DNA of 64,000 nt. Source: Vallitalea guaymasensis. GTDB lineage: Bacteria; Bacillota; Clostridia; Lachnospirales; Vallitaleaceae. The notes beneath the pieces are model-generated. The model searched no databases. It worked only from the letters and a program-made list of their open reading frames with translations, and was not told the DNA's origin. Below, piece by piece: positions 1 through 64,000 of the stretch; position 1 is the stretch's first letter; every line of letters starts with the position of its first letter. Made by a program: the position numbers and the translations under genes. Location of the stretch: NCBI RefSeq assembly GCF_018141425.1, contig NZ_CP058561.1, positions 1,984,001 to 2,048,000 of the forward strand. Reading direction: 5' to 3'.

Positions 1-1327
1 GATTACCAGGATAAGTATTGAAGAATACATCTGGTCCTTCAACAGAATATTCCCAAATCTGGTCTTCAGGGTCTGCATCTGGATTAATTGGGTCTTTTGC
101 TTCTTCATATGGATATTTGAACTCATAACCATACTCATTTTTCATTAAATCCCTTAATTCCTTGTTGTCTCTATATTGTGAGTCTAGATGTTCATTCAAC
201 ATATATATGAGAGCTTCTGGATGTTCACAATTAGCACTGATAGCACGACCATAGTTAAAATATCCGTTATCTATATCATGCATTACACTAGCTTTTCCAT
301 CTGGTCCTTTTAATGGTGGAACAGGTACCATGTAAGAATCTGGAGCATTGGTCATTAGATCTGGGAAAGGCCAAAATACATACCACCAGTTCCCGTATAT
401 AGCCATACCTTTACCTGCTACAAAAGACTCCATGTTCTTGGTATCATCTTTCACGAAGAATTCTTTATCAATGTATCCTTTTTCATACCAATCCCTTAAT
501 GTCTGTAAACCTTCTTTTACTTTTGGCTGTACACTACCAAAAACCAATTCACCATTTTCATCTTTAACCCATTTATCCGGATATGCTCCATGTGCTTCCA
601 TTATAGGTTGGATGTTATATACATATGGTAGTCCATCACTATGTTTTGCTTTATAAGCAGCCAATATATCTTCGAATTCTGCTAATGTAGTTGGAATATC
701 TTTTCCTAGCTCATCTAGCACGTCTTTTCTTAACCACATATTCTTCCAGTTAGCTGCAAATAAGTCGTCAGCTTCTGGGAATGCATAATATTTACCATCT
801 TTTGAGAACATTGAGAAGAAGTTTCCATCAAGCTGGTCTTGGAATTGTTCAATCATATATTTAGTAAGAGGTGAAGCATATTCTTCTATCAAATCGTTCA
901 AAGGTAGAATCATTCCTGAATCAATCAGATTAGAACAAACATCTCCAGCTTCAACACTAATGATATCTGGAATATCATTACTTACAATGGCTAAATTCAA
1001 CTTCTGATTATCTGTCTCTACATCTGGAACAAGCCATTTACGCTCATATTTGATTCCTAATTGTTCTTCAGCCCATTTTTCATATTGACCATAGTCTTTA
1101 TCATTCTTCTTGTTTCTATGACCTGTCAAAGTTATGGCTGGCTCATATTTATGAAACCATTTATCCTTACCTTCTTCAACAGTGTCAGATTCTTTTGAAT
1201 CTCCATTTTCTTGATTTACAGAACTATTATCAACTTCTTTTTTTGTATCATCTTTTTTACTGCATCCTGAAAAAACTAATCCTGTAGCCATGATTAAAAC
1301 AACTAATAAGCTAATTGTTCTTTTCAT
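1..1327 (-). CDS. Extracellular solute-binding lipoprotein (family 1 / LipO-like), partial
   Basis: The gene runs off the left edge: 442 codons are present and the C-terminus is missing. It starts at an ATG behind a strong GGAGGAGA site. The N-terminus is a lipoprotein signal with a hydrophobic stretch and the lipobox VFSGC near residue 22, followed by a charged linker rich in K, D, E and S. The mature part reads like a large carbohydrate-type ABC binding protein (NDIPDIISVEAGD, YAFPEADD, GNWWYVFWPFP). Such proteins deliver oligosaccharides to a membrane ABC importer. It is divergent from a YesM/YesN-type two-component pair, the usual regulators of such importers. The permease genes, if present, lie outside the window. 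The ligand cannot be told. Confidence 0.88.
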   Translation of the reverse strand, partial: MKRTISLLVVLIMATGLVFSGCSKKDDTKKEVDNSSVNQENGDSKESDTVEEGKDKWFHKYEPAITLTGHRNKKNDKDYGQYEKWAEEQLGIKYERKWLVPDVETDNQKLNLAIVSNDIPDIISVEAGDVCSNLIDSGMILPLNDLIEEYASPLTKYMIEQFQDQLDGNFFSMFSKDGKYYAFPEADDLFAANWKNMWLRKDVLDELGKDIPTTLAEFEDILAAYKAKHSDGLPYVYNIQPIMEAHGAYPDKWVKDENGELVFGSVQPKVKEGLQTLRDWYEKGYIDKEFFVKDDTKNMESFVAGKGMAIYGNWWYVFWPFPDLMTNAPDSYMVPVPPLKGPDGKASVMHDIDNGYFNYGRAISANCEHPEALIYMLNEHLDSQYRDNKELRDLMKNEYGYEFKYPYEEAKDPINPDADPEDQIWEYSVEGPDVFFNTYPGN

Positions 1328-1514
1328 CTTCTATCTCCTCCTTAAAATTTATAATGCACTTATAATTTATAGTATTTTTTAGTATTTCACCACAACATAT
1401 TTTAATATTTCTTGCTCAATATTAACATGTTATTGCATTTTTATTAATTTCCATTGTATATTACCCTAATTTTTAATAGAATTGATATATAGACATCAAT
1501 AAAAGGAGCTTGCC
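1328..1514. promoter_or_regulatory. Divergent promoter region between binding protein and yesM-type kinase
   Basis: This 187-bp AT-rich spacer must hold both divergent promoters. On the minus strand TTGTGG, 18 bases, then TATAAA is a plausible weak promoter for the lipoprotein. On the plus side TTGAT and ATCAA form a short inverted repeat about 20 bases before the kinase start and could be an operator. Both assignments are weak. Confidence 0.3.
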
Positions 1515-3236
1515 ATGAGACATATACTGAGATCTTCATTATCAAAAAAACTTATTATAAATTTCCTCATTGTAATAATTATAATAACTCTAATCAATCT
1601 ATGGGTCAGTTACACTAACGTGGGATTGGTTAAAAAAGAAGTCCTTGATTCATATTCCAACTCTCTTCATTTGTTATCAGAGGAATTAAATAATCTATTG
1701 CTTGATAAAGAAACTGTTGCTAAACAATTAGTATATGATGATGATATATTGGCACTGAACCAGTCACCACAAAATAAGGTTTCTTGGGAATATATGGAGC
1801 TATATAAAAAATTGAAATTCATACATGGCACCAATGCTCTCCAATCTCACATCATGGTTTTTCTATATAATAAGAAATTACTATTTTCATCAATATATGG
1901 TACAGATTATATTGACGAAACCTATAATTTCAATAACTTCTTTGATGCAAGGAAAAACAGTCAATGGATATATAAATACAGTAACTTAGAGGATAATTAC
2001 GTATTAAGTTACTACAAAGCCCCCTTCCACAATACTCAAACAGGGGTACTGGCTTACATAGAAATAAATGTTGACGAGATACAAAAACTATTGGGAAACC
2101 TGTCCATAAAAGATAGTGGTACCATATTTTTGACTGACGAAAAAGGTTTTTCAGTTTTCTCCAAACAACAGATTCCTTTTGATAAACAATCTGTTCTTGA
2201 TACAATCAATAATTCAAATAATAACACAGGTATATTCAATCATAAATACGATAACACTCAACTTAAGATAATCTATAATAAGATGCCTACAACCAATCTA
2301 ACCCTGGCAATGGCATTTCCTGTTGAAAACATCATGAAACCTATTAAACAAAGTCAGACTCTTCTTTTCATAATAGTAGGATTATCAATACTTCTAGCTG
2401 TGGGTTTTACCATGTTTTCATATAGGAAAGTCCTTCATCCCATTAATCAATTGGTTGAAGGTATGCGTGAAGCCAGTAAGGGAAATTTCAAAATACAGTT
2501 AGAACATAATTACAAACACGAAACAGCATTCATGCTTGACCAATTCAACCTCATGGTCAATGAGATTGATTCCTTGGTTAAAGAAGTATACGAAAATAAG
2601 CTGAATTATCATCAATCACAGTTGAAACTTCTTCAATCACAGATTAATCCTCATTTTTTATATAACTGCCTTAATTTTATTTACCAAATGTCTGTATTAG
2701 AAGATACAGAAGGTGCTGCGGAAATGTCCTTGTATCTAGGAAAATATTTTCGCTTCGCTACAAAATCGGATCAGAATCTAGTAACACTGAAAGAAGAACT
2801 GGATAATATTCATTCTTATGTAAAGATACAACAAATGCGTTATCCTGGTAAAATTAATTATTCGATAGATTTAGAACCGAGAATTGCTGATTTTATCGTC
2901 CCAAGGCTTATTATACAACCTCTGGTAGAAAATGCAATAATACATGGTATGGAAACTCTTACTAATAGCGCAAACATATATATCAGCGCAAGTTTAGAAG
3001 ATAAAATGATTATAGTCATAGTAGAAGATGACGGAAGGGGTATCACAAAAGAACAAGCAGGACAAATAAACAATACCCTTGATGAAATGAGGTTAGATAA
3101 ATCTGGTCATGCCCTTAATAATACCCATTGGCGTTTAAAATTAAAGTTTGGAGAGGAAGCTGGACTTCGTATTGAATCAAGACAACCAAAAGGAACTATT
3201 GCTAAGATTACAATTCCAATAGATAAGGAGTGTTAA
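1515..3236 (+). CDS. YesM-type sensor histidine kinase
   Basis: The 573-residue protein has a transmembrane segment near residues 13-33, an extracellular sensor region to about 280, a second membrane segment near 282-303, a HAMP linker, and a PF06580-type kinase core. The phosphoacceptor motif QINPHFLYN places the histidine near residue 380. The ATPase domain shows NAIIHG near 472 and DDGRGI near 505. ATG follows AAAAGGAG. The response regulator starts three bases after its stop, so the two are co-transcribed. In this family the pair usually controls a neighbouring sugar ABC importer, which fits the divergent binding protein. The signal is unknown. Confidence 0.92.
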   Translation: MRHILRSSLSKKLIINFLIVIIIITLINLWVSYTNVGLVKKEVLDSYSNSLHLLSEELNNLLLDKETVAKQLVYDDDILALNQSPQNKVSWEYMELYKKLKFIHGTNALQSHIMVFLYNKKLLFSSIYGTDYIDETYNFNNFFDARKNSQWIYKYSNLEDNYVLSYYKAPFHNTQTGVLAYIEINVDEIQKLLGNLSIKDSGTIFLTDEKGFSVFSKQQIPFDKQSVLDTINNSNNNTGIFNHKYDNTQLKIIYNKMPTTNLTLAMAFPVENIMKPIKQSQTLLFIIVGLSILLAVGFTMFSYRKVLHPINQLVEGMREASKGNFKIQLEHNYKHETAFMLDQFNLMVNEIDSLVKEVYENKLNYHQSQLKLLQSQINPHFLYNCLNFIYQMSVLEDTEGAAEMSLYLGKYFRFATKSDQNLVTLKEELDNIHSYVKIQQMRYPGKINYSIDLEPRIADFIVPRLIIQPLVENAIIHGMETLTNSANIYISASLEDKMIIVIVEDDGRGITKEQAGQINNTLDEMRLDKSGHALNNTHWRLKLKFGEEAGLRIESRQPKGTIAKITIPIDKEC

Positions 3237-3239
3237 CTT

Positions 3240-4832
3240 ATGTTCAATTTATTAATTGTTGATGATGAAATAACTGCTGTCAAAGGATTAGCTTATGGTA
3301 TAAGCTGGAATGATATAGGTATAGATGAAATATTTACTGCATATAACGGTCAAGAGGCTCTTGAAATAATTAATAATCATAAAATCGATATATTGATATC
3401 AGATATAAGAATGCCATTGATAACAGGTCTTGAACTAGCCGAAAAAATACAAGAAACCTATCCTTTGACCAAAATCATATTAATATCTGGATATGATGAA
3501 TTTGATTATGCCCAAGAAGCCATCAAATACCAAGTTTTTAGATATCTAACCAAACCCATAGCCAATGAAGAAGTAAAAGAAGTTGTAAATGAAGCACTAG
3601 GGGACATAAAAAACAGCTTGAAGAAAAATAAGGAACTTGAAAAAGCCAATCTGCAAATTGAAGAAATGATGCCTTATGTCATCAAAGATTATTATGAAGA
3701 AATAATTATAAAAGGTAATACTTTTCTATTAGATGATGTTGAAGCAAATAAATACCTCTCCATTAACTCAGAAGACTATTTCTTGATGCTTACTTGTAAA
3801 GTAGATGGACCTTATGTAAATATGCCCTTGAAAACTAGAGAAACATACAAACTTGCTTTTGTTAATACTATTAAAAAATATGTTTCCATACTTCCACCCA
3901 TATATACTATTTACGATCACTATAATCATCTCATATTTGTTTATAGCAGCAACTCCATTTCTAAGCTTAACCAATTAGAATCTGCTATCTCAAAATTGGC
4001 TGAAACCATTCAGTATACATTCAGACATTCATTGGGTCATATATTATCAATGACTTGGAGCAAGATTTCATCAATACCTAATATTCACGAAACATATAAA
4101 ACCCTTAACAATCAAATTAACCGTCATCTTCATAACGAAACAGGTATTATCATATCTCCTAGCCAAAAAAAGAAACAACAATCAAATCAATGTTTATTCA
4201 ATATGAGGGAATGCCCTACCTTCAAATCATTGTTAGAGTCTTTTGACGTCAACAGATGTGTACAAAAGATACAACTAATATTTGAAGAATACTCTAATCT
4301 TGATTATCAGACAAAAGATTTGACCCTCAATATATTCTATACCTTAACCAATAATCTAATAGAGTCATCCATAAGCAACAATCTGTCAATAAATGAATGG
4401 GTTACGGACGAGAGTTATCTTTACAGCTATGAATCCATAGAATCAGTAAAACATCTGGAAGAATGGTTAATCATCAATACACAAAATTATATCAATCATA
4501 TTCTCTCTGAGACAGAAACAGAAAAACATGCTCTCATTAGGAAAGCAAAGCAATATATTCTAGATAATTATACAGAGCAAATATTACTCAATGACATAGC
4601 CAATGAATTATACATACATCCCAATTACTTATCAAAGCTGTTCAAAGATAACGAAAACATTAATATAACCCAATACATTACCAACCTTAGAATTGAACAC
4701 GCAAAAGAATTACTAACTGAGAATACTCATAAAATATATGAGATTGCTGAAATCTGTGGCTACAGCAGTATAGCTCACTTTAATCGTACTTTTAAAAGAG
4801 AAGTGGGTGTAAGTCCCAAAGAATATAAATAG
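3240..4832 (+). CDS. YesN-type response regulator with AraC DNA-binding domain
   Basis: The receiver domain covers about residues 1-120, with acidic residues VDDE near 8-10, phosphoacceptor Asp55 in LISDIRMP, and the conserved lysine in YLTKPI. A long middle region of about 300 residues has no motif I recognise. Two AraC-type helix-turn-helix units occupy about 430-530 (YIHPNYLSKLFKDN, IAEICGYSSIAHFNRTFKREVGVSPKEYK). The length of 530 is normal for the YesN family. It is the partner of the kinase just upstream and probably activates the divergent binding-protein operon. Confidence 0.92.
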   Translation: MFNLLIVDDEITAVKGLAYGISWNDIGIDEIFTAYNGQEALEIINNHKIDILISDIRMPLITGLELAEKIQETYPLTKIILISGYDEFDYAQEAIKYQVFRYLTKPIANEEVKEVVNEALGDIKNSLKKNKELEKANLQIEEMMPYVIKDYYEEIIIKGNTFLLDDVEANKYLSINSEDYFLMLTCKVDGPYVNMPLKTRETYKLAFVNTIKKYVSILPPIYTIYDHYNHLIFVYSSNSISKLNQLESAISKLAETIQYTFRHSLGHILSMTWSKISSIPNIHETYKTLNNQINRHLHNETGIIISPSQKKKQQSNQCLFNMRECPTFKSLLESFDVNRCVQKIQLIFEEYSNLDYQTKDLTLNIFYTLTNNLIESSISNNLSINEWVTDESYLYSYESIESVKHLEEWLIINTQNYINHILSETETEKHALIRKAKQYILDNYTEQILLNDIANELYIHPNYLSKLFKDNENINITQYITNLRIEHAKELLTENTHKIYEIAEICGYSSIAHFNRTFKREVGVSPKEYK

Positions 4833-4999
4833 AAATAAGCTAACTCAATTATTTTATCAGTTATTAGCATAATATCTTGATTGTTATGTTATAATAGTAT
4901 AAACTATAAAAAAATGACTAAGCAACAACAATGATTTTATAATAAAATACAAATAATTTTCTATTAATATTTTACTATTTACGAAAGAAGGAATTATAA

Positions 5000-6454
5000 A
5001 TGCATGGCGCGGATTTAACATTGCTGACAGATTTTTACCAATTAACTATGATGCAAGGTTATTATGACCTTAATTCAAGAGACCAGATTGCTGTGTTTGA
5101 CCTTTTTTACAGGGTTAATCCACATGGAAGCAGTTTTTCAATTGCTGCTGGTCTAGAACAGGCAATAAGTTACATCAATAACATTCATTTTACTGAAGAA
5201 GATATTGAATATTTAGCTGAGCAAAATATATTCAAAAGCGATTTTCTAGATTATCTTAGAACATTTAAGTTTACTGGAAATATATATGCTGTACCTGAAG
5301 GAACAATTGTATTTCCTAATGAACCAATATTAAAAGTTGTGGCTCCTTTATGTGAAGCACAGCTTATTGAAACTGCACTTCTTAATATTATCAATCATCA
5401 GAGTCTTATAGCTACTAAAGCAGCTCGTGTAAAATGGGCAGCAGGTGATGACGTTGTCCTTGAATTCGGTTTACGTAGAGCACAAGGGCCAGATGCAGGT
5501 AATCTAGGAGCTAGAGCCGCTGTTATAGGTGGATGTAGTGCAACCTCTAACGTAATGGCTGCAAAATGGTTTGATATCCCTGCAAAGGGTACACACGCTC
5601 ACAGTTGGGTCATGAGTTTTCCTGATGAACTGACATCATTCAGGAAATATGCAGAACTCTATCCTATGAACTGTCTATTACTTGTTGATACATACGATAC
5701 ATTAAAATCCGGGGTTCCAAATGCTATAAAAGTCTTTAATGAACTAAAAGACAAAGGAATTAAACCAGATTTTTATGGAATCAGACTGGATAGTGGTGAT
5801 TTATCATACCTATCCAAAAAAGCTAGGATAATGTTGGATGAAGCAGGTTTTGAAGATGCTATCATCAGTGCTTCAAGTGACCTTGACGAATATCTGATTC
5901 GTGATCTAAAGCTACAAGGTGCTAAGATTACACTATGGGGTGTAGGAACCAATCTTATTACTTCAAAAGGTAATCCATCATTTGGAGGAGTATATAAACT
6001 TTCTGCCAAATATGAAGATGATGAGTTTATTCCAAAAATGAAAATATCTGAGAACCCTGAAAAAATAACTAATCCTGGTAATAAAAAGATTATAAGGGTA
6101 TACAACAAACGTTCTGGTAAAATAAAAGCTGATCTCATTGCTCTTAATCATGAAAAAGTTGATGAGTCAAAACCATTGATTTTATTTGACCCAGAAGCTA
6201 CATGGAAACAATTGAAATTACAACCAGGTACTTATTATACAAGAGAATTGTTAGAACCAATATTTATTGATGGTAAATGTGTTTACGAAACTCCAAGCAC
6301 TTTTAGTATCAAAGAGTACTGTGAAAAAGAATTATCTACTCTATGGCCTGAATCAAGAAGACTTATGAATCCTCAGAATGTCTATGTTGACTTATCCCAT
6401 GAGCTATTTGAATTGAAACAATCCATGATAAAGCAATATAGAAATCAACAATAA
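5000..6454 (+). CDS. pncB: Nicotinate phosphoribosyltransferase
   Basis: This enzyme joins nicotinate to PRPP, with ATP use, to give nicotinate mononucleotide in the NAD salvage pathway of the cytoplasm. The start region TDFYQLTMMQGYY is the family signature. Further family blocks are EFGLRRAQGPDAG, the GTHAHSWVMSF segment with its histidine, and IRLDSGDLSYLSKKAR in the phosphoribosyl-binding region. The length of 484 residues is normal. ATG follows GAAAGAAGGA. It stands alone between the yesN-type gene and a clear terminator, so it is probably monocistronic. I see no NAD-responsive operator or riboswitch upstream. Confidence 0.95.
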   Translation: MHGADLTLLTDFYQLTMMQGYYDLNSRDQIAVFDLFYRVNPHGSSFSIAAGLEQAISYINNIHFTEEDIEYLAEQNIFKSDFLDYLRTFKFTGNIYAVPEGTIVFPNEPILKVVAPLCEAQLIETALLNIINHQSLIATKAARVKWAAGDDVVLEFGLRRAQGPDAGNLGARAAVIGGCSATSNVMAAKWFDIPAKGTHAHSWVMSFPDELTSFRKYAELYPMNCLLLVDTYDTLKSGVPNAIKVFNELKDKGIKPDFYGIRLDSGDLSYLSKKARIMLDEAGFEDAIISASSDLDEYLIRDLKLQGAKITLWGVGTNLITSKGNPSFGGVYKLSAKYEDDEFIPKMKISENPEKITNPGNKKIIRVYNKRSGKIKADLIALNHEKVDESKPLILFDPEATWKQLKLQPGTYYTRELLEPIFIDGKCVYETPSTFSIKEYCEKELSTLWPESRRLMNPQNVYVDLSHELFELKQSMIKQYRNQQ

Positions 6455-6495
6455 CCATTCAATAACAATAGTAATAAAATAACCTAAAAGAATAT

Positions 6496-6540
6496 GTGCT
6501 GTCTCTTAATATGAAATCTATTATGGGACAGCACTTTTTT
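6496..6540 (+). terminator. Rho-independent terminator after pncB
   Basis: A 10-bp stem (GTGCTGTCTC at 6496-6505 with GGGACAGCAC at 6525-6534, one G-U pair) is followed directly by six T. It ends the pncB transcript. Confidence 0.9.
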
Positions 6541-6743
6541 GTGTATAATTAGGAAACCAGATCAACCAAGCTATTTAATTAGCTTACCTGCATACAATAT
6601 TGAAGTTGGTAAGTAGTTAGTTGATTAAATAATTTATTGTTAGCAAATACTATGTATAGATTAGTTTTTTGTGAATTAATTATAATAAAATATAAATAAT
6701 TTTACATGTTGAATCATATTATATTTATTTAGGAGGGATCACA
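6541..6743 (+). promoter_or_regulatory. Leader and promoter region before malQ, with imperfect inverted repeat
   Basis: The spacer holds an imperfect palindrome: ATCAAC at 6561 pairs with GTTGAT at 6620, and CTTACC at 6583 pairs with GGTAAG at 6608. It could be an operator or a leader hairpin for malQ. No clean -35/-10 pair is visible. Confidence 0.35.
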
Positions 6744-8258
6744 TTGAAGGATATTAATACTATTATTAACAACAAAAGATTGTCTGGCATATTACTACAC
6801 CCCACATCTCTTCCAAGTAAATATGGTATAGGTGATTTAGGCAGTGGTGCATATGACTTTATTGATTTTCTAGTTAAAAGCAATCAAAAGCTTTGGCAGG
6901 TACTGCCATTAGGTCATACAGGTTTTGGAGATTCTCCATATCAATCCTTTTCGTCTTTTGCGGGACAGCCGTTAATTATAAGCCCAGAAATATTAATTGA
7001 AGCAGGTTTGATTGATCCTGAAGACACTAAGCCTATTCATGCTCACCAATCCCATAACATAGATTACGGCTCAGTAATTAATTACAAATTCTCTATCTTG
7101 AAAAAAGCTTATGACAACTTTCTAAAAACCAATGATAATTCTTTATATAATGATTGGTTAACCTTTTGTAATGATGAAAAATATTGGCTTGATGATTACT
7201 CCTTGTTTATGGCTTGCAAAGATTATTTTGATGGTAGAATGTGGCCCTGTTGGGATAGTGAAATAGCTCATCCTTCAAAAGGCAGTATACTGGTGTGGAT
7301 TAATAAGTTATCCTATGATATAGATTTCTATAAATTCATTCAATTCATTTTTTATGAACAGTGGAACAAAGTTAAGAAGTATGCTAATGAACATGGCATA
7401 CTCATTATCGGAGATATACCTATATTTACTTCTTTTGACAGTAGTGATGTATGGGCTGACAAAGAGTTGTTTTTATTGGATTCTAAGGGATATCCAACCC
7501 ATGTAGCTGGTGTTCCTCCTGATTATTTTAGTCCTACAGGACAATTATGGGGAAATCCATTGTACCATTGGGATAATCATAGAAAAACATCCTATAGATG
7601 GTGGATAAGCAGATTGGCTCATACCCTAAAATTGGTTGATATCGTGAGGATTGATCATTTCAGGGGTTTTGAGAGTTATTGGTCCATTCCTTATGGTAAT
7701 GAAACTGCAATCAAGGGTACTTGGAAAAAAGGACCTAACAAAGAACTATTCAACGCTTTTATCAATGCACTGGGAACCGAATTACCTATTATTGCAGAAG
7801 ATCTTGGAATAATAACAGATGAAGTAAAAAAATTAAGAGATGATTTTAATCTTCCGGGTATGAAAATATTACAGTTTGCTTTTGAAGATTTGGAAGACAA
7901 TGATTTTCTACCTCATAATTATGGTTCTAACAGCATCTGCTACAGTGGTACACACGACAATGATACAACTGTTGGATGGTATAATAAAGCTGATAGGATG
8001 AAACAAGATAAAGTCAGGCGATATATGAACACTGATGGAAGGAACATTTCTTGGGACTTCATTAGAGCTTGTTATGGTTCAGTCTCCAAGATGGCAATAG
8101 TCCCACTTCAGGATATTCTATCTCTGGATAGCCATGCAAGGATGAATATTCCAGGTTCATCCATGGGCAACTGGCAATGGAGATACACCAGTGACATGTT
8201 GACTGATGATATCGCTGACAGGTTAAGAGAGATTACGAAATTATATGGAAGAGATTAA
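6744..8258 (+). CDS. malQ: 4-alpha-glucanotransferase (amylomaltase, GH77)
   Basis: The enzyme transfers glucan chains between maltodextrins in the cytoplasm and releases glucose, serving glycogen or maltodextrin use. It has the GH77 entry motif LHPTSLPSKYGIGDLG, the nucleophile segment VRIDHFRGFESYW, the acid/base segment IIAEDLGI, and the third acidic site in GTHDNDTTVGWY. The length of 504 is normal. The start is TTG, supported by AGGAGGG seven bases upstream and no better ATG. It is a single gene, with the acyltransferase 241 bases downstream. Confidence 0.95.
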   Translation: MKDINTIINNKRLSGILLHPTSLPSKYGIGDLGSGAYDFIDFLVKSNQKLWQVLPLGHTGFGDSPYQSFSSFAGQPLIISPEILIEAGLIDPEDTKPIHAHQSHNIDYGSVINYKFSILKKAYDNFLKTNDNSLYNDWLTFCNDEKYWLDDYSLFMACKDYFDGRMWPCWDSEIAHPSKGSILVWINKLSYDIDFYKFIQFIFYEQWNKVKKYANEHGILIIGDIPIFTSFDSSDVWADKELFLLDSKGYPTHVAGVPPDYFSPTGQLWGNPLYHWDNHRKTSYRWWISRLAHTLKLVDIVRIDHFRGFESYWSIPYGNETAIKGTWKKGPNKELFNAFINALGTELPIIAEDLGIITDEVKKLRDDFNLPGMKILQFAFEDLEDNDFLPHNYGSNSICYSGTHDNDTTVGWYNKADRMKQDKVRRYMNTDGRNISWDFIRACYGSVSKMAIVPLQDILSLDSHARMNIPGSSMGNWQWRYTSDMLTDDIADRLREITKLYGRD

Positions 8259-8342
8259 CAAATAAGTAAACTCCATCTTAAAAACTATAGCGATTTTTAG
8301 ATATTAATGATATAATTATGTTACATGTATAAGATATTTTTA

Positions 8343-8447
8343 TATAAGCTTAAGAGTCAAGTGTTATGTGATTTATTTTACTTGTATTTTGAAGGATTAT
8401 CTTTTGTAAAATGAACCACATAACTCTTTCTGTCTCATAAGCTTATA
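8343..8447. repeat. Interrupted inverted repeat between malQ and plsC
   Basis: TATAAGCTTA at 8343-8352 pairs with TAAGCTTATA at 8438-8447, and GTTATGTG at 8363-8370 pairs with CACATAAC at 8417-8424. Together they give a roughly 28-bp bulged arm around a loop of about 46 bases. No T-run follows, so it is not a standard terminator. It may be a leader structure of the downstream gene or a small palindromic repeat. Confidence 0.55.
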
Positions 8448-8499
8448 ATCAAAACATATACTTATAATGTATATAAAATTATCAGGATAAGGTGATTGT

Positions 8500-9216
8500 A
8501 TGCGTGCAGTAATTATAGTAATTTTTATGGCTATTTATTTGATTCTTGCTTTACCTGTACTTATCATAGGTTTTATAGCAGGCTTGTTTTCCAAAGATGC
8601 TCAATATAAGATTGGAAAATTCATTGTGACACATATATGTAGAGGTATCATGTTTTTAACAGGAAGTAGAGTTAATATAACTGGATTAGAAAATATCCCA
8701 AATGAAACTGTACTATTCGTGGGCAATCATAGAAGCATATTTGATGTTGTTCTATTGATTAAAGTCATTAATCGTCCTTTTGGTTTTATTGGAAAAAAAG
8801 AATTGACAAAAGTTCCTTACTTGAATCTATTACTAAAATTGATGGGTGGATTATTCCTTGACAGAACTAATTTCAGGGAAGGTCTGAAAATAATCCTAGC
8901 TGGTATAGAAATGTTGAAATCAGGTCTATCAATGCTAATTTTCCCTGAAGGCACTAGAAACAAAGAATCTGAAGAGCCTTTACCTTTCAAACAAGGTAGC
9001 TTGAAGTTAGCAGAAAAAGCTAATGTACCTATTATACCATTTGGCATAAAAGGAACAGATAATATCTTTGAAAACAATAATGGTGTTGTTGTAAAACCAA
9101 GCAAAGTAACGCTTAATTTTGGTAAACCTATTCTTTTAAGTGAATTGCCACAAGAGGATATGAAAAAAAGTGCTGTTTATGTTCGTTCTGAAATCCTCCA
9201 ATTACTTTCTAAGTAG
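8500..9216 (+). CDS. plsC: 1-acyl-sn-glycerol-3-phosphate acyltransferase (PlsC family)
   Basis: The product probably acylates lysophosphatidate to phosphatidate at the cytoplasmic membrane. An N-terminal hydrophobic segment covers about residues 3-27. The acyltransferase motifs are present in order: NHRSIFD (NHX4D), the substrate segment LFLDRTN, FPEGTRNK, and the proline-containing VPIIPFGI. The length of 238 is typical. ATG follows AAGGTGATTGT. A strong terminator follows, so it is monocistronic. Other members of this fold use different acyl acceptors, so the exact substrate is inferred. Confidence 0.9.
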   Translation: MRAVIIVIFMAIYLILALPVLIIGFIAGLFSKDAQYKIGKFIVTHICRGIMFLTGSRVNITGLENIPNETVLFVGNHRSIFDVVLLIKVINRPFGFIGKKELTKVPYLNLLLKLMGGLFLDRTNFREGLKIILAGIEMLKSGLSMLIFPEGTRNKESEEPLPFKQGSLKLAEKANVPIIPFGIKGTDNIFENNNGVVVKPSKVTLNFGKPILLSELPQEDMKKSAVYVRSEILQLLSK

Positions 9217-9245
9217 GATAGTAAAACTGAAAAACTATAAAATGC

Positions 9246-9288
9246 AGAGGAAATTTGATGTTTTAGCAAATTTCCTCTTTGATTTTTA
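9246..9288 (+). terminator. Terminator after plsC
   Basis: A perfect 12-bp stem, AGAGGAAATTTG at 9246 and CAAATTTCCTCT at 9267, has a 9-base loop and is followed by TTGATTTTT. Confidence 0.85.
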
Positions 9289-9350
9289 TGTAATTAATGA
9301 TAGAATATATAGAACGCACTAATAAGTATCTTTTCAAAGGAGGTGCACCT

Positions 9351-9734
9351 ATGGAGTGGTGGGAAATTCTATTGCTTGTATTAGGAATTATTGTTGTTGT
9401 ATTTGCTATCCTTTATTTTGTAGGAAGAAAGTTACAAGGTAAAGCTAATGACCAGCAATCAGTAATTAATCAAAACAAAATGACAACATCTATACTTGTT
9501 ATAGATAAGAAGAAACAGAAAGTAAAAGATTCTAATTTGCCAAAAATGGTACAAGACCAAATTCCAAAATACATTCGTTTTAGAAAATTACCTATGGTAA
9601 AAGCAAAAATCGGTCCTAAAATTACTACTTTATTGTGTGATGACAAGGTATTCAAAGAATTGCCTGTTAAGAAAATGGTAAAAGTAGATTTAGCTGGTAT
9701 GTATATAGTCGGAATGAAAGGCTATAAAAAATAA
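9351..9734 (+). CDS. Small membrane-anchored protein of unknown function
   Basis: I chose the ATG at 9351, giving 127 residues, because AAAGGAGG lies eight bases before it; an upstream in-frame start at 9297 has no such site. One transmembrane helix covers about residues 5-25 (ILLLVLGIIVVVFAILYFVG). A basic cytoplasmic-type domain follows, rich in lysine, with no catalytic motif I recognise (KMTTSILVIDKKKQKVKDS). It ends at a bidirectional terminator shared with pyrG. Similar short single-pass proteins occur in clostridia, but I cannot name a function. Confidence 0.75.
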   Translation: MEWWEILLLVLGIIVVVFAILYFVGRKLQGKANDQQSVINQNKMTTSILVIDKKKQKVKDSNLPKMVQDQIPKYIRFRKLPMVKAKIGPKITTLLCDDKVFKELPVKKMVKVDLAGMYIVGMKGYKK

Positions 9735-9736
9735 GA

Positions 9737-11369
<1,633 letters not shown>

Positions 11370-11400
11370 TCATAGTCTTTTTTTATTTAAATGATTACTC

Positions 11401-11444
11401 TATAAAAAGTAGTCTAAACAATTTTGTTCTTACTACTTTTTATA
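11401..11444 (-). promoter_or_regulatory. Long AT-rich hairpin in the pyrG leader
   Basis: Arms 11401-11420 and 11425-11444 pair over 20 positions with a 3-base internal mismatch and a 4-base loop; the outer 12 bp (TATAAAAAGTAG) are perfect. In the pyrG direction there is no U-run after it, so it does not look like an intrinsic terminator. It could be a leader control element or mark the end of the upstream ctpA transcript. Confidence 0.55.
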
Positions 11445-11533
11445 ATGAACCTTATATACTTTTGGGTTATCAATTTCTATTTTATACAACCTCTTTATTT
11501 TATTATTAGTTAGTGAAATAGTCAATAACAAAT

Positions 11534-12931
11534 TTAATTTTCGTTTATTTTACTTAAAATTACTTCCATAGCCTTCTCTAATTGTATATCTTTTTTGTTA
11601 ATACTTTCAATTAATTTTGTATTGAGTGCTTTTAGAGTTGGATGGTCTGAAACTCCATATGCTCTTAATCCCATATTTTTCTGAAACTGTGTTATAGCCT
11701 TCTCAGTCTTTTCATCGTACAGATTATCTGGTTCATTAATAGCATAACCCAAATATTCTAAAATTAATTCAACATTTTTGACTTCTTCCATTTCGTCATC
11801 CAAAAATAGTCTTTCTGGACTGACAATTAGATTAGGTACTATCACTTCATAATCTGGAGCAACACCTATACCATTTATTTTGTGCCCATCTCTTGATAAA
11901 AATTCCTCCATAGTTAATTTTATAGAATATTTATCTGATATATCATAAATATACTGTGCTACACCTTTTCCATAGGTTGTTTCTCCAACTGTAACACCTA
12001 CACCTGATTCTTTTACAGCTGCTGCAATGAATTCAGAAGCTGAAGCTGTATTCTCATTAGTAAGTACTACCAGTTCAAAAGGAGCTTTTCTTAGATTACT
12101 TCTATAAGTTATTTTTCTTCCCTCTTTATTGACAAAATGAAGAACTGGTCCCTTAGGTATTAACATATTACATAGAGCCACTCCTGAATCAACATATCCT
12201 CCTAGGTTATCTCTAAGATCAAGAATCAAATATTTGACTCCTTCTTTCTTAGCATCCTCTAGGTAGGGTTCTATATCTTCAGCTACATTTTTATTGATAG
12301 AATTTATTCTTATATAATTTATCTTCTTGGCTACTTCTTTATCCAACTTAGGGAATAAATCATTAATTTCTTCAGTCTCAACAGCTGATATTTTTACTAA
12401 GGCTCTTTTTATATCAACTGTATATTCCTTGTTCCCTCTTTTGAAGGTAACAGAGACCATAGTTCCCTCTTTACCTTTCATCTTATTAGCCGCATCTGTA
12501 GGTGTATAATTCTCTGCACTTTCTCCATTGATTGCAATTATAATATCTTCCGCTCTAACTCCCGCTTTTATAGCTGGTGATTTTGGTATAGGACGGGATA
12601 CCTTTACCCAATCTCCATCTTGTACTATCTCAACACCAATACCTACAAATTCACCTGATATTGCCTCAATCAAGGTGTTTGCTTCTTTCTTGGTATAGAA
12701 TGTTGAGTAAGGGTCTAATTCATCAAACATACCATCTATAGCTGCCTTGAATAACTGTTCATCTGTTACTTCCTCACCTACATAATTATCCCTTATTAGG
12801 CTAAACAATACTTTGAATTCTTCCCCTTTACGCTCAACAGCTACTGAATCTACTGCTTTCACGTTGATAGGTACTATCAACATGGATAATACAACTGCTG
12901 TAAGAACAATCCTGTTAATTATTTTTTTCAT
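11534..12931 (-). CDS. ctpA: S41 family C-terminal processing protease (CtpA-like)
   Basis: A secreted or membrane-tethered serine protease of 465 residues. An N-terminal signal segment (about 5-25) is followed by the TSP cap region, a PDZ domain near 90-180 (GIGVEIVQDG, SPAIKAGVRAEDIIIAING), and the S41 catalytic domain. The nucleophile is in TASASEFIAAAV and the catalytic lysine in GETTYGKGVAQ. The C-terminus carries a peptidoglycan-binding type 1 domain (ELILEYLGYAINEPDNLYDEK region), typical of clostridial and Bacillus CtpA. It is the last gene after two SLH proteins on the same strand, 76 bases behind the nearer one, suggesting a cell-wall role. Confidence 0.93.
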   Translation of the reverse strand: MKKIINRIVLTAVVLSMLIVPINVKAVDSVAVERKGEEFKVLFSLIRDNYVGEEVTDEQLFKAAIDGMFDELDPYSTFYTKKEANTLIEAISGEFVGIGVEIVQDGDWVKVSRPIPKSPAIKAGVRAEDIIIAINGESAENYTPTDAANKMKGKEGTMVSVTFKRGNKEYTVDIKRALVKISAVETEEINDLFPKLDKEVAKKINYIRINSINKNVAEDIEPYLEDAKKEGVKYLILDLRDNLGGYVDSGVALCNMLIPKGPVLHFVNKEGRKITYRSNLRKAPFELVVLTNENTASASEFIAAAVKESGVGVTVGETTYGKGVAQYIYDISDKYSIKLTMEEFLSRDGHKINGIGVAPDYEVIVPNLIVSPERLFLDDEMEEVKNVELILEYLGYAINEPDNLYDEKTEKAITQFQKNMGLRAYGVSDHPTLKALNTKLIESINKKDIQLEKAMEVILSKINEN

Positions 12932-13007
12932 CTTTTATCCCTTCTTACTTGTTTGATTTATCATTCTGATCAATGTAATCATTAATCCATTTTATGTAAA
13001 CTATAAT

Positions 13008-14513
13008 TTACTGAATCAATCTATAATAACCTGAGATATCTTCTCTTAGGTAATTAATGAGATTATCAATTATTGTACTTGCATCTATCTTGGATAACCA
13101 CTTCCTAGGTTCCAGATTACCCTCTTTTTCTTCTATGATCCCTAACTTGTAACCAGCTAATATTGCTTTTCTTGCCCAAGGTGATATCATGTTATCATCC
13201 TTGAATGGAGTCACAGAATTCTCTAATTTACCTATCTTCTCAAGACCAATAACACGAATCAGTATACATAATGCTTCTTGTCGTGTAATAGGTTGTGATA
13301 CTTTGAAAACATCTCCTACACCTTTTATAAGTTTAGCATTATAAGCTGTCATAATGTATGGATATAGTGGGTTATCTGGTAACACATCACCAAATATCAC
13401 TTTCATGCTATTCTTGTTTTTACTGGTTACTTGATATTTACTTGTATCCATATTCATAGCAAGACAAATAGCTTTTATGAATTCACCTCTTGTTATTGCT
13501 TCTAATTCCATAGATTTATGAGGAATCTCAGTCATTATTTCCATACTGTACAATTTCTTCATATGTTCATTTGCTGGGTTGCTATCCAAGAAATCAAGTC
13601 CTGCTGGAATAGGAAGTTTTTCTATTTGTTTTGCTGTACTAATCATTATACTGTTTTCCATTTGACTTCTAGTCAATTCTGGGTGATTAGTTGTTATATT
13701 GTATTTTAATGATGCTTCTCTTTCAAGTCTTTGATTATAAGTTCCATCAAAGCTGATTGGAAAAGGAGAAGTTTTGTCATAGTACATAGTTTTCTTAGCT
13801 TCTAATGATGGATTAAGTGTTACTTGCATTCTATCCTTCGGTCCTATTATATCCATAGTAAGTTTTCCTGACTCAACTTTTGACCAAGGTTGGTCATATC
13901 CGTAAACTGAACCTTCTGTTTTTATAGTGATTGTCTCATTATTACTTGATAGGAATCTAGCTTCATAAGATACAGATGTATCATAATAGCTGACCCCTGG
14001 TGTAATATCTTCTACACCAGTTAATGAATATATGGAAAATGTATCATCTAAAGTATAAGTTACATCATCAATAACAATTTTTTCTGTCCAGCTACTCACT
14101 GCTGAATCTCTGACAATCTGTTTTTTAAAATCTCCATCAACATAATAAAATGAAGTTGTAAAATTGATAGTCCTATCAAGTGTACTGTTTTTCTCCAAGT
14201 TCTTAGCGCTTATTACATATTTTTCGTTATAACTGCCTGATTCTTTTGTATCAATTACATCATCATTCTTAGTAACTTTTATAGTACCTTCAAATTCAAT
14301 TGGTTCACCAGAAATATAGACCATTTCCTTATAACGCATAACTCTTGTTTTTAGAGGTTTTACAGGAACATACTTCTCAATGGTCTTAGGCAGGTTAGTT
14401 CCTTCTGATATACCCCCAAAATAACCCATATCACCCATATCTGCATAGACACATATGCTTGTGATACTAAAAGCGAATATCAAAAATAATATTTTCATGC
14501 TTATTCTTTTCAT
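13008..14513 (-). CDS. S-layer homology (SLH) domain protein, C-terminal SLH
   Basis: The 501-residue exported protein starts with a signal peptide that probably ends at VYA near residue 24. The middle (about 30-310) is beta-rich without a known motif. The C-terminal part (about 325-490) holds SLH-type units (ITRGEFIKAICLAMNMD, ITRQEALCILIRVIGL, DDNMISPWARKAILAGYKLGII) that bind the secondary wall polymer. It lies 26 bases after the larger SLH gene and is probably in one operon with it. The role is structural or envelope-related; the exact function is unknown. Confidence 0.82.
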   Translation of the reverse strand: MKRISMKILFLIFAFSITSICVYADMGDMGYFGGISEGTNLPKTIEKYVPVKPLKTRVMRYKEMVYISGEPIEFEGTIKVTKNDDVIDTKESGSYNEKYVISAKNLEKNSTLDRTINFTTSFYYVDGDFKKQIVRDSAVSSWTEKIVIDDVTYTLDDTFSIYSLTGVEDITPGVSYYDTSVSYEARFLSSNNETITIKTEGSVYGYDQPWSKVESGKLTMDIIGPKDRMQVTLNPSLEAKKTMYYDKTSPFPISFDGTYNQRLEREASLKYNITTNHPELTRSQMENSIMISTAKQIEKLPIPAGLDFLDSNPANEHMKKLYSMEIMTEIPHKSMELEAITRGEFIKAICLAMNMDTSKYQVTSKNKNSMKVIFGDVLPDNPLYPYIMTAYNAKLIKGVGDVFKVSQPITRQEALCILIRVIGLEKIGKLENSVTPFKDDNMISPWARKAILAGYKLGIIEEKEGNLEPRKWLSKIDASTIIDNLINYLREDISGYYRLIQ

Positions 14514-14539
14514 AGATTGTCCACCTCTTTCTAGTTATT

Positions 14540-17512
14540 TTATTTCTCTACAAGAATAATATATCCATCAACATCTCTAGCTCCTTTTGTAGCAAGTTTA
14601 GTAATAAGATATTCATCAGTGATTACCCTGATTATATCACCCTTTTCTAACATATCTGGTGATATGACTTCATTATTCTTAATTATAATCGTATTAGTCT
14701 TAAGATTAATCTTAGCATAGCTATTACTGTAACTTAGATCTTTCCAGCTATTATTGGTTTTGTTATATACTATTGTATCTTTTATACTTATTGCACCACT
14801 CTCAGTTTCGTAGATCTCACCCTTTACTCCGTCTAGACAGTATGGATTCTCAATAATATATTTTGCTTTTGTTCCATCTGAGATAATAGTATAAACTTTA
14901 TCTACCTTTGTTTTCTCAGAGTAATCCAAGAAATCTGTTTGTGGAATTATTCCGTTAGCATCCATAATGACCGTTTCATAATCTGTAGTGAACATACGTG
15001 GGATAGGTGAATATATCCACTTCATTCCTTTTAGTAATGCAAATGATTGAACCTGCATGTCTTCATTTTCATTTATACTCTTAATACGTCCCCTGAATAT
15101 TGATGTAGCTTCATTACTTGGTTCTTTAGTTATGTTAACTATTACAGCCTTCCCATTACCATTCAAGATAACTTGTGCATAATCAGGTGATACTATGTTA
15201 TTATCTTCTAGAAGTTTTCCATTCTTAACTACGATAGTACCATCATGAGTATTAATGTAATTAGGACTTTGCAATACCTTGAATTTATTATTTCCATTGG
15301 AATATGTAACATTGTCACTAGCTAATATATTCTCTCTTCCTGTTCCAAAAGTTACTTTTAACACTTTTTCATCATCATAATATTTCTCCATAGCTACATA
15401 AACATCGATATCTGGTGATTTTAGATAGTTTAATGCATAATCAAGAGATATCTGCTTGGAATCTAGGTAATACTCTATATTCTTGGATGAAATATCTAAT
15501 ATCTTGGATTTGGTATAATCTCTCCATCCTGCTTTGGTTAATTCATAACTATTTAGTAGAGTCAGCGTTCTCTGTGAATTATTAAGACTGCCAAGTTTTC
15601 CTTTGTAGATGTTAGCTACAGTATTACCATATTCATCAACTTGAATTTCTTTCACTGATTCAGTAATTGTTCCTGGTTCAAAAACAGCTTGGTTAATAAG
15701 CAACTTGACTACTTGTCCTTCCTGCAGCTGATATTGAGATATATTCTGCCCTGCCCTTTTTACAGGTATGTTGGAGTCTATATCATATATAGTTGAACTA
15801 AGATCATCAAACTTAACCCATAAACGTAATCCGTTGGCTCCATTATTGACAATCTGATTAATACTTCCATACTTAACAATATAATTGGTCTTAGCACTTA
15901 TTGATAATACGTTTTTTCCATCTGGTGATATTTTAATATCTACTAAATCACCTGCTTCCACATCATCTATTGTTGTATCTCTTGGATCAAATCTAAAGTC
16001 AGGAAACATCTCATCTATATAACCGATCTCATCTTCTGTATCATAATATTGTTGCTTCTCAACTTGAACACTTTTCTTTTGATAATATTTTGTTACTTCT
16101 TTTCCGTCCCAAGTCATTATAGTTATATAATTAAAAGTTGGGTTGTTTTCTTTTACAATACCGCTTAATGTATCAAAGATGACCTTATCACCTGCAAGTT
16201 CTATTTTAGTGACTATATTGTTGTCTATATACAATTTCACTTTGCTGCTTATAGGTGCATTAGGTATTTTAACATTGATATCATTGATTTTTATTGTGCC
16301 ATCAACATTATTATATACTGCTGACTTCATCTGAAAAGTATAATTGATTCCTCTATCACTTGTTATAGTAATTCTACCATTATCTATTTCATTAAGAGGC
16401 TGTAATACTCCTTCAAGTTCATAGGGCTCATTTATGCCCTTACTAGAAGCATACAACATTTCTTTTGTATCATTGTTCACTAGATATTCAATATATTCGC
16501 CTTCTCTTAGATTAAGAAGACCTCCAACAACTCCATTTATCAATACTGGTACATCTTTAGTTAATATTTGGTCGTTTGATTTTCTTTTATATTCATAATT
16601 GACTTCATTGACTTTTCCATTTTCATCTGTTATCAATATTCTTCTTGTAGCGATACTATCTGAAGCACCCATTGAATTACTGTCTTCTATATATGCTACT
16701 GTACCATTTTCCTTAGTGATATTCATAGTATTGTAAGCAATATCATCAAGATTCTTTAGGGTCTGAGCCATCTGTTCTCTAGTAACTATTCCTTTTGGGT
16801 TAAATTTATTATTACTTCCTACCATTATCTTTTTCTGGATTACTGCTTCTACATAAGGGATGAATTCTCTATCAATCTTTTCCCAATCACTGTAATTGAA
16901 AACATCTTTTTGCTTGTATAATGGACTGATTAGGTCAGGCTGTTTACTATTGATAGCTTTTACTATCCATACAGCTAATTGCTCTCTTGTTACCGGTCCT
17001 CTTTTAATAAAACTCTCTGATGGGTCTAATTCCCATTGTTCTTCTACAAGAGCATTATCCAAATCATCTTCTGTTATTAACCCCATGTTTTTCGCTAATT
17101 GAAGATATCCTTTTGACCATAGTGTCAGAACGTGATCAGGCAATTCTGGATTCTCTTGTAATAATTGATTCCCTGCTTTTTGTGCTGCTTCTTCCATACC
17201 TAATATTCTAAGTAATACTGCCAGAGACTCTTCATTACTTATTGGTGCAGATGGTCTGTATTTCTTTGCATTATTTTCGTTGTATCCTTTTATTATCTGT
17301 AATGCACCAAACCTTGTAATAGGCTCTATTGACCAGCTACTAGGACTTACATCCGAGAACTTGAGATTCTCTATGATTCCTTCAGCGCCCGACCTTGCTA
17401 GATACACATTTTGCACTGGTTCCTTTAATACGCTAGGGTCTGTTACAGCATATACTGGCAATGCAGTCATCATTAGTGTGAACATTAATAAGTAAGTTAT
17501 AATTTTTTTCAT
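14540..17512 (-). CDS. Large SLH domain surface protein, N-terminal SLH
   Basis: The 990-residue protein has a signal peptide ending near VYA at residue 23. Three SLH-like units lie in about residues 50-270 (ITRFGALQIIKGYNENN, PVTREQLAVWIVKAINS, GIVTREQMAQTLKNLDDIAYN). About 700 residues of beta-strand-rich sequence follow, with recurring short segments such as EGEYIEYLVNN, AGDLVDIKIS, EGQVVKLLIN and KGDIIRVIT, which look like repeated small beta-barrel modules. It is first in the operon with the second SLH protein and ctpA. It probably sits in the S layer or cell wall. I do not recognise the repeat module. Confidence 0.82.
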   Translation of the reverse strand: MKKIITYLLMFTLMMTALPVYAVTDPSVLKEPVQNVYLARSGAEGIIENLKFSDVSPSSWSIEPITRFGALQIIKGYNENNAKKYRPSAPISNEESLAVLLRILGMEEAAQKAGNQLLQENPELPDHVLTLWSKGYLQLAKNMGLITEDDLDNALVEEQWELDPSESFIKRGPVTREQLAVWIVKAINSKQPDLISPLYKQKDVFNYSDWEKIDREFIPYVEAVIQKKIMVGSNNKFNPKGIVTREQMAQTLKNLDDIAYNTMNITKENGTVAYIEDSNSMGASDSIATRRILITDENGKVNEVNYEYKRKSNDQILTKDVPVLINGVVGGLLNLREGEYIEYLVNNDTKEMLYASSKGINEPYELEGVLQPLNEIDNGRITITSDRGINYTFQMKSAVYNNVDGTIKINDINVKIPNAPISSKVKLYIDNNIVTKIELAGDKVIFDTLSGIVKENNPTFNYITIMTWDGKEVTKYYQKKSVQVEKQQYYDTEDEIGYIDEMFPDFRFDPRDTTIDDVEAGDLVDIKISPDGKNVLSISAKTNYIVKYGSINQIVNNGANGLRLWVKFDDLSSTIYDIDSNIPVKRAGQNISQYQLQEGQVVKLLINQAVFEPGTITESVKEIQVDEYGNTVANIYKGKLGSLNNSQRTLTLLNSYELTKAGWRDYTKSKILDISSKNIEYYLDSKQISLDYALNYLKSPDIDVYVAMEKYYDDEKVLKVTFGTGRENILASDNVTYSNGNNKFKVLQSPNYINTHDGTIVVKNGKLLEDNNIVSPDYAQVILNGNGKAVIVNITKEPSNEATSIFRGRIKSINENEDMQVQSFALLKGMKWIYSPIPRMFTTDYETVIMDANGIIPQTDFLDYSEKTKVDKVYTIISDGTKAKYIIENPYCLDGVKGEIYETESGAISIKDTIVYNKTNNSWKDLSYSNSYAKINLKTNTIIIKNNEVISPDMLEKGDIIRVITDEYLITKLATKGARDVDGYIILVEK

Positions 17513-17815
17513 TTACCCCATCCTCCGTTATAAAATATATATCAGTATTTTTTCCCGACCAATTAATTGTAATCAATAATCAGACACAGGAAATGAAATA
17601 CATTTTGTACAAATCTATCCAATACATTATATCATAATATTTCGGCAAAATGGGACTAAAATTGCGCTGTTATATGATTGTAACAATTAATGAGCCAATC
17701 CACCTAAGACTATTTTGCTAGAGAAAATAAGAGTTTCAATTAAATATAGTCATAGTTACTCAAAAATTTATGAAAAGTCACTACATCACATCTTCCTTAG
17801 AAAACTTTCATATAA
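17513..17815 (-). promoter_or_regulatory. Promoter region of the SLH operon
   Basis: On the minus strand TATAAT (17631-17626) is preceded by TG at the extended -10 position (TGATATAAT); the -35 is poor. Transcription would begin about 105 bases before the large SLH gene, which has GGAGGATGGGGTAAATG as its start region. The rest of this spacer shows no gene. Confidence 0.5.
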
Positions 17816-17861
17816 AATAAAAAAATGGAAAATAGATTTACTAGTTAAATACTATTTTCCA
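17816..17861 (-). terminator. Terminator after the DUF4190/DUF2752 pair
   Basis: In the minus direction TGGAAAATAG at 17861-17852 pairs with its complement at 17835-17826. Seven T follow. It sits 19 bases after the DUF2752 stop. Confidence 0.85.
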
Positions 17862-17879
17862 AATTCAAAGGAGAGATAC

Positions 17880-18290
17880 TTATTTTAATAAAATATGCAA
17901 TAACCAGCTTGCAATAATAGTAAAACAAATACCTACACTAAATATTGTATTAAATTTACTTATGTACGAATTGTACTTTTTTCTAAATAAAAATATACTA
18001 CTATTGATAATTTGACAAATTACAAGTAAGTAAAGAGGCAGTCCAGCATAATTATAATCAAATGACCTTATGAATCTACCATTACTAATGGATACAAAGC
18101 TTCTTGTTAATCCACATGAAGGACAATCATGCCCTGTCATTTCTTTTACTGCACATTTGCCAATTATAATATTATTTGTTAAATAAACCTTGTCATCTTT
18201 AATATGAGCTATTGCTGACACTATAATAATTAAAGCAAGAGCTATTATTATTAAGATATTAAAGATAACCATATAATTTATCTTATACAA
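17880..18290 (-). CDS. DUF2752 family membrane protein
   Basis: The small membrane protein has about three hydrophobic helices and the family signature HDCPSCGLTRSF in the middle. The function of DUF2752 is not known. Its start is uncertain: a TTG at 18290 overlaps the upstream gene by eight bases, while an ATG at 18272 gives 130 residues; neither has a strong ribosome site, so translational coupling to the upstream gene is likely. It is often paired with small DUF4190 proteins, as here. Confidence 0.8.
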   Translation of the reverse strand: MYKINYMVIFNILIIIALALIIIVSAIAHIKDDKVYLTNNIIIGKCAVKEMTGHDCPSCGLTRSFVSISNGRFIRSFDYNYAGLPLYLLVICQIINSSIFLFRKKYNSYISKFNTIFSVGICFTIIASWLLHILLK

Positions 18291-18582
18291 AATTATCTAA
18301 TTGAGAAACTGCTGAAAAAAGTCCAGCTACAACTAATACTACTAAACCAATAGTAACAATTCCTAGTACAAGACCTGCTATTGCCATACTTCTTCCTGAT
18401 TTATCCTCGTTTACTTTGTTAGCATTAAGAAATACTGCTCCAAAGATTATAGCTAATATGGCTAATATAATAGATAAGTAATAAAAACAAAAAAATACTA
18501 TTCCGACTATACCACATACCATAGATGCTATAGACAGACCTTTGAACTTTACTTCTTGGTTTGGATTATTAAAGTCTGACAT
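18283..18582 (-). CDS. DUF4190 family small membrane protein
   Basis: I use the ATG at 18582 (99 residues) because GGAGGAAATAAGT precedes it. After a short polar N-terminus come two hydrophobic segments (IASMVCGIVGIVFFC and ILAIIFGAVFL), then GRSMAIAGLVLGIVTIGLVVLVVA. The pattern of a glycine-rich helix pair, with SMAIAGLVLG, is the DUF4190 signature. The function is unknown. It is first of a two-gene operon with the DUF2752 gene. A TATAAT at about 18617 on the minus strand may be its -10. Confidence 0.82.
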   Translation of the reverse strand: MSDFNNPNQEVKFKGLSIASMVCGIVGIVFFCFYYLSIILAILAIIFGAVFLNANKVNEDKSGRSMAIAGLVLGIVTIGLVVLVVAGLFSAVSQLDNFV

Positions 18583-18866
18583 ACTTATTTCCTCCTTCAA
18601 TCTTTATAGGGGAATTATACCATATTATTGTATATTTTTCCATAAAGTTATAATTAATCCAAATGTTTCTAATTAATTAATTATTAGAAAGCTTCTATGA
18701 TACAACAATAACCTAATTTCATATATGTACAAACAGGGGTTTTAATGTAACAAAACTTCTTTGTCTGCATTTTAAAACAGATAGAATCCTAATTGAAACA
18801 TAATCCATAGTTATTGCTTGTATTCTATGATATCTTATAGCCATATCAATACAAAGGGTGAATGTA

Positions 18867-19481
18867 ATGCTTATTGATAGGCCAATTAATGTACTGACGT
18901 ATCATCTATATAAAAATACTCTAATACCGCATAAAAATATTAGAGTAATGAGATATGGTATATATGTCTTGTATAGCGAATTTGTAAAGCTTGCCATATT
19001 AACAATATTCTTTAGCTTGATTGGAACGCTAAATGAATTTTTATTTGCTTTAGTTATTCTCCTTTTAATTAGGCCCTATAGTGGAGGAATTCACTTCAAC
19101 AGTTTTATGGGATGTTTTTTATTTACCATTGGGTTTTTCATCCTAAATGTTGCTATTTTACCAAGTTTGAACTATATAAACAATCCCTCACTTTATATAG
19201 TTTTATTTCCCATAAACTTGTTGATAATATTTTTATGTTCACCCATGCCCTCAAAACATAGACCGATTAAAAATAAAAAAACTAAAAATAAATATAAATA
19301 TTTAGCTACGTTTTTTACCGCAGCAATTTATACAGCCTTATTACTTACAAACATTGATCCTACTTTCAAGGCAATAGGGTTATGGACTATTAATCTTCAA
19401 GCTATCCAATTATTAATAGGAGGAGGTGTAACACGTGAAAAAATTCAGAAAACAAAATTATTTTCTATACTCAATAGTTAG
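18867..19481 (+). CDS. agrB1: AgrB-family peptide-processing membrane protease (locus 1)
   Basis: AgrB cleaves and cyclises the AgrD precursor at the cytoplasmic membrane. The ATG at 18867 follows AAAGGG; an upstream in-frame GTG has no site. The 204-residue protein has several membrane helices. The catalytic pair is visible: His76 in PYSGGIHFN and Cys83 seven residues later, the same spacing as in S. aureus AgrB. The later cytoplasmic motif is unusual: LCSPMPSKHRPI in place of the common APxDTxNKP form. The agrD1 gene overlaps its 3' end by 47 bases. The cognate kinase and regulator are probably the convergent genes just downstream. Confidence 0.88.
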   Translation: MLIDRPINVLTYHLYKNTLIPHKNIRVMRYGIYVLYSEFVKLAILTIFFSLIGTLNEFLFALVILLLIRPYSGGIHFNSFMGCFLFTIGFFILNVAILPSLNYINNPSLYIVLFPINLLIIFLCSPMPSKHRPIKNKKTKNKYKYLATFFTAAIYTALLLTNIDPTFKAIGLWTINLQAIQLLIGGGVTREKIQKTKLFSILNS

Positions 19482-19572
19482 TTTCTTTGTATTCTTATCT
19501 TGGTTTCCTGTTAACAGAGCTAGTTGGTTATTGTTCGGTGAAGTTCCTTGTCCAAAATGTTTACAAAAATAG
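19435..19572 (+). CDS. agrD1: AgrD-type cyclic autoinducer precursor, serine form (locus 1)
   Basis: This 45-codon ORF starts at GTG with GGAGGAGG eight bases upstream and overlaps the end of agrB1 in another frame. The layout is that of AgrD: a basic start (MKKFRK), a hydrophobic amphipathic segment to about residue 24, then NRASWLLF, then a charged proline-containing tail (GEVPCPKCLQK). By alignment with clostridial AgrD, the ring would be five residues, Ser30-Trp-Leu-Leu-Phe34, closed as a lactone rather than the usual thiolactone. The two cysteines (39 and 42) lie in the tail that AgrB should remove. Ring borders are inferred. Confidence 0.78.
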   Translation: MKKFRKQNYFLYSIVSFFVFLSWFPVNRASWLLFGEVPCPKCLQK

Positions 19573-19574
19573 TT

Positions 19575-20831
19575 TTATCCCCCAAATAATATTTTAAAAC
19601 ATATTTGTTCTTCTTCGTAAGATATTTGAATATTTCCTTTATACGATTTAACTATTTTATTTACATTATATAATCCAAAGCCTCTATTATTGCCTTTTGT
19701 TGAATATCCTTTTTCAAATACTTTATCCAAAGTTTCAAATTTAACTGGCAAACTAGTATTTTTAACTTCAATTACTGTACTATTATTTTCCTCAAATAAA
19801 TTTACATGTACTTCCTTTTTTATAGCACTTTGATAGTTAGTTGCTGCTTCTATTGCATTATCTATTAGATTTCCTAATATATCTACAAATTCATAATCCT
19901 CAATAGGATATTTAGGGAAAGGGGTATAGCAGTTGCAATTTAATTCTATATTATTTTGCCTAGCTTTTATTTTTTTACTGTATAATATGGCGCTGATGAT
20001 ATTATTACCTGTGTTTAATAAAATATCATCTGAATGTAATTGATATCCATCAATAACTGTATTTAGATAATCAAGTAGCTCGTTATCTTGACTTTTTTCT
20101 GCGATTCCATAAATTGCATTAAGCTGATTTTTTATATCATGTTGTTTTGCTCTAACATCATCTAACAGATTTTCTAATATAGGATTATATTCCATGTATA
20201 TTTCATTAGCTTTCTGTTTTTGTTTTATTTGTAATAATTGTTTGAACACTATTGCAACTATTAATGTCCATGTTATTATACCTACAATAATAAGCGAAAT
20301 ATAATTCACACTATTAAAATCTATTTTCCAAGATACGAAATAAATTCCTAAAGGTATAGCTATTAAAATTATTAACCATTGAATAATTTTTTTAAATCTA
20401 TTATATAAAGTAACTATCTCGTTTAATGGGATATATCTATATGTAAATATTGATATTACTAATAATATTAAATTGCATGATATTGCAATAAAATCATTCT
20501 GTTTAATTATCCCTAACAATTGAAAAAGGAAGACAATCATTAATTGAATACTTAACAAATAAATAGTTGCTATAGTATATTCAAAAATAAGTAATTTAAC
20601 AGATATATCTGTAATCAACTTGAATACAAGCAATATAGCAATTCCCAACATTACTTCTTTTAAGGGAATATTAAAATATATAAATAAGGTCACAATAATA
20701 ATATGTAATACAATTAATATAACTTTATACATGGGACCTTTCAAAAATAATCTCTTATCTATCTTGCTAAGCACTAATATCAAACTAGTGATTTCCAATA
20801 TATTCATAATAATAAAATAGACAAACTCCAT
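19575..20831 (-). CDS. agrC1: AgrC-like sensor histidine kinase (locus 1)
   Basis: The 418-residue protein (ATG at 20831, behind GAAGGGGGGAT) has six or seven membrane helices in the first ~205 residues and a short coiled linker. The HPK10-type phosphoacceptor region has His231 in RAKQHDIKNQLNAIYG. The ATPase domain has GNLIDNAIEAA and the G-box RGFGLYNVNKIVKSY. This is the receptor architecture for cyclic peptides. The start lies one base after the stop of agrA1, so the two are one operon. Its stop is only two bases from the stop of agrD1 on the other strand. Confidence 0.88.
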   Translation of the reverse strand: MEFVYFIIMNILEITSLILVLSKIDKRLFLKGPMYKVILIVLHIIIVTLFIYFNIPLKEVMLGIAILLVFKLITDISVKLLIFEYTIATIYLLSIQLMIVFLFQLLGIIKQNDFIAISCNLILLVISIFTYRYIPLNEIVTLYNRFKKIIQWLIILIAIPLGIYFVSWKIDFNSVNYISLIIVGIITWTLIVAIVFKQLLQIKQKQKANEIYMEYNPILENLLDDVRAKQHDIKNQLNAIYGIAEKSQDNELLDYLNTVIDGYQLHSDDILLNTGNNIISAILYSKKIKARQNNIELNCNCYTPFPKYPIEDYEFVDILGNLIDNAIEAATNYQSAIKKEVHVNLFEENNSTVIEVKNTSLPVKFETLDKVFEKGYSTKGNNRGFGLYNVNKIVKSYKGNIQISYEEEQICFKILFGG

Positions 20832-20832
20832 A

Positions 20833-21579
20833 TTATATCCCCCCTTCAATCCTATTAATCACATCTACACTATACTTGTCTCCAATAAGTGCTACCTCTT
20901 CATAATCATAGAAATTGATATCCCAAGCTTTTTTATTATGTTTTTCTATACTTCTTATATGATTAATGTTAACTACATAACTTCTATGAGTCCTAACAAA
21001 ATAATCAACTCCTGTTTCTTGAAGCATCTCAATCATTTGTTTGAATGTCATACTTGGAATTACTATTTTACCCAGAGTAGTATGCAGATAAAGCTTTCTT
21101 CTACATGACTCTGCATAAAATATATCATTGACTGATACTTTATGAATAACATTCTTCAGCTTTATGGTGATATACTTTTTATCTACTTTATTTTCTTTAT
21201 TTACTTTGTTGATTCCTTTCAATAATTTGTTGGTCACATCAATTATTTTACTTTTCGTGAAAGGTTTTTCAATAAAATCATAACAATGATATTCTTGAAC
21301 TGCTTTTGGCAAATACATTAAATGTGTGGTAATAAAAATAATATAGGACAGCTCATATTGTTCTATAGATCTTATGATCTCAGCTATTTTTAACCCACTT
21401 ATGTCTGGCAGCTGAATATCTAAGAAAAATAGATCCATTCTTATCTCTTTCAATAACTTGAGAGCTGTTTTACCTGTCCCTGCTTTATAAATTCTTACAT
21501 CGCTAAAATTAGTCTTCAAAACATATTCCAAATTATTTCTTGATGTATCATTGTCTTCAACTATAAGTATGTTATTCAT
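20833..21579 (-). CDS. agrA1: AgrA-like LytTR response regulator (locus 1)
   Basis: The 248-residue protein has a receiver domain with Glu8-Asp9 (VEDND), phosphoacceptor Asp54 in FFLDIQLP and Lys in IEKPF. A LytTR DNA-binding domain follows from about residue 140 (IFYAESCRRKLYLHTTLGK, YFVRTHRSYVVNINHIRSIEK). It precedes agrC1 in the same operon. It should bind direct-repeat sites near agr promoters; I could not point to a convincing repeat in the agrB1 upstream region. Confidence 0.88.
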   Translation of the reverse strand: MNNILIVEDNDTSRNNLEYVLKTNFSDVRIYKAGTGKTALKLLKEIRMDLFFLDIQLPDISGLKIAEIIRSIEQYELSYIIFITTHLMYLPKAVQEYHCYDFIEKPFTKSKIIDVTNKLLKGINKVNKENKVDKKYITIKLKNVIHKVSVNDIFYAESCRRKLYLHTTLGKIVIPSMTFKQMIEMLQETGVDYFVRTHRSYVVNINHIRSIEKHNKKAWDINFYDYEEVALIGDKYSVDVINRIEGGI

Positions 21580-21684
21580 CTAATCATCCCCTATACAATG
21601 AATAAAGTTCTTATATTAATCTCGAATACTATTATTATACCTAAATATCTTAATAATTGGTATATATTTCCACAAAAAAGGCAT

Positions 21685-21709
21685 AAAAAAAAATGGATTA
21701 TGAATCCAT
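21685..21709 (-). terminator. Terminator downstream of agrD2
   Basis: In the minus direction ATGGATT, a CAT loop and AATCCAT are followed by at least eight T. It closes the structured region after agrD2 and insulates agrA1. Confidence 0.85.
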
Positions 21710-21729
21710 ATTAATTTCAAAAAGATAGT

Positions 21730-21832
21730 AGACTTTCATACTTGTCCAACAATTAAGTTATTAATATTTATAATATCTGCTAAGGGAAAGATATTATTTT
21801 TTTAAAACTCTTTTATCTTAAGCATGAAAGTC
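21730..21832 (-). ncRNA. Structured segment after agrD2 (candidate RNA element)
   Basis: An outer stem pairs 21820-21832 with 21731-21743 (GACTTTCATGCTT and AAGTATGAAAGTC, 12 of 13 positions). An inner hairpin pairs AGATATTAT at 21789-21797 with ATAATATCT at 21770-21778. The intrinsic terminator follows about 20 bases later. The 264-bp gap holds no ORF. It may be the structured 3' end of the agr2 transcript or a separate small RNA. This is inferred from complementarity only. Confidence 0.4.
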
Positions 21833-21843
21833 CTTTTTTAAAA

Positions 21844-21996
21844 TTAATCATTTTTTCTTAATTTTTCAGGAACTTTTGGTTGGTTAAAGAACCATATGCA
21901 TGCTGTTTGAACAGAAAGTGAAGCTACTGCAATGCCAATCAATCCTACTAAACCTAATAACTTTGTTGATACTTTCTCGTTAATTGTTGCTAACAT
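21844..21996 (-). CDS. agrD2: AgrD-type cyclic autoinducer precursor, cysteine form (locus 2)
   Basis: The 50-codon ORF starts at ATG seven bases inside the end of agrB2, with GAGGT upstream. It is a textbook clostridial AgrD: an amphipathic N-terminal half, then TACIWFFNQPKVPEKLR. The predicted ring is Cys33-Ile-Trp-Phe-Phe37, a five-residue thiolactone like the one in Clostridium perfringens, followed by the conserved NQPKVPE tail that AgrB recognises. It is the last gene of the agrA2-C2-B2-D2 series. Confidence 0.93.
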   Translation of the reverse strand: MLATINEKVSTKLLGLVGLIGIAVASLSVQTACIWFFNQPKVPEKLRKND

Positions 21997-22589
21997 ATTT
22001 TGACCTCGCTTTCCTTTTTATTTATTATTGGTAGAACTGTTAGTGACTCCATGAATACGGCAATAGCAGCTACCATATAATACGACTCTAATGAATTCAA
22101 AAATATGCTCATGGCTATTATAATTATTGATTGTACAATAACCGTAATCATACTTTTCTTTTTGTAAGCTACTTTTTCTGAGCTGCCCAGGGGCTTATTG
22201 ACTGTGTCAACAGGTGCATAAGTGATAATTATTATGCATGATTCAATTAGCACTAATATAATTATTATAAGATTTTTATCAAAATCTAATAGTAAATGTG
22301 AAATCAAAATTGCTAAAAAACATGATAGCAAAAAATATATAAAACATTTCCAATGTGATTTTGCATGATATCCTCCAGCTTGTACCCTAAGTGAACAAAA
22401 AAACAATATAAATACTATGACTTTTAACAAACACCTGAAAATGATTCCTAAGATAACCATACCAATAAGGATTAAAAGTGATGATATTATAATTTCAAAT
22501 CCATATGTATAAACTTCTTTATCATCTTCTTTAATAATTTTCTTACCAATTAGTTTGCTAGAAATTTTGTTTGAAAATTCATATATCAC
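21990..22589 (-). CDS. agrB2: AgrB-family peptide-processing membrane protease (locus 2)
   Basis: The 199-residue membrane protein has the AgrB signature RVQAGGYHA with catalytic His75, and Cys82 seven residues later. It also has the conserved cytoplasmic motif YAPVDTVNKPLGS. Several hydrophobic helices surround these. It overlaps agrD2 by seven bases, and follows agrC2 after 98 bases. Only distantly similar to AgrB1 outside the active site, so the two proteases probably serve different precursors. Confidence 0.93.
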   Translation of the reverse strand: MIYEFSNKISSKLIGKKIIKEDDKEVYTYGFEIIISSLLILIGMVILGIIFRCLLKVIVFILFFCSLRVQAGGYHAKSHWKCFIYFLLSCFLAILISHLLLDFDKNLIIIILVLIESCIIIITYAPVDTVNKPLGSSEKVAYKKKSMITVIVQSIIIIAMSIFLNSLESYYMVAAIAVFMESLTVLPIINKKESEVKIC

Positions 22590-22687
22590 AAATATCCTCC
22601 TCTCACATTTTTAATTTTATACTAATTCCAGTACAAATCAACCCATATATGACTTTTGGTAGTTAACTCGTGATATTTGGTCATTAT

Positions 22688-24007
22688 TTAATTAAGTTCT
22701 CCATTATACAACATTATATTAACGCTAAAATAATCTTTAATGCACATAATCTCCATATTACCGTAATATTTTTCTACTATTTGATTTATGTTCATAAGTC
22801 CTATACCATGTATTTCTTTATCTTCCTTTGTGGTATCAAGGCTTATATTTTCGCTGCCTATAGTGCTATTAACACAGTCAATGACAAGATAATTATTTAC
22901 ATTATTGATGTCTAACTTGATATATCTATTGTTTTCATCAACCTTAACAGTAGCCTCAATAGCATTATCAATGAGATTACCTAATATGATACATATATCT
23001 ACTGTATCAATAGTCAGATTATCTACACTTCCTATGTTCATTACACAATTTATATTATTGTTCCCAGCTCTAGCATATTTCCTATTCAATAATGCAGATA
23101 TTGCTGGATATTTTGTAATAATTATTTTATCTACCTCATCAATTTGCGACAACAATTTATTAAGATACTCTTCCAGTTTGGTATATTCTTTGTATCTGAG
23201 TAATCCTTTTATATTCCCGAGATGATTAGACATATCATGTCTCAAGCTTTTTAACTTGAGAGTTGCATTATTGATTTCATCAAAGTATTTTGACTGCATC
23301 TCATATTGTTGAATTTTCAATTGTAATTCCAAGTCCTTCTTTGATTGAGCCAATAACTTGTCATATATAAGCAAAGATACTATATTGACAATACCTAATC
23401 CTAATATTACGAATCCAGCCACTATACTGTCTTCATTATTTTCATACATGAGGTTCCTATACATAGGCACAATACTTATCATTATGCCTAGATTAATAAT
23501 AAATAGTGTAATAATCTCTATTAACAAACTTTTCTTCAAGAAACGTAGTCCAAATCTTTCCCCATCAGATATAAAAAGTACAATAACCAAAAAAGTTATT
23601 AACTTGGACACCACCATACCTAATACTCTTAAAATGTTGCTTTTGGCAAAAACAGCTGGTGATTCTCCAAAAATAAAGCTTAAAAGGGAAAGTATTATCC
23701 CTTCAATGGCAACAATTAATATTAATAATCCTATGTACCCTAATAATAATTTCATTATTTTTTCATCATATAATGCTAAAACTACAACAAACATAATGAT
23801 TATCATACCTAGAAAGGAACCTCTGAAAGTACAATCTAAATCATAGGAAAAATAATTGAAAATAAATATTATAGCTGTTATTGAAAAACCCCCTACATAA
23901 TAAGCAATTATACTATTGTATCTTTTCTTATAAACAGAGCTGCAAAATTTTATTATTATCAAAGCTTCCACTATATCAACAAATAATTCTATAAGATACC
24001 AAATCAT
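22688..24007 (-). CDS. agrC2: AgrC-like sensor histidine kinase (locus 2)
   Basis: The 439-residue protein has six or seven membrane helices to about residue 217, a linker, the phosphoacceptor His257 in LRHDMSNHLGNIKG, and an ATPase domain with GNLIDNAIEATVK and HGIGLMNINQIVEKY. It should sense the AgrD2 peptide. Its start overlaps the stop of agrA2 by four bases (ATGA), so both are translated from one message. Confidence 0.9.
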   Translation of the reverse strand: MIWYLIELFVDIVEALIIIKFCSSVYKKRYNSIIAYYVGGFSITAIIFIFNYFSYDLDCTFRGSFLGMIIIMFVVVLALYDEKIMKLLLGYIGLLILIVAIEGIILSLLSFIFGESPAVFAKSNILRVLGMVVSKLITFLVIVLFISDGERFGLRFLKKSLLIEIITLFIINLGIMISIVPMYRNLMYENNEDSIVAGFVILGLGIVNIVSLLIYDKLLAQSKKDLELQLKIQQYEMQSKYFDEINNATLKLKSLRHDMSNHLGNIKGLLRYKEYTKLEEYLNKLLSQIDEVDKIIITKYPAISALLNRKYARAGNNNINCVMNIGSVDNLTIDTVDICIILGNLIDNAIEATVKVDENNRYIKLDINNVNNYLVIDCVNSTIGSENISLDTTKEDKEIHGIGLMNINQIVEKYYGNMEIMCIKDYFSVNIMLYNGELN

Positions 24008-24735
24008 AACTTCACCCTTTTCCGACTTAAAAAAGTCTCTTTTACTTCTTTTGCATTTCTTCTACTTACTGGAATTCTCTTACCATTTTTAAGTAGTACC
24101 TCTTTGGATGTAATTAATTCTATCTTGTCAATATTTGCTATGTAACCTTGATGTACTCTAATAAATTTATCTTCATTAAGCAACATGTTCAACTCGTTGA
24201 AGGTTCCGTAAAACTCTATATTCTGGTTATCCGCCATCACCATGACTTTATTTTTGTATTTCTCAAAATAATTTATGCTGTTGTAAGCAATTATAATCTT
24301 TTCCTTATTCTTGTTTATCACTAAAAACTCTTCTTCTTTTTGAGGTTCTTTCAATTCATCTATTAACTTAATAGCATCAAATAATGCTTTTTGAAACTGT
24401 TCAATCTTAACTGGCTTAAGAATATACCTAAAAGTATTGACTTCAAAAACATCAAATACATACTCTTTATATCCCGTTACAAATATAATGATCACATTGT
24501 CATTTATTTCTCTAATCTTTCTAGCTGATTCAATACCATCTAATCCTTTCATTTCCATATCCAAGAATATGATATGAAGTTTATTGGAATTACAATATGT
24601 AATCAGATCTTCTCCACATAAGAACTTCAAAATATTAACCTTAATATTTTTTGTCTCTATTGCTTCCATAATCAATTTTTCTACTAAATTCACCTGTAAA
24701 ATCTCGTCATCACATATAGCAATATTAAACTTCAT
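24004..24735 (-). CDS. agrA2: AgrA-like LytTR response regulator (locus 2)
   Basis: I use the ATG at 24735 (243 residues, MKFNIAICDDE) because GGAGGATTTAATA precedes it. The receiver domain has Asp9-Asp10, phosphoacceptor Asp59 in IIFLDMEM and Lys in ILKPVK. The LytTR domain from about residue 140 has INYFEKYKNKVMVMAD and FIRVHQGYIANIDKIE. It is first in the agr2 operon, behind a consensus promoter with a leader of about 180 bases. Confidence 0.9.
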   Translation of the reverse strand: MKFNIAICDDEILQVNLVEKLIMEAIETKNIKVNILKFLCGEDLITYCNSNKLHIIFLDMEMKGLDGIESARKIREINDNVIIIFVTGYKEYVFDVFEVNTFRYILKPVKIEQFQKALFDAIKLIDELKEPQKEEEFLVINKNKEKIIIAYNSINYFEKYKNKVMVMADNQNIEFYGTFNELNMLLNEDKFIRVHQGYIANIDKIELITSKEVLLKNGKRIPVSRRNAKEVKETFLSRKRVKL

Positions 24736-25060
24736 TATTAAATCCTCCATAATTTATTAACTTTAAGTTATCTGTATATATAAAACTAACAATTATGCAA
24801 CGTCATCTAATGACTTTTCTTAAATTTATTAAGTTGATTCGTATAAATAATTAGCATTATTAGGGTCAAATATTATATATAACTTATATATTTTAAATTT
24901 ACAGATAATAATATATAAATAAATTATACCTAATGTTACAAATTTTTGTCAATACACACATAACAATTTATAAATTTCTTAATTATGAGTTTTTATTACA
25001 TAACCAAAGTTTATTTGTCATATTATTACATTAATAGGAAATAAAGTAATTATGGTAGTA
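24736..25060 (-). promoter_or_regulatory. Promoter and long leader of the agr2 operon
   Basis: TTGACA (24952-24947), an 18-base spacer and TATAAT (24928-24923) make a near-perfect vegetative promoter on the minus strand. Transcription would start near 24916, leaving about 180 AT-rich bases before agrA2 with no visible ORF. LytTR-type repeats could lie here, but I cannot identify them with confidence. Confidence 0.75.
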
Positions 25061-25062
25061 TA

Positions 25063-25104
25063 TAAAAAAACTAGTTAAGGTATTTAACTACCCAACTAGT
25101 TTTA
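25063..25104 (-). terminator. Terminator after galU
   Basis: In the minus direction AAAACTAGTTGGGTA pairs with TACCTTAACTAGTT with one mismatch around a short loop, and seven T follow. Confidence 0.88.
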
Positions 25105-25110
25105 TATTTG

Positions 25111-26001
25111 TTAATCAACTTTTATTACATTATCAACATTATCTATTGTATGTTTTAGATATCCTAAGAAATCATCTCTTAATTCATCTCTTCTAAGAGC
25201 AGATTCCACTGTAGCTTGTAAAAATCCCATTATATTTCCTACATCATATCTCTTGCCTATAAAGTCATATGCATATATTGCTTCATCTCTTGCTAAGCGT
25301 TTAAGAGAATCAGTCAACTGAATCTCACCGCCTGCCCCTGCTTCTTGGGTTTCCAAGTATTTAAAGATGCTTGGACTAATAATATATCTTCCTAATATAG
25401 CTATGTTAGATGGTGCATCTTCGCTTAATGGTTTTTCTACAAGGTCTTTTATTTTATATATCCTATCTTCTATATGTTTAGCATCAATGATACCATACTT
25501 GGACACGTCATCAATAGGTACTTTCTGAACTCCTAATATTGATGTTCTATATTCACTGTACACATCAATCATTTGCTGCAAGCATGGTTTTTTTGATACA
25601 ATTACATCATCACCTAACAATACTGCAAATGGTTCATTACCAATAAAATGTTTCGCCATTAGTATTGCATGACCTAATCCTCTTGGCTCTTTTTGCCTAA
25701 TGTAATGAATATTAGCTATCTCTGAAACACTTCTAGCAATCTCCAACAAATCATCTTTACCCTTTTTCTCCAGCTCCAATTCAAGTTCAATAGATTTGTC
25801 AAAATGATCTTCTATAGAACGTTTATTTCTACCAGTAACAATAATTATATCTTGTACACCTGATGAAACAGCTTCCTCCACAATATATTGAATAGTTGGT
25901 TTGTCAACTATAGGTAACATCTCTTTTGGCTGAGCCTTTGTAGCTGGTAAAAACCGAGTACCTAGACCTGCCGCTGGAATAATCGCCTTTCTAATCTTCA
26001 T
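25111..26001 (-). CDS. galU: UTP--glucose-1-phosphate uridylyltransferase
   Basis: The enzyme makes UDP-glucose from UTP and glucose 1-phosphate for cell-wall glycans. The N-terminal nucleotide-binding motif is [20 protein letters not shown], followed by [18 protein letters not shown] and VEKP. The length of 296 is typical. ATG follows GGAGGAGAAAATGTAG. It lies 34 bases after the DUF1934 gene and is followed by a terminator. The phosphohexomutase and manA elsewhere in the window would feed or draw on the same sugar phosphates. Confidence 0.96.
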
Positions 26002-26035
26002 CTACATTTTCTCCTCCTTAAATATATTAACTATA

Positions 26036-26518
26036 TTAACTAAGTTCTTCATTCTCTATTTCTACATTCTTATCATCCATCAATACTACTCTATCAGATT
26101 TAGCGTTTTTTACTGTTATTGTAAAAGTATTGACCCCCATTGACATATGATTGATGCTCAGATCATAGGAAACATTAATCTCCATGAAATCTTCTTCTCT
26201 CTCAACATTTATTTTTTTTGTATGGGTATTTATTTCAAAAATACCATATGGGGTCTGATAGTGTGTAATGTGTGTTTTGTCTTTTTCAAATACCATATGA
26301 GAATTGACTCCACCAAATCTCAATATGGAAATTTGATCTTTCTCATGCTTTATGGTTGTTTTAGTTTCTTTATCACCATCAATTGTTGAATCTATATAGG
26401 TTATATAAACCTTATTATTCTTTTCAACATAGCTACCTGTTGTCACTAATTCTATTTCATCTGATTCAAACATATCTGTCTGAACACCTTTTACTCTTAC
26501 CAATACGTCTTTTGTCAC
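26036..26518 (-). CDS. DUF1934 family protein (YwiB-like)
   Basis: A 160-residue soluble beta-rich protein starting at GTG behind GAGGTG. It matches the small calycin-like DUF1934 pattern: ITYIDSTIDG, ISILRFGG, HMVFEKDKTHITHYQTPYG and the closing ISYDLSINHMSMGVNTFTI-type block (here NVSYDL). The function is unknown. It lies 23 bases after ddl and before galU, so a wall-precursor operon ddl-DUF1934-galU is likely. Confidence 0.85.
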   Translation of the reverse strand: MTKDVLVRVKGVQTDMFESDEIELVTTGSYVEKNNKVYITYIDSTIDGDKETKTTIKHEKDQISILRFGGVNSHMVFEKDKTHITHYQTPYGIFEINTHTKKINVEREEDFMEINVSYDLSINHMSMGVNTFTITVKNAKSDRVVLMDDKNVEIENEELS

Positions 26519-26541
26519 TCTATTTCACCTCATTAAAGTTC

Positions 26542-27597
26542 TTACTTATTAAATGCAAATTCAATAAGTCTATCCACTAATTCTTCGTTAGACATTCCTT
26601 TATCTTCCCAAAGCATTGGATACATGCTTATACTTGTGAATCCTGGCAATGTATTTATTTCATTGAAAACAACTTCACCTGATTCTTCTTCTATAAAGAA
26701 ATCAGCTCTTGCTAGTCCTCTACCATCAACCGCTCTAAAAATCTGCTCTGCACAATCTCTGATTTTTTTGAGGGTTATCTTAGGTACATCTGGATTAATT
26801 ATTGTTTTAGAACCTATATCATTATATTTTGAATCGTAATCGTAGAATTCAGCTGCTGAAATTATTTCACCAACATTAGATGTTCTTGGATGGTAATTAC
26901 CAAGTACAGCACATTCAACTTCTCTACCTACTATGGTTTCTTCTATCAAAAGTTTTGAATCATGCTTGATTGCAAGTTCAAGACCATCAAATAATTCTCC
27001 TCTGTTATGTGCCTTGGTAATACCTTTAGATGAACCGGCATTAGATGGTTTTACAAAGACTGGATATTCCAATTGTCTTTCTATCTTAGCCACTACTTCT
27101 TTAATATCATCCATTTCTTTTTTATATACTGGAACGTATTTAGCCTGTCTAATTCCTAATCTATCAACTATGACTTTCGTGAAAAGCTTATCCATAGATA
27201 CACTAGAAGCTAAAATACCACAACCTACATACGGGATACCAGCAAGTTCCAATAAACCTTGAACACTTCCATCTTCTCCATACAGCCCGTGAAGTGCCGG
27301 GAACACTATATCAACATCTACTTTTACTATTCCATCTTCCTTGAAAATTATTAATGATTTATCAGTCGCATCGGGACTAATGATAGCATTATCCGAATTG
27401 CCCACCCAACTATCTACTGTTAAATCTTCTATCTTTCCATGATATATTCTCCAGTTACCTTCTTTTGTTATTCCTACAGGATATATATTATATTTATCTT
27501 TATTGATGTTTTTCATTATAGTTACTGCTGATATACATGATATCTCATGTTCGGATGATTGTCCACCAAATAAAACAACAATATTTCTCTTATTCAT
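26542..27597 (-). CDS. ddl: D-alanine--D-alanine ligase
   Basis: This ATP-grasp ligase makes D-Ala-D-Ala for peptidoglycan. The N-terminal family motif is VLFGGQSSEHEIS, followed by FPALHGLYGEDG, VKPSNAGSSKGI, EETIVGREVECAVLG, and the metal-binding end VVFNEINTLPGFTSISMYP. The length of 351 is typical. The LH-G-YGEDG motif with tyrosine indicates the normal D-Ala-D-Ala product rather than D-lactate. ATG follows GGGGAGGAATATA. It heads the operon with the DUF1934 gene and galU. Confidence 0.96.
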   Translation of the reverse strand: MNKRNIVVLFGGQSSEHEISCISAVTIMKNINKDKYNIYPVGITKEGNWRIYHGKIEDLTVDSWVGNSDNAIISPDATDKSLIIFKEDGIVKVDVDIVFPALHGLYGEDGSVQGLLELAGIPYVGCGILASSVSMDKLFTKVIVDRLGIRQAKYVPVYKKEMDDIKEVVAKIERQLEYPVFVKPSNAGSSKGITKAHNRGELFDGLELAIKHDSKLLIEETIVGREVECAVLGNYHPRTSNVGEIISAAEFYDYDSKYNDIGSKTIINPDVPKITLKKIRDCAEQIFRAVDGRGLARADFFIEEESGEVVFNEINTLPGFTSISMYPMLWEDKGMSNEELVDRLIEFAFNK

Positions 27598-27863
27598 ATT
27601 ATATTCCTCCCCATTTTTGAATTATTCAGAATTAAAAATCAGTAAATTTTTCCATTATGGATAAATGTGTAGTTGTACAAACTCATGTATTATTAAATAT
27701 ATTAATTATCATCTCCAAATATGATAAATTACTTATCTGTTCTATTTTATATCTTATTGTATTTTTATTCAATAGCTAATTATATAAATATTCCATGGCT
27801 CGCAACTTCACATACCTCTTTACTCCCTTCGTTAGTACATAATCTAAAATGTGACTATATAAA
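27598..27863 (-). promoter_or_regulatory. Promoter-side spacer before ddl
   Basis: This AT-rich spacer separates ddl from spoIIR and holds no convincing gene. TTGTAC, 17 bases, TAATGG on the minus strand is a weak promoter candidate for ddl. Confidence 0.3.
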
Positions 27864-27915
27864 AAAATCATATATAATGATAATAACGAAAGTAATTATC
27901 ATTATATATGATTTT
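27857..27915 (-). terminator. Terminator after spoIIR with a 21-bp perfect stem
   Basis: Arms 27864-27884 and 27895-27915 are perfectly complementary over 21 bases, with a 10-base loop. In the minus direction a run of seven T follows. It sits 34 bases beyond the spoIIR stop. The stem is unusually long and AT-rich for a terminator. Confidence 0.85.
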
Positions 27916-27949
27916 CTAATATAACCGTTGTCTTAATTTCTTTTTTTCT

Positions 27950-28681
27950 CTAATCCCTATTAACAAAAACCTTACTATCATTATCCTGTCTATCTCTATC
28001 TTTATCCCTACTAAAATTAAACCACTCCAAAAACTTGAATCTAATCTTTATAGGCATATCCTCTTCAGGTTCTGCCATTACAATAGAATCATACTCTTCA
28101 TCTGTCAAAACCCTTTTAAGAGTCTCTTTTGTCTCTTCTGGAACTACTCCATGTGTTACATCAACAAAGCATAAAGGTGGAAACATGACACACCACCAAT
28201 TCTTACCTTTCGCTTCACCTATCTCTACCAGCAAAGCTTCATATTCACCTGGAGGTAATATTATATCTCCATAAGTCTTCAATGGAAATTGTTCCATCTT
28301 CAACTTAACGTTTATATCATAATCATAATTATTTTCTTCTATAACTCTTTCAGCTATTCTCTTAATCTCATCTCTATTATCAGTAATAAGTTGTCTTGTT
28401 TCTTCTATATTTTCAGATTCTTCCAAAATACCATTCATTCTGTCTAGAATCTCATCTCTTACCTTCAATTTCAATTTCTGATCTTCTTCACTATCACTAT
28501 TTGCAATGACATGAAAACGTATCAAACTATCTGATATACCCTCAATCACAGCAGCACTTGTCCCATTTTTGCCGTAATCATAAACTATAGCTGCCAACAT
28601 AAGTATCACTATTAGTAGTGACAATATATAGGTTCTTAATATCCTTTTCTTTTCAAATACTTTCATTAGATTCACCTTCAT
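27950..28681 (-). CDS. spoIIR: Stage II sporulation protein R
   Basis: SpoIIR is the forespore-made secreted signal that triggers SpoIIGA to process pro-sigma-E in the mother cell. The protein has one N-terminal membrane or signal helix (ILSLLIVILMLAAIVYDY), then the family block IRFHVIANSDSEEDQKLKLKVRDEIL, and later GGYGD-like and WWCVMFPPLCFVD blocks. The ATG at 28681 follows GGGGGAAG; an ATG five codons on, behind AAGGTG, is also possible. It follows the gerA1-B1-C1 operon. No forespore promoter was certain by eye. Confidence 0.95.
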   Translation of the reverse strand: MKVNLMKVFEKKRILRTYILSLLIVILMLAAIVYDYGKNGTSAAVIEGISDSLIRFHVIANSDSEEDQKLKLKVRDEILDRMNGILEESENIEETRQLITDNRDEIKRIAERVIEENNYDYDINVKLKMEQFPLKTYGDIILPPGEYEALLVEIGEAKGKNWWCVMFPPLCFVDVTHGVVPEETKETLKRVLTDEEYDSIVMAEPEEDMPIKIRFKFLEWFNFSRDKDRDRQDNDSKVFVNRD

Positions 28682-28814
28682 CAATCTTCCCCCATCTTTT
28701 CATATTTACAACCTACTATTTCTATTATTACCAGCATCAGTATTATTTATACATAATCTATCTGTTAAACCGTAAATTAGAAAACATGACAAAAAGTAAA
28801 TGAATAATGATTTT

Positions 28815-29930
28815 TTATTTTGAAAGTCCCACTCTTCTTATATTAACCTTACATTCTACTTCAATAGCCGCTGCATTAAAGAAATTCTGCCAGTCTGATT
28901 TAGTTGTCTTCCATACTTTTCTATTACTGGTTTTCAAGTTGTTATAAGCATTGATGATATCTATACCATACTCTTCTTGAATAATATTCATTAATTCATA
29001 TATGTCCTCTTCCATACTATTAGCTACTTCATTTTCAATCTCAGCAATATAACTTGTACTGAATAACTTGTCTTTATCTTCTAGGATATATTCTGATACA
29101 TCTCCTTCACTACTTATTGAAATTTTAATTTTTAACAATCCATCTTTTAATTCAAAATCCATTTTTGATGTTAAATCACTTATTTCATAAGGCACTAATA
29201 CACCTTCCATATCTACTAAAGCAACAGTTTCCTTGCCCTTTCCAAGAATCCAGCTGTATGGTGTCATGTATTTATCTTCCATCCATCCTCTAAGCTGATA
29301 ATCCCTAAGGATGGCTAATCCATCTACAATAACCTCATTATCTCTGAATATTACATTTGGCATTACACCATTTCCTTCTGTACTGTACATTTGGGAAATA
29401 AAATCTCCTAGCTCAATGGTCTTGGCGCTTATGGTTTCCAAACTATTATTTATAAAAACCTGTGAAAGATAGATCCCTGTTGTCTCTTCCCCATTAGGAA
29501 CTGATTCAAGCAATTTTTTTCCTGTTTCCTTGGTACCTAATAATAATAAGGCTTTGGAATATTCCGGATTCCTGTCAAAGTGATCCAGAACTTTTCTTAG
29601 ATTATGAGGGTCATTCAAAAAATCAGCTCCAAATATAATTACCTTGGTATGATCAAAATTGATTCTAAGATTAGATTTTTTACCAAAAGCCCTATTAGCT
29701 TGTGTCAAAGTCTCTGCTTTGGTGACCTTGATGAACTTTGTAGCCTCACCACCACTCTGAGCTGTTATAACAGGCAAATTAGGAATGGTATATGTTACCT
29801 CTAATAAATCACCAATATCATCTAGTGCAAGGCTTATTACATATGCTCTGTCATTTAATTCAACCTTATCCCAGCAACCTACTAGAAGTATAGAACATAT
29901 AACCAATATAGCCATAACTTTAATTTTCAT
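28815..29930 (-). CDS. gerC1: GerC-family germinant receptor lipoprotein
   Basis: This 371-residue protein is the C subunit of a spore germinant receptor at the inner spore membrane. It has a lipoprotein signal ending in the lipobox LVGC at about residue 19, followed by WDKVELNDRAYVISLALD, the Ger(x)C family signature. The later blocks ITAQSGGEATKFIKVT and FDHTKVIIFGADFL also fit. It is the last gene of the operon, 31 bases after gerB1. Confidence 0.95.
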   Translation of the reverse strand: MKIKVMAILVICSILLVGCWDKVELNDRAYVISLALDDIGDLLEVTYTIPNLPVITAQSGGEATKFIKVTKAETLTQANRAFGKKSNLRINFDHTKVIIFGADFLNDPHNLRKVLDHFDRNPEYSKALLLLGTKETGKKLLESVPNGEETTGIYLSQVFINNSLETISAKTIELGDFISQMYSTEGNGVMPNVIFRDNEVIVDGLAILRDYQLRGWMEDKYMTPYSWILGKGKETVALVDMEGVLVPYEISDLTSKMDFELKDGLLKIKISISSEGDVSEYILEDKDKLFSTSYIAEIENEVANSMEEDIYELMNIIQEEYGIDIINAYNNLKTSNRKVWKTTKSDWQNFFNAAAIEVECKVNIRRVGLSK

Positions 29931-29961
29931 GTTACCATCAACCTCTCATCACTTTCATATA

Positions 29962-31062
29962 TTATTTGCTGGTTTTACCTAATCCTCTCATCTTAGCAAC
30001 AACCAATAAGATCAATGGAATAGGCAGAAGGAATAATAAGCTAACATATCGTGTCATAATCTCTATCCATTTATAAGTCTCCACTATATTATCTGGTATA
30101 AGTGATATTAGATATATAATAGGTATTAGAGGCAAAATCAAGAAATTCTGTTCTTTCAAGTTAGCAATTTTTTTAATTAATAATCCTGAAAAGAATAAAT
30201 AAGCGTTTATAAGCAAAAATACTGTCATTATCCAAAAACTTACCATTAGGGCATCTTGCCTTTGTATTAAAGCACCTGGCAGATGTATTGTCTGCATGAT
30301 GGTCATTACAGGCCATATTTGTCTGGAAGTCTCTATAGGTCCAAAAGAGCCAATTGTCAAAATGCATATTAAAGCATTTAGTACACCAACAAAAGCTACA
30401 CTTCGTAATGTCACCTTGGGTAATTTATCAGGATTTATTACATAAGGACTTGATAGCAACAATAACTCTATCCCTGAATAGGCAAAAGACATTATTAAGC
30501 TTCCATAGATGAATTTTTCTCCTGAAATTGAAAAAATAGGTGAAATATTATATAACTTGATATCTGGAACTGCGAAGAAAAATATAACTACCAAAGGAAT
30601 CAATATAATAAATATTAACAGTTCTGCCATTCTAGCTCTTGCTTCATAACCTTTTCTTGTCAGATAGACTACAACCAAAAGCATAGCTATTACTATAATT
30701 TCTATCGGTGTATTTCTTAGTAATGCCTGTTTTACCAGTTCTCCAAAAACCCTTATTTCCAGCCCTGCCAAAATTATGAGTTTTAGACAGAATACAACTC
30801 CTATAATAATGGCGATTGGTTTATTGAATATCAGTTCTGTATATTCTACAATGTTCTTATCAGGAAACATTTTAACAAGAGAAGTTATAATGAAAACATA
30901 CACAAGGGAAATGATAGCACCGCCTAGAACAATAAAATGACCATCGCCATCTGCTATTTCAGAAGCGATTCTAGGCAAAATTAAACTTGTATTACTGAAC
31001 ATGTTGAGAATAATCAGAATCTCAACTTGTCTCATTGATATTTTATTGTTTTGTGAAAACAT
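29962..31062 (-). CDS. gerB1: GerB-family spore germination permease
   Basis: The B subunit of the germinant receptor, of the APC transporter fold, with about ten membrane helices over 366 residues. It probably binds the germinant. I use the ATG at 31062 (MFSQNNKISMRQ) because AAGGAG precedes it. The family start ISMRQVEILIILNMFSNTSLILPRIA is clear. It overlaps gerA1 by 20 bases and precedes gerC1. Confidence 0.94.
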   Translation of the reverse strand: MFSQNNKISMRQVEILIILNMFSNTSLILPRIASEIADGDGHFIVLGGAIISLVYVFIITSLVKMFPDKNIVEYTELIFNKPIAIIIGVVFCLKLIILAGLEIRVFGELVKQALLRNTPIEIIVIAMLLVVVYLTRKGYEARARMAELLIFIILIPLVVIFFFAVPDIKLYNISPIFSISGEKFIYGSLIMSFAYSGIELLLLSSPYVINPDKLPKVTLRSVAFVGVLNALICILTIGSFGPIETSRQIWPVMTIMQTIHLPGALIQRQDALMVSFWIMTVFLLINAYLFFSGLLIKKIANLKEQNFLILPLIPIIYLISLIPDNIVETYKWIEIMTRYVSLLFLLPIPLILLVVAKMRGLGKTSK

Positions 31063-32620
31063 TATTTTCTCCTTTTTCATCTATATCTAATCTTACTTTA
31101 TTACTTCTTTTAGCAAATACCGGTCTTAGTTTATTAAGAAATATTGGCATCCTTATTAGAGAATCCTGAAGATCCTCATTATTGGTTTCTCTTGCAACAT
31201 AAGGTGAAAGATAAGGTATATTTATACTCTTAAGTGATACAAGATGAGTCAATATTATTAAGATACCTAACCAAAAACCAAGGAAACCTAAGAAAGCCGA
31301 TAATAATATAATTAGGTATTTTATTATCCTAAAGGCTGATGTAAGTGAATAACTGGGAATAGCAAATGAGGATATAGCTGTCAATGCCACGATAATTACT
31401 ATAATAGGGCTTACTAGATTAGCTTCTACTACTGCCTGACCGACTATTAAACCTCCAACTATTCCAATAGTATTACCTATAGGTGCTGGAAGCCTCACTC
31501 CTGCCTCTCTCAAAAGTTCAAAAGCCAGTTCCATTATCAGCACTTCAATCAATGCAGGAAACGGCACGCCTTCCCTAGCAGCCGCAATGGAAAATGTTAA
31601 CGATGTTGGTATCATGGCAGGATGGAAGGTAGTTAATGCCAGATAGAATCCTGGTATAGCAAAAGATAAAAATGCAGCACAATATCTTAGAAATCTCACA
31701 AAGCTCATCACATACCATCTTTGATAATAATCCTCTGATGATTGAAAAAAACAATTAAGGGTTGTAGGCAGCAAAAGAACAAAGGGTGTATTGTCTACAA
31801 CTATAGCTACTCTTCCCTCCAATATTGCAGATGCCACTTTGTCCGGTCTCTGAGTTACTTGGGATTGAGGAAATGGAGAATACCAATTAGTTTCTATCAA
31901 TTGTTCTAATGTACCACTTTCCAATACACTATCTATCTTAAAATAACTGAGTCTTTCTTCTATTTCTTGTAATACCTGAGGTCTTACAAGATCATCTAAA
32001 TACATAAGAGCCACATCGGTTCTTGTTCTTGTTCCTAATTGTATCTGTTTAACTTTTAATTTACTATCTCTGATACGTCTTCTAATTAGTACTGTATTGA
32101 TTCGAAATGCCTCTGTAAAGCCTTCCTTAGAGCCTCTTATTACATTCTCTGTATCTGGCTGTTGTACACCTCTGTTGGGAAATCCTTTTGTGGCTACTAC
32201 TATTGCTTTTTCATAACCATCAATAAAAATTACAGTATCTCCCGATAGTACGGCTAATACTGCATCATCCATTATATTAATTTCTTTCAAATCTGCTGTT
32301 GCGAACCCACCATCTTTAATGAATGAGAACTTGTCTTCATCCGTTTCTGGAAGACTCTTTCCAACACCCCTTACTTGAACTAATAGTTGTTCAAGAACAG
32401 ATTCTTCTATGACCCTTCTGTCGGTCATAACATCAATGTATGCAATATATGCCCATACATCTTTGTTTTTACCTATAGGGAATTTTCTTTTTACCAAATC
32501 ACCACAATCAGTAAATAGTTCTTCAAAATTTCTTATATTGGTATCTATTAAATCTGAAAATGGAATTATGACCTTGTTGCTTCTTTCATCGTAATTTGAC
32601 TTTGCTTTTTTTAATCTCAC
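31043..32620 (-). CDS. gerA1: GerA-family spore germination protein
   Basis: The A subunit of a germinant receptor. A soluble N-terminal half (about 1-280) has the family blocks YIDVMTDRRVIEE and DTVIFIDGYEKAIVVATKGFPNRGVQQPDTENVIRGS. The membrane half has PFPQSQVTQRPDKVASAILEGRVAIVVDNTPFVLLLP, then four to five helices and VSLKSINIPYLSPY near the end. A GTG at 32629 has no ribosome site, so I prefer the GTG at 32620 behind AAGGTG. The start region is preceded by the small membrane gene by about 20 bases. Confidence 0.95.
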   Translation of the reverse strand: MRLKKAKSNYDERSNKVIIPFSDLIDTNIRNFEELFTDCGDLVKRKFPIGKNKDVWAYIAYIDVMTDRRVIEESVLEQLLVQVRGVGKSLPETDEDKFSFIKDGGFATADLKEINIMDDAVLAVLSGDTVIFIDGYEKAIVVATKGFPNRGVQQPDTENVIRGSKEGFTEAFRINTVLIRRRIRDSKLKVKQIQLGTRTRTDVALMYLDDLVRPQVLQEIEERLSYFKIDSVLESGTLEQLIETNWYSPFPQSQVTQRPDKVASAILEGRVAIVVDNTPFVLLLPTTLNCFFQSSEDYYQRWYVMSFVRFLRYCAAFLSFAIPGFYLALTTFHPAMIPTSLTFSIAAAREGVPFPALIEVLIMELAFELLREAGVRLPAPIGNTIGIVGGLIVGQAVVEANLVSPIIVIIVALTAISSFAIPSYSLTSAFRIIKYLIILLSAFLGFLGFWLGILIILTHLVSLKSINIPYLSPYVARETNNEDLQDSLIRMPIFLNKLRPVFAKRSNKVRLDIDEKGENNVFTKQ

Positions 32621-32641
32621 TATATTCACCTTACTCTATTT

Positions 32642-32848
32642 TTAAATAAATCTTCCTATTACAAAAAATGCTAATGCTGCTGATACATAAATAATTCCTA
32701 GAACAATACTAATAGTATGCTCTTTTTTCATTTTTTTTCTGTATAGTACTTTTCTATCCCATAATAGGAGTACTAGACCTGCAATTAGTAAAAGCACTAT
32801 AAATTCCACAGAAAAAATATTACCTAATTTTTCTAAAATATTTGTCAT
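32642..32848 (-). CDS. Small two-helix membrane protein of the germination operon
   Basis: The 68-residue protein has two hydrophobic helices (about 13-30 and 46-64) around a basic loop (DRKVLYRKKMKKEH). ATG follows GGAAGGGAATACA. It lies 12-21 bases before gerA1 and is the first gene of the operon. Small two-helix D subunits are known with some Bacillus germinant receptors and change receptor activity; a similar role here is inference from size and position. Alternatively it is one of the small clostridial membrane proteins of unknown role found beside ger genes. Confidence 0.75.
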   Translation of the reverse strand: MTNILEKLGNIFSVEFIVLLLIAGLVLLLWDRKVLYRKKMKKEHTISIVLGIIYVSAALAFFVIGRFI

Positions 32849-32923
32849 TGTATTCCCTTCCTTTTTTTACATTTTTTGTATTTATAGATGTTTTTATTCA
32901 ATATAAGTAAACTATTTTTTGGA

Positions 32924-32951
32924 TAAAAAAAATAAGCTATTAGCTTTATAA
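32924..32951 (-). terminator. Weak terminator after the GntR gene
   Basis: In the minus direction AAGCT, a 3-base loop and AGCTT are followed by ATT and a run of T. The stem is short, so the call is tentative. Confidence 0.5.
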
Positions 32952-32983
32952 CCAATACCTCATCTTTTTTATTTTGAGACTTA

Positions 32984-33661
32984 TTATTTATTTTTTTTAT
33001 CAAATATCTCTATAACTGCTATTTCTTGATTAACTATATGCTGCATGGCTATCTTTCTAGCTTCGTCTACATCCCTGTTTTCTATTGATTTTACAATCAG
33101 GTCATGTTCTTTTACTAATATACCAAAATCAGCAACTTTTCTTATATATTCAACTCTATAACGATAGATTTGTTCTCTTAGGTTATTTATTATTTGTATC
33201 AACTTCTCGTTTTCAGTTGAATTGAAGATTATATCGTGGAATTCAACATCTTTCTTGATTATCTGCTCTATGTCATGTTCTTCACAGGCTGTTTGGAATT
33301 TGTGAGTTGTCCTTTTAAGATCAACCAAAGACTCCTCTGACATCTTTTCGCACGCTATCTTTACTGCTAGTTCTTCAAGTGCTGCTCTTACTTCCAATAC
33401 ATCTTTTATATCTTTATGAGTAATTTTTGCTACCTCTGCGCCTTTTCTAGGTATCATTACTACTAATCCTTCAAGTTCTAATTTTCTAATAGCTTCTCTA
33501 ATTGGTGTTCTGCTGACTCCCATTCTCTCAGCAAGTTGTTTTTCCATCAGCCTCTCACCAGCAACAAGCTCTCCTTTTAGAATGGCCTCTCTTAACGTAT
33601 TGAATACAACATCTCTTAGGGGCAGGTATTCATTAAGATTAACTTTCAATTTATCATCCAT
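32984..33661 (-). CDS. GntR family transcriptional regulator (FadR/FCD type)
   Basis: The 225-residue regulator has an N-terminal winged helix with ILKGELVAGERLMEKQLAERMGVSRTPIREAIRKLELEGLV, and a C-terminal all-helical FCD ligand domain with conserved metal-site residues (EFHDIIFNSTEN, VKEHDLIVKSI, MQHI). Such proteins respond to small carboxylates or sugar acids. It lies 35 bases after ispE on the same strand, an arrangement also seen next to sipL in Clostridioides difficile by my recollection. No regulated metabolic gene is next to it. Confidence 0.9.
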   Translation of the reverse strand: MDDKLKVNLNEYLPLRDVVFNTLREAILKGELVAGERLMEKQLAERMGVSRTPIREAIRKLELEGLVVMIPRKGAEVAKITHKDIKDVLEVRAALEELAVKIACEKMSEESLVDLKRTTHKFQTACEEHDIEQIIKKDVEFHDIIFNSTENEKLIQIINNLREQIYRYRVEYIRKVADFGILVKEHDLIVKSIENRDVDEARKIAMQHIVNQEIAVIEIFDKKNK

Positions 33662-33696
33662 TACCTTGATACATCCTTTCTTTCATTAGAAAATTT

Positions 33697-34563
33697 TTAG
33701 CTATTGAATATTGTTGTGGTATACACGAATTTTGCTATATTGTTTACCTTCAACTTATGGGCTAGATTATAAGCTTTATGCTTGTCCTCTAATATACCAA
33801 AAACAGATGGTCCACTTCCAGTCATCAATGAACCTATAGCTCCATTTTCCATCATATAATCTTTTATTTCATTTATTACAGGATATTTTTTTATTGTGAC
33901 TGTCTCCAAGATATTTCCCATGTTATTACAAATCTGATGTAAATCACCTTTATCAATGCCTTCTATAATCTTATCTGTGTCAGGTCTAACATCTATACTG
34001 CTTAAATCAAGATTGCCGTACACAAAACCAGTTGAAACATTAATACCAGGCTTTGCAATAACAACGTATGCGTCTGGAAAACGACCTAGAGATGTCAACT
34101 TTTCACCAATTCCTTCACTAAGAGCTGTTCCCCTAAGCAAGCAATAAGGAATGTCTGCGCCAAACATAGTACCTATCTCCATCATTTCATTCATGGACAT
34201 GCGAAGATTAAAAAGTTTGTTCATGCCTACTAAAGTAGCTGCCGCATCACTGCTACCACCAGCAAGACCTGCTGCTACTGGTATGACTTTATATAAATCA
34301 ACAAAAACTCCAGTTTTTATTTTATATTTTTCCTTTAGGTATTTTATAACTTTATATACTAGATTCCTTTCATCAACTGGTAGAAAGGACAAGTTGGTTT
34401 GAATCTTTATTTCATCTTTTCTTATCTTTTTTATATTTATTTTATCGTATAAGTTAATAGTCTGCATGATCATCTTTACATCATGGTAACCGTCTTCTCT
34501 TTTCCCTATTACATCAAGGGATATATTAATCTTGGCTCTAGCCTTAATATTAATTCTATACAT
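33697..34563 (-). CDS. ispE: 4-diphosphocytidyl-2-C-methyl-D-erythritol kinase
   Basis: A GHMP kinase of the non-mevalonate isoprenoid pathway, phosphorylating CDP-methylerythritol with ATP. The family blocks are AKINISLDVIGKREDGYHDVKMI, the ATP loop VPVAAGLAGGSSDAAATL, and GSLMTGSGPSVFGIL. The length of 288 is normal. ATG follows AAAGGGTCATT. It is co-directional with the GntR gene downstream. Confidence 0.95.
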   Translation of the reverse strand: MYRINIKARAKINISLDVIGKREDGYHDVKMIMQTINLYDKINIKKIRKDEIKIQTNLSFLPVDERNLVYKVIKYLKEKYKIKTGVFVDLYKVIPVAAGLAGGSSDAAATLVGMNKLFNLRMSMNEMMEIGTMFGADIPYCLLRGTALSEGIGEKLTSLGRFPDAYVVIAKPGINVSTGFVYGNLDLSSIDVRPDTDKIIEGIDKGDLHQICNNMGNILETVTIKKYPVINEIKDYMMENGAIGSLMTGSGPSVFGILEDKHKAYNLAHKLKVNNIAKFVYTTTIFNS

Positions 34564-34660
34564 AATGACCCTTTCAGCTTTTTAATCTTTTCCCAACTAG
34601 CTTGTACCTTGTATACTTAATATTATATACAATGTATATTTATAAATCAAGAAAAAGAGA

Positions 34661-34683
34661 AAAAAAGAACGCTAAGCGTTCTT
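34661..34683 (-). terminator. Terminator at the sipL stop
   Basis: In the minus direction AAGAACGC, TTA, GCGTTCTT is followed by four or more T. The 8-bp stem overlaps the stop codon region of sipL. Confidence 0.88.
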
Positions 34684-36259
34684 AAATTTCAAGGCTATCA
34701 ATGTTTTTGACTATTATTAATTTATCCCCTCTTTTTACATCCACTGTATCTAAATTATTAACAGCTTTTATGTCATCTACCTTAGTTGAATATGTTTTTG
34801 CTATATCCCATAATGATTCATTGTCTTTGACAATATATCCAACTACACTTGGAGTGTTTTGAAGTTTTTTCATATCTATTTCAGCTTCTGTCAACCCATT
34901 GATTATATCCAATTCTTGATTATCAAATACAATCGTATCTAGATTAACTCCGCATTTCACTTCAACTTCCTTTTCTCCTAACATACTACAGTTAATATAG
35001 CTTATAGATGGCCTTATAGACATTCTACTGTCGTTTCTGATACCTTCTGTATCTATAACCTGATTAAATGGTAAAACAGCGTTATAAACGTTAATAGGGT
35101 TATTATCATCTGCTGCTACATACAATATTTTACCAAATACAACGCCTTCAACTTCTACTTTATCTTCAAACACATCTACATTATCAATATTGACATCACC
35201 TGTTGCATAGTATATCTGCATGATATCAGGATCATTCGCATCCATTTCAATGGTTTCTTTTATTTTACACTGGCTTTGATTCTTGCAAAGCAATGTTTCA
35301 TAGCTCACATTTTCTTTTTCCAACTCAATTTCTTTGGATAGGGAATAGACATCTGTAAGGATACTATTTTTTTCTTCAGAGTATACCTTGATATCCAACT
35401 GGGTCACTATATCTACAGAGAATACTCTCTCTTCTCCATCAAGGTCCGGTCTTATCTGAATCTTATCATCTACAATTTTTATATCAATATCATAATACAT
35501 ATCCTCGTTGACACCATTACATTCAATTACACCGTTAAAAGGCATCTCATGTTCAACGAATTCAAGATTGTTTTCCCCTGATTCTCCTAGATATAGAGTA
35601 TCAAGTGCAACAATTCCCTTGATATTGATCTTATCATCCAATAGTCTAAATTCCTTGTTCTTAATAGTCCTATCATACCACAATATCTCCATGATATTTG
35701 GTTTACTGCTTGGAATGGCTAATTCATCTTTTATTTTATAAGTCTCTTTTTTGGATGTATGCATTTTACACATTGTAATGTCATCCCATCTGCTTTGGAT
35801 ATCCTGGGCACCACAAATGTCTGTAGGAACATACATTTCTTTTTTCTCATCAACCATAACCTTGACTTGTACGATTGACTTGACATTGATTTTTCTAGTG
35901 TTGATTGGTGTTATCTTCATCTCTTCTATGACATATTCTGTCTTAATACTATCGCTTTTGGATACATCATCAATATTAATGGTCTCCTCTATAGGAATAA
36001 GACTTATCATATTATGTACAGGCTTTGAATCATTAAGAGGTACATACAGCACCTTACAACCAAATTCACCTTTAACTAAAACTTTAGAATCATAAACATC
36101 AGTACCTGTAATGTTTACCACCGAATTGCTCTGCAAGATCTTATCAATGTCAGGCTTGATATCTGGCACATTAATATCTTCATCTATTGTCATCTGAAGA
36201 ACTCGGCTACCTTTCGGTTTAATTAACGCTATATTTCTTTGCTCCAGTTCTAAACTCAA
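34682..36259 (-). CDS. sipL: SipL-like spore coat morphogenetic protein (SPOCS domains and LysM)
   Basis: The 525-residue protein has SPOCS (DUF3794) units, seen as repeated blocks such as LQMTIDEDINVPDIKPDIDKIL near residue 25, IPSSKPNIMEILWYD near 190 and DANDPDIMQIYYATGDVNI near 345. A C-terminal LysM domain covers about 475-520 (YIVKDNESLWDIAKTY). This is the architecture of C. difficile SipL, which binds SpoIVA through LysM to anchor the coat in the mother cell. The start is TTG, supported by GGAGGGAT. It is monocistronic with its own terminator, between veg and ispE. Confidence 0.88.
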   Translation of the reverse strand: MSLELEQRNIALIKPKGSRVLQMTIDEDINVPDIKPDIDKILQSNSVVNITGTDVYDSKVLVKGEFGCKVLYVPLNDSKPVHNMISLIPIEETINIDDVSKSDSIKTEYVIEEMKITPINTRKINVKSIVQVKVMVDEKKEMYVPTDICGAQDIQSRWDDITMCKMHTSKKETYKIKDELAIPSSKPNIMEILWYDRTIKNKEFRLLDDKINIKGIVALDTLYLGESGENNLEFVEHEMPFNGVIECNGVNEDMYYDIDIKIVDDKIQIRPDLDGEERVFSVDIVTQLDIKVYSEEKNSILTDVYSLSKEIELEKENVSYETLLCKNQSQCKIKETIEMDANDPDIMQIYYATGDVNIDNVDVFEDKVEVEGVVFGKILYVAADDNNPINVYNAVLPFNQVIDTEGIRNDSRMSIRPSISYINCSMLGEKEVEVKCGVNLDTIVFDNQELDIINGLTEAEIDMKKLQNTPSVVGYIVKDNESLWDIAKTYSTKVDDIKAVNNLDTVDVKRGDKLIIVKNIDSLEI

Positions 36260-36366
36260 AAAAATCCCTCCTAAAACCTTTGTCTATATTATTATATTAA
36301 GGTTAGGAAGGATTTTATGACTATTTTTTAATTGTTAGATACAATACCTAAAAATTACCTGCAAAT

Positions 36367-36615
36367 TTATTCCTGACATAACGATAATTCAACGTTATTA
36401 GTCAATATATCTGTATAACTATATGAAACAGTTCTATAAGTATTTTGTAGTTCGTTTTGGACTTTGACTACAAAAATGCTTGGATATGTGCTCTGTAATA
36501 CACCCTGTTTAATGACAATTCTTTTTCGTCCCTTATTAGCTTTAACTAAAACTTTACTACCGACATAACCGTCTACGCGTTTTCTTACCTCGGTAATATC
36601 TTCTTTTGCAATCAT
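36367..36615 (-). CDS. veg: Veg family protein
   Basis: The 82-residue protein (ATG at 36615 behind GAGGTGGTTAAAA) matches Veg: ITEVRKRVDGYVGSKVLVKANKGRKR, then YPSIFVVKVQNE and SYSYTDILT. In Bacillus subtilis Veg is highly expressed and affects biofilm gene expression. Two consensus promoters in tandem lie upstream, in keeping with the strong veg promoter known in Bacillus. An upstream in-frame ATG has no good ribosome site. Confidence 0.95.
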   Translation of the reverse strand: MIAKEDITEVRKRVDGYVGSKVLVKANKGRKRIVIKQGVLQSTYPSIFVVKVQNELQNTYRTVSYSYTDILTNNVELSLCQE

Positions 36616-36647
36616 TTTTAACCACCTCATCTTTAACAACTACTACT

Positions 36648-36676
36648 AGTATATCATAATACTATAAGCAGGTCAA
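36648..36676 (-). promoter_or_regulatory. veg promoter, proximal
   Basis: TTGACC (36676-36671), 17 bases, TATACT (36653-36648) with TG at the extended -10 position. It gives a leader of about 26 bases before veg. Confidence 0.85.
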
Positions 36677-36687
36677 TAAATTTTTAA

Positions 36688-36716
36688 ATTATATCAAATT
36701 ACACCATAAATGTCAA
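36688..36716 (-). promoter_or_regulatory. veg promoter, distal
   Basis: TTGACA (36716-36711), 17 bases, TATAAT (36693-36688) with TG at the extended -10 position. It lies 40 bases upstream of the proximal promoter and is the closest match to consensus in the window. Confidence 0.88.
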
Positions 36717-36765
36717 TAGAATTAAGAGACTTTTTTACTATTTTATGGTTTTTTTATTTGGGAAG

Positions 36766-37251
36766 CTACAACTTTATTATAACTTTTCCCTTAATTTTGC
36801 TCTTGTTAAAACATCCTAGAATGCGACTATCCTTACTTAAACTTCTATTATCTCCCAGAAAAAATACATTTCCTTTGGGTACATATAGGTCTATATTTCC
36901 TATGGTGGTTCCTTTTACATAATTTTCTTCTAGAATTTGGCCATTTCTTATAACTTTATTATCTATTATCTGAATATGATCTCCTTCAAGTCCAATAATT
37001 CTCTTGACTATCCTATTGACTTTTCCATTCTCTTCATAACAAAGTATAATTAGATCGCCTTTCTTATATTCTGTTATTAGTGTAATGGCTTTAGATACTA
37101 ATATATAGTCGTTATCATATAAAGTGTTCTCCATAGATCTGCCTTTTACTTTCATAGGCCAAATTATTAAAGAAATAACACCTACAATCACTATTGAATA
37201 TATTAATGCTGTAATCCATTCTCTAACTATTAGTTTATCCAATTTCTTCAT
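36766..37251 (-). CDS. lepB: Type I signal peptidase
   Basis: The 161-residue enzyme removes signal peptides at the outer face of the membrane. One N-terminal helix (about 11-31) is followed by the nucleophile Ser39 in VKGRSMENTL and the general base Lys83 in IVKRIIGLEGD. The closing GNVFFLGDNRSLSKDSR is box E. The length is typical of Gram-positive SipS. The usual proline after the catalytic serine block (SMxPTL) is Asn here. I prefer the ATG at 37251 with AGGGG upstream. Confidence 0.92.
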   Translation of the reverse strand: MKKLDKLIVREWITALIYSIVIVGVISLIIWPMKVKGRSMENTLYDNDYILVSKAITLITEYKKGDLIILCYEENGKVNRIVKRIIGLEGDHIQIIDNKVIRNGQILEENYVKGTTIGNIDLYVPKGNVFFLGDNRSLSKDSRILGCFNKSKIKGKVIIKL

Positions 37252-37421
37252 TTTTATACGACCCCTAGAATTTTTATTCACTGTATTACTATTCTATTAT
37301 TAATCACCTCTAATGGTTCTTTAGTATTTAAAAGTATTTTACTGAAAACGAAAGTCGTTATTACTAATTATTGGTAGCTTTACAATATTTTAGGGGAAAA
37401 GTTATCTTTTCCCCTTCATTT

Positions 37422-37835
37422 CTACTTATAGTAAACTGGTAATGACAAGTCTTCTGTTTTTACTACTACATATGGATACGATAAGCTCATAGTGACTGTA
37501 TCATCTTTTGATGGTCCTAGCAACTCAGTCAAGATTACAACATAATCCTTGGATTCGTATACTTCTTTTACTTGTATACTATATCCACCTGTTGGCTGTT
37601 CTCCATATCCAACAACTATGTATAAATACTGCCCATCACTGAAACTAAACTTGAATGGTTCCATCTTGGACTCTTCTATCTTTTGTTTTATGACATCTGG
37701 TACATCTTTATCTTCTACAACTGTGAATTCAAGATCTCTTATTTTATCTTCATCTTCCTGTTCTTCAGCCTTGTTACCACATGCTGTAAATGCAAACACT
37801 ATAAGTAAACACAAAATAAAAATAATTTTTTTCAT
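37422..37835 (-). CDS. PrcB-like domain lipoprotein
   Basis: The 137-residue lipoprotein has a signal with lipobox FTAC at about residue 19, an acidic linker (AEEQEDEDK) and a PrcB C-terminal type domain (LYIVVGYGEQPTGGYSIQVKEVYE, YPYVVVKTE). The family is named from a Treponema denticola protease-complex protein; the molecular role here is unknown. It lies on the outer face of the membrane, alone between signal peptidase and the phosphohexomutase. Confidence 0.83.
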   Translation of the reverse strand: MKKIIFILCLLIVFAFTACGNKAEEQEDEDKIRDLEFTVVEDKDVPDVIKQKIEESKMEPFKFSFSDGQYLYIVVGYGEQPTGGYSIQVKEVYESKDYVVILTELLGPSKDDTVTMSLSYPYVVVKTEDLSLPVYYK

Positions 37836-37898
37836 GCTTTCACCATAAAATTTCTATTTATATTATTTTATTGTTTCCTTGTTGAAATTATACCCTAA

Positions 37899-39599
37899 TT
37901 ATTGAATAATATCGTTAATAATTTTCATTACTCCTTTAGAGAATTCTTTTAAGTGTTTGTCTGCTTCATCATTACTTGAATCTTTTATACCAAAATAGAA
38001 TTTGATTTTTGGTTCTGTTCCTGATGGTCTTACGCAGAACCATGATCCATCTTCTAAAGTATAGTATAGTACATTGGATTTTGGCAGATCTGTATCTTCC
38101 AAGTAATCTACTGCTTCTATTACTTTGATACCATTAATGTCCTTAGGAGGCTCATTCCTTAGTGTACTTAATATATGTTTTATTTTGTTAACTCCTTCAA
38201 TACCTTTCAAAGTTACAGATTCAAGTGTTTCTTTGTAGTAACCGTATTTTTCATATACTTCTATTAATGCATCATAAAGAGTTAATCCTTTTAATTTGTA
38301 GTATGCTCCCAGTTCACAAACCGTCATTGTTGCTACAACAGCATCTTTATCTCTAGCATGTGTACCAATTAAGCAACCATAACTTTCTTCAAAACCGAAT
38401 AGATATTCATAGGTATCTTCTTCCTTGAATTCTTTAATTTTTTCACCAATATATTTGAATCCTGTTAGAACCTTGAATAGTTTTACATTATAGCTATCTG
38501 CTATTACACTTGCCATATCAGTTGACACAATGGTTTCAATGACAGCACCATTCTCAGGTAGTTTATTATTTGCTTTTTTCTGGGATAATATATAGTCCAG
38601 TAATAAAACACCTATCATATTTCCAGTTAGAGCAATATAATCATCATCTTTTTTAACCAGTACACCTAATCTATCTGCATCTGGGTCTGTGGCTAATATA
38701 ACATCTGCATTTTTCTCTTTTCCCAGCTTAATTGCAAGTTTGAAGGCTTTTATATCTTCTGGATTAGGATAGCTTACTGTTGAGAAATTACTGTCAGGTA
38801 ATTCTTGTTCTCCTACAACATTGACATTTTTGAAACCTATCTCGTCTAAAATTCTTCTTACAGGTATATTTCCAGTTCCATGAAGAGGAGTATATACTAT
38901 AGAAAAATCTTCAGAAGCCTTTTTGATTGCATCAGGATTAATAATTTGTTTTTTTAGTTCTTCAATATACCTATCGTCAATTTCTTTTCCAATGACATTA
39001 TATAATCCTTCTTTTGAAGCAGTTTCTTTATCCATTGATTTTACATCTTTGTAATCCGTAACTTTCTTTACTTCACCTATTATTTCAACATCTTTTGGAG
39101 ATGTAATCTGAGCTCCATCTTCCCAATATACTTTGTAACCATTGTATTCTGCAGGATTATGACTTGCAGTTACAACAATTCCTGCTATAGCTCCTAGCTC
39201 TCTAACTGCAAAAGATAATTCTGGTGTTGGTCTAAGACTTTCAAAAACATAAGCTTTTATACCATTAGCATTCAATACAAGGGCTGCTTCATCTGCAAAT
39301 TCAGGAGACATATACCTAGAGTCATAAGCTATGACAACTCCTTTATCAATTGCTTCCTGTCCATTTATCTTAATATAATTAGCTAAACCTTGAGTTGCTT
39401 TTCTGACAGTATAGATATTCATTCTATTATTACCAGCACCTATGATGCCTCTAAGTCCACCTGTACCGAATTCCAGCTCTTTATAGAATCTTTCTTGAAT
39501 CTCCATATCATTGTCTTTGATCTCTCTCAATTCTTTTTTTGTTTCTTCATCAAAATAGTCGTTGTCCAGCCACATATTATACTCTTTTAAATAATCCAC
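37899..39599 (-). CDS. pgcA: Phosphoglucomutase / phosphomannomutase
   Basis: The 566-residue enzyme interconverts hexose 6- and 1-phosphates. The active serine is in VVTASHNPAEYNGYK, the metal site in LATDPDADRLGVL, the sugar loop in GFEESYG, and the phosphate-binding loop in CVRPSGTEPKIKFY. The start LKEYNMWLDNDYFD is typical of Gram-positive alpha-phosphoglucomutases. It begins with GTG behind GGAGGT. It links glucose 6-phosphate to the GalU substrate and could share work with manA. Confidence 0.95.
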   Translation of the reverse strand: MDYLKEYNMWLDNDYFDEETKKELREIKDNDMEIQERFYKELEFGTGGLRGIIGAGNNRMNIYTVRKATQGLANYIKINGQEAIDKGVVIAYDSRYMSPEFADEAALVLNANGIKAYVFESLRPTPELSFAVRELGAIAGIVVTASHNPAEYNGYKVYWEDGAQITSPKDVEIIGEVKKVTDYKDVKSMDKETASKEGLYNVIGKEIDDRYIEELKKQIINPDAIKKASEDFSIVYTPLHGTGNIPVRRILDEIGFKNVNVVGEQELPDSNFSTVSYPNPEDIKAFKLAIKLGKEKNADVILATDPDADRLGVLVKKDDDYIALTGNMIGVLLLDYILSQKKANNKLPENGAVIETIVSTDMASVIADSYNVKLFKVLTGFKYIGEKIKEFKEEDTYEYLFGFEESYGCLIGTHARDKDAVVATMTVCELGAYYKLKGLTLYDALIEVYEKYGYYKETLESVTLKGIEGVNKIKHILSTLRNEPPKDINGIKVIEAVDYLEDTDLPKSNVLYYTLEDGSWFCVRPSGTEPKIKFYFGIKDSSNDEADKHLKEFSKGVMKIINDIIQ

Positions 39600-39635
39600 A
39601 AGTCTACCTCCAAATTTATTATATATTATTTGAAT

Positions 39636-41063
39636 CTAATCATCATATACATCATTAGAAGATGGCGTATCTTTATCTTCTTCATTAGATCCATTATTAT
39701 TTAATTCATTATTATTACCATTATTTATATTAGTATCAGTATTGTTGTCAGGTGTAGTAGTTCCATTATTTGGGTCATTAATTAAATCCTTATCAATTTT
39801 ACTCAACTTAGGTAAAGTATAGTAAGCGTCTTCACCATTATCTTCAATAACTAACTGATGCATTGTAGAATAATATCCATCTTTTCTAAGGGTTATTGTA
39901 TGTTCACCTGGATTTATTGGCGTAGTAATTGGTATTTCACCAATATAATTACCATCTATATATATATCTACTCCTACAGGACTATCTACATGAATATAAG
40001 TTGGTTTTTTCTCCAAGTTTATTTCAAAAGTTGTAAATGATTTATTCACGACAAGTTCTTTTTCCCAATCAACATAGTTATCTTTCACGACTTTTACGGT
40101 ATAATTACCATAGTCTAGAGGAATTGGCTCTGAAAAATCACTGTAGACTTCACCATTAATGGAAAATGAAACTCCTTCTTGTGTTACACTGAATTGAACC
40201 ATACCTTTTTTTGGAGTAGCATCTTTTACGTTAACAACAACTTTCTGGTCTTTATCCACCATAACTTCTGTTTCATAAGTAGCTTGGTCATTGGTAACAA
40301 TAATATCATGTACACCTACAGGTACAGGTACTAGGGTAACATCTTTTATATCCACTGTTTTATTGGTACCAATCTGTAATGTTCCTCCTATGAAATTACT
40401 ATGGTTCTTAAGTTGAATATATCCATGTCCGTTTTCCATGATTATAGTCCAAACAATATCTTTGTATCCTAATAAGGTAACTTCATCTTCTTCAGTTAAA
40501 TCGTTAATATCAAATGGATTTCCATTGAAAATTGTCACCAATTCTCCTGTATAGTTATATTTGTCATTACCTATTGTAATAGTACTTTTTTCTTTATCCA
40601 CAACTGCACCATTGATTTTATTTCTTTTCCACGTTTTTGCAGTCTTGTGAACATATTCTGGTCTCATTTTGTCTTTGTCGTATTTTGTTTCTATCATATC
40701 CCCTTTATTGAATTGAACAAGTGTCATTAATGATCCGTATTCATCTTGGATATCAACAGCACTATCCATGTTCAATGTGGCAGATTCGTTACTATCAATA
40801 TTAAATATTGTCAATGTATCATTTACTGTATCAACTTTTTGTACAACCCCTAATGCTCTTTCATATTCAATATCCCTGCCAACGTCATTATTGTCTACAG
40901 GTATTTCAGTTTCCTGGTCAACTTTATTGTTGGTGTTCTTCTTTTTACCACCACCGAATACCATAGCAAATACAACTATAAGAATAACTGCAAGTCCTAA
41001 AACACCGATAATAGTCATTTTACTGATAATATCCATTTTCTTTTTCTTCTTATCATTATTCAT
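39636..41063 (-). CDS. PEGA-domain membrane protein
   Basis: A 475-residue protein with a cytoplasmic lysine-rich start, one transmembrane helix (about 14-34), then an outside region. At least two to three PEGA units occupy about 225-425 (LVPVPVGVHDIIVTND, PLDYGNYTVKVVKDNYVDWEKELVV, DGNYIGEIPITTPINPGEHTITLRKDGY). The C-terminal ~50 residues are an Asn/Asp/Thr-rich low-complexity tail. PEGA domains are found in surface and wall-associated proteins. Alone in its unit between pgcA and the O-antigen-ligase-like gene. Function unknown. Confidence 0.85.
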   Translation of the reverse strand: MNNDKKKKKMDIISKMTIIGVLGLAVILIVVFAMVFGGGKKKNTNNKVDQETEIPVDNNDVGRDIEYERALGVVQKVDTVNDTLTIFNIDSNESATLNMDSAVDIQDEYGSLMTLVQFNKGDMIETKYDKDKMRPEYVHKTAKTWKRNKINGAVVDKEKSTITIGNDKYNYTGELVTIFNGNPFDINDLTEEDEVTLLGYKDIVWTIIMENGHGYIQLKNHSNFIGGTLQIGTNKTVDIKDVTLVPVPVGVHDIIVTNDQATYETEVMVDKDQKVVVNVKDATPKKGMVQFSVTQEGVSFSINGEVYSDFSEPIPLDYGNYTVKVVKDNYVDWEKELVVNKSFTTFEINLEKKPTYIHVDSPVGVDIYIDGNYIGEIPITTPINPGEHTITLRKDGYYSTMHQLVIEDNGEDAYYTLPKLSKIDKDLINDPNNGTTTPDNNTDTNINNGNNNELNNNGSNEEDKDTPSSNDVYDD

Positions 41064-41129
41064 AATTCCACCTCGTATTCAAATTATATTATTAACATGA
41101 ACCAAAGGGTTTAATCAACCTCTGACATG

Positions 41130-42833
41130 TTAATCCTGTATAATTTTGTCATATAGTTTTTCTGCTTCTACATTATTGCCTATTAGCTTTTTTGACATAT
41201 ATAGTCTAGGTATATGTTTAACATTATAATCAGTAAGCCTTTCTTTTGCAAGTTTATTAAGATGATAAGGAATTTCAAAAATCAGTTTCAGTCTGTTAAG
41301 AGCCTCTCTTTCTCTATCATTCTTTATACTGTCCCTCACCATATCTAATAATATACTACTATATTTTTCTAGATTTTTGATGCTCAGAGGATTAAGGTCA
41401 ACTATCTTTTTTGCAGATTCATAGGCTTTTTCTAATTCATAGTTCTCATAATCTATATCTCTTTTAATGATGTATCCGTTTATTGAATAGGGATTCTGAC
41501 TAATTATTTCATCAGCTAGTTTATACGCCTTTATTGGATCTGTATCTCTATATTCACTAGCTAGATTAATCTTAGCTTCTGTATTATATGGATATAACCT
41601 TAAGGAATCCTCGTAATCTCCTATATAAGCCAAATAGGAGTTTAACGCCATATAGATATAATTGATTAGTAAGACACTGGTAATGATAAATGTACCTAAC
41701 GTTTTGATCCCTGTAATATTTGTTTCTTTTATTTTTGCCTCATCTACAAAAACTATGATTAATATCAAAAATCCAATAACCAAAAACTGCCAGTCAAAAT
41801 CAATGGCACCATGTCCAAATATGATGAATATAATTAGTTTATCATAGAATGTTAATCTCTTACTTAATGTATTATAGACAAAGTATATACCCATTAGGGC
41901 AAAACCTACTATACCAATATCCATAACGACCTGTAACACATTACTATGTATATATTTTACATAATAAGTGGCTCCTGTCTGATATTTTCTTTGTATATAA
42001 AAATAACCTAAGTGTCCACTCCCAAAGGGATAATCCTTCATTATTGATATACTGTCCTTGTAATACAACAGTCTTGTGAGCCATTCGCTAGTTTGAGTAG
42101 ATGTCTCTTCAATTCTATCAAACATATGGGTAAAATCACCGAATGTCATGATTATATACCATACTGCTGTTCCTAATAATACAGCTGGTATCAAATATTT
42201 AATCTTTTTCCTATCATAGATAATAATAATCAGTAATGTACCAATTGCTATTATATACATGCTTCTGCTAAAAGTTAATAAGAGTGCAGCCCACATAATT
42301 ATTATGCCTATTATATGATAGGCTTTTAGTTTTTCCCTGTTAACTACCAGTATGGTACATACCAAGATAAAAAGAGCAAAAGTATTTGGATATTGAAAAA
42401 AAGAACCTAATCTTCCTTTCTGTATCAACTCTTCTCCTAAACAAGGTATGAAAAAAGCTGTTAGACTTATAGCTGACATTATTATTCCACAAAAAGAAAG
42501 GGCATCTGTAAAAGCCTTTCTATCCATATTGGTCTGCATGATAACCAAATAGAACAAATATACGACCAATACTTTTAAGAACCCCATATAAGCCATACCT
42601 TTATCAACAGCATGGAAAATAGATACTAAATATAATAATATACCTATTAAAATTAGTAAGTGATTAAGACTTCGTTCCAATCGCAATTTTCTATTAATAA
42701 TAATGTAATACATAAGAATCATTAATAGAATGGCTCCAGCAAGATATGCCCCATGATAAAAATATGCTCCTTGTAGAAAAGGACATATCATTACAAATCC
42801 CATCAATATTATGTTAATCTGTTTCTTACCCAT
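41130..42833 (-). CDS. O-antigen ligase-like membrane protein with TPR tail
   Basis: A 567-residue protein with 10-12 membrane helices in the first ~400 residues and the Wzy_C-type block AALLLTFSRSMYIIAIGTLLI. The last ~150 residues look like tetratricopeptide repeats (IKAYKLADEIISQNPYSINGY, LEKAYESAKKIVDLNPLSIKNL). This pairing is common in Gram-positive O-antigen-ligase-like proteins of unknown acceptor. It may polymerise or attach a surface glycan. No glycosyltransferases are near it. Confidence 0.82.
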   Translation of the reverse strand: MGKKQINIILMGFVMICPFLQGAYFYHGAYLAGAILLMILMYYIIINRKLRLERSLNHLLILIGILLYLVSIFHAVDKGMAYMGFLKVLVVYLFYLVIMQTNMDRKAFTDALSFCGIIMSAISLTAFFIPCLGEELIQKGRLGSFFQYPNTFALFILVCTILVVNREKLKAYHIIGIIIMWAALLLTFSRSMYIIAIGTLLIIIIYDRKKIKYLIPAVLLGTAVWYIIMTFGDFTHMFDRIEETSTQTSEWLTRLLYYKDSISIMKDYPFGSGHLGYFYIQRKYQTGATYYVKYIHSNVLQVVMDIGIVGFALMGIYFVYNTLSKRLTFYDKLIIFIIFGHGAIDFDWQFLVIGFLILIIVFVDEAKIKETNITGIKTLGTFIITSVLLINYIYMALNSYLAYIGDYEDSLRLYPYNTEAKINLASEYRDTDPIKAYKLADEIISQNPYSINGYIIKRDIDYENYELEKAYESAKKIVDLNPLSIKNLEKYSSILLDMVRDSIKNDREREALNRLKLIFEIPYHLNKLAKERLTDYNVKHIPRLYMSKKLIGNNVEAEKLYDKIIQD

Positions 42834-42931
42834 ATTTTTCTTTCCTTAACCCAAGTATAGACATTCATATTATCTTTTCGTTTATATTTTATAGTTTATC
42901 AAGGTAATTAACAAGGGTTTTTATAAAATTT

Positions 42932-43708
42932 CTATAATTGCTCTTTTAACTGAGTAGGTGTTATACCAACATATTTTTTGAATATTGAACTAAAATATCT
43001 TGAGTCATTGAATCCTACTAATTCCGCAACTTGATATATCTTGATATTTTCCTCTTGTAATAATTGGATTGCTTTTTTGCATCTATATCTCGTCAAATAG
43101 TCAACGAATGTATATCCCGTCTCTTTTTTGAACAATCTGCTGAGATAACTTTCTGTAATATATAATTTCTCTGCTACATCCTTTATATTGACGTCGTTGT
43201 AATAATCATTTTCTATGCATTTTATAGCTTTCACCACATATTTTATCTTACCTTCTACTTTGCTGGTTTTATCGTATTCACGAAAATCTAGTACAGTTTC
43301 TAATTCTTCAACATCCTGCTCATAAACTTCTTTCTTGTTTTCTATGGAATTGACTATTTTCGTTAGTGCATTGAATAATTCACCATCTTCAACTGGTTTC
43401 AGCAGATATTCTTTTACACCTAAAGAGATGGCTTGTTGGGCATACTTGAATTCATCATAGCCTGATATGATTATGTATTCAGCCTTAGTCTTATTCTGAA
43501 GTTCTTTTATCATTTTAATCCCATCCATTTTTGGCATTCGTACATCTGTAATTATAATATGTGGTTTTACCTTTGAGATGATTTCTATACCTTCCAGCCC
43601 ATTAGAAGCTTCCCCTACAACTTTACAGCCTAATTCATCCCAAGGTGTAGTAACCACAAGTCCTTTCCTTGTTAACATTTCATCTTCCACAACTACAACT
43701 TTTACCAT
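42932..43708 (-). CDS. Response regulator with AraC DNA-binding domain
   Basis: The 258-residue protein (ATG at 43708 with AAAGG upstream) has a receiver with VVEDE, the phosphoacceptor aspartate in HIIITDVRMPKMDG and Lys in YLLKPVEDG, and a C-terminal AraC double helix-turn-helix (VAEKLYITESYLSRLFKKETG, ELVGFNDSRYFSSIFKKYVGITP). It lacks the long middle region of most YesN proteins. It follows the sensor kinase by 22 bases and probably controls the ABC importer genes upstream on the same strand. Confidence 0.92.
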   Translation of the reverse strand: MVKVVVVEDEMLTRKGLVVTTPWDELGCKVVGEASNGLEGIEIISKVKPHIIITDVRMPKMDGIKMIKELQNKTKAEYIIISGYDEFKYAQQAISLGVKEYLLKPVEDGELFNALTKIVNSIENKKEVYEQDVEELETVLDFREYDKTSKVEGKIKYVVKAIKCIENDYYNDVNIKDVAEKLYITESYLSRLFKKETGYTFVDYLTRYRCKKAIQLLQEENIKIYQVAELVGFNDSRYFSSIFKKYVGITPTQLKEQL

Positions 43709-43730
43709 AAAAACCAACCTTTCAGATATA

Positions 43731-45473
43731 TCAGTATTTATCTTTGTAATATGCTTTAATTGGTATTTTTATAATCACCTTTGTCCCTTTATCAGGTTTA
43801 CTCTCAATAGTAACCCCGCTCAAACTTCCATAATACAATTTTACCCTTTGGTCAACATTGTACAACCCTATATGATCATCATTTGTCTTAGACAGAGCTT
43901 CTTCTATCTGTTCCTCATTCATACCTATACCATTATCCAATACCTCAAAATACAGATTATCCTCTTTTCTGTATCCTCTTATTATCAGCATACCTTTTTC
44001 ATCTATATTCTCAAATCCATGAACTATGGCATTTTCTACTATTGGCTGTAGTATCAGCTTAGGTATATAGTATCCTAGAGTTTCATCATCTGTAGCTATA
44101 TTGACGTCAAACCCATCATTATATCTTATCTTCTGTATTTCAAGATAATTGTTTATCAAATCCAAGTTGTCTTTTACTGTCAAGAATTCTTGTTCACAGT
44201 TGATACTATTCCTCAACAGACTTCCCAGTTGAGTTGCAATAACTCCTATTTCTTTTACATTATTGAGTTTTGCAATCCATTTTATAGCGTCAAGTGTATT
44301 ATATAGAAAATGTGGTTTAATCTGTGCTTGAAGTATATTTATTTCTGCAATTCTTAATCTACGTTGTTTATCAATTGCATTATCTATAGATTCCTTTAAT
44401 CTCACTACCATCTGGTTAAAACTGTTTTCAAGCATACCCAGCTCATCATTACGATGAAGGTTGATTTGGATTGTCAAGTCTCCTTCCTCAACTCTTTTCA
44501 TACTTTTTACGAGTTTTTTAATAGGTCTAATCATATAGTTTGCCACTATGAGCGAGATAAGCACTGCAAGAGTTAGGCTTATTAATAAACTCTGTATAAT
44601 CGTTTTCCGTATATTGCTGTTATTCTGTTGTACTATATTCAGTGGAACAGTGGCAACCGTTCTTAATGTGGAAGGTTCATATGTGTAATAGACCATAAAA
44701 CTTGGTATTTTATTATTTTCTCTTATATTTATTTTGCCCTTATTATTTTTGGCTACTGTATCTCTATATGGTGAATCCCAAAAAAGTCCTTCTTTTTCAG
44801 GATGATTAGCGTCTGTAATAATATAATAGAATTCATCCAATAACATGACATCTATTAATTTACTGTTTCCTATAGTGTTTATAATATCTACTATGGCATT
44901 TCTCTTGATATCTATGATTATATAACCTACAGGGTTATTATTGTTGTCGTATATTTTTTTCCCCATGGAAAATACAATGGTTTCACCCATATTGTTAGTG
45001 AATTTTTCTGGATATAAAACTATTTCTTTGTCTTCATCCATCTTTCTGAAGACTCCCCAGCCATTTTGCAGATTATTTTTATACATCTGGGGTAGTGGGG
45101 ATGTTTCAAATATTGCATTACCTTTTGTATCTAATATATATATTGGAAATTTATACTTTTTACTTGCTAACAATAAGTATATTTTTTGATTGATTTCGTA
45201 GTAGTAGTCGTCTGATATTTCATTCCCTGACAAAGTTTTATGAAGTTTAGAATCTGTGCTTATCATGTTAACGATGGTTTTATATTCATTAAGGAAGGTA
45301 TCTATATTTTTATTGATGTTGATTAAGCTGTCGTAGGCTTCATCATATATTGCGTCTTGTAAAATTTTTGACGAGAAAGTGAATCCTAGAAGGGTTAGGA
45401 CTAGGGGTGGTATGATACCGATTAGAATGAAGATGATTAATAGTTTGCGGAACAAAGTTCTTTTAGGTTTCAT
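43731..45473 (-). CDS. YesM-type sensor histidine kinase
   Basis: The 580-residue kinase has a membrane helix near residues 10-30, a dCache-like outside sensor region to about 280, a second helix, a HAMP linker (YMIRPIKKLVKSMKRVEEGD), the phosphoacceptor motif QIKPHFLYNTLDAIKW, and an ATPase domain with ENAIVHGFEN and DNGIGM. ATG follows AGAGGGTTTGTCA. It lies upstream of the AraC-type regulator and about 90 bases downstream of hairpin element 1. The signal is probably a solute linked to the adjacent importer. Confidence 0.92.
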   Translation of the reverse strand: MKPKRTLFRKLLIIFILIGIIPPLVLTLLGFTFSSKILQDAIYDEAYDSLININKNIDTFLNEYKTIVNMISTDSKLHKTLSGNEISDDYYYEINQKIYLLLASKKYKFPIYILDTKGNAIFETSPLPQMYKNNLQNGWGVFRKMDEDKEIVLYPEKFTNNMGETIVFSMGKKIYDNNNNPVGYIIIDIKRNAIVDIINTIGNSKLIDVMLLDEFYYIITDANHPEKEGLFWDSPYRDTVAKNNKGKINIRENNKIPSFMVYYTYEPSTLRTVATVPLNIVQQNNSNIRKTIIQSLLISLTLAVLISLIVANYMIRPIKKLVKSMKRVEEGDLTIQINLHRNDELGMLENSFNQMVVRLKESIDNAIDKQRRLRIAEINILQAQIKPHFLYNTLDAIKWIAKLNNVKEIGVIATQLGSLLRNSINCEQEFLTVKDNLDLINNYLEIQKIRYNDGFDVNIATDDETLGYYIPKLILQPIVENAIVHGFENIDEKGMLIIRGYRKEDNLYFEVLDNGIGMNEEQIEEALSKTNDDHIGLYNVDQRVKLYYGSLSGVTIESKPDKGTKVIIKIPIKAYYKDKY

Positions 45474-45787
45474 TTGACAAACCCTCTTTCTGTTGGAGGT
45501 AGTAAGTTTAATGAATAGGTATGGTAAATAAAATTCGTAGGTGATTTTGTTTTTGGCTAGAGGGTGTATAATAGTTGTATTTTACTTGCCTTACCCTGAG
45601 AAGCGGTCGGTCTGCGTAAAATACAACTATTATACACGGTTTATTGCCGAACATTACGTTTGGTGTGTAAAATTATATATGTGCTTGCTTATGTGTGGTT
45701 GTTAAATTTAAGTATAGTATTTAATAATAATTACTTTTATGATAGTTTAGTTTATTATGGTTGTGGTTTTTTATTTTTTTTATTGTA
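45474..45787. other. Spacer holding hairpin element 1
   Basis: The 314-bp gap holds the hairpin at 45564-45637. The rest is strongly T/G-rich on the plus strand and contains no gene I can support. The kinase promoter is not obvious. Confidence 0.6.
45564..45637. repeat. Hairpin element 1 (perfect 22-bp stem, 30-nt shared loop)
   Basis: Arms 45564-45585 and 45616-45637 are perfectly complementary over 22 bases, starting GTGTATAATAG and ending CTATTATACAC. The loop 45586-45615 is GC-rich (contains ACCCTGAGAAGCGGTCGG) and is identical, in reverse complement, to the loop of element 2. GGCTAGAGG lies just outside the left arm. No T-run follows either end. It sits 150 bases beyond the PHP gene stop. 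Confidence 0.92.
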
Positions 45788-46528
45788 TTATTTTATGGTA
45801 TACATTTTTGTTTCGGGGATGTTGAGGTTGTTTATTGTTGATAGGGGGTATTTTAGGTTGCATATTTCGTTTTTTTTGTGGCAGTCGCTGCCTAGGGAAA
45901 AGAGAATGTTTTTCTTCAAGGCTTTTTTAAGGAAATTGGTGTTTGGTTCTTTCCAGAGACCGCTTATTTCTATTGCTACTTGGTGTTTTTCGCATAGAGT
46001 TAGTAGTTCTTCTTCCCATGTGTTGATGTAGTCGGTATCTATTAGTTGTTCGTAGAATGGTAGTACGGTACAATGTCCTAGGATATCGACTCTGGTTCTT
46101 TGGAAGGTTTTTGTTATGGTTTCAAGTATGCCTTCTAGTATGTATCTGGAATCGGTTGTTTTGTAGTCTTGTTTGTAGTTGTCTCTGTGTCCTGCTCTAT
46201 ATCCGAAATATTCGGCTAACCAAGTACGTTGGTTTATGGTATCGTTGTAAGTGTGTACACTTGATATTACGTAATCTAGTTTGCCTAGTATTTTATCGGA
46301 CCATTTAGTGTAGTCTCCTATGTTGGCTTCTACGCCTTTGTAAACATTGTATTGTTCTAATTTGTCAAGGTACTCCTCTATAGCACTCTCGGTAGTCATT
46401 TTAGAGCAGAAAACATGATCAGAGATGCCAATCTTGTATCCTAATCCATCTGCTACTTGAAGTATTTCTTCAACAGTGGCATCTCCATCCGAAAAAAGGG
46501 TATGTGTATGTAAATCTATTACGTCCAT
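45788..46528 (-). CDS. PHP-domain phosphoesterase
   Basis: The 246-residue protein (ATG at 46528 behind AAAGGAAC) has all PHP metal-site motifs: DLHTHTLFSDGDATVEEIL, IGISDHVF, YKGVEANIGD, VISSVHTYND, DILGHCTVLPF and SLGSDCHKK. The family hydrolyses phosphoesters, for example histidinol phosphate or nucleotide bisphosphates. It lies between the ABC permease gene and the sensor kinase, flanked on both sides by paired hairpins. Its coding strand is unusually A/C-rich compared with neighbours. It may dephosphorylate the solute taken up by the importer; this is inference from position. Confidence 0.88.
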   Translation of the reverse strand: MDVIDLHTHTLFSDGDATVEEILQVADGLGYKIGISDHVFCSKMTTESAIEEYLDKLEQYNVYKGVEANIGDYTKWSDKILGKLDYVISSVHTYNDTINQRTWLAEYFGYRAGHRDNYKQDYKTTDSRYILEGILETITKTFQRTRVDILGHCTVLPFYEQLIDTDYINTWEEELLTLCEKHQVAIEISGLWKEPNTNFLKKALKKNILFSLGSDCHKKNEICNLKYPLSTINNLNIPETKMYTIK

Positions 46529-46671
46529 AATCACTGTTCCTTTCAAATATATATCATTTTCAAGTTATCTCTTTAATAAATTAAATTCTTTTTATATTAT
46601 ATCTAATATATTTTAGCCACGCAATATAATTATGCATATCTCCATTATTTAGAAAAATAAACTCTAGCCAA
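46529..46671 (-). promoter_or_regulatory. Spacer upstream of the PHP gene
   Basis: AT-rich spacer between the PHP start and hairpin element 2. It could hold a promoter, but no clear -35/-10 pair is visible. Confidence 0.25.
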
Positions 46672-46747
46672 GTGTAAATAATCCTTCGTTTTACGCAGAC
46701 CGACCGCTTCTCAGGGTAAGGCAAGTAAAATGAAGGATTATTTACAC
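46672..46747. repeat. Hairpin element 2 (23-bp stem, same loop inverted)
   Basis: Arms 46672-46694 and 46725-46747 pair over 23 bases with one mismatch, beginning GTGTAAATAATCCTTC and ending in ATTATTTACAC. Loop 46695-46724 is the exact reverse complement of the element 1 loop, and identity continues into the inner stem for 43 bases in total. CTCTAGCCAA lies just before the left arm, and GCA after the right arm. It sits between the permease stop and the PHP start. Confidence 0.92.
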
Positions 46748-46772
46748 GCACCATCCCACTATAATCTAATAT

Positions 46773-48425
46773 CTACATAGTTATTCCTTTACCACCAGAT
46801 ATCTTATTGAATATCAAAATAGATACAATAGTAGTAACAGTCAATATAGAAGCTAACGCCGCCGCAGTACCAAAACTTGCTCTGACAACTTCTGTATAGA
46901 TAGCAACTGAAATAGTAGCCGTTTTACCAGTATACAGGATAACACTGGAACTTAATTCATTTATAGTAGTAATCCAGCTAAGTATAGCTCCAGATAATAC
47001 TCCAGGTGCCATTAACCTTGCAGTAGTCTTGAAGAAAGTCTTCATAGGCGAAACCCCTAGATTGATAGAAGCCTCTTCTATACTAGGATCTATCTGATAT
47101 AATATAGCTGTACTTGACCTAATGGTATAAGGCAGTTTCCTGATAACATATGCAATTATCAAAATCCATGCTGTACCAGCTAGCATAACTGGTCCCTTGT
47201 TGAATGCTACGAGAAGACTGATACCAAGTACCGCTCCTGGAATAACATAAGGGAACATAATCAATATATCAAGCAAGCTGTTAACTTTTGATTTCTTTCT
47301 TACTATTAAATAAGATAATAGTAATCCTGCAATAACCATTATTATGATAGCTATTGTTGAATATAGGAATGTATTAGATATATTAGTGGATAATTTACTA
47401 ATAATCATTTTATAACTATCAAGGCTGAAACCTTTTACAAAGATAGGTCCGTTAGTTTTGATAAATGAAGTTATGACAACTACAACTTGTTGTATCATAG
47501 CAATACCCGCTATAATTAAACAGAACGCTGTTAATCCTATTCTTTTGCCTTTTGTCAATTTTACAACTTTAGGTGGTCTAAGTGAACTCATCATATAGCT
47601 TTTTTTGGCAATTACTAGTTTCTGAACTAGTAAAATCGCTACAGCACAAATGATTATAATAACACTTAACATACTTGCTATTGTAGCATTACCGCCGATT
47701 TCACTCATATATTCTTCATATATCAGTACAGGCAATACTTTGTATCCTTCACCTATTAACATAGGTGTACCGAAATCAGCTAGAGATGTCATGAATACCA
47801 TTAATGCTCCTGCTGTTATAGTAGGTAGTATTAGTGGAAAAGTAATAGTAAATAGTTTTTTGATTCCAGATACCCCTAAGTTTTCTGCTGCCTCTTCAAT
47901 TGATGAGTCCATACTCTTGAGAGCTCCTGAAACAAAGAGATAAACATAAGGAAAGAACTTCAATGTGAATACTAATACTATACCTGTCCATCCATATATA
48001 GTTGGTAATTCTATTCCAATATTTCTAAAGATATTAGTCAAGAATCCATTTCTACCAAGTAATAATATCCAAGAATATGCCCCAATGAATGGTGGTGATA
48101 ATAGGGATAGAATAATCATTATATTAATTAATGGCTTACCCCATACATTATAACGTGTTGTTATGTATGCCATTGGAAGACCTATTAATGTTGATAGAAT
48201 AGTTGCTGTAATTACAACAGATAAACTATTGAAAAGTGTTTTATAATAATATGGGTATTTGAAAAATTCTAAGTAATTGGCAATTGTAAATCCACCTGTC
48301 TCTTGTGAAACAAAACTCTCTCTAAGCATTGAGAAGAAAGGATATATCAATACTACAGCTAATGTAGCGAATGCAACGATTCTTACTACATTCCAGAAAT
48401 TAAAGAATTTCCTTATTCGTTTCAT
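46773..48425 (-). CDS. Iron(III)-type ABC transporter permease, fused two-domain
   Basis: The 550-residue protein has two tandem permease domains, each with about six helices and an EAA loop: EEAAENLGVSGIKKLFTITFPLILP in the first half and EEASINLGVSPMKTFFKTTARLMAPG in the second. This FbpB-like layout serves iron(III), and also phosphonate or sugar-phosphate, importers. Its ATG overlaps the ATPase stop by one base (TAATG), so the pair is translationally coupled. Confidence 0.92.
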   Translation of the reverse strand: MKRIRKFFNFWNVVRIVAFATLAVVLIYPFFSMLRESFVSQETGGFTIANYLEFFKYPYYYKTLFNSLSVVITATILSTLIGLPMAYITTRYNVWGKPLINIMIILSLLSPPFIGAYSWILLLGRNGFLTNIFRNIGIELPTIYGWTGIVLVFTLKFFPYVYLFVSGALKSMDSSIEEAAENLGVSGIKKLFTITFPLILPTITAGALMVFMTSLADFGTPMLIGEGYKVLPVLIYEEYMSEIGGNATIASMLSVIIIICAVAILLVQKLVIAKKSYMMSSLRPPKVVKLTKGKRIGLTAFCLIIAGIAMIQQVVVVITSFIKTNGPIFVKGFSLDSYKMIISKLSTNISNTFLYSTIAIIIMVIAGLLLSYLIVRKKSKVNSLLDILIMFPYVIPGAVLGISLLVAFNKGPVMLAGTAWILIIAYVIRKLPYTIRSSTAILYQIDPSIEEASINLGVSPMKTFFKTTARLMAPGVLSGAILSWITTINELSSSVILYTGKTATISVAIYTEVVRASFGTAAALASILTVTTIVSILIFNKISGGKGITM

Positions 48426-49504
48426 TATAGGAGTACCTCCTCGCCAGTGCTGTCATATATATGTATTCTGTCTGTGGATAATATCAAACTTACTTTATCA
48501 CCAGATTTTCTTATATGGGATACATCTTTTGTGTATTCATTGACTTCAATAATCTGGTCATTGGTGAGTCTGATTTCATAATTAATGAAATCACCTAGAA
48601 AAGTACCGATGACGATTTCTCCATTCAACTCATCTTTTTTTGCATCTGCAATTATTATTTCTTCAGGTCTAGCACCAACAATGACTTCACCACTGTAATC
48701 GTTCTTCAATTTCATATTAATGACCTTGTTGTTGATATTGATTCTAGTACCATTGGAATCTTTTTCTATCACTTTACCTTTTAGATAATTGGAAGTACCT
48801 ATGAAATCACCTATAAAAGTATTCTGTGGGTCTTTATATATTTCAACAGGTGTTCCTACTTGTTGAATTACTCCTAATTTCATAACTGCTATCCTATCAG
48901 AAATAGCTAATGCTTCTTCTTGGTCATGTGTAACGTATATTGTAGTTATTTTAAGGTCTTTTTGCAGTTTTCTTATTATGGTTCTCATCTGAACACGTAA
49001 TTTCGCATCAAGATTACTAAGAGGTTCGTCCATCAATAATACATCTGGATGAATGACAATAGCTCTTGCCAGTGCGATTCTTTGCTGTTGTCCACCACTT
49101 AATTGTGATGGCTGTCTATCTTTGAATTGTGCCATTTGTACCATTTCCAAGGCTTCCATGACTCTTTTGTTAATTTCGTCTTTATGTATCTTTCTAGCTT
49201 TTAGACCATATGCAACATTGTTGAAAACAGACATATGTGGAAATATTGCATAGTTCTGAAAAACCATTCCTATGTTTCTCTTATGAGCTGGAATATCATT
49301 TATTATTTTGTCTCCAAAGGAGATATGTCCCCCATCTATACTATTGAAACCTGCAATCATTCTAAGTAGTGTTGTTTTTCCACAACCTGATGGACCAAGT
49401 AGTGTAAATAGCTCGCCTTCCTTAATAGTTAGATTAGCATTATTTACTGCTTTGTAGTCACCATATATTTTTACGGCATTTTTTATGACAACTTGATGAC
49501 TCAT
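48425..49504 (-). CDS. ABC importer ATP-binding protein (FbpC/PotA type)
   Basis: The 359-residue ATPase has Walker A GPSGCGKTTL, signature LSGGQQQRIALARA, Walker B VLLMDEPLSNLDAKLR and the switch histidine in VTHDQEEA. A C-terminal TOBE-type domain begins near residue 235 (GDFIGTSNYLKGKVIEKD). It powers the fused permease and works with the binding protein upstream. Members of this family transport iron(III), polyamines or phosphorylated sugars; the sequence does not settle which. Confidence 0.94.
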   Translation of the reverse strand: MSHQVVIKNAVKIYGDYKAVNNANLTIKEGELFTLLGPSGCGKTTLLRMIAGFNSIDGGHISFGDKIINDIPAHKRNIGMVFQNYAIFPHMSVFNNVAYGLKARKIHKDEINKRVMEALEMVQMAQFKDRQPSQLSGGQQQRIALARAIVIHPDVLLMDEPLSNLDAKLRVQMRTIIRKLQKDLKITTIYVTHDQEEALAISDRIAVMKLGVIQQVGTPVEIYKDPQNTFIGDFIGTSNYLKGKVIEKDSNGTRININNKVINMKLKNDYSGEVIVGARPEEIIIADAKKDELNGEIVIGTFLGDFINYEIRLTNDQIIEVNEYTKDVSHIRKSGDKVSLILSTDRIHIYDSTGEEVLL

Positions 49505-49550
49505 ATTTGTTTCCTCCCAATATTCTTTTTTAGTATTTTTGTTTAGTATG

Positions 49551-49599
49551 ATTAATCCACAAAAAGTAATTTGTACCTTCTTGCTTTTTGTGGATTAAT
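49551..49599 (-). repeat. Stem-loop between binding-protein and ATPase genes
   Basis: ATTAATCCACAAAAAG at 49551-49566 and its complement at 49584-49599 form a perfect 16-bp stem. No clear T-run follows, so it probably stabilises the 3' end of the binding-protein message or causes partial termination within the operon. Confidence 0.75.
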
Positions 49600-49643
49600 A
49601 TTAGCATAACTATGATATTTTTATTTTAACAGTGCAATCTATA

Positions 49644-50735
49644 TTAATATTTTCCTATTACGATATCTTTCCATTGCTTGATGATGTTTTCTTTGTTTTC
49701 TGATACCCATTCCAAATTATAATCTACTAATTTCATATCTGACATCTTCATTAAGTTATCAGCAGTCTTTACGTCGTCACGAACTGGACGTGATGCAAAA
49801 TTGTCTAATATGAATTGTTGAGTCTTAGCAGTAAGAACAAAATCCATGAATTTCTTTGCATTAGCTTCGTTCTTAGCTCCTTTTATGATGGCAATACCAT
49901 CTGGAACTGATGATGTACCTTCGCTTGGATATACAATTCCTACTTCTGCTCCAGCATTTACATATTCCATAGCTGTTTTTTCAAGAGTCAATCCAACAGC
50001 ATACTCTCCGTCAGCAACACCTTTGTATACTCCTGATGAACCAGAGATTAGTTTTCCATCTAGATTAGTATAAAAATCTTTGATGAATTTCCATCCTTCA
50101 TCTCCTTCGTTCTTATATGCAGTTAACATTGTTGCTAAAATTGTAAATGATGAACCAGATCTTGTTGGATCCGCATATGCTATCTTACCTTTGTATTTTT
50201 CATCTAATAAATCACCCCATGAAGCTGGTACATCTTCAGGCTTAACTAGCTTTTTATTGTACATGATAACCATTGGTAATGGGCTTGTACCAGTCCATGC
50301 ATTTTCTCTATCAATAAAAGCAGCATCTATCATTTTGGCTTCTTCACTTTCATATGGTTCAAAATATTGTTTGAAGGCATTTAGTGATTCTGCTCCTCCA
50401 CCCCACATAACATCTCCAAGTGCATTATTCTGCTCTGATTCGATTCTCTTTAATAATTCACCAGTACCTGCTGCAACAACTTCTACTTTGATTCCTGTTG
50501 TTTCTTGGAATTCCTTTACAATAGGATTAATCATATCTGCTTTATGAGGGCTATATACTACTAAACTATCAGTTTCTTTTTCTTGTTTTTCATTTTCATC
50601 ACTTGCTTTATTATCCTCAGTTGATTCTTTCACATTACTAGTATCTTTGTTGGTATCTTTCTCCTTATCTCCACAAGCTACTAAAGTGCTAACTCCTAAT
50701 GCTAGAACCAATATTAATGTAATGATTTTTTTCAT
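49644..50735 (-). CDS. ABC importer solute-binding lipoprotein (AfuA/FbpA-like)
   Basis: The 363-residue lipoprotein has a signal with lipobox LVAC at about residue 21 and a charged K/D/E linker. The mature domain matches the iron(III)/phosphonate/sugar-phosphate binding cluster: LVVYSPHKADMINPIVKEFQETTGIKVEVVAAGTGELLKRI, PLPMVIMYNKKLV, DPTRSGSS and GIAIIKGAKNEANAKKFMDFV. Iron FbpA tyrosine pairs are not obvious, so an anionic small solute is possible. It heads the operon ATPase-permease-PHP-kinase-regulator. Confidence 0.92.
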   Translation of the reverse strand: MKKIITLILVLALGVSTLVACGDKEKDTNKDTSNVKESTEDNKASDENEKQEKETDSLVVYSPHKADMINPIVKEFQETTGIKVEVVAAGTGELLKRIESEQNNALGDVMWGGGAESLNAFKQYFEPYESEEAKMIDAAFIDRENAWTGTSPLPMVIMYNKKLVKPEDVPASWGDLLDEKYKGKIAYADPTRSGSSFTILATMLTAYKNEGDEGWKFIKDFYTNLDGKLISGSSGVYKGVADGEYAVGLTLEKTAMEYVNAGAEVGIVYPSEGTSSVPDGIAIIKGAKNEANAKKFMDFVLTAKTQQFILDNFASRPVRDDVKTADNLMKMSDMKLVDYNLEWVSENKENIIKQWKDIVIGKY

Positions 50736-50961
50736 AATAATATGTCCTCCTTCATTTTATTAGATGAAATATACTCATATATAAGTTTATATATATAATA
50801 TAAAGATTCTACAATTTCTACAATCCATTATTATGAACTTTTGTTTAAAATCATGAACATTTTTAGAGATTACACTATTATCAAGCTATCAATCTTATAT
50901 TTTATGTTAATAAAACCAATAATCCAAGTTGTTATTTGTTTGTTTTGTATATAATATTGAT
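50736..50961 (-). promoter_or_regulatory. Promoter region of the ABC importer operon
   Basis: TTGTAG (50823-50818), 17 bases, TATTAT (50800-50795) on the minus strand is a plausible promoter, giving a leader of about 55 bases. GAAGGAGGACATATT precedes the binding-protein ATG. The left half is gene-free spacer after gerC2's upstream neighbour. Confidence 0.55.
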
Positions 50962-52128
50962 TTAGTTTTTGCTGTTTCTTCCTACTGATTCTATTGTAAA
51001 ATTGACCTTTACATCAATTAACGCATTCTCAAAATATTCATTGCTGCTACATTTATTATGTCTTCCATATTTTGCTACTGCATAATGAGTAATGTCCAGA
51101 AAATCTTCCCTGTATTCCTTTTGTACCTTTCTTACTTCTTCATTAAGCAATTTCTCTAATTTTCTTACAAAGGTTTCCTCTACCAAGTTTATTGTCTTCT
51201 TGTCCAAATCTTGGTCAATAAGTGTATTAATCAATAAAAAACCGGAGATATCAATTTTTATATCATATTTTAGCTGTTCTCCTATCTTTGATACCTCTAC
51301 TTTTCTTGTAGTCTTTCCATTGAAATCCAAGTATTTAATGTACTTATTTGATAATATACTGGAATACTCATCAAATTTCTCAACATCAAAAAAATCTATA
51401 TCCTCTTTGGCAGATAAATGCAAATACCCATGTGCATCATTATTCCTTAAAAGATTAAGTAATTTTGTTTCTCTCATATCTAGTTTATACAACATCTTAT
51501 CATCACTAAATAATGCTAATCCTGTTATTTGTGGCTTATCCTCAATTAGTTCCATATATGGAAGACATACTTTTCTGCCCTCTTGATAATACATACGTAT
51601 GATATTATCAACAGTAATGTCTTTGGTAAAGAAATTAGAAAGATGGGAAAATCTTATTTCATTGTATAATACATCTGAATTAGTCTCATCAATTACGCTA
51701 TCAACACTGAAATATTTCACACATTTTCCTTCGTTGACTGCTAGAAGGGCTTTCAATCCTGCATTTGGATCTCTCAATATACCATCAATTATATCTTCAA
51801 TTCCAAATCTGGCTCTTTCCTCACTAATGATTCCCACTAACTCTGTACCTAAAGAGAATCTGGAAGGCATTTTTGTCATACGATTCTCAACCAAATCAAA
51901 TATAGTATGTCCTCTGCCAATATATACTACAGACGATACTGTACCTTCACCTATTATTGGTACTTCTGCTGGGTCAACAAAAGTGACTTTATCATCTATA
52001 TCAATATCATATCCTACTCCTAACAATACTCCCAGATCTTCTATGGGATATACATCATAGCAACCGCTTAACATGATGGACATGATTATTAATTCACTTA
52101 TTATAATAATTTTTTTATATCTTTTCAT
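50962..52128 (-). CDS. gerC2: GerC-family germinant receptor lipoprotein (second receptor)
   Basis: The 388-residue lipoprotein has lipobox MLSGC near residue 23 followed by YDVYPIEDLGVLLGVGYDID. It fits the Ger(x)C family, though its N-terminal motif differs from the usual WDxxEL and from gerC1. Blocks RMTKMPSRFSLGTELVGIISEE and GLKALLAVNEGKCVKYFSV follow. It overlaps gerB2 by 14 bases and ends the operon. Confidence 0.92.
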   Translation of the reverse strand: MKRYKKIIIISELIIMSIMLSGCYDVYPIEDLGVLLGVGYDIDIDDKVTFVDPAEVPIIGEGTVSSVVYIGRGHTIFDLVENRMTKMPSRFSLGTELVGIISEERARFGIEDIIDGILRDPNAGLKALLAVNEGKCVKYFSVDSVIDETNSDVLYNEIRFSHLSNFFTKDITVDNIIRMYYQEGRKVCLPYMELIEDKPQITGLALFSDDKMLYKLDMRETKLLNLLRNNDAHGYLHLSAKEDIDFFDVEKFDEYSSILSNKYIKYLDFNGKTTRKVEVSKIGEQLKYDIKIDISGFLLINTLIDQDLDKKTINLVEETFVRKLEKLLNEEVRKVQKEYREDFLDITHYAVAKYGRHNKCSSNEYFENALIDVKVNFTIESVGRNSKN

Positions 52129-53197
52129 TTTTTTTACTCCTATATCTTACTTGAACCAATATAGCTGTCATTATTCCAAAAACAAGAGAAAAGAGGATAA
52201 AATACTTTAAATAGAAATCAACAATATCCAATCTATTATGCTCAGATATCATAAAATAAGAGTAGACCAAGACTATACAACTTGATATCATTGCTGATGT
52301 TTTATCACTCAATCCAGAAAAGCTTGAAATACAATAAGAGACCATATAATTACAGCATACTATTGTTTTTAATACTATCAATCCCCAAAAGAAAATAAAT
52401 ATAGAAGTTAAATTAGAAAATATAGGAAATGATATTGTTCCTATCATATAGAATAAAGGAAAGTCAATACGTGATGCCAATTCCCAACCAAGATAATAAA
52501 TAACCACGAAACTAACAAAAGTATATATGACTGTAGTAATAGTACAAGCAATTATTCCAGCTCTTAGTACATGTTTTCTATTAGATATCTTACTAATTAT
52601 TATGAAACTTATCTCTACCAAAGAATACTGTGTCAGGTTTTCAAGCATACCTCTTGGTATTTCCTTTGGTGAGTGAAAAACAGGCTGAATATTAAGAATG
52701 GTTCCTTCAGGTATTAAAAACAATAATGGTAATATAAAAACTATTGTTAAGTAAAAATAGAATTCAGATATTCTACCCACTGTATTTAACCCTGACATTG
52801 TAATAACAGTTGATACCAGCAAACAAGGTATTATTATTCTGTAAGGAGATAAAAAGGAACTAATCGTCTGTGTTAAATTATTGGAAAATCCTGCTACTAC
52901 ACTTGACATGATTGTCAAAAAATACATAAGGAAAATAAGCAGAATTATAAAACCTATTAGTTTACCATAAACTTTTTTTAGTATTATCCAGAAATCATCA
53001 TGATTGGCTTTTTTGTCAATAATATATGCTGTTATTACAATTATTAATGGATAAATCCCTGAAATGAGGGTAGTAATCCATGAATCCTGATGTGCCACAG
53101 CCGCTCCAGATGATCCTAAGAATCCAATCCCTATTCCTATCATAGTACCAACTATAATAAACATATATTGGTATCTGGTTATCGTATCTCTATTCAA
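52115..53197 (-). CDS. gerB2: GerB-family spore germination permease (second receptor)
   Basis: The 360-residue protein has about ten membrane helices. It begins with the family segment ITRYQYMFIIVGTMIGIGIGFLG, and has the APC-fold glycine-rich helix 1. It overlaps gerA2 by four bases and gerC2 by 14, so the three genes are tightly coupled. It probably binds the germinant of receptor 2. Confidence 0.92.
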   Translation of the reverse strand: MNRDTITRYQYMFIIVGTMIGIGIGFLGSSGAAVAHQDSWITTLISGIYPLIIVITAYIIDKKANHDDFWIILKKVYGKLIGFIILLIFLMYFLTIMSSVVAGFSNNLTQTISSFLSPYRIIIPCLLVSTVITMSGLNTVGRISEFYFYLTIVFILPLLFLIPEGTILNIQPVFHSPKEIPRGMLENLTQYSLVEISFIIISKISNRKHVLRAGIIACTITTVIYTFVSFVVIYYLGWELASRIDFPLFYMIGTISFPIFSNLTSIFIFFWGLIVLKTIVCCNYMVSYCISSFSGLSDKTSAMISSCIVLVYSYFMISEHNRLDIVDFYLKYFILFSLVFGIMTAILVQVRYRSKKNEKI

Positions 53198-54657
53198 TTT
53201 CTCCTTTTCCTCCTTCTGAAGCTTTTAGGCACTCTACCTATATCTTTCAACCTTCCTCTGACTAAAGTATCCTGTAAGTCATTATATCTGACAGGAGCCA
53301 AAGGGGAAAAATACGGAACTCCTAGACTTTCAAGACTGATCAAGTGAGCTATTATGGCGAATAACCCTATCATAATGCCAAAGAGTCCTAATAGCTGAGC
53401 AAGTATCAATATAAAAAATCTACACAATCTTATGGTTAGACTCATCTCATAGTTAGGAATAAGAAAAGTACAAATTACTGTAACTGATATGACTACAAGA
53501 GTTGTAGGACTTACAAAACCTGAGTTGATTGCCGCTTGTCCCAAGATGATACCACCCACTATACTCAATGTTTGTCCTACCATTGATGGTAATCTAAGAC
53601 CACCTTCTCTAAGAAACTCAATGACTATTTCCATTAGAAGTATTTCAATAAAAGGAGGTAAAGGGATGTCCTTTCTGGATTCAGAGATAATATAGATTAA
53701 ATCCTGAGGTATAAGATCAATATTATAACTTATCAGCACAAGATATAGTGGCGAAGCTAATAATATTATAATTAATGCCAAAAGCCTTATGAAACGGTCG
53801 AAATTAGCTAAGACAATTTTATTGGAATAATCTTCAAAAGCCTGAAAGAATTCAATGAAAACTACAGGTAAAGTAACAGCATAGGAGCATCCATCAATAA
53901 TGATTATTGCCTTGCCTTGGATTATATCAGAAACCGCTTTATCAGGTTTTTCAACCGTTTTATATTGTGGAAAAACACTATAAGGGTGTTTTTCCATATA
54001 TTGCATCAACATTCCTGTATCAGGAATATAGTTTGCTTTTACTGATTTTAGTTTACTCTTCAATTTTGTTAGTATCTTATTGTCAATCACACCTTCTAGA
54101 TATATTAAAGCACCTTCAATATTGTTTTCTTTGCCAAACACATATTTTTCTATTCTAAGATTATTGTTAATCAGTTTTTCTTGTATCATGGAAATGTTTA
54201 TCTTTATGTTTTCAACGAAAGCACTTTTTGCTCCCCTGATATTTTCTTCAATCTTAGCATCTGATACTTTTCTGAAACTATCTTTGAAGGTATCACAAAT
54301 GATAGCATTATCTTCATTATCAAATAATACTATCGTTTGACCTTTTTTTAAACGTTCGCATATATGCTTTACTTCCTTTGAAATCTCTGTTGAATTTATT
54401 GAAATATATCTTTTTGAAATATAATAGGCAAGAGATGATATATTTCCAAGTTTTGTATCAATCTTAAATAAAAGTGGTGCAATTATATGTTCCTCTATAC
54501 AATCTTTATCAGTTATTCCATCTATATATATTATCAAGCAATTAACATTCCCTTTTAAAATTATATCTCTGCACCTTAGATGATAATTAGATGCCAGGAA
54601 TGAATATATAAGATGTTTATTTTTTTTGAGATCAGTAGTCAGATTTTTGATCGTCAT
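53194..54657 (-). CDS. gerA2: GerA-family spore germination protein (second receptor)
   Basis: The 487-residue A subunit has a soluble N-terminal half with YIDGITDKDCIEEHIIAPLLF and VENIRGAKSAFVENIKINISMIQ, then HPYSVFPQYKTVEKPDKAVSDIIQGKAIIIIDG and four to five helices. The C-terminal LVRGRLKDIGRVPKSFRRRKRRN is strongly basic. It is shorter and more diverged than gerA1. ATG follows AGGTGATAAACTA. First gene of gerA2-B2-C2. Confidence 0.94.
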   Translation of the reverse strand: MTIKNLTTDLKKNKHLIYSFLASNYHLRCRDIILKGNVNCLIIYIDGITDKDCIEEHIIAPLLFKIDTKLGNISSLAYYISKRYISINSTEISKEVKHICERLKKGQTIVLFDNEDNAIICDTFKDSFRKVSDAKIEENIRGAKSAFVENIKINISMIQEKLINNNLRIEKYVFGKENNIEGALIYLEGVIDNKILTKLKSKLKSVKANYIPDTGMLMQYMEKHPYSVFPQYKTVEKPDKAVSDIIQGKAIIIIDGCSYAVTLPVVFIEFFQAFEDYSNKIVLANFDRFIRLLALIIILLASPLYLVLISYNIDLIPQDLIYIISESRKDIPLPPFIEILLMEIVIEFLREGGLRLPSMVGQTLSIVGGIILGQAAINSGFVSPTTLVVISVTVICTFLIPNYEMSLTIRLCRFFILILAQLLGLFGIMIGLFAIIAHLISLESLGVPYFSPLAPVRYNDLQDTLVRGRLKDIGRVPKSFRRRKRRN

Positions 54658-54740
54658 TAGTTTATCACCTAATTATTTTTTTGTGTACTACTGATTTATT
54701 CTTCCTTTTTATTCTATTTTTTATACATAATCAGGTTCTG

Positions 54741-55742
54741 TTAACTTATTTCCAAAGTTTTCTTTAATTCTTTAACAAATTTTTCTTTTTTATCTTTCTG
54801 ATTTATTAACTTATTTAGTTTAATCAAACTTTGTTTTGGCTTCCATGCCCTGTTAAGGTTAAAATAATAATTACTTATTTTCCAGAATTTCTCTGGATAC
54901 ATTATAAGGTATAGAAGTATGTTTAATTCTTCTTTACTTAAAGAGTTGATACTTATGTATTTGTCAATAGCTTTAATACCCAATTTTATGTTCCAATCAT
55001 TTTTTTCTAATACTTTTCTTAGCAAACGATATAAATCTATAACTGGGATATCAATATTACAATATTCAAAGTTCATGGTATATAATTTCTTATTGCTTAC
55101 CAGTATATTATGATGTATGTATTGTCCATGTATAATAACATTTTTACTGTGATATTTATTTACTAGATTATTGTATTCTGATAATTCTATTAGTGAAAGT
55201 GCTTCCACTGCCTTCTGGTAATAGTAATTGAAACTACTCAAAAAACAGATATCAAACTCAGACCATTTACCAATCTTTCTTATTTTATTCCTGATTCTAA
55301 CCAACTCAACATTATGTCTTTCCAATTTATTCGGTAATGTACCTAATTTTACATAATTTTTATATCTGTTACCTCTTGAAAAGTTAGTACCACATTTATG
55401 TAATACAGCTAGATTCTTTACAGAATCAAATATCTCTTCTTCATCATTGAAAAAGATTTCTCTTCCGTTAACCCAATTTTTCATTATGTACATGGTACCG
55501 TCATCTTCAAAATAAGGATTATTCTCTTTCGTTAGTGCTAACCTATCAATATTTCTGAATCCTTTGTTATGTAGATATTCTTCTATTTCATACATAAATT
55601 TTATTTTTTCTCGATGCATTCGGATTTCCTTAAATAATTTCAAACCCTTATTAGTATCTAATATATAAGCTCCTCGTCCTTTATAACCGTTTTTTACTTT
55701 AACATCAAATTGTTCAAAAATGTTATTGTATTCCTCAAGCAT
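54741..55742 (-). CDS. cotS: CotS-family spore coat protein, probable pseudokinase
   Basis: The 333-residue protein has the aminoglycoside-phosphotransferase-like fold of the CotS coat family (YKGRGAYILDTNKGLKLFKE, MYIMKNWVNGREIFFNDE, NLAVLHKCG). The usual catalytic HGDxxxxN is HGQYIHHN here, near residue 206, and the metal-binding DFD is NFE (NFEYCNIDIPVIDLYRLLRK). Both acidic residues needed for phosphotransfer are thus replaced. It lies 83 bases before the gerA2 operon on the same strand. A structural or scaffolding role in the coat is likely. Confidence 0.85.
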   Translation of the reverse strand: MLEEYNNIFEQFDVKVKNGYKGRGAYILDTNKGLKLFKEIRMHREKIKFMYEIEEYLHNKGFRNIDRLALTKENNPYFEDDGTMYIMKNWVNGREIFFNDEEEIFDSVKNLAVLHKCGTNFSRGNRYKNYVKLGTLPNKLERHNVELVRIRNKIRKIGKWSEFDICFLSSFNYYYQKAVEALSLIELSEYNNLVNKYHSKNVIIHGQYIHHNILVSNKKLYTMNFEYCNIDIPVIDLYRLLRKVLEKNDWNIKLGIKAIDKYISINSLSKEELNILLYLIMYPEKFWKISNYYFNLNRAWKPKQSLIKLNKLINQKDKKEKFVKELKKTLEIS

Positions 55743-55891
55743 CTAATCACCCCAACTTAGCCCTAACTATAATATTTTTTTATCAGTATCCTAGACATCT
55801 ATACCTAATGCCCTACTTTAAAATATATGAAGAAGTCAAGCAGATTATGAGGACAGGAAATTAATATTTTACTATATTGGTATAAGCAAAA

Positions 55892-55947
55892 CAAAAAACC
55901 CCAATATATTGTATTGCTTTTTTTCAAACAACAATATATTGGGGTTT
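55892..55947 (-). terminator. Terminator after the CCA-adding enzyme gene
   Basis: A perfect 17-bp stem (arms 55896-55912 and 55931-55947, core CCCCAATATATTGT) is followed in the minus direction by TTTTTTGTTTTG. Confidence 0.9.
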
Positions 55948-55974
55948 CAAAATTATAATAAATTATAAATATTT

Positions 55975-57315
55975 TTATTCTTTTATTTCATCCACTATCC
56001 TTAACAACTCTTCTTTGTCATTTCTATTTGGTTCTTCAATGACTATATCCAATAGTTTATTAAGAATAATTCCTATCTGACGACCTTCTTTTATACCATG
56101 TTCCATCAAGTCTCTTCCATCAACCTTAAGTTCTCTTATGCTTATACACTGTTCTTTCTCTTTAATCTCTGCGTATTTCTTTTCAGCATTGTAGAGCTTC
56201 AACATTCTACCATCCAACTTGTCAGGGTTTTGAGCCTTGATATCTGCTCTTTGAACAAGTACGAAGTCATGAAATAGCTCATGTCCTAACTTCTTTAATA
56301 GTCTTCTTATACTTTTTGAGCTATTTTCCAATCTGATATCATGGAATTCTATTAACTTGACAACTTTATCAATAGTCTTATTATCAAATTTTAATCTCTT
56401 GAGAATATCATTCGCCATCTTTGCACTGATACCTTCATGTCCATAGAAATGATCTATACCCGATTCGTCAGTAGTCTTTACTCTTGGTTTTCCAATATCA
56501 TGCAGCAACATGGTCCATCTAAGTGCTTTATCAGCCTTTATAGCGTTAACAGACCTAAGAATGTGATCATGAATATCATAGCTATGATAAGGGTGATTCT
56601 GGGAATTACCTATACAAGGTATGAACTCAGGTAATATATACTCCATTAGATTGCAATGATATATCTCCATAATCATATTAGGGTTATTGGATATGAGTGT
56701 CTTGTTAAGTTCCACTTGTATCCGTTCCATACTGACATTTTTAATAAGTGATGAGCACTCTGTTATAGCATCTCTAGTCTTTTTATCTATTTTATAACCC
56801 AATTGAGCTGAAAATCTAATGGCTCTTAACATTCTAAGTGCATCTTCATTAAATCTTTCTATTGGATTACCAACACAACGGATAATACCCTTTTCCAAAT
56901 CTTCTATACCACTAAAAGCATCTACTAATCCTGTTATATGGTTATAAGCCATAGCATTTATAGTAAAATCTCTTCTTTTAAGGTCTTCTACCAGATTATT
57001 AGTGAATTCAACGGAGTTAGGTCTCCTATTATCTTCATATTCCCCATCAATTCTATATGTTGTAACTTCAATAGGGTGTTTATCCATAAGTATGGTAACA
57101 GTACCATGCTGCAACCCTGTATCTATGGTTTTGGTAAATAATTTCTTAACTTGATTAGGTAATGCGGAAGTCGTTATATCCCAATCATTAGGTTTTTTAC
57201 CTATGATACTATCTCTTACGCATCCTCCAACCAAATATGCCTCATACCCATTGTCAGTCAGTTTATCTATTATTTTCTTGGCATAATTAGGCATATCTAT
57301 TTTAACTTTATTCAT
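55975..57315 (-). CDS. cca: CCA tRNA nucleotidyltransferase with HD domain
   Basis: The enzyme adds or repairs the CCA end of tRNAs. The polymerase-beta type core has YLVGGCVRDSIIGKKPNDWDITTSA with its two aspartates, and the second block RRDFTINAMAYN, with RRD. An HD domain lies near 250-340 (WTMLLHDIGKPRVKTTD, FYGHEGISAKMANDILKRL, LIEFHDIRLE). The ATG at 57315 (446 residues) follows AGAGGA. Plain poly(A) polymerases lack this context; CCA addition is the better call. It follows manA by 26 bases. Confidence 0.9.
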   Translation of the reverse strand: MNKVKIDMPNYAKKIIDKLTDNGYEAYLVGGCVRDSIIGKKPNDWDITTSALPNQVKKLFTKTIDTGLQHGTVTILMDKHPIEVTTYRIDGEYEDNRRPNSVEFTNNLVEDLKRRDFTINAMAYNHITGLVDAFSGIEDLEKGIIRCVGNPIERFNEDALRMLRAIRFSAQLGYKIDKKTRDAITECSSLIKNVSMERIQVELNKTLISNNPNMIMEIYHCNLMEYILPEFIPCIGNSQNHPYHSYDIHDHILRSVNAIKADKALRWTMLLHDIGKPRVKTTDESGIDHFYGHEGISAKMANDILKRLKFDNKTIDKVVKLIEFHDIRLENSSKSIRRLLKKLGHELFHDFVLVQRADIKAQNPDKLDGRMLKLYNAEKKYAEIKEKEQCISIRELKVDGRDLMEHGIKEGRQIGIILNKLLDIVIEEPNRNDKEELLRIVDEIKE

Positions 57316-57341
57316 AAAAATCATTCCTCTAAGCTGGTTTA

Positions 57342-58391
57342 TCAATTAATCCTTACACGACTCTTTATTTCTTCTCTACTATATCCAGCATTCTCTAATC
57401 TACTAACAACATCTTTTTCTATATCAGGTAGATAAGTTTTAACTAACGAAGCGTCTCCTTCTAACTCATAATCACCAAGTGAAGCTGGTATCATGAAAGA
57501 GTCTCCTACTCTAAAGTCGTATTCAATATTATTATATACTACTTTACCGCTACCTGATATACACATGTATATATAAAATTTATTATTTGTTCTTTCTTTC
57601 AGCTTTCCTTTTAAACCTATCTTCTCTAATGAAAAATATTTATTAGCTACATAATAGATTATTTCGCTTTCATCATCTTTTATACCAAGCCCTGTTACTA
57701 CATCTTTACTATGCTTACCTTCAAAATCAATTACATCCAATGATTTTTCAACATGAAGCTCTCTCATGTTACCGTCAAGTCCAACTCGATTCCAATCATA
57801 AACTCTATATGTAGTATCTGAATTCTGTTGTATTTCAGCTAATAAAATACCATCTTCTATCGCATGAACAAACCCAGCTGGTATATTGATAACATCTCCA
57901 GCTTCTACCTCTACTTCATTAAGAACCTGTTCAAGATTTCCCTCTTCAAGAGCTTTTGTAAAATCTTCTTTTGATACATTATCCTTTAACCCTGCTATCA
58001 ATTTTGCACCTGGTTGTGCATCTAAGATATACCATGCTTCACTTTTACCTAACTCACCATTTTCGTATTTCATTGCATATTCATCTTCTGGATGCACCTG
58101 AACCGATAATTTATCTTTTGCATCAATGAATTTTATTAATAACGGAAATTTGTCATCACTACTTATTTTATAACCAACCAATTCTTTTGAGTAATTATCT
58201 AAAACCTCTTTTAGAGTCTTACCTTTTAATTCTCCATTTCTAACTACCGAATCTCCATTATCATGGCATGCAACTTCCCAACTCTCTCCTGTATGTTCAA
58301 AGGGAATTGATTTGTTCAATTTATCTTTTAATAATGTTCCTCCCCAAACTCTTTCTTTAAAATCTGGTTCAAAAAATATTGGATATAACAT
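57342..58391 (-). CDS. manA: Mannose-6-phosphate isomerase, class I
   Basis: A zinc enzyme interconverting fructose and mannose 6-phosphates. The 349-residue protein has the family blocks FKERVWGGTLLKDKLNKSIPFEHTGESWEVACH, LIKFIDAKDKLSVQVHPEDEYA (metal-binding QVHP), KSEAWYILDAQPGAKLIAGL, and VEAGDVINIPAGFVHAIEDGILLAEIQQNSDTTYRVYDW. It is first in a pair with cca. An extended -10 TGATATAAT at 58445-58437 on the minus strand may be its promoter. Confidence 0.95.
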   Translation of the reverse strand: MLYPIFFEPDFKERVWGGTLLKDKLNKSIPFEHTGESWEVACHDNGDSVVRNGELKGKTLKEVLDNYSKELVGYKISSDDKFPLLIKFIDAKDKLSVQVHPEDEYAMKYENGELGKSEAWYILDAQPGAKLIAGLKDNVSKEDFTKALEEGNLEQVLNEVEVEAGDVINIPAGFVHAIEDGILLAEIQQNSDTTYRVYDWNRVGLDGNMRELHVEKSLDVIDFEGKHSKDVVTGLGIKDDESEIIYYVANKYFSLEKIGLKGKLKERTNNKFYIYMCISGSGKVVYNNIEYDFRVGDSFMIPASLGDYELEGDASLVKTYLPDIEKDVVSRLENAGYSREEIKSRVRIN

Positions 58392-58436
58392 AGTCTTCTC
58401 CTCTCATAACTTATACTGTTTTCATCTGTCGATTAG

Positions 58437-58445
58437 ATTATATCA
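58437..58445 (-). promoter_or_regulatory. Extended -10 promoter element before manA
   Basis: TGATATAAT on the minus strand, about 50 bases before the manA ATG. The -35 is poor. Confidence 0.45.
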
Positions 58446-58477
58446 AAGCTTATATTTTTTGTATAGCTGTAAAAATA

Positions 58478-59140
58478 TTATATTTCATTAATATACTTAT
58501 CATAAAAACTTTTCCATCTCACATTACCATCAAGATTAGTATACTCTATTTCATATTCAGCATGGTCACCTAACACATGTATTACCTCCACACTTATACC
58601 TAAAGCACTCTCACTTATATAAAAATTATTGGATGCTAATTTGTTTTTGAGTTCCTCCGTAGATAAATCTTCTAAAAACCCAATTTGTTCACTTCTTACC
58701 GCACTAAAGTTATCGCCTTTGAATTTGTCCAAAAAAGTCTCATCTACATCAACGACATCTGACAATTTCAATATAGTCTGATTCTGGGTATCTATATTAC
58801 TAGTATAAAAGATATTATTTGGATAAACCGCTTTCTTCACATTACCTAGCCCCGAATATTTTATACTCATTATCTTTTCATTACAAAATGAAATTTCATA
58901 ATCAATCTCAAGACCGGATAAATCATTGATATCATACTGATTCATGATTTTTAATGCTTCATCTTCAATTAACTTATTCAACGTTTTTATTTCTTCTTTA
59001 TCATTCTTATTTTCAAACTGAGGATAATTTATACTTACTTTACCCTCTGAATATGTATCTTTAACAATATTCATTTTACTGGCTGAACAGGAAACAAGCA
59101 TAAGTACTGCAACAATAATCACTAATATTTTTTTCAACAA
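58478..59140 (-). CDS. DUF4163 (PdaC-like N-terminal) domain lipoprotein
   Basis: The 220-residue lipoprotein starts at TTG behind GAAGGAATCC and has a signal with lipobox LVSC near residue 18. The mature part begins YSEGKVSINYPQF, the DUF4163 pattern found in PdaC deacetylases and anti-sigma factors, and ends in a DUF3298-like segment (LSDVVDVDETFLDKF, ESALGISVEVIH). No deacetylase catalytic domain follows. Extracellular and of unknown role. Confidence 0.78.
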   Translation of the reverse strand: MLKKILVIIVAVLMLVSCSASKMNIVKDTYSEGKVSINYPQFENKNDKEEIKTLNKLIEDEALKIMNQYDINDLSGLEIDYEISFCNEKIMSIKYSGLGNVKKAVYPNNIFYTSNIDTQNQTILKLSDVVDVDETFLDKFKGDNFSAVRSEQIGFLEDLSTEELKNKLASNNFYISESALGISVEVIHVLGDHAEYEIEYTNLDGNVRWKSFYDKYINEI

Positions 59141-59319
59141 TAGGATTCCTTCTTTCTTCTTATATTATATCGGTATTTTCTACATCATCTTCATTCATAT
59201 TAATTTTAATCTTTTAGATATTCTATATTATAATGAAAGAAAAATCAATGTATCAAAATATAGAAGATAGTAATTATGTGCGTTATTATTGGAGTACGGA
59301 AGTCTGTTGTCTGGTTTCC
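59141..59319. other. Spacer with no gene
   Basis: AT-rich spacer between the lipoprotein gene and the left half of the split palindrome. I see no ORF or clear promoter. Confidence 0.5.
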
Positions 59320-59430
59320 GTAAATGCAGGCTCTCTAATATTTCCTTATGGCTACTACCATCTGTAAGGTCTTATAGGTGATGCTATTCCTTTCCGCTAA
59401 ACGTCCTGTTTAGAGGAAAGGCGCTTAGCC

Positions 59431-59440
59431 GTCCTTGGCA
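59431..59440 (+). repeat. Target-site duplication, left copy
   Basis: GTCCTTGGCA adjoins the left IS end and matches the right flank at 61097-61106. Ten bases is within the size range of IS4-family duplications. Confidence 0.9.
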
Positions 59441-61096
59441 CAATGTCATTAAGTTAAGCCTTTGACAGATATAAAAATTCATCTATTGATGCTTTCATGG
59501 TTGCCAATAGATGAGTTTTACTTTTACCTCTTGTTAAGATTTTATTTTTGGCATTATTAATAAACAGAGATATCTCTGCTTTAGAAAATACATTTGAGTA
59601 TTTTGTTTCCTTATGCTATTCTATATAAGAAGCTAACTACAGTAGCCTGCTTTTTGACTTTTCGAGGGTCTTTTCTACCAGGTCTAACTGGCAAAATATT
59701 TTTTGCAATTAGTGCTTCAATATCGGGGGGCTCATGCCCCTTATATTTAATGAAATGTCTACAAATTGCTATCGCAATAGTATAATTCACTTGATACATA
59801 TGTTTAGTAGTACCTTTGGTCTTCTTTATAACAGTGTTTAATGTAATTAGTTCACAAAAATTATACATTATAAGTCTAGCATATATTTCTTGTACTATAA
59901 ATTCCACTTTTTTGGAGTGAAGATTAATAAGACCGATAGTGTATTTCAACTCTCTAAAAGCAGTCTCTATTCCCCATCTCATATGATATATCTCTTTTAA
60001 TTTTTCAATTGGAAAGTCATTCCTATTTAGATTAGTAATTAATATCTCATAGGTATCTTCTGAAATAGGAAATCTTACAATTCTAAACTCTATAGGATAT
60101 GTATCTTTTGAATTTACTGGTAGAAAATCGAATCGATTTCCTTTTCTAATACACTTATATTTGTCTGGATTGGTCCTGATTTCTTTAGTATGTCTTCTTG
60201 TGACTAATATACGATAATCAACATCAAAGCAATCTTCATGTGGAAGCTTCAGGCTGGATGTTATTCCATTGCCAGTTATATCTTTTACTCTAAATAGACA
60301 GTTCAAGTTCTTCTGTTTTATATACTCAAAAACATGATAACCCTCATATCCTCTGTCAGCGATGATAATAGTATTGTCAGATATGTCTTCCATACGATCA
60401 ATCATCTGTAGCAATGCCTTTCTTTCATTTTGTCTTCGTCCAGGATAAATCTCAACGTCAACAAAAATTTTATTACAAATATCATAAAGAGCATTAATCT
60501 GTAAGTGATTAAAACCTTTCGCATTAGCCCGATTTGGAAAATGAGTTTCAGTGTCATCAGGATTATAGAAAATACTTAAGTTAGAACCATCAACGGCAAG
60601 AAGTCTATATCCATTAAAAGTTCTAGAAAAGTTCATAGCCTTTTTAGTAAAATCATGGAAAAGATAATTGAAAGCATCAGGTAAAATCTTATGGCGTTGT
60701 TGTACAAATGCAGAAGCAGTAGGTGTATTAATACCAAAGGAAAAATAATTCATAATTTCAAGCTTCAAATTTTGACCACCCATAGTTAGAAGAATTTCTA
60801 CCATTGTCCTAAAATCAAGTTTTCTAATACGAGTAAAATCTTTCTCAGGATTTTGAAGAAATAAAGATGAAATAGTATCAAGTTCAGAGATACTGTCATA
60901 TAGATGATTTTTAATTGTATTAGCATAAGTATTATTCATAGCTAAACCTCCTTTAAATAATTCATTTAAGAGGCTTCGCCACAAATTTTCGGGTAAATGT
61001 CAAGCATTTTTTAAAAGATTAATATAAAATCGTATAAAAAAAGAGCTCTGCATTATTAATATACAGAAACTCTATTTTCTTAACTTAATGACATTG
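59441..61096 (-). mobile_element. IS4-family insertion sequence with 18-bp terminal inverted repeats
   Basis: The ends CAATGTCATTAAGTTAAG (59441-59458) and its perfect complement (61079-61096) bound a 1656-bp element carrying one transposase gene on the minus strand. A 10-bp direct repeat flanks it, so ends and insertion site are well defined. The element looks intact. Confidence 0.95.
59611..60939 (-). CDS. IS4-family DDE transposase
   Basis: The 442-residue transposase (ATG at 60939 behind AAAGGAGGT) has the DDE triad: Asp117 in LLAVDGSNLS, Asp195 in IIIADRGYEG, and Glu325 in the IS4 signature YHMRWGIETAFRELK (Y-2-R-3-E-6-K). The reading frame is intact, so the element could still move. 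Its 3' end lies about 150 bases inside the left terminal repeat. Confidence 0.95.
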   Translation of the reverse strand: MNNTYANTIKNHLYDSISELDTISSLFLQNPEKDFTRIRKLDFRTMVEILLTMGGQNLKLEIMNYFSFGINTPTASAFVQQRHKILPDAFNYLFHDFTKKAMNFSRTFNGYRLLAVDGSNLSIFYNPDDTETHFPNRANAKGFNHLQINALYDICNKIFVDVEIYPGRRQNERKALLQMIDRMEDISDNTIIIADRGYEGYHVFEYIKQKNLNCLFRVKDITGNGITSSLKLPHEDCFDVDYRILVTRRHTKEIRTNPDKYKCIRKGNRFDFLPVNSKDTYPIEFRIVRFPISEDTYEILITNLNRNDFPIEKLKEIYHMRWGIETAFRELKYTIGLINLHSKKVEFIVQEIYARLIMYNFCELITLNTVIKKTKGTTKHMYQVNYTIAIAICRHFIKYKGHEPPDIEALIAKNILPVRPGRKDPRKVKKQATVVSFLYRIA

Positions 61097-61106
61097 GTCC
61101 TTGGCA
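61097..61106 (+). repeat. Target-site duplication, right copy
   Basis: GTCCTTGGCA adjoins the right IS end and repeats the left flank exactly. Confidence 0.9.
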
Positions 61107-61175
61107 CGCTTACCGCATCACCTATAAGACCTTACTTCCATATGATCGTTGAAATATTAGAGAGCCGGCATTTAC

Positions 61176-61526
61176 TACTTCCTTGGCTCATCTTGATTCA
61201 ATAACAAGACTGATATGTCAATTGCTAAATATAATACAAGAGTAAGATTATTTTTAGTGATTAGATAGCAAAATCCATCAGATTATTTTTAATTATAATC
61301 TAAGAGACAAAAGTTAAATTTCTAGCCAAGTGGATGTATAGGTATAGGAAATGAGTGATTTTCTTCCATTATTTAACATGAACGAATTTCCTATACCTAT
61401 ACATTCACGCACGGATTGCACAACACAAATCAACCTATTCATCCCAATAAAAAACATCCACCCAATTATTATCCATATCCAATAATAATATAAGCAGATG
61501 CTTCTAACTTCAATAACTAATCTTTA
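61176..61526. other. Gene-free spacer holding hairpin element 3
   Basis: Apart from the hairpin at 61330-61408 I see no gene. The part right of the hairpin is strongly A/C-rich on the plus strand, mirroring the T/G-rich area around element 1. Confidence 0.6.
61330..61408. repeat. Hairpin element 3 (23-bp stem, different loop)
   Basis: Arms 61330-61352 and 61386-61408 pair over 23 bases with one mismatch (core ATGTATAGGTATAGG). The 33-base loop is AT-rich and unlike the loop of elements 1 and 2. The outer flanks match element 2: TCTAGCCAA just before GTG, and GCAC just after CAC. Confidence 0.85.
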
Positions 61527-62744
61527 TTACGCATTCAACATTACTTTCTCATCATTAAACGTAAGAGTTATCAACCTAACCAATATCAAACTAACAACAA
61601 ATGATGATATAGCAGTAACCAAAAACTGATTCATCGTCAATTCAAATGATAAAGCCGCTTTTAATGCAGAAACACTTCCATATACAGGAATCGCATAGTG
61701 GTAAAGTTCTGTTGCTCCTCCACCAAACATAGTTGAAAACGCAGCAATCATAACAACCATGAATACAGGTGTTACATATGTTCCAGCTTCTTTAACTGTT
61801 CTAGCTCTAACAGACAATAGACAAATAAGTCCTACATATATACCAACAAGAGTAATCATTATTATCAATAACTGTATCAACTGGAATGTTGAAAATTGTA
61901 AAGCTCCAAGATTCATGTCCGCCCCACCAGTCAACATCTTTGATGAAAACGGCATTGAAGCTATTATGGCAGCAAATGACACTATGGCACTTACAATAGC
62001 CACTATCCCTAGACCAATTACCTTTCCAAGAGCTATTGTCTCCCTCTTAACAGGTGTCAACAACAATGTAGCCATTGTTCCTCTTTCTTTTTCCCCTGCA
62101 ATAGTATCCATACCAATCCCCATTGCTCCAGAGAACAAAATTATAGCTATAAGCATAGGCAATATCATAGAAATTCCTTGACCAGATGCTTTTTTCTCGT
62201 CAACAACGATTGATTCATCAGAATTTCTATCAACATCAAATGCAACAACATTGTTAATATCCCCAAATCTATCTGTCAAAATCTGAGTTTCATATTTATT
62301 CAAAGCAATTTCAATAAATCTTTTCCTTGATTCCCGTGAATATTCTTCAGATGGATTATAAAATGTTTTGACTTCTGGTGGTATTTCTAGGTTTTTATAA
62401 TTATTGACCTTATCTAAAAACCCATCCTCGAATTTAACCATCATGTCAACTTCTCCATTTTTGATTTGTTCCTTTATTGATGTAGTATCCTCGGTCATAT
62501 CTATATAAGTAATACTCATATTCAGCTTTTTTTCATCTACAACTTTTTGAAACTGTACTGGAGCATTTTGAATATATACTGTAGATGTATGTTCTTCTAT
62601 ATCATCCATCATATTAGAAAGCATACTTCCCATTATTGTATAAACAATAAAGATACTAAGAGCTGGTAAAATGAATGCTGAAAAAACTAATCTACGATCA
62701 GTAAAAACTCTTTTTAATTCTTTTTTCAATATATCTCTTAACAT
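61527..62744 (-). CDS. ABC-2 type exporter permease (NatB-like)
   Basis: The 405-residue permease has an N-terminal helix (LVFSAFILPALSIFIVYTIMG), a large outside domain of about 150 residues, then five or six C-terminal helices starting with ISMILPMLIAIILFSGAMGIGMDTIAGEKERGTMATLLLTPVKR, the ABC-2 signature. NatB homologues export sodium in Bacillus; others export peptides or drugs. It lies 48 bases after the ATPase gene. Confidence 0.9.
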   Translation of the reverse strand: MLRDILKKELKRVFTDRRLVFSAFILPALSIFIVYTIMGSMLSNMMDDIEEHTSTVYIQNAPVQFQKVVDEKKLNMSITYIDMTEDTTSIKEQIKNGEVDMMVKFEDGFLDKVNNYKNLEIPPEVKTFYNPSEEYSRESRKRFIEIALNKYETQILTDRFGDINNVVAFDVDRNSDESIVVDEKKASGQGISMILPMLIAIILFSGAMGIGMDTIAGEKERGTMATLLLTPVKRETIALGKVIGLGIVAIVSAIVSFAAIIASMPFSSKMLTGGADMNLGALQFSTFQLIQLLIIMITLVGIYVGLICLLSVRARTVKEAGTYVTPVFMVVMIAAFSTMFGGGATELYHYAIPVYGSVSALKAALSFELTMNQFLVTAISSFVVSLILVRLITLTFNDEKVMLNA

Positions 62745-62792
62745 AATATTAACGTCCTTTCCCTACATATTTAATTATAATACATTAGTCCT

Positions 62793-63566
62793 CTAGCCAT
62801 GATTAACTGCTTTTTTATATAATTCAAAGAAGGCATCTTCAAGATTTTCGGTTTTTGTTTCATTCAAAACATTTTGTATGGTACCATCAATAACTTTTTT
62901 TCCATTTATGATAATGGCTACTCTATCACACAGCTTGCTGGCTACTGTCATGATATGTGTTGAAATGATAACTAGTTTTCCTCTTTCTTTTAGAGTTACT
63001 AGATACTCTTCAACTGCTCTTGCTGTAATTATATCCAATCCATTAGTTGGTTCATCAAATATAACGATGTCCGGGTCATGTACTACACTGACAGCTATTG
63101 AAAGCTTTTGTTTCATACCTGTTGACAATTCGCTTATCTTCTTATCAGCAAATTTATTTATCTTGAAGTAATCAAAAAGCTCCTTTTTCCTTGATGTTAT
63201 TTGATCATTAGTCATTCCATGAAGTTTGCCAAAAAACTCCATAGTATAATCAGGTGTAAAATGTTCATCTAATTTTAATTCATTAGTCAGGAATCCTATC
63301 CTTTTTCTAACTTCCGAACTATCTTTTACAACATCATATCCATTAACATTTATAGAACCTTTAGTTGGTTTCAGTAGGGTAACTATACTCCTTAGGGTTG
63401 TAGTCTTCCCTGCACCATTAGGTCCTAAAAGACCGAATATCTCACCTTGATTAGCAGAAAATGAAATATCGTTAACAGCTATTTTAGTACTCTCTTTAGT
63501 TTTTAATTCTCTTTTCTGTTTACTGTTAAGCTTATATATCTTGGTTAAATTCTTCACTTCTATCAT
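62793..63566 (-). CDS. ABC exporter ATP-binding protein (NatA-like)
   Basis: The 257-residue ATPase has Walker A GLLGPNGAGKTTTLRSI, signature ELSTGMKQKLSIAV, Walker B DIVIFDEPTNGLD and the switch histidine in IISTHIMT. It is typical in length. ATG follows AGGAGGTTCGTTAC. It drives the NatB-like permease downstream, and is transcribed from a consensus promoter with an overlapping palindrome. Confidence 0.93.
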   Translation of the reverse strand: MIEVKNLTKIYKLNSKQKRELKTKESTKIAVNDISFSANQGEIFGLLGPNGAGKTTTLRSIVTLLKPTKGSINVNGYDVVKDSSEVRKRIGFLTNELKLDEHFTPDYTMEFFGKLHGMTNDQITSRKKELFDYFKINKFADKKISELSTGMKQKLSIAVSVVHDPDIVIFDEPTNGLDIITARAVEEYLVTLKERGKLVIISTHIMTVASKLCDRVAIIINGKKVIDGTIQNVLNETKTENLEDAFFELYKKAVNHG

Positions 63567-63592
63567 GTAACGAACCTCCTATACGTAATTAT

Positions 63593-63646
63593 TATACTGT
63601 ATATTTTGTATATGCACAGTATATATAGAAGTTACTGTTTTGTCAA
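63593..63646 (-). promoter_or_regulatory. natA promoter with operator-like palindrome
   Basis: On the minus strand TTGACA (63646-63641), 17 bases, TATACT (63623-63618) form a consensus promoter. TATACTGT at 63593-63600 and ACAGTATA at 63616-63623 form an inverted repeat with centres 23 bases apart, covering the -10 and the start point. A repressor, such as the GntR/YtrA type found near similar exporters, could bind here; none is in the window. Confidence 0.75.
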
Positions 63647-64000
63647 TACCCTTTATCTTTTTTGAGTAAAATTAAAGAACAATTACTCACGAATTAGTTT
63701 GACTTAACATCTATAATAAAATAATGCAATATTTTTTTGGGAATCACTAAATTATAGCTATCTTATTCTTTGTTGCTTTTATAGCTCATTTAATAAATTT
63801 AATGATTAAATTATTAATACTATCATAGATTAAAATATAGAAAATTGTTTTTATACTTGCAACTATTATGATATAATAATTTTATGTATGGTATAAAATG
63901 TAGTACAAGTGATTTTCTTTGAATTATTTTATATTATTTGTACTTATTGTATTATTTAAACAAAGGACTGAACTTATTTTATATGAATGGGGGACTTTTT
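63647..64000. other. Gene-free right end
   Basis: The last 350 bases are AT-rich with no supportable ORF. The edge (GGGGGACTTTTT) may precede a gene beyond the window. Confidence 0.5.

Follow-up and report, generated by a model that had tools for sequence, protein, structure and literature searches.

The window analysed here, the whole stretch of 64,000 nucleotides, corresponds to bases 1984001-2048000 of the single 5.63 Mb contig of Vallitalea guaymasensis (genome G000). In it a 252-amino acid ORF, named the PHP gene in a preliminary description of this DNA, lies between two long hairpins. The features discussed below are as follows:

43731..45473, minus strand: ORF of 580 aa, sensor histidine kinase-like (by eye), adjoining element 1
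45564..45637, plus strand: hairpin element 1, a 22-bp stem (45564-45585/45616-45637) with a 30-nt loop (45586-45615); 86.6 bits with model R2
45579..45621, plus strand: arm of a 43-nt exact inverted repeat, pairing with 46689-46731
45788..46546, minus strand: ORF of 252 aa, putative PHP gene, between both elements
46672..46747, minus strand: hairpin element 2, 23-nt arms (46672-46694/46725-46747) with one mismatch; 81.6 bits with model R2
46689..46731, minus strand: arm of the 43-nt exact inverted repeat, pairing with 45579-45621
46773..48425, minus strand: ORF of 550 aa, ABC permease-like (by eye); element 2 starts 26 nt past its stop, in sense
45250..46300, plus strand: composition footprint of element 1, positive GC skew
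46375..46999, minus strand: footprint of element 2, weak and opposite, plus-strand skew of -0.19 to -0.24 (window mean -0.165)
8358..8428, plus strand: weak relative, probably decayed, with 87% complementarity between its 23-nt arms; 33.3 bits (24.7 for the opposite strand)

The hairpin coordinates of the preliminary description proved correct, as did its claim that an identical core lies in opposite orientations around the PHP gene, the 43-nt arms being 100% complementary. Each outer stem is self-complementary, as had also been stated, over 22 nt (100%) in element 1 and 23 nt (96%) in element 2, the arms being 30 nt apart in both. The loop of element 1, which is antisense to the neighbouring ORFs, reads TTGCCTTAC, mini-hairpin, CGGTCTGC, and the same 30-nt loop occupies 46695-46724 of element 2 on the minus strand. 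The statement that the two stems are unrelated holds for their middles, which differ, and fails for their ends, which share a GTGTA start and an ATTTTAC end when read 5'-3' on the loop strand. Folding of the loop strand as single-stranded DNA gave z = -6.15 for element 1 and -5.03 for element 2, with 0 of 200 shuffles as good, and the 22-nt core, present twice in the window, averaged 0.00 matches over 100 shuffles. The decayed relative has the loop TTGTATTTTGAAGGATTATCTTTT and outer arms TATAAGCTTAAGAGTCA/TGTCTCATAAGCTTATA.

Both belong to a family of hairpins that is interspersed, oriented and lineage-restricted. The loop had been suspected of being a mobile core, and dispersed it is: at three or fewer mismatches the 22-nt pattern occurs at 21 places in the genome, both window copies included, and its reversed control at none. 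Of the 96 genomes examined for the 30-nt pattern, 5 have it, and these are of the same genus; a degenerate pattern run over a named genome collection gave 26 stretches, every one from Vallitalea sp. With a covariance model, matches appeared in 10 of the 22 genomes of the taxonomic family: 43 in G000 and between 20 and 46 per genome in the five other members of Vallitalea (32 in G001 and 22 in G002). Of 16 genomes outside the genus, four had matches, numbering 47, 3, 4 and 1. A scan of 391 genomes of the class with model R2 under strict filters, in which 12 candidates were scored per genome, matched the genome of origin alone and gave only 12 matches there. Viral contigs (exact degenerate pattern), plasmids and phages contained no match to the family, which is so far known from Vallitalea and a few relatives only. 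A literature search of incomplete coverage found no account of the hairpin family or of a footprint such as that described below.

The stem varies in sequence and measures 17-25 bp among the copies found, mostly 21-24. What divergent copies have in common is the internal loop, in which CGGTC faces GCCTTAC or GCCTTTC; the mini-hairpin at the tip varies, and by eye some copies possess an additional outer helix. The positions of 107 distinct copies, arrays and orthologues included, were classified on the basis of simple ORF calls (80 aa or longer). In co-directional gaps 45 lie in sense and 13 antisense; 31 are convergent, 6 divergent, 4 inside small ORFs and 8 at edges, the orientation counts omitting the last two classes. 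L001 and L013, with decayed stems, stand outside the 107. For G000 by itself, 16 of the 20 copies in co-directional gaps are in sense and 4 antisense (p=0.012).

Tandem arrays of hairpins occur in G001, G002 and G004. That at L128:1465-2530 (G004) consists of six hairpins, four in the same orientation ~195 nt apart followed by two inverted ones, and is flanked by EF-Tu-like and S10-like ORFs (by eye), an S10 leader being detected there in the Rfam scan; L129, L130 and L131 have similar plus-then-minus arrangements. In G000, locus L224 (C1:2427800-2430100) holds four further places like the L141 element within 1.2 kb, one on the plus strand and three on the minus strand.

The copies of a second genus, at loci L146, L147 and L198-L216 of G009 and L079, L089 and L098 of G014, form a near-uniform unit of ~200 nt with outer arms AAAAGCATTTTTTCT / AGAAAAAATGCTTTT and the loop GCCTTAC/CGGTC as in Vallitalea. 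Among 29 rows, one of them too short for the test, a sequence repeated on both sides scored above all 100 shuffles in 9 of 28, two of the nine being neighbouring copies in L213; by eye the two-sided repeat is a terminator-like hairpin in several rows. A long autonomous form in G009 was considered and discarded: the outer-end pattern has 100 places (12 in the control), mostly pairs ~115 nt apart by eye, with no evident long unit.

A selfish, non-autonomous repeat of the MITE or REP kind, devoid of host function and with arms kept equal by template switching only, would account for the many copies in unrelated flanks, for the tandem arrays, for the near-uniform unit and two-sided repeats of G009 and G014, and for the orthologous sites without an element in G003, G002 and G001. 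We consider this quite conceivable, although short of probable, since the loop and tip pair stay conserved beside flanks depleted in C. Nor do the transposases speak for it. Scanning with R2 (E up to 1) of four Y1 (RAYT-type) loci, L168, L153, L154 and L148, the first being the 254-aa Y1 gene of G000 together with flanks of 1.3 and 1.8 kb, revealed no flanking hairpins; and the Y1 transposase, found in 17 of 22 genomes, was rejected as a partner because it was not found in G001 and G002, which bear hairpins. As for a MITE target site duplication, no clean short one was seen by eye in Vallitalea, where element-free sites exist.

The exact 43-nt inverted repeat had led to the suggestion that recombination between the loops could invert the PHP gene, making it a switch. 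In G004 both hairpins occupy the same two gaps in the same orientations, with different stems and a loop type of their own, and the gene itself is oriented alike; in G003 the gene order of the locus is unchanged and neither hairpin is present. Inversion is therefore not supported, both orientations of the segment not having been found between the genomes compared (G000, G003 and G004). Recombination from loop to loop would, moreover, be expected to swap the stem halves and so break both stems, and we regard an invertible switch as very improbable.

Joint changes on the two sides of a stem are commonly taken to prove a functional RNA. That independent drift would not leave such stems intact, as the preliminary description had argued, is borne out: 98.3% of 540 stem cells are paired, and 137 cells have changed on both sides. 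Among 30 copies, changes on both sides were seen in 16 of the 18 pairs, and 0 of 500 shuffles reached any of five measures of covariation. In a more diverse set of 33 copies the stem is 97.6% paired, although one of the five measures, further pair types, is not above shuffles there (388 of 500). At the tip, pair 35-47 is Watson-Crick in all 33 (CG 17, UA 14, AU 2) and pair 36-45 is formed in 32, with a third pair, 37-44, in 10. The 91 distinct stems comprise 1803 cells, of which 1762 are Watson-Crick, 6 G.T, 16 A.C and 19 other mismatches. The stem finder penalised G.T less, yet G.T stayed rarer than A.C; the pairing therefore looks to be maintained as DNA rather than RNA, and a DNA-level cause looks the better explanation of the stems than selection on an RNA.

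Orthologous copies give a view of how the stems change. Among the G000-G005 pairs listed (flanks 74-98% alike), the stems are identical or differ on one side. Among the G000-G003 pairs listed (flanks 72-94% alike), both arms have changed in four of six, namely L003/L169, L015/L028, L019/L170 and L020/L144, of which only L015/L028 matched in both flanks; L016/L033 changed on one side and L017/L048 has the same stem. Of the two options originally put forward, maintenance of the stems is thus supported, because both arms have changed together in some of these orthologues, and placement of the core into ready-made palindromes is not needed. Among the G000 copies with the loop CTCTG..CGATC (L015-L021) the tip pair is T-A in L015, L016 and L017, and it is still C-G in their G003 orthologues L028, L033 and L048, as if the T-A variant had spread among the G000 loci.

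A function at the RNA level in 3' untranslated or intercistronic regions, as an mRNA stabiliser, a processing site or a protein-binding hairpin, would fit the covarying mini-hairpin at the tip and the 16 of 20 co-directional G000 copies that are in sense to both neighbours, usually ~80 nt or less past the upstream stop. REP/BIME hairpins are described as having such RNA roles in enteric bacteria. Selection on an RNA tolerates G.U, whereas G.U is not favoured over A.C in these stems (6 vs 16). Element 1 and three other G000 copies are, in addition, antisense to both neighbours and still have the composition footprint, which is strong in element 1 and L138, confined to one side in L139 and weak in L008. 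By eye, a terminator-like hairpin with a T run already precedes the element in L050 and L128, and the hairpins have no Rfam match at gathering score. On balance we think an RNA role rather unlikely.

The footprint is a difference in composition between the two strands. In 300-nt bins the two highest positive GC skews of the window (+0.38 and +0.47) fall at 45250..46300, around element 1, and in 250-nt bins the skew there reaches +0.57, despite the long ORFs that run on the minus strand across this region. Within 200 nt of the G000 copies the GC skew of the loop strand rises from 0.19 to 0.50, in 29 of 30 copies (p=3.7e-9). With 32 copies oriented by loop strand, the skew climbs from ~0.2 at 1 kb to 0.59 on the left and 0.51 on the right in the first 100 nt; C falls from ~0.13 to 0.07, and G increases from ~0.19 to 0.26 (left) and 0.22 (right). 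The near skew likewise exceeds the far skew in G003 (11 of 12, p=0.001), G005 (9 of 9, p=0.004), G002 (5 of 6, p=0.06) and G004 (18 of 18, p=7.6e-6, many of these copies lying in arrays and so not being independent). These paired tests used the copies with 1 kb on both sides, that is 30 of 31 in G000, 12 of 16 in G003, 9 of 15 in G005, 6 of 11 in G002 and 18 of 19 in G004. On average, five of six Vallitalea genomes show enrichment in G and depletion in C on the loop strand over ~400 nt on both sides; G001 has a footprint only in the first 100 nt upstream, and G009 has none.

Control positions behave differently from the elements. Twenty-four gene ends without elements stay at a skew of 0.15-0.34, and 22 element-free intergenic centres have a mean contrast of 0.10, with one at 0.31 or above. 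The mean at 1409 random positions is 0.025 as compared with 0.314 for the elements, and the highest of 100000 resampled means, each from 30 positions, is 0.138. The window also contains an element-free intergenic stretch, 55500-56000, with strong negative skew (-0.49 vs -0.07) and C-rich parts, which could be the scar of a lost element.

The footprint follows the orientation of the hairpin and not the direction of the genes. It is tied to the strand of the element because elements 1 and 2, 1.1 kb apart, have opposite skew, that of element 2 being weak. At third codon positions of antisense genes in G000 the skew is +0.71 within 150 nt (189 sites) vs +0.43 at 500-1000 nt. Replication direction as the sole cause is disfavoured, because most copies that stand against the surrounding skew retain a positive skew near the element; the exceptions are L140 on the right (-0.25) and L139 on the left (-0.05), and L008 is weak on both sides (0.12/0.18).

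We might expect a similar picture if elements inserted or survived preferentially in DNA of already high skew, rather than causing it. The opposite skews at the PHP locus match the orientations of the two elements, and the skew is highest at the element and falls off in either direction; neither observation favours such a preference. Further evidence comes from substitutions, only partly polarised, that were read against element-free relatives. The PHP part at 45788-46300 is skewed in G000 and G004, with the element, and not in G003, without it; from G003 to G000 it has 48 A>G vs 3 G>A, and 24 C>T vs 6 T>C. Near and far counts at this locus are 117:29 vs 114:69 (p=4e-4), with 46300-46546 (15:13) and 46547-46772 (1:2) omitted as being near element 2. 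At L060, which has no element in G002 and has apparently lost it in G005, the counts are 80:10 near vs 164:110 far (p=1.3e-7), the far class omitting 1-1500 and 7900-12000 (a second element, then a biased stretch at 9450-11200).

The third locus, L141, is mixed: G003 is as skewed as G000 (53:50) without an element, G001 (91:12) and G002 (83:24) differ, and the gene end has a skew of 0.73-0.80 in element-free genomes too. L060, for its part, also has skew away from its elements. Its stretch 9450-11200, inside two overlapping ORFs, shows A>G 97 vs G>A 23 (~fourfold) against G002; no long hairpin was found in it and the nearest element is 0.9-2.6 kb away, and the A>G bias is therefore not unique to the elements. 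An unrelated repeat of ~210 nt, found at more than 20 other G000 places at 84-93% identity, lies at L060:8917-9130 and has no Rfam match at gathering score. L138 was dropped as a further comparison since G003 carries a copy there too. The comparison shows an excess of A>G and C>T over hairpin-free genomes at two loci, with the third mixed. The footprint is strong on average, but the case for cause and effect is built on these two clear loci and the mixed one. A preference for DNA already skewed, for which L141 and the distant skew of L060 speak, appears unlikely to us.

The substitutions also have a bearing on the agent. Per site, A>G (109 of 507) is about as frequent as C>T (43 of 175); neighbouring bases have a moderate effect, up to ~threefold, and there is no single motif, a pattern more in keeping with one-strand polymerase errors than with a deaminase. 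The same strand is hit on both sides, as would be expected if the hairpin were the midpoint of a gap, a bubble or a resynthesised tract. A double-strand break followed by resection does not fit, since the sign would then flip across the hairpin. Transcription-linked R-loops, in which the displaced loop strand would fold, trap an RNA:DNA hybrid and be damaged, would also strike one strand on both sides and would go with the sense bias of the copies. Antisense copies such as element 1 have the footprint too and would need antisense transcripts. Spontaneous damage to single strands favours C, whereas A>G is here as frequent per site as C>T, and R-loops seem to us distinctly unlikely.

From the measured family, DNA-level pairing and footprint we infer a chain of events of the following kind. 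The loop strand would fold, in replication gaps or as a cruciform, and a putative trans-acting protein would recognise the conserved internal loop. Recognition would bring about, time after time, events on one strand of the surrounding DNA (nicking, strand displacement or long-patch resynthesis), and polymerase errors or damage on that single strand would produce A>G and C>T. A polymerase crossing the hairpin could switch template and copy one arm from the other, so that the arms would stay complementary and G.U would not be favoured. Candidate outcomes are mobility, the homogenisation of loops, and a site for replication or repair. No protein partner was found, and the sense bias in G000 (16 of 20) would equally follow from an RNA role. 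That the family is a recognised DNA hairpin at which one strand is recurrently exposed or resynthesised, with a putative enzyme involved, we rate as evenly balanced between right and wrong. The fuller proposal is tentative, and we put it forward as a possibility: the hairpins may be fixed, oriented sites of a new DNA-processing system, whose putative trans-acting enzyme would read the folded loop strand and recurrently open or resynthesise one strand for ~400 nt on both sides, so that each copy would be a local, strand-specific source of mutation that rewrites neighbouring genes and copies one arm onto the other. Such a footprint would bias the way in which the proteins of adjacent genes evolve, and it would be a sign of an undescribed enzyme acting on DNA hairpins.

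Among known systems, intrinsic terminators are a poor match, with 0 sites in 45400-46900 vs 0.8 expected in a scan that allows loops of 3-8 only, and no T run by eye after either stem of elements 1 and 2. Rfam 15 gave no match to the elements at gathering score in the window segment 45000-47200, eight loci and, further, L060; the miRNA families listed over the elements in that segment were below their own gathering scores. The family may be called interspersed palindromic repeat-like by analogy and, if folded as single-stranded DNA, attC- or REP-like, and we do not class it as REP, attC, terminator or Rfam family. The REP/BIME/REPIN sequences of the Gammaproteobacteria, with their RAYT, are likewise short hairpins built on a conserved core, oriented and interspersed between genes, and occur in pairs and arrays; the Vallitalea hairpins are indeed short, extragenic, interspersed palindromes in many copies; they differ in their free, covarying stem sequence and strand-specific composition footprint. 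Integron attC sites resemble them in that they too are single strands folded into hairpins, variable in sequence but conserved at unpaired positions; they are set apart by their setting, a cassette array behind an integrase, whereas the Vallitalea copies are dispersed.

Closer in behaviour are the inverted repeats maintained by template switching (quasipalindromes), the arms of which are kept complementary by joint change at the DNA level, and joint arm change with no preference for G.U is what the Vallitalea stems display. Template switching has been proposed for the maintenance of RNA hairpins, in an account that treats RNA genes (PMC8794818); the Vallitalea hairpins differ from these in forming a single repeat family whose loop is conserved and whose flanks bear a footprint. 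Since the lack of a G.U preference points to a DNA-level cause, the family is a natural test of template-switch maintenance. Lastly, the strand asymmetry of replication (GC and purine skew, PolC/DnaE in the Firmicutes) shares with the footprint more G and less C on one strand, whereas the skew in Vallitalea is local, centred on the hairpin and set by its orientation; a one-strand footprint around a short repeat would be the local, element-centred counterpart of replication skew.
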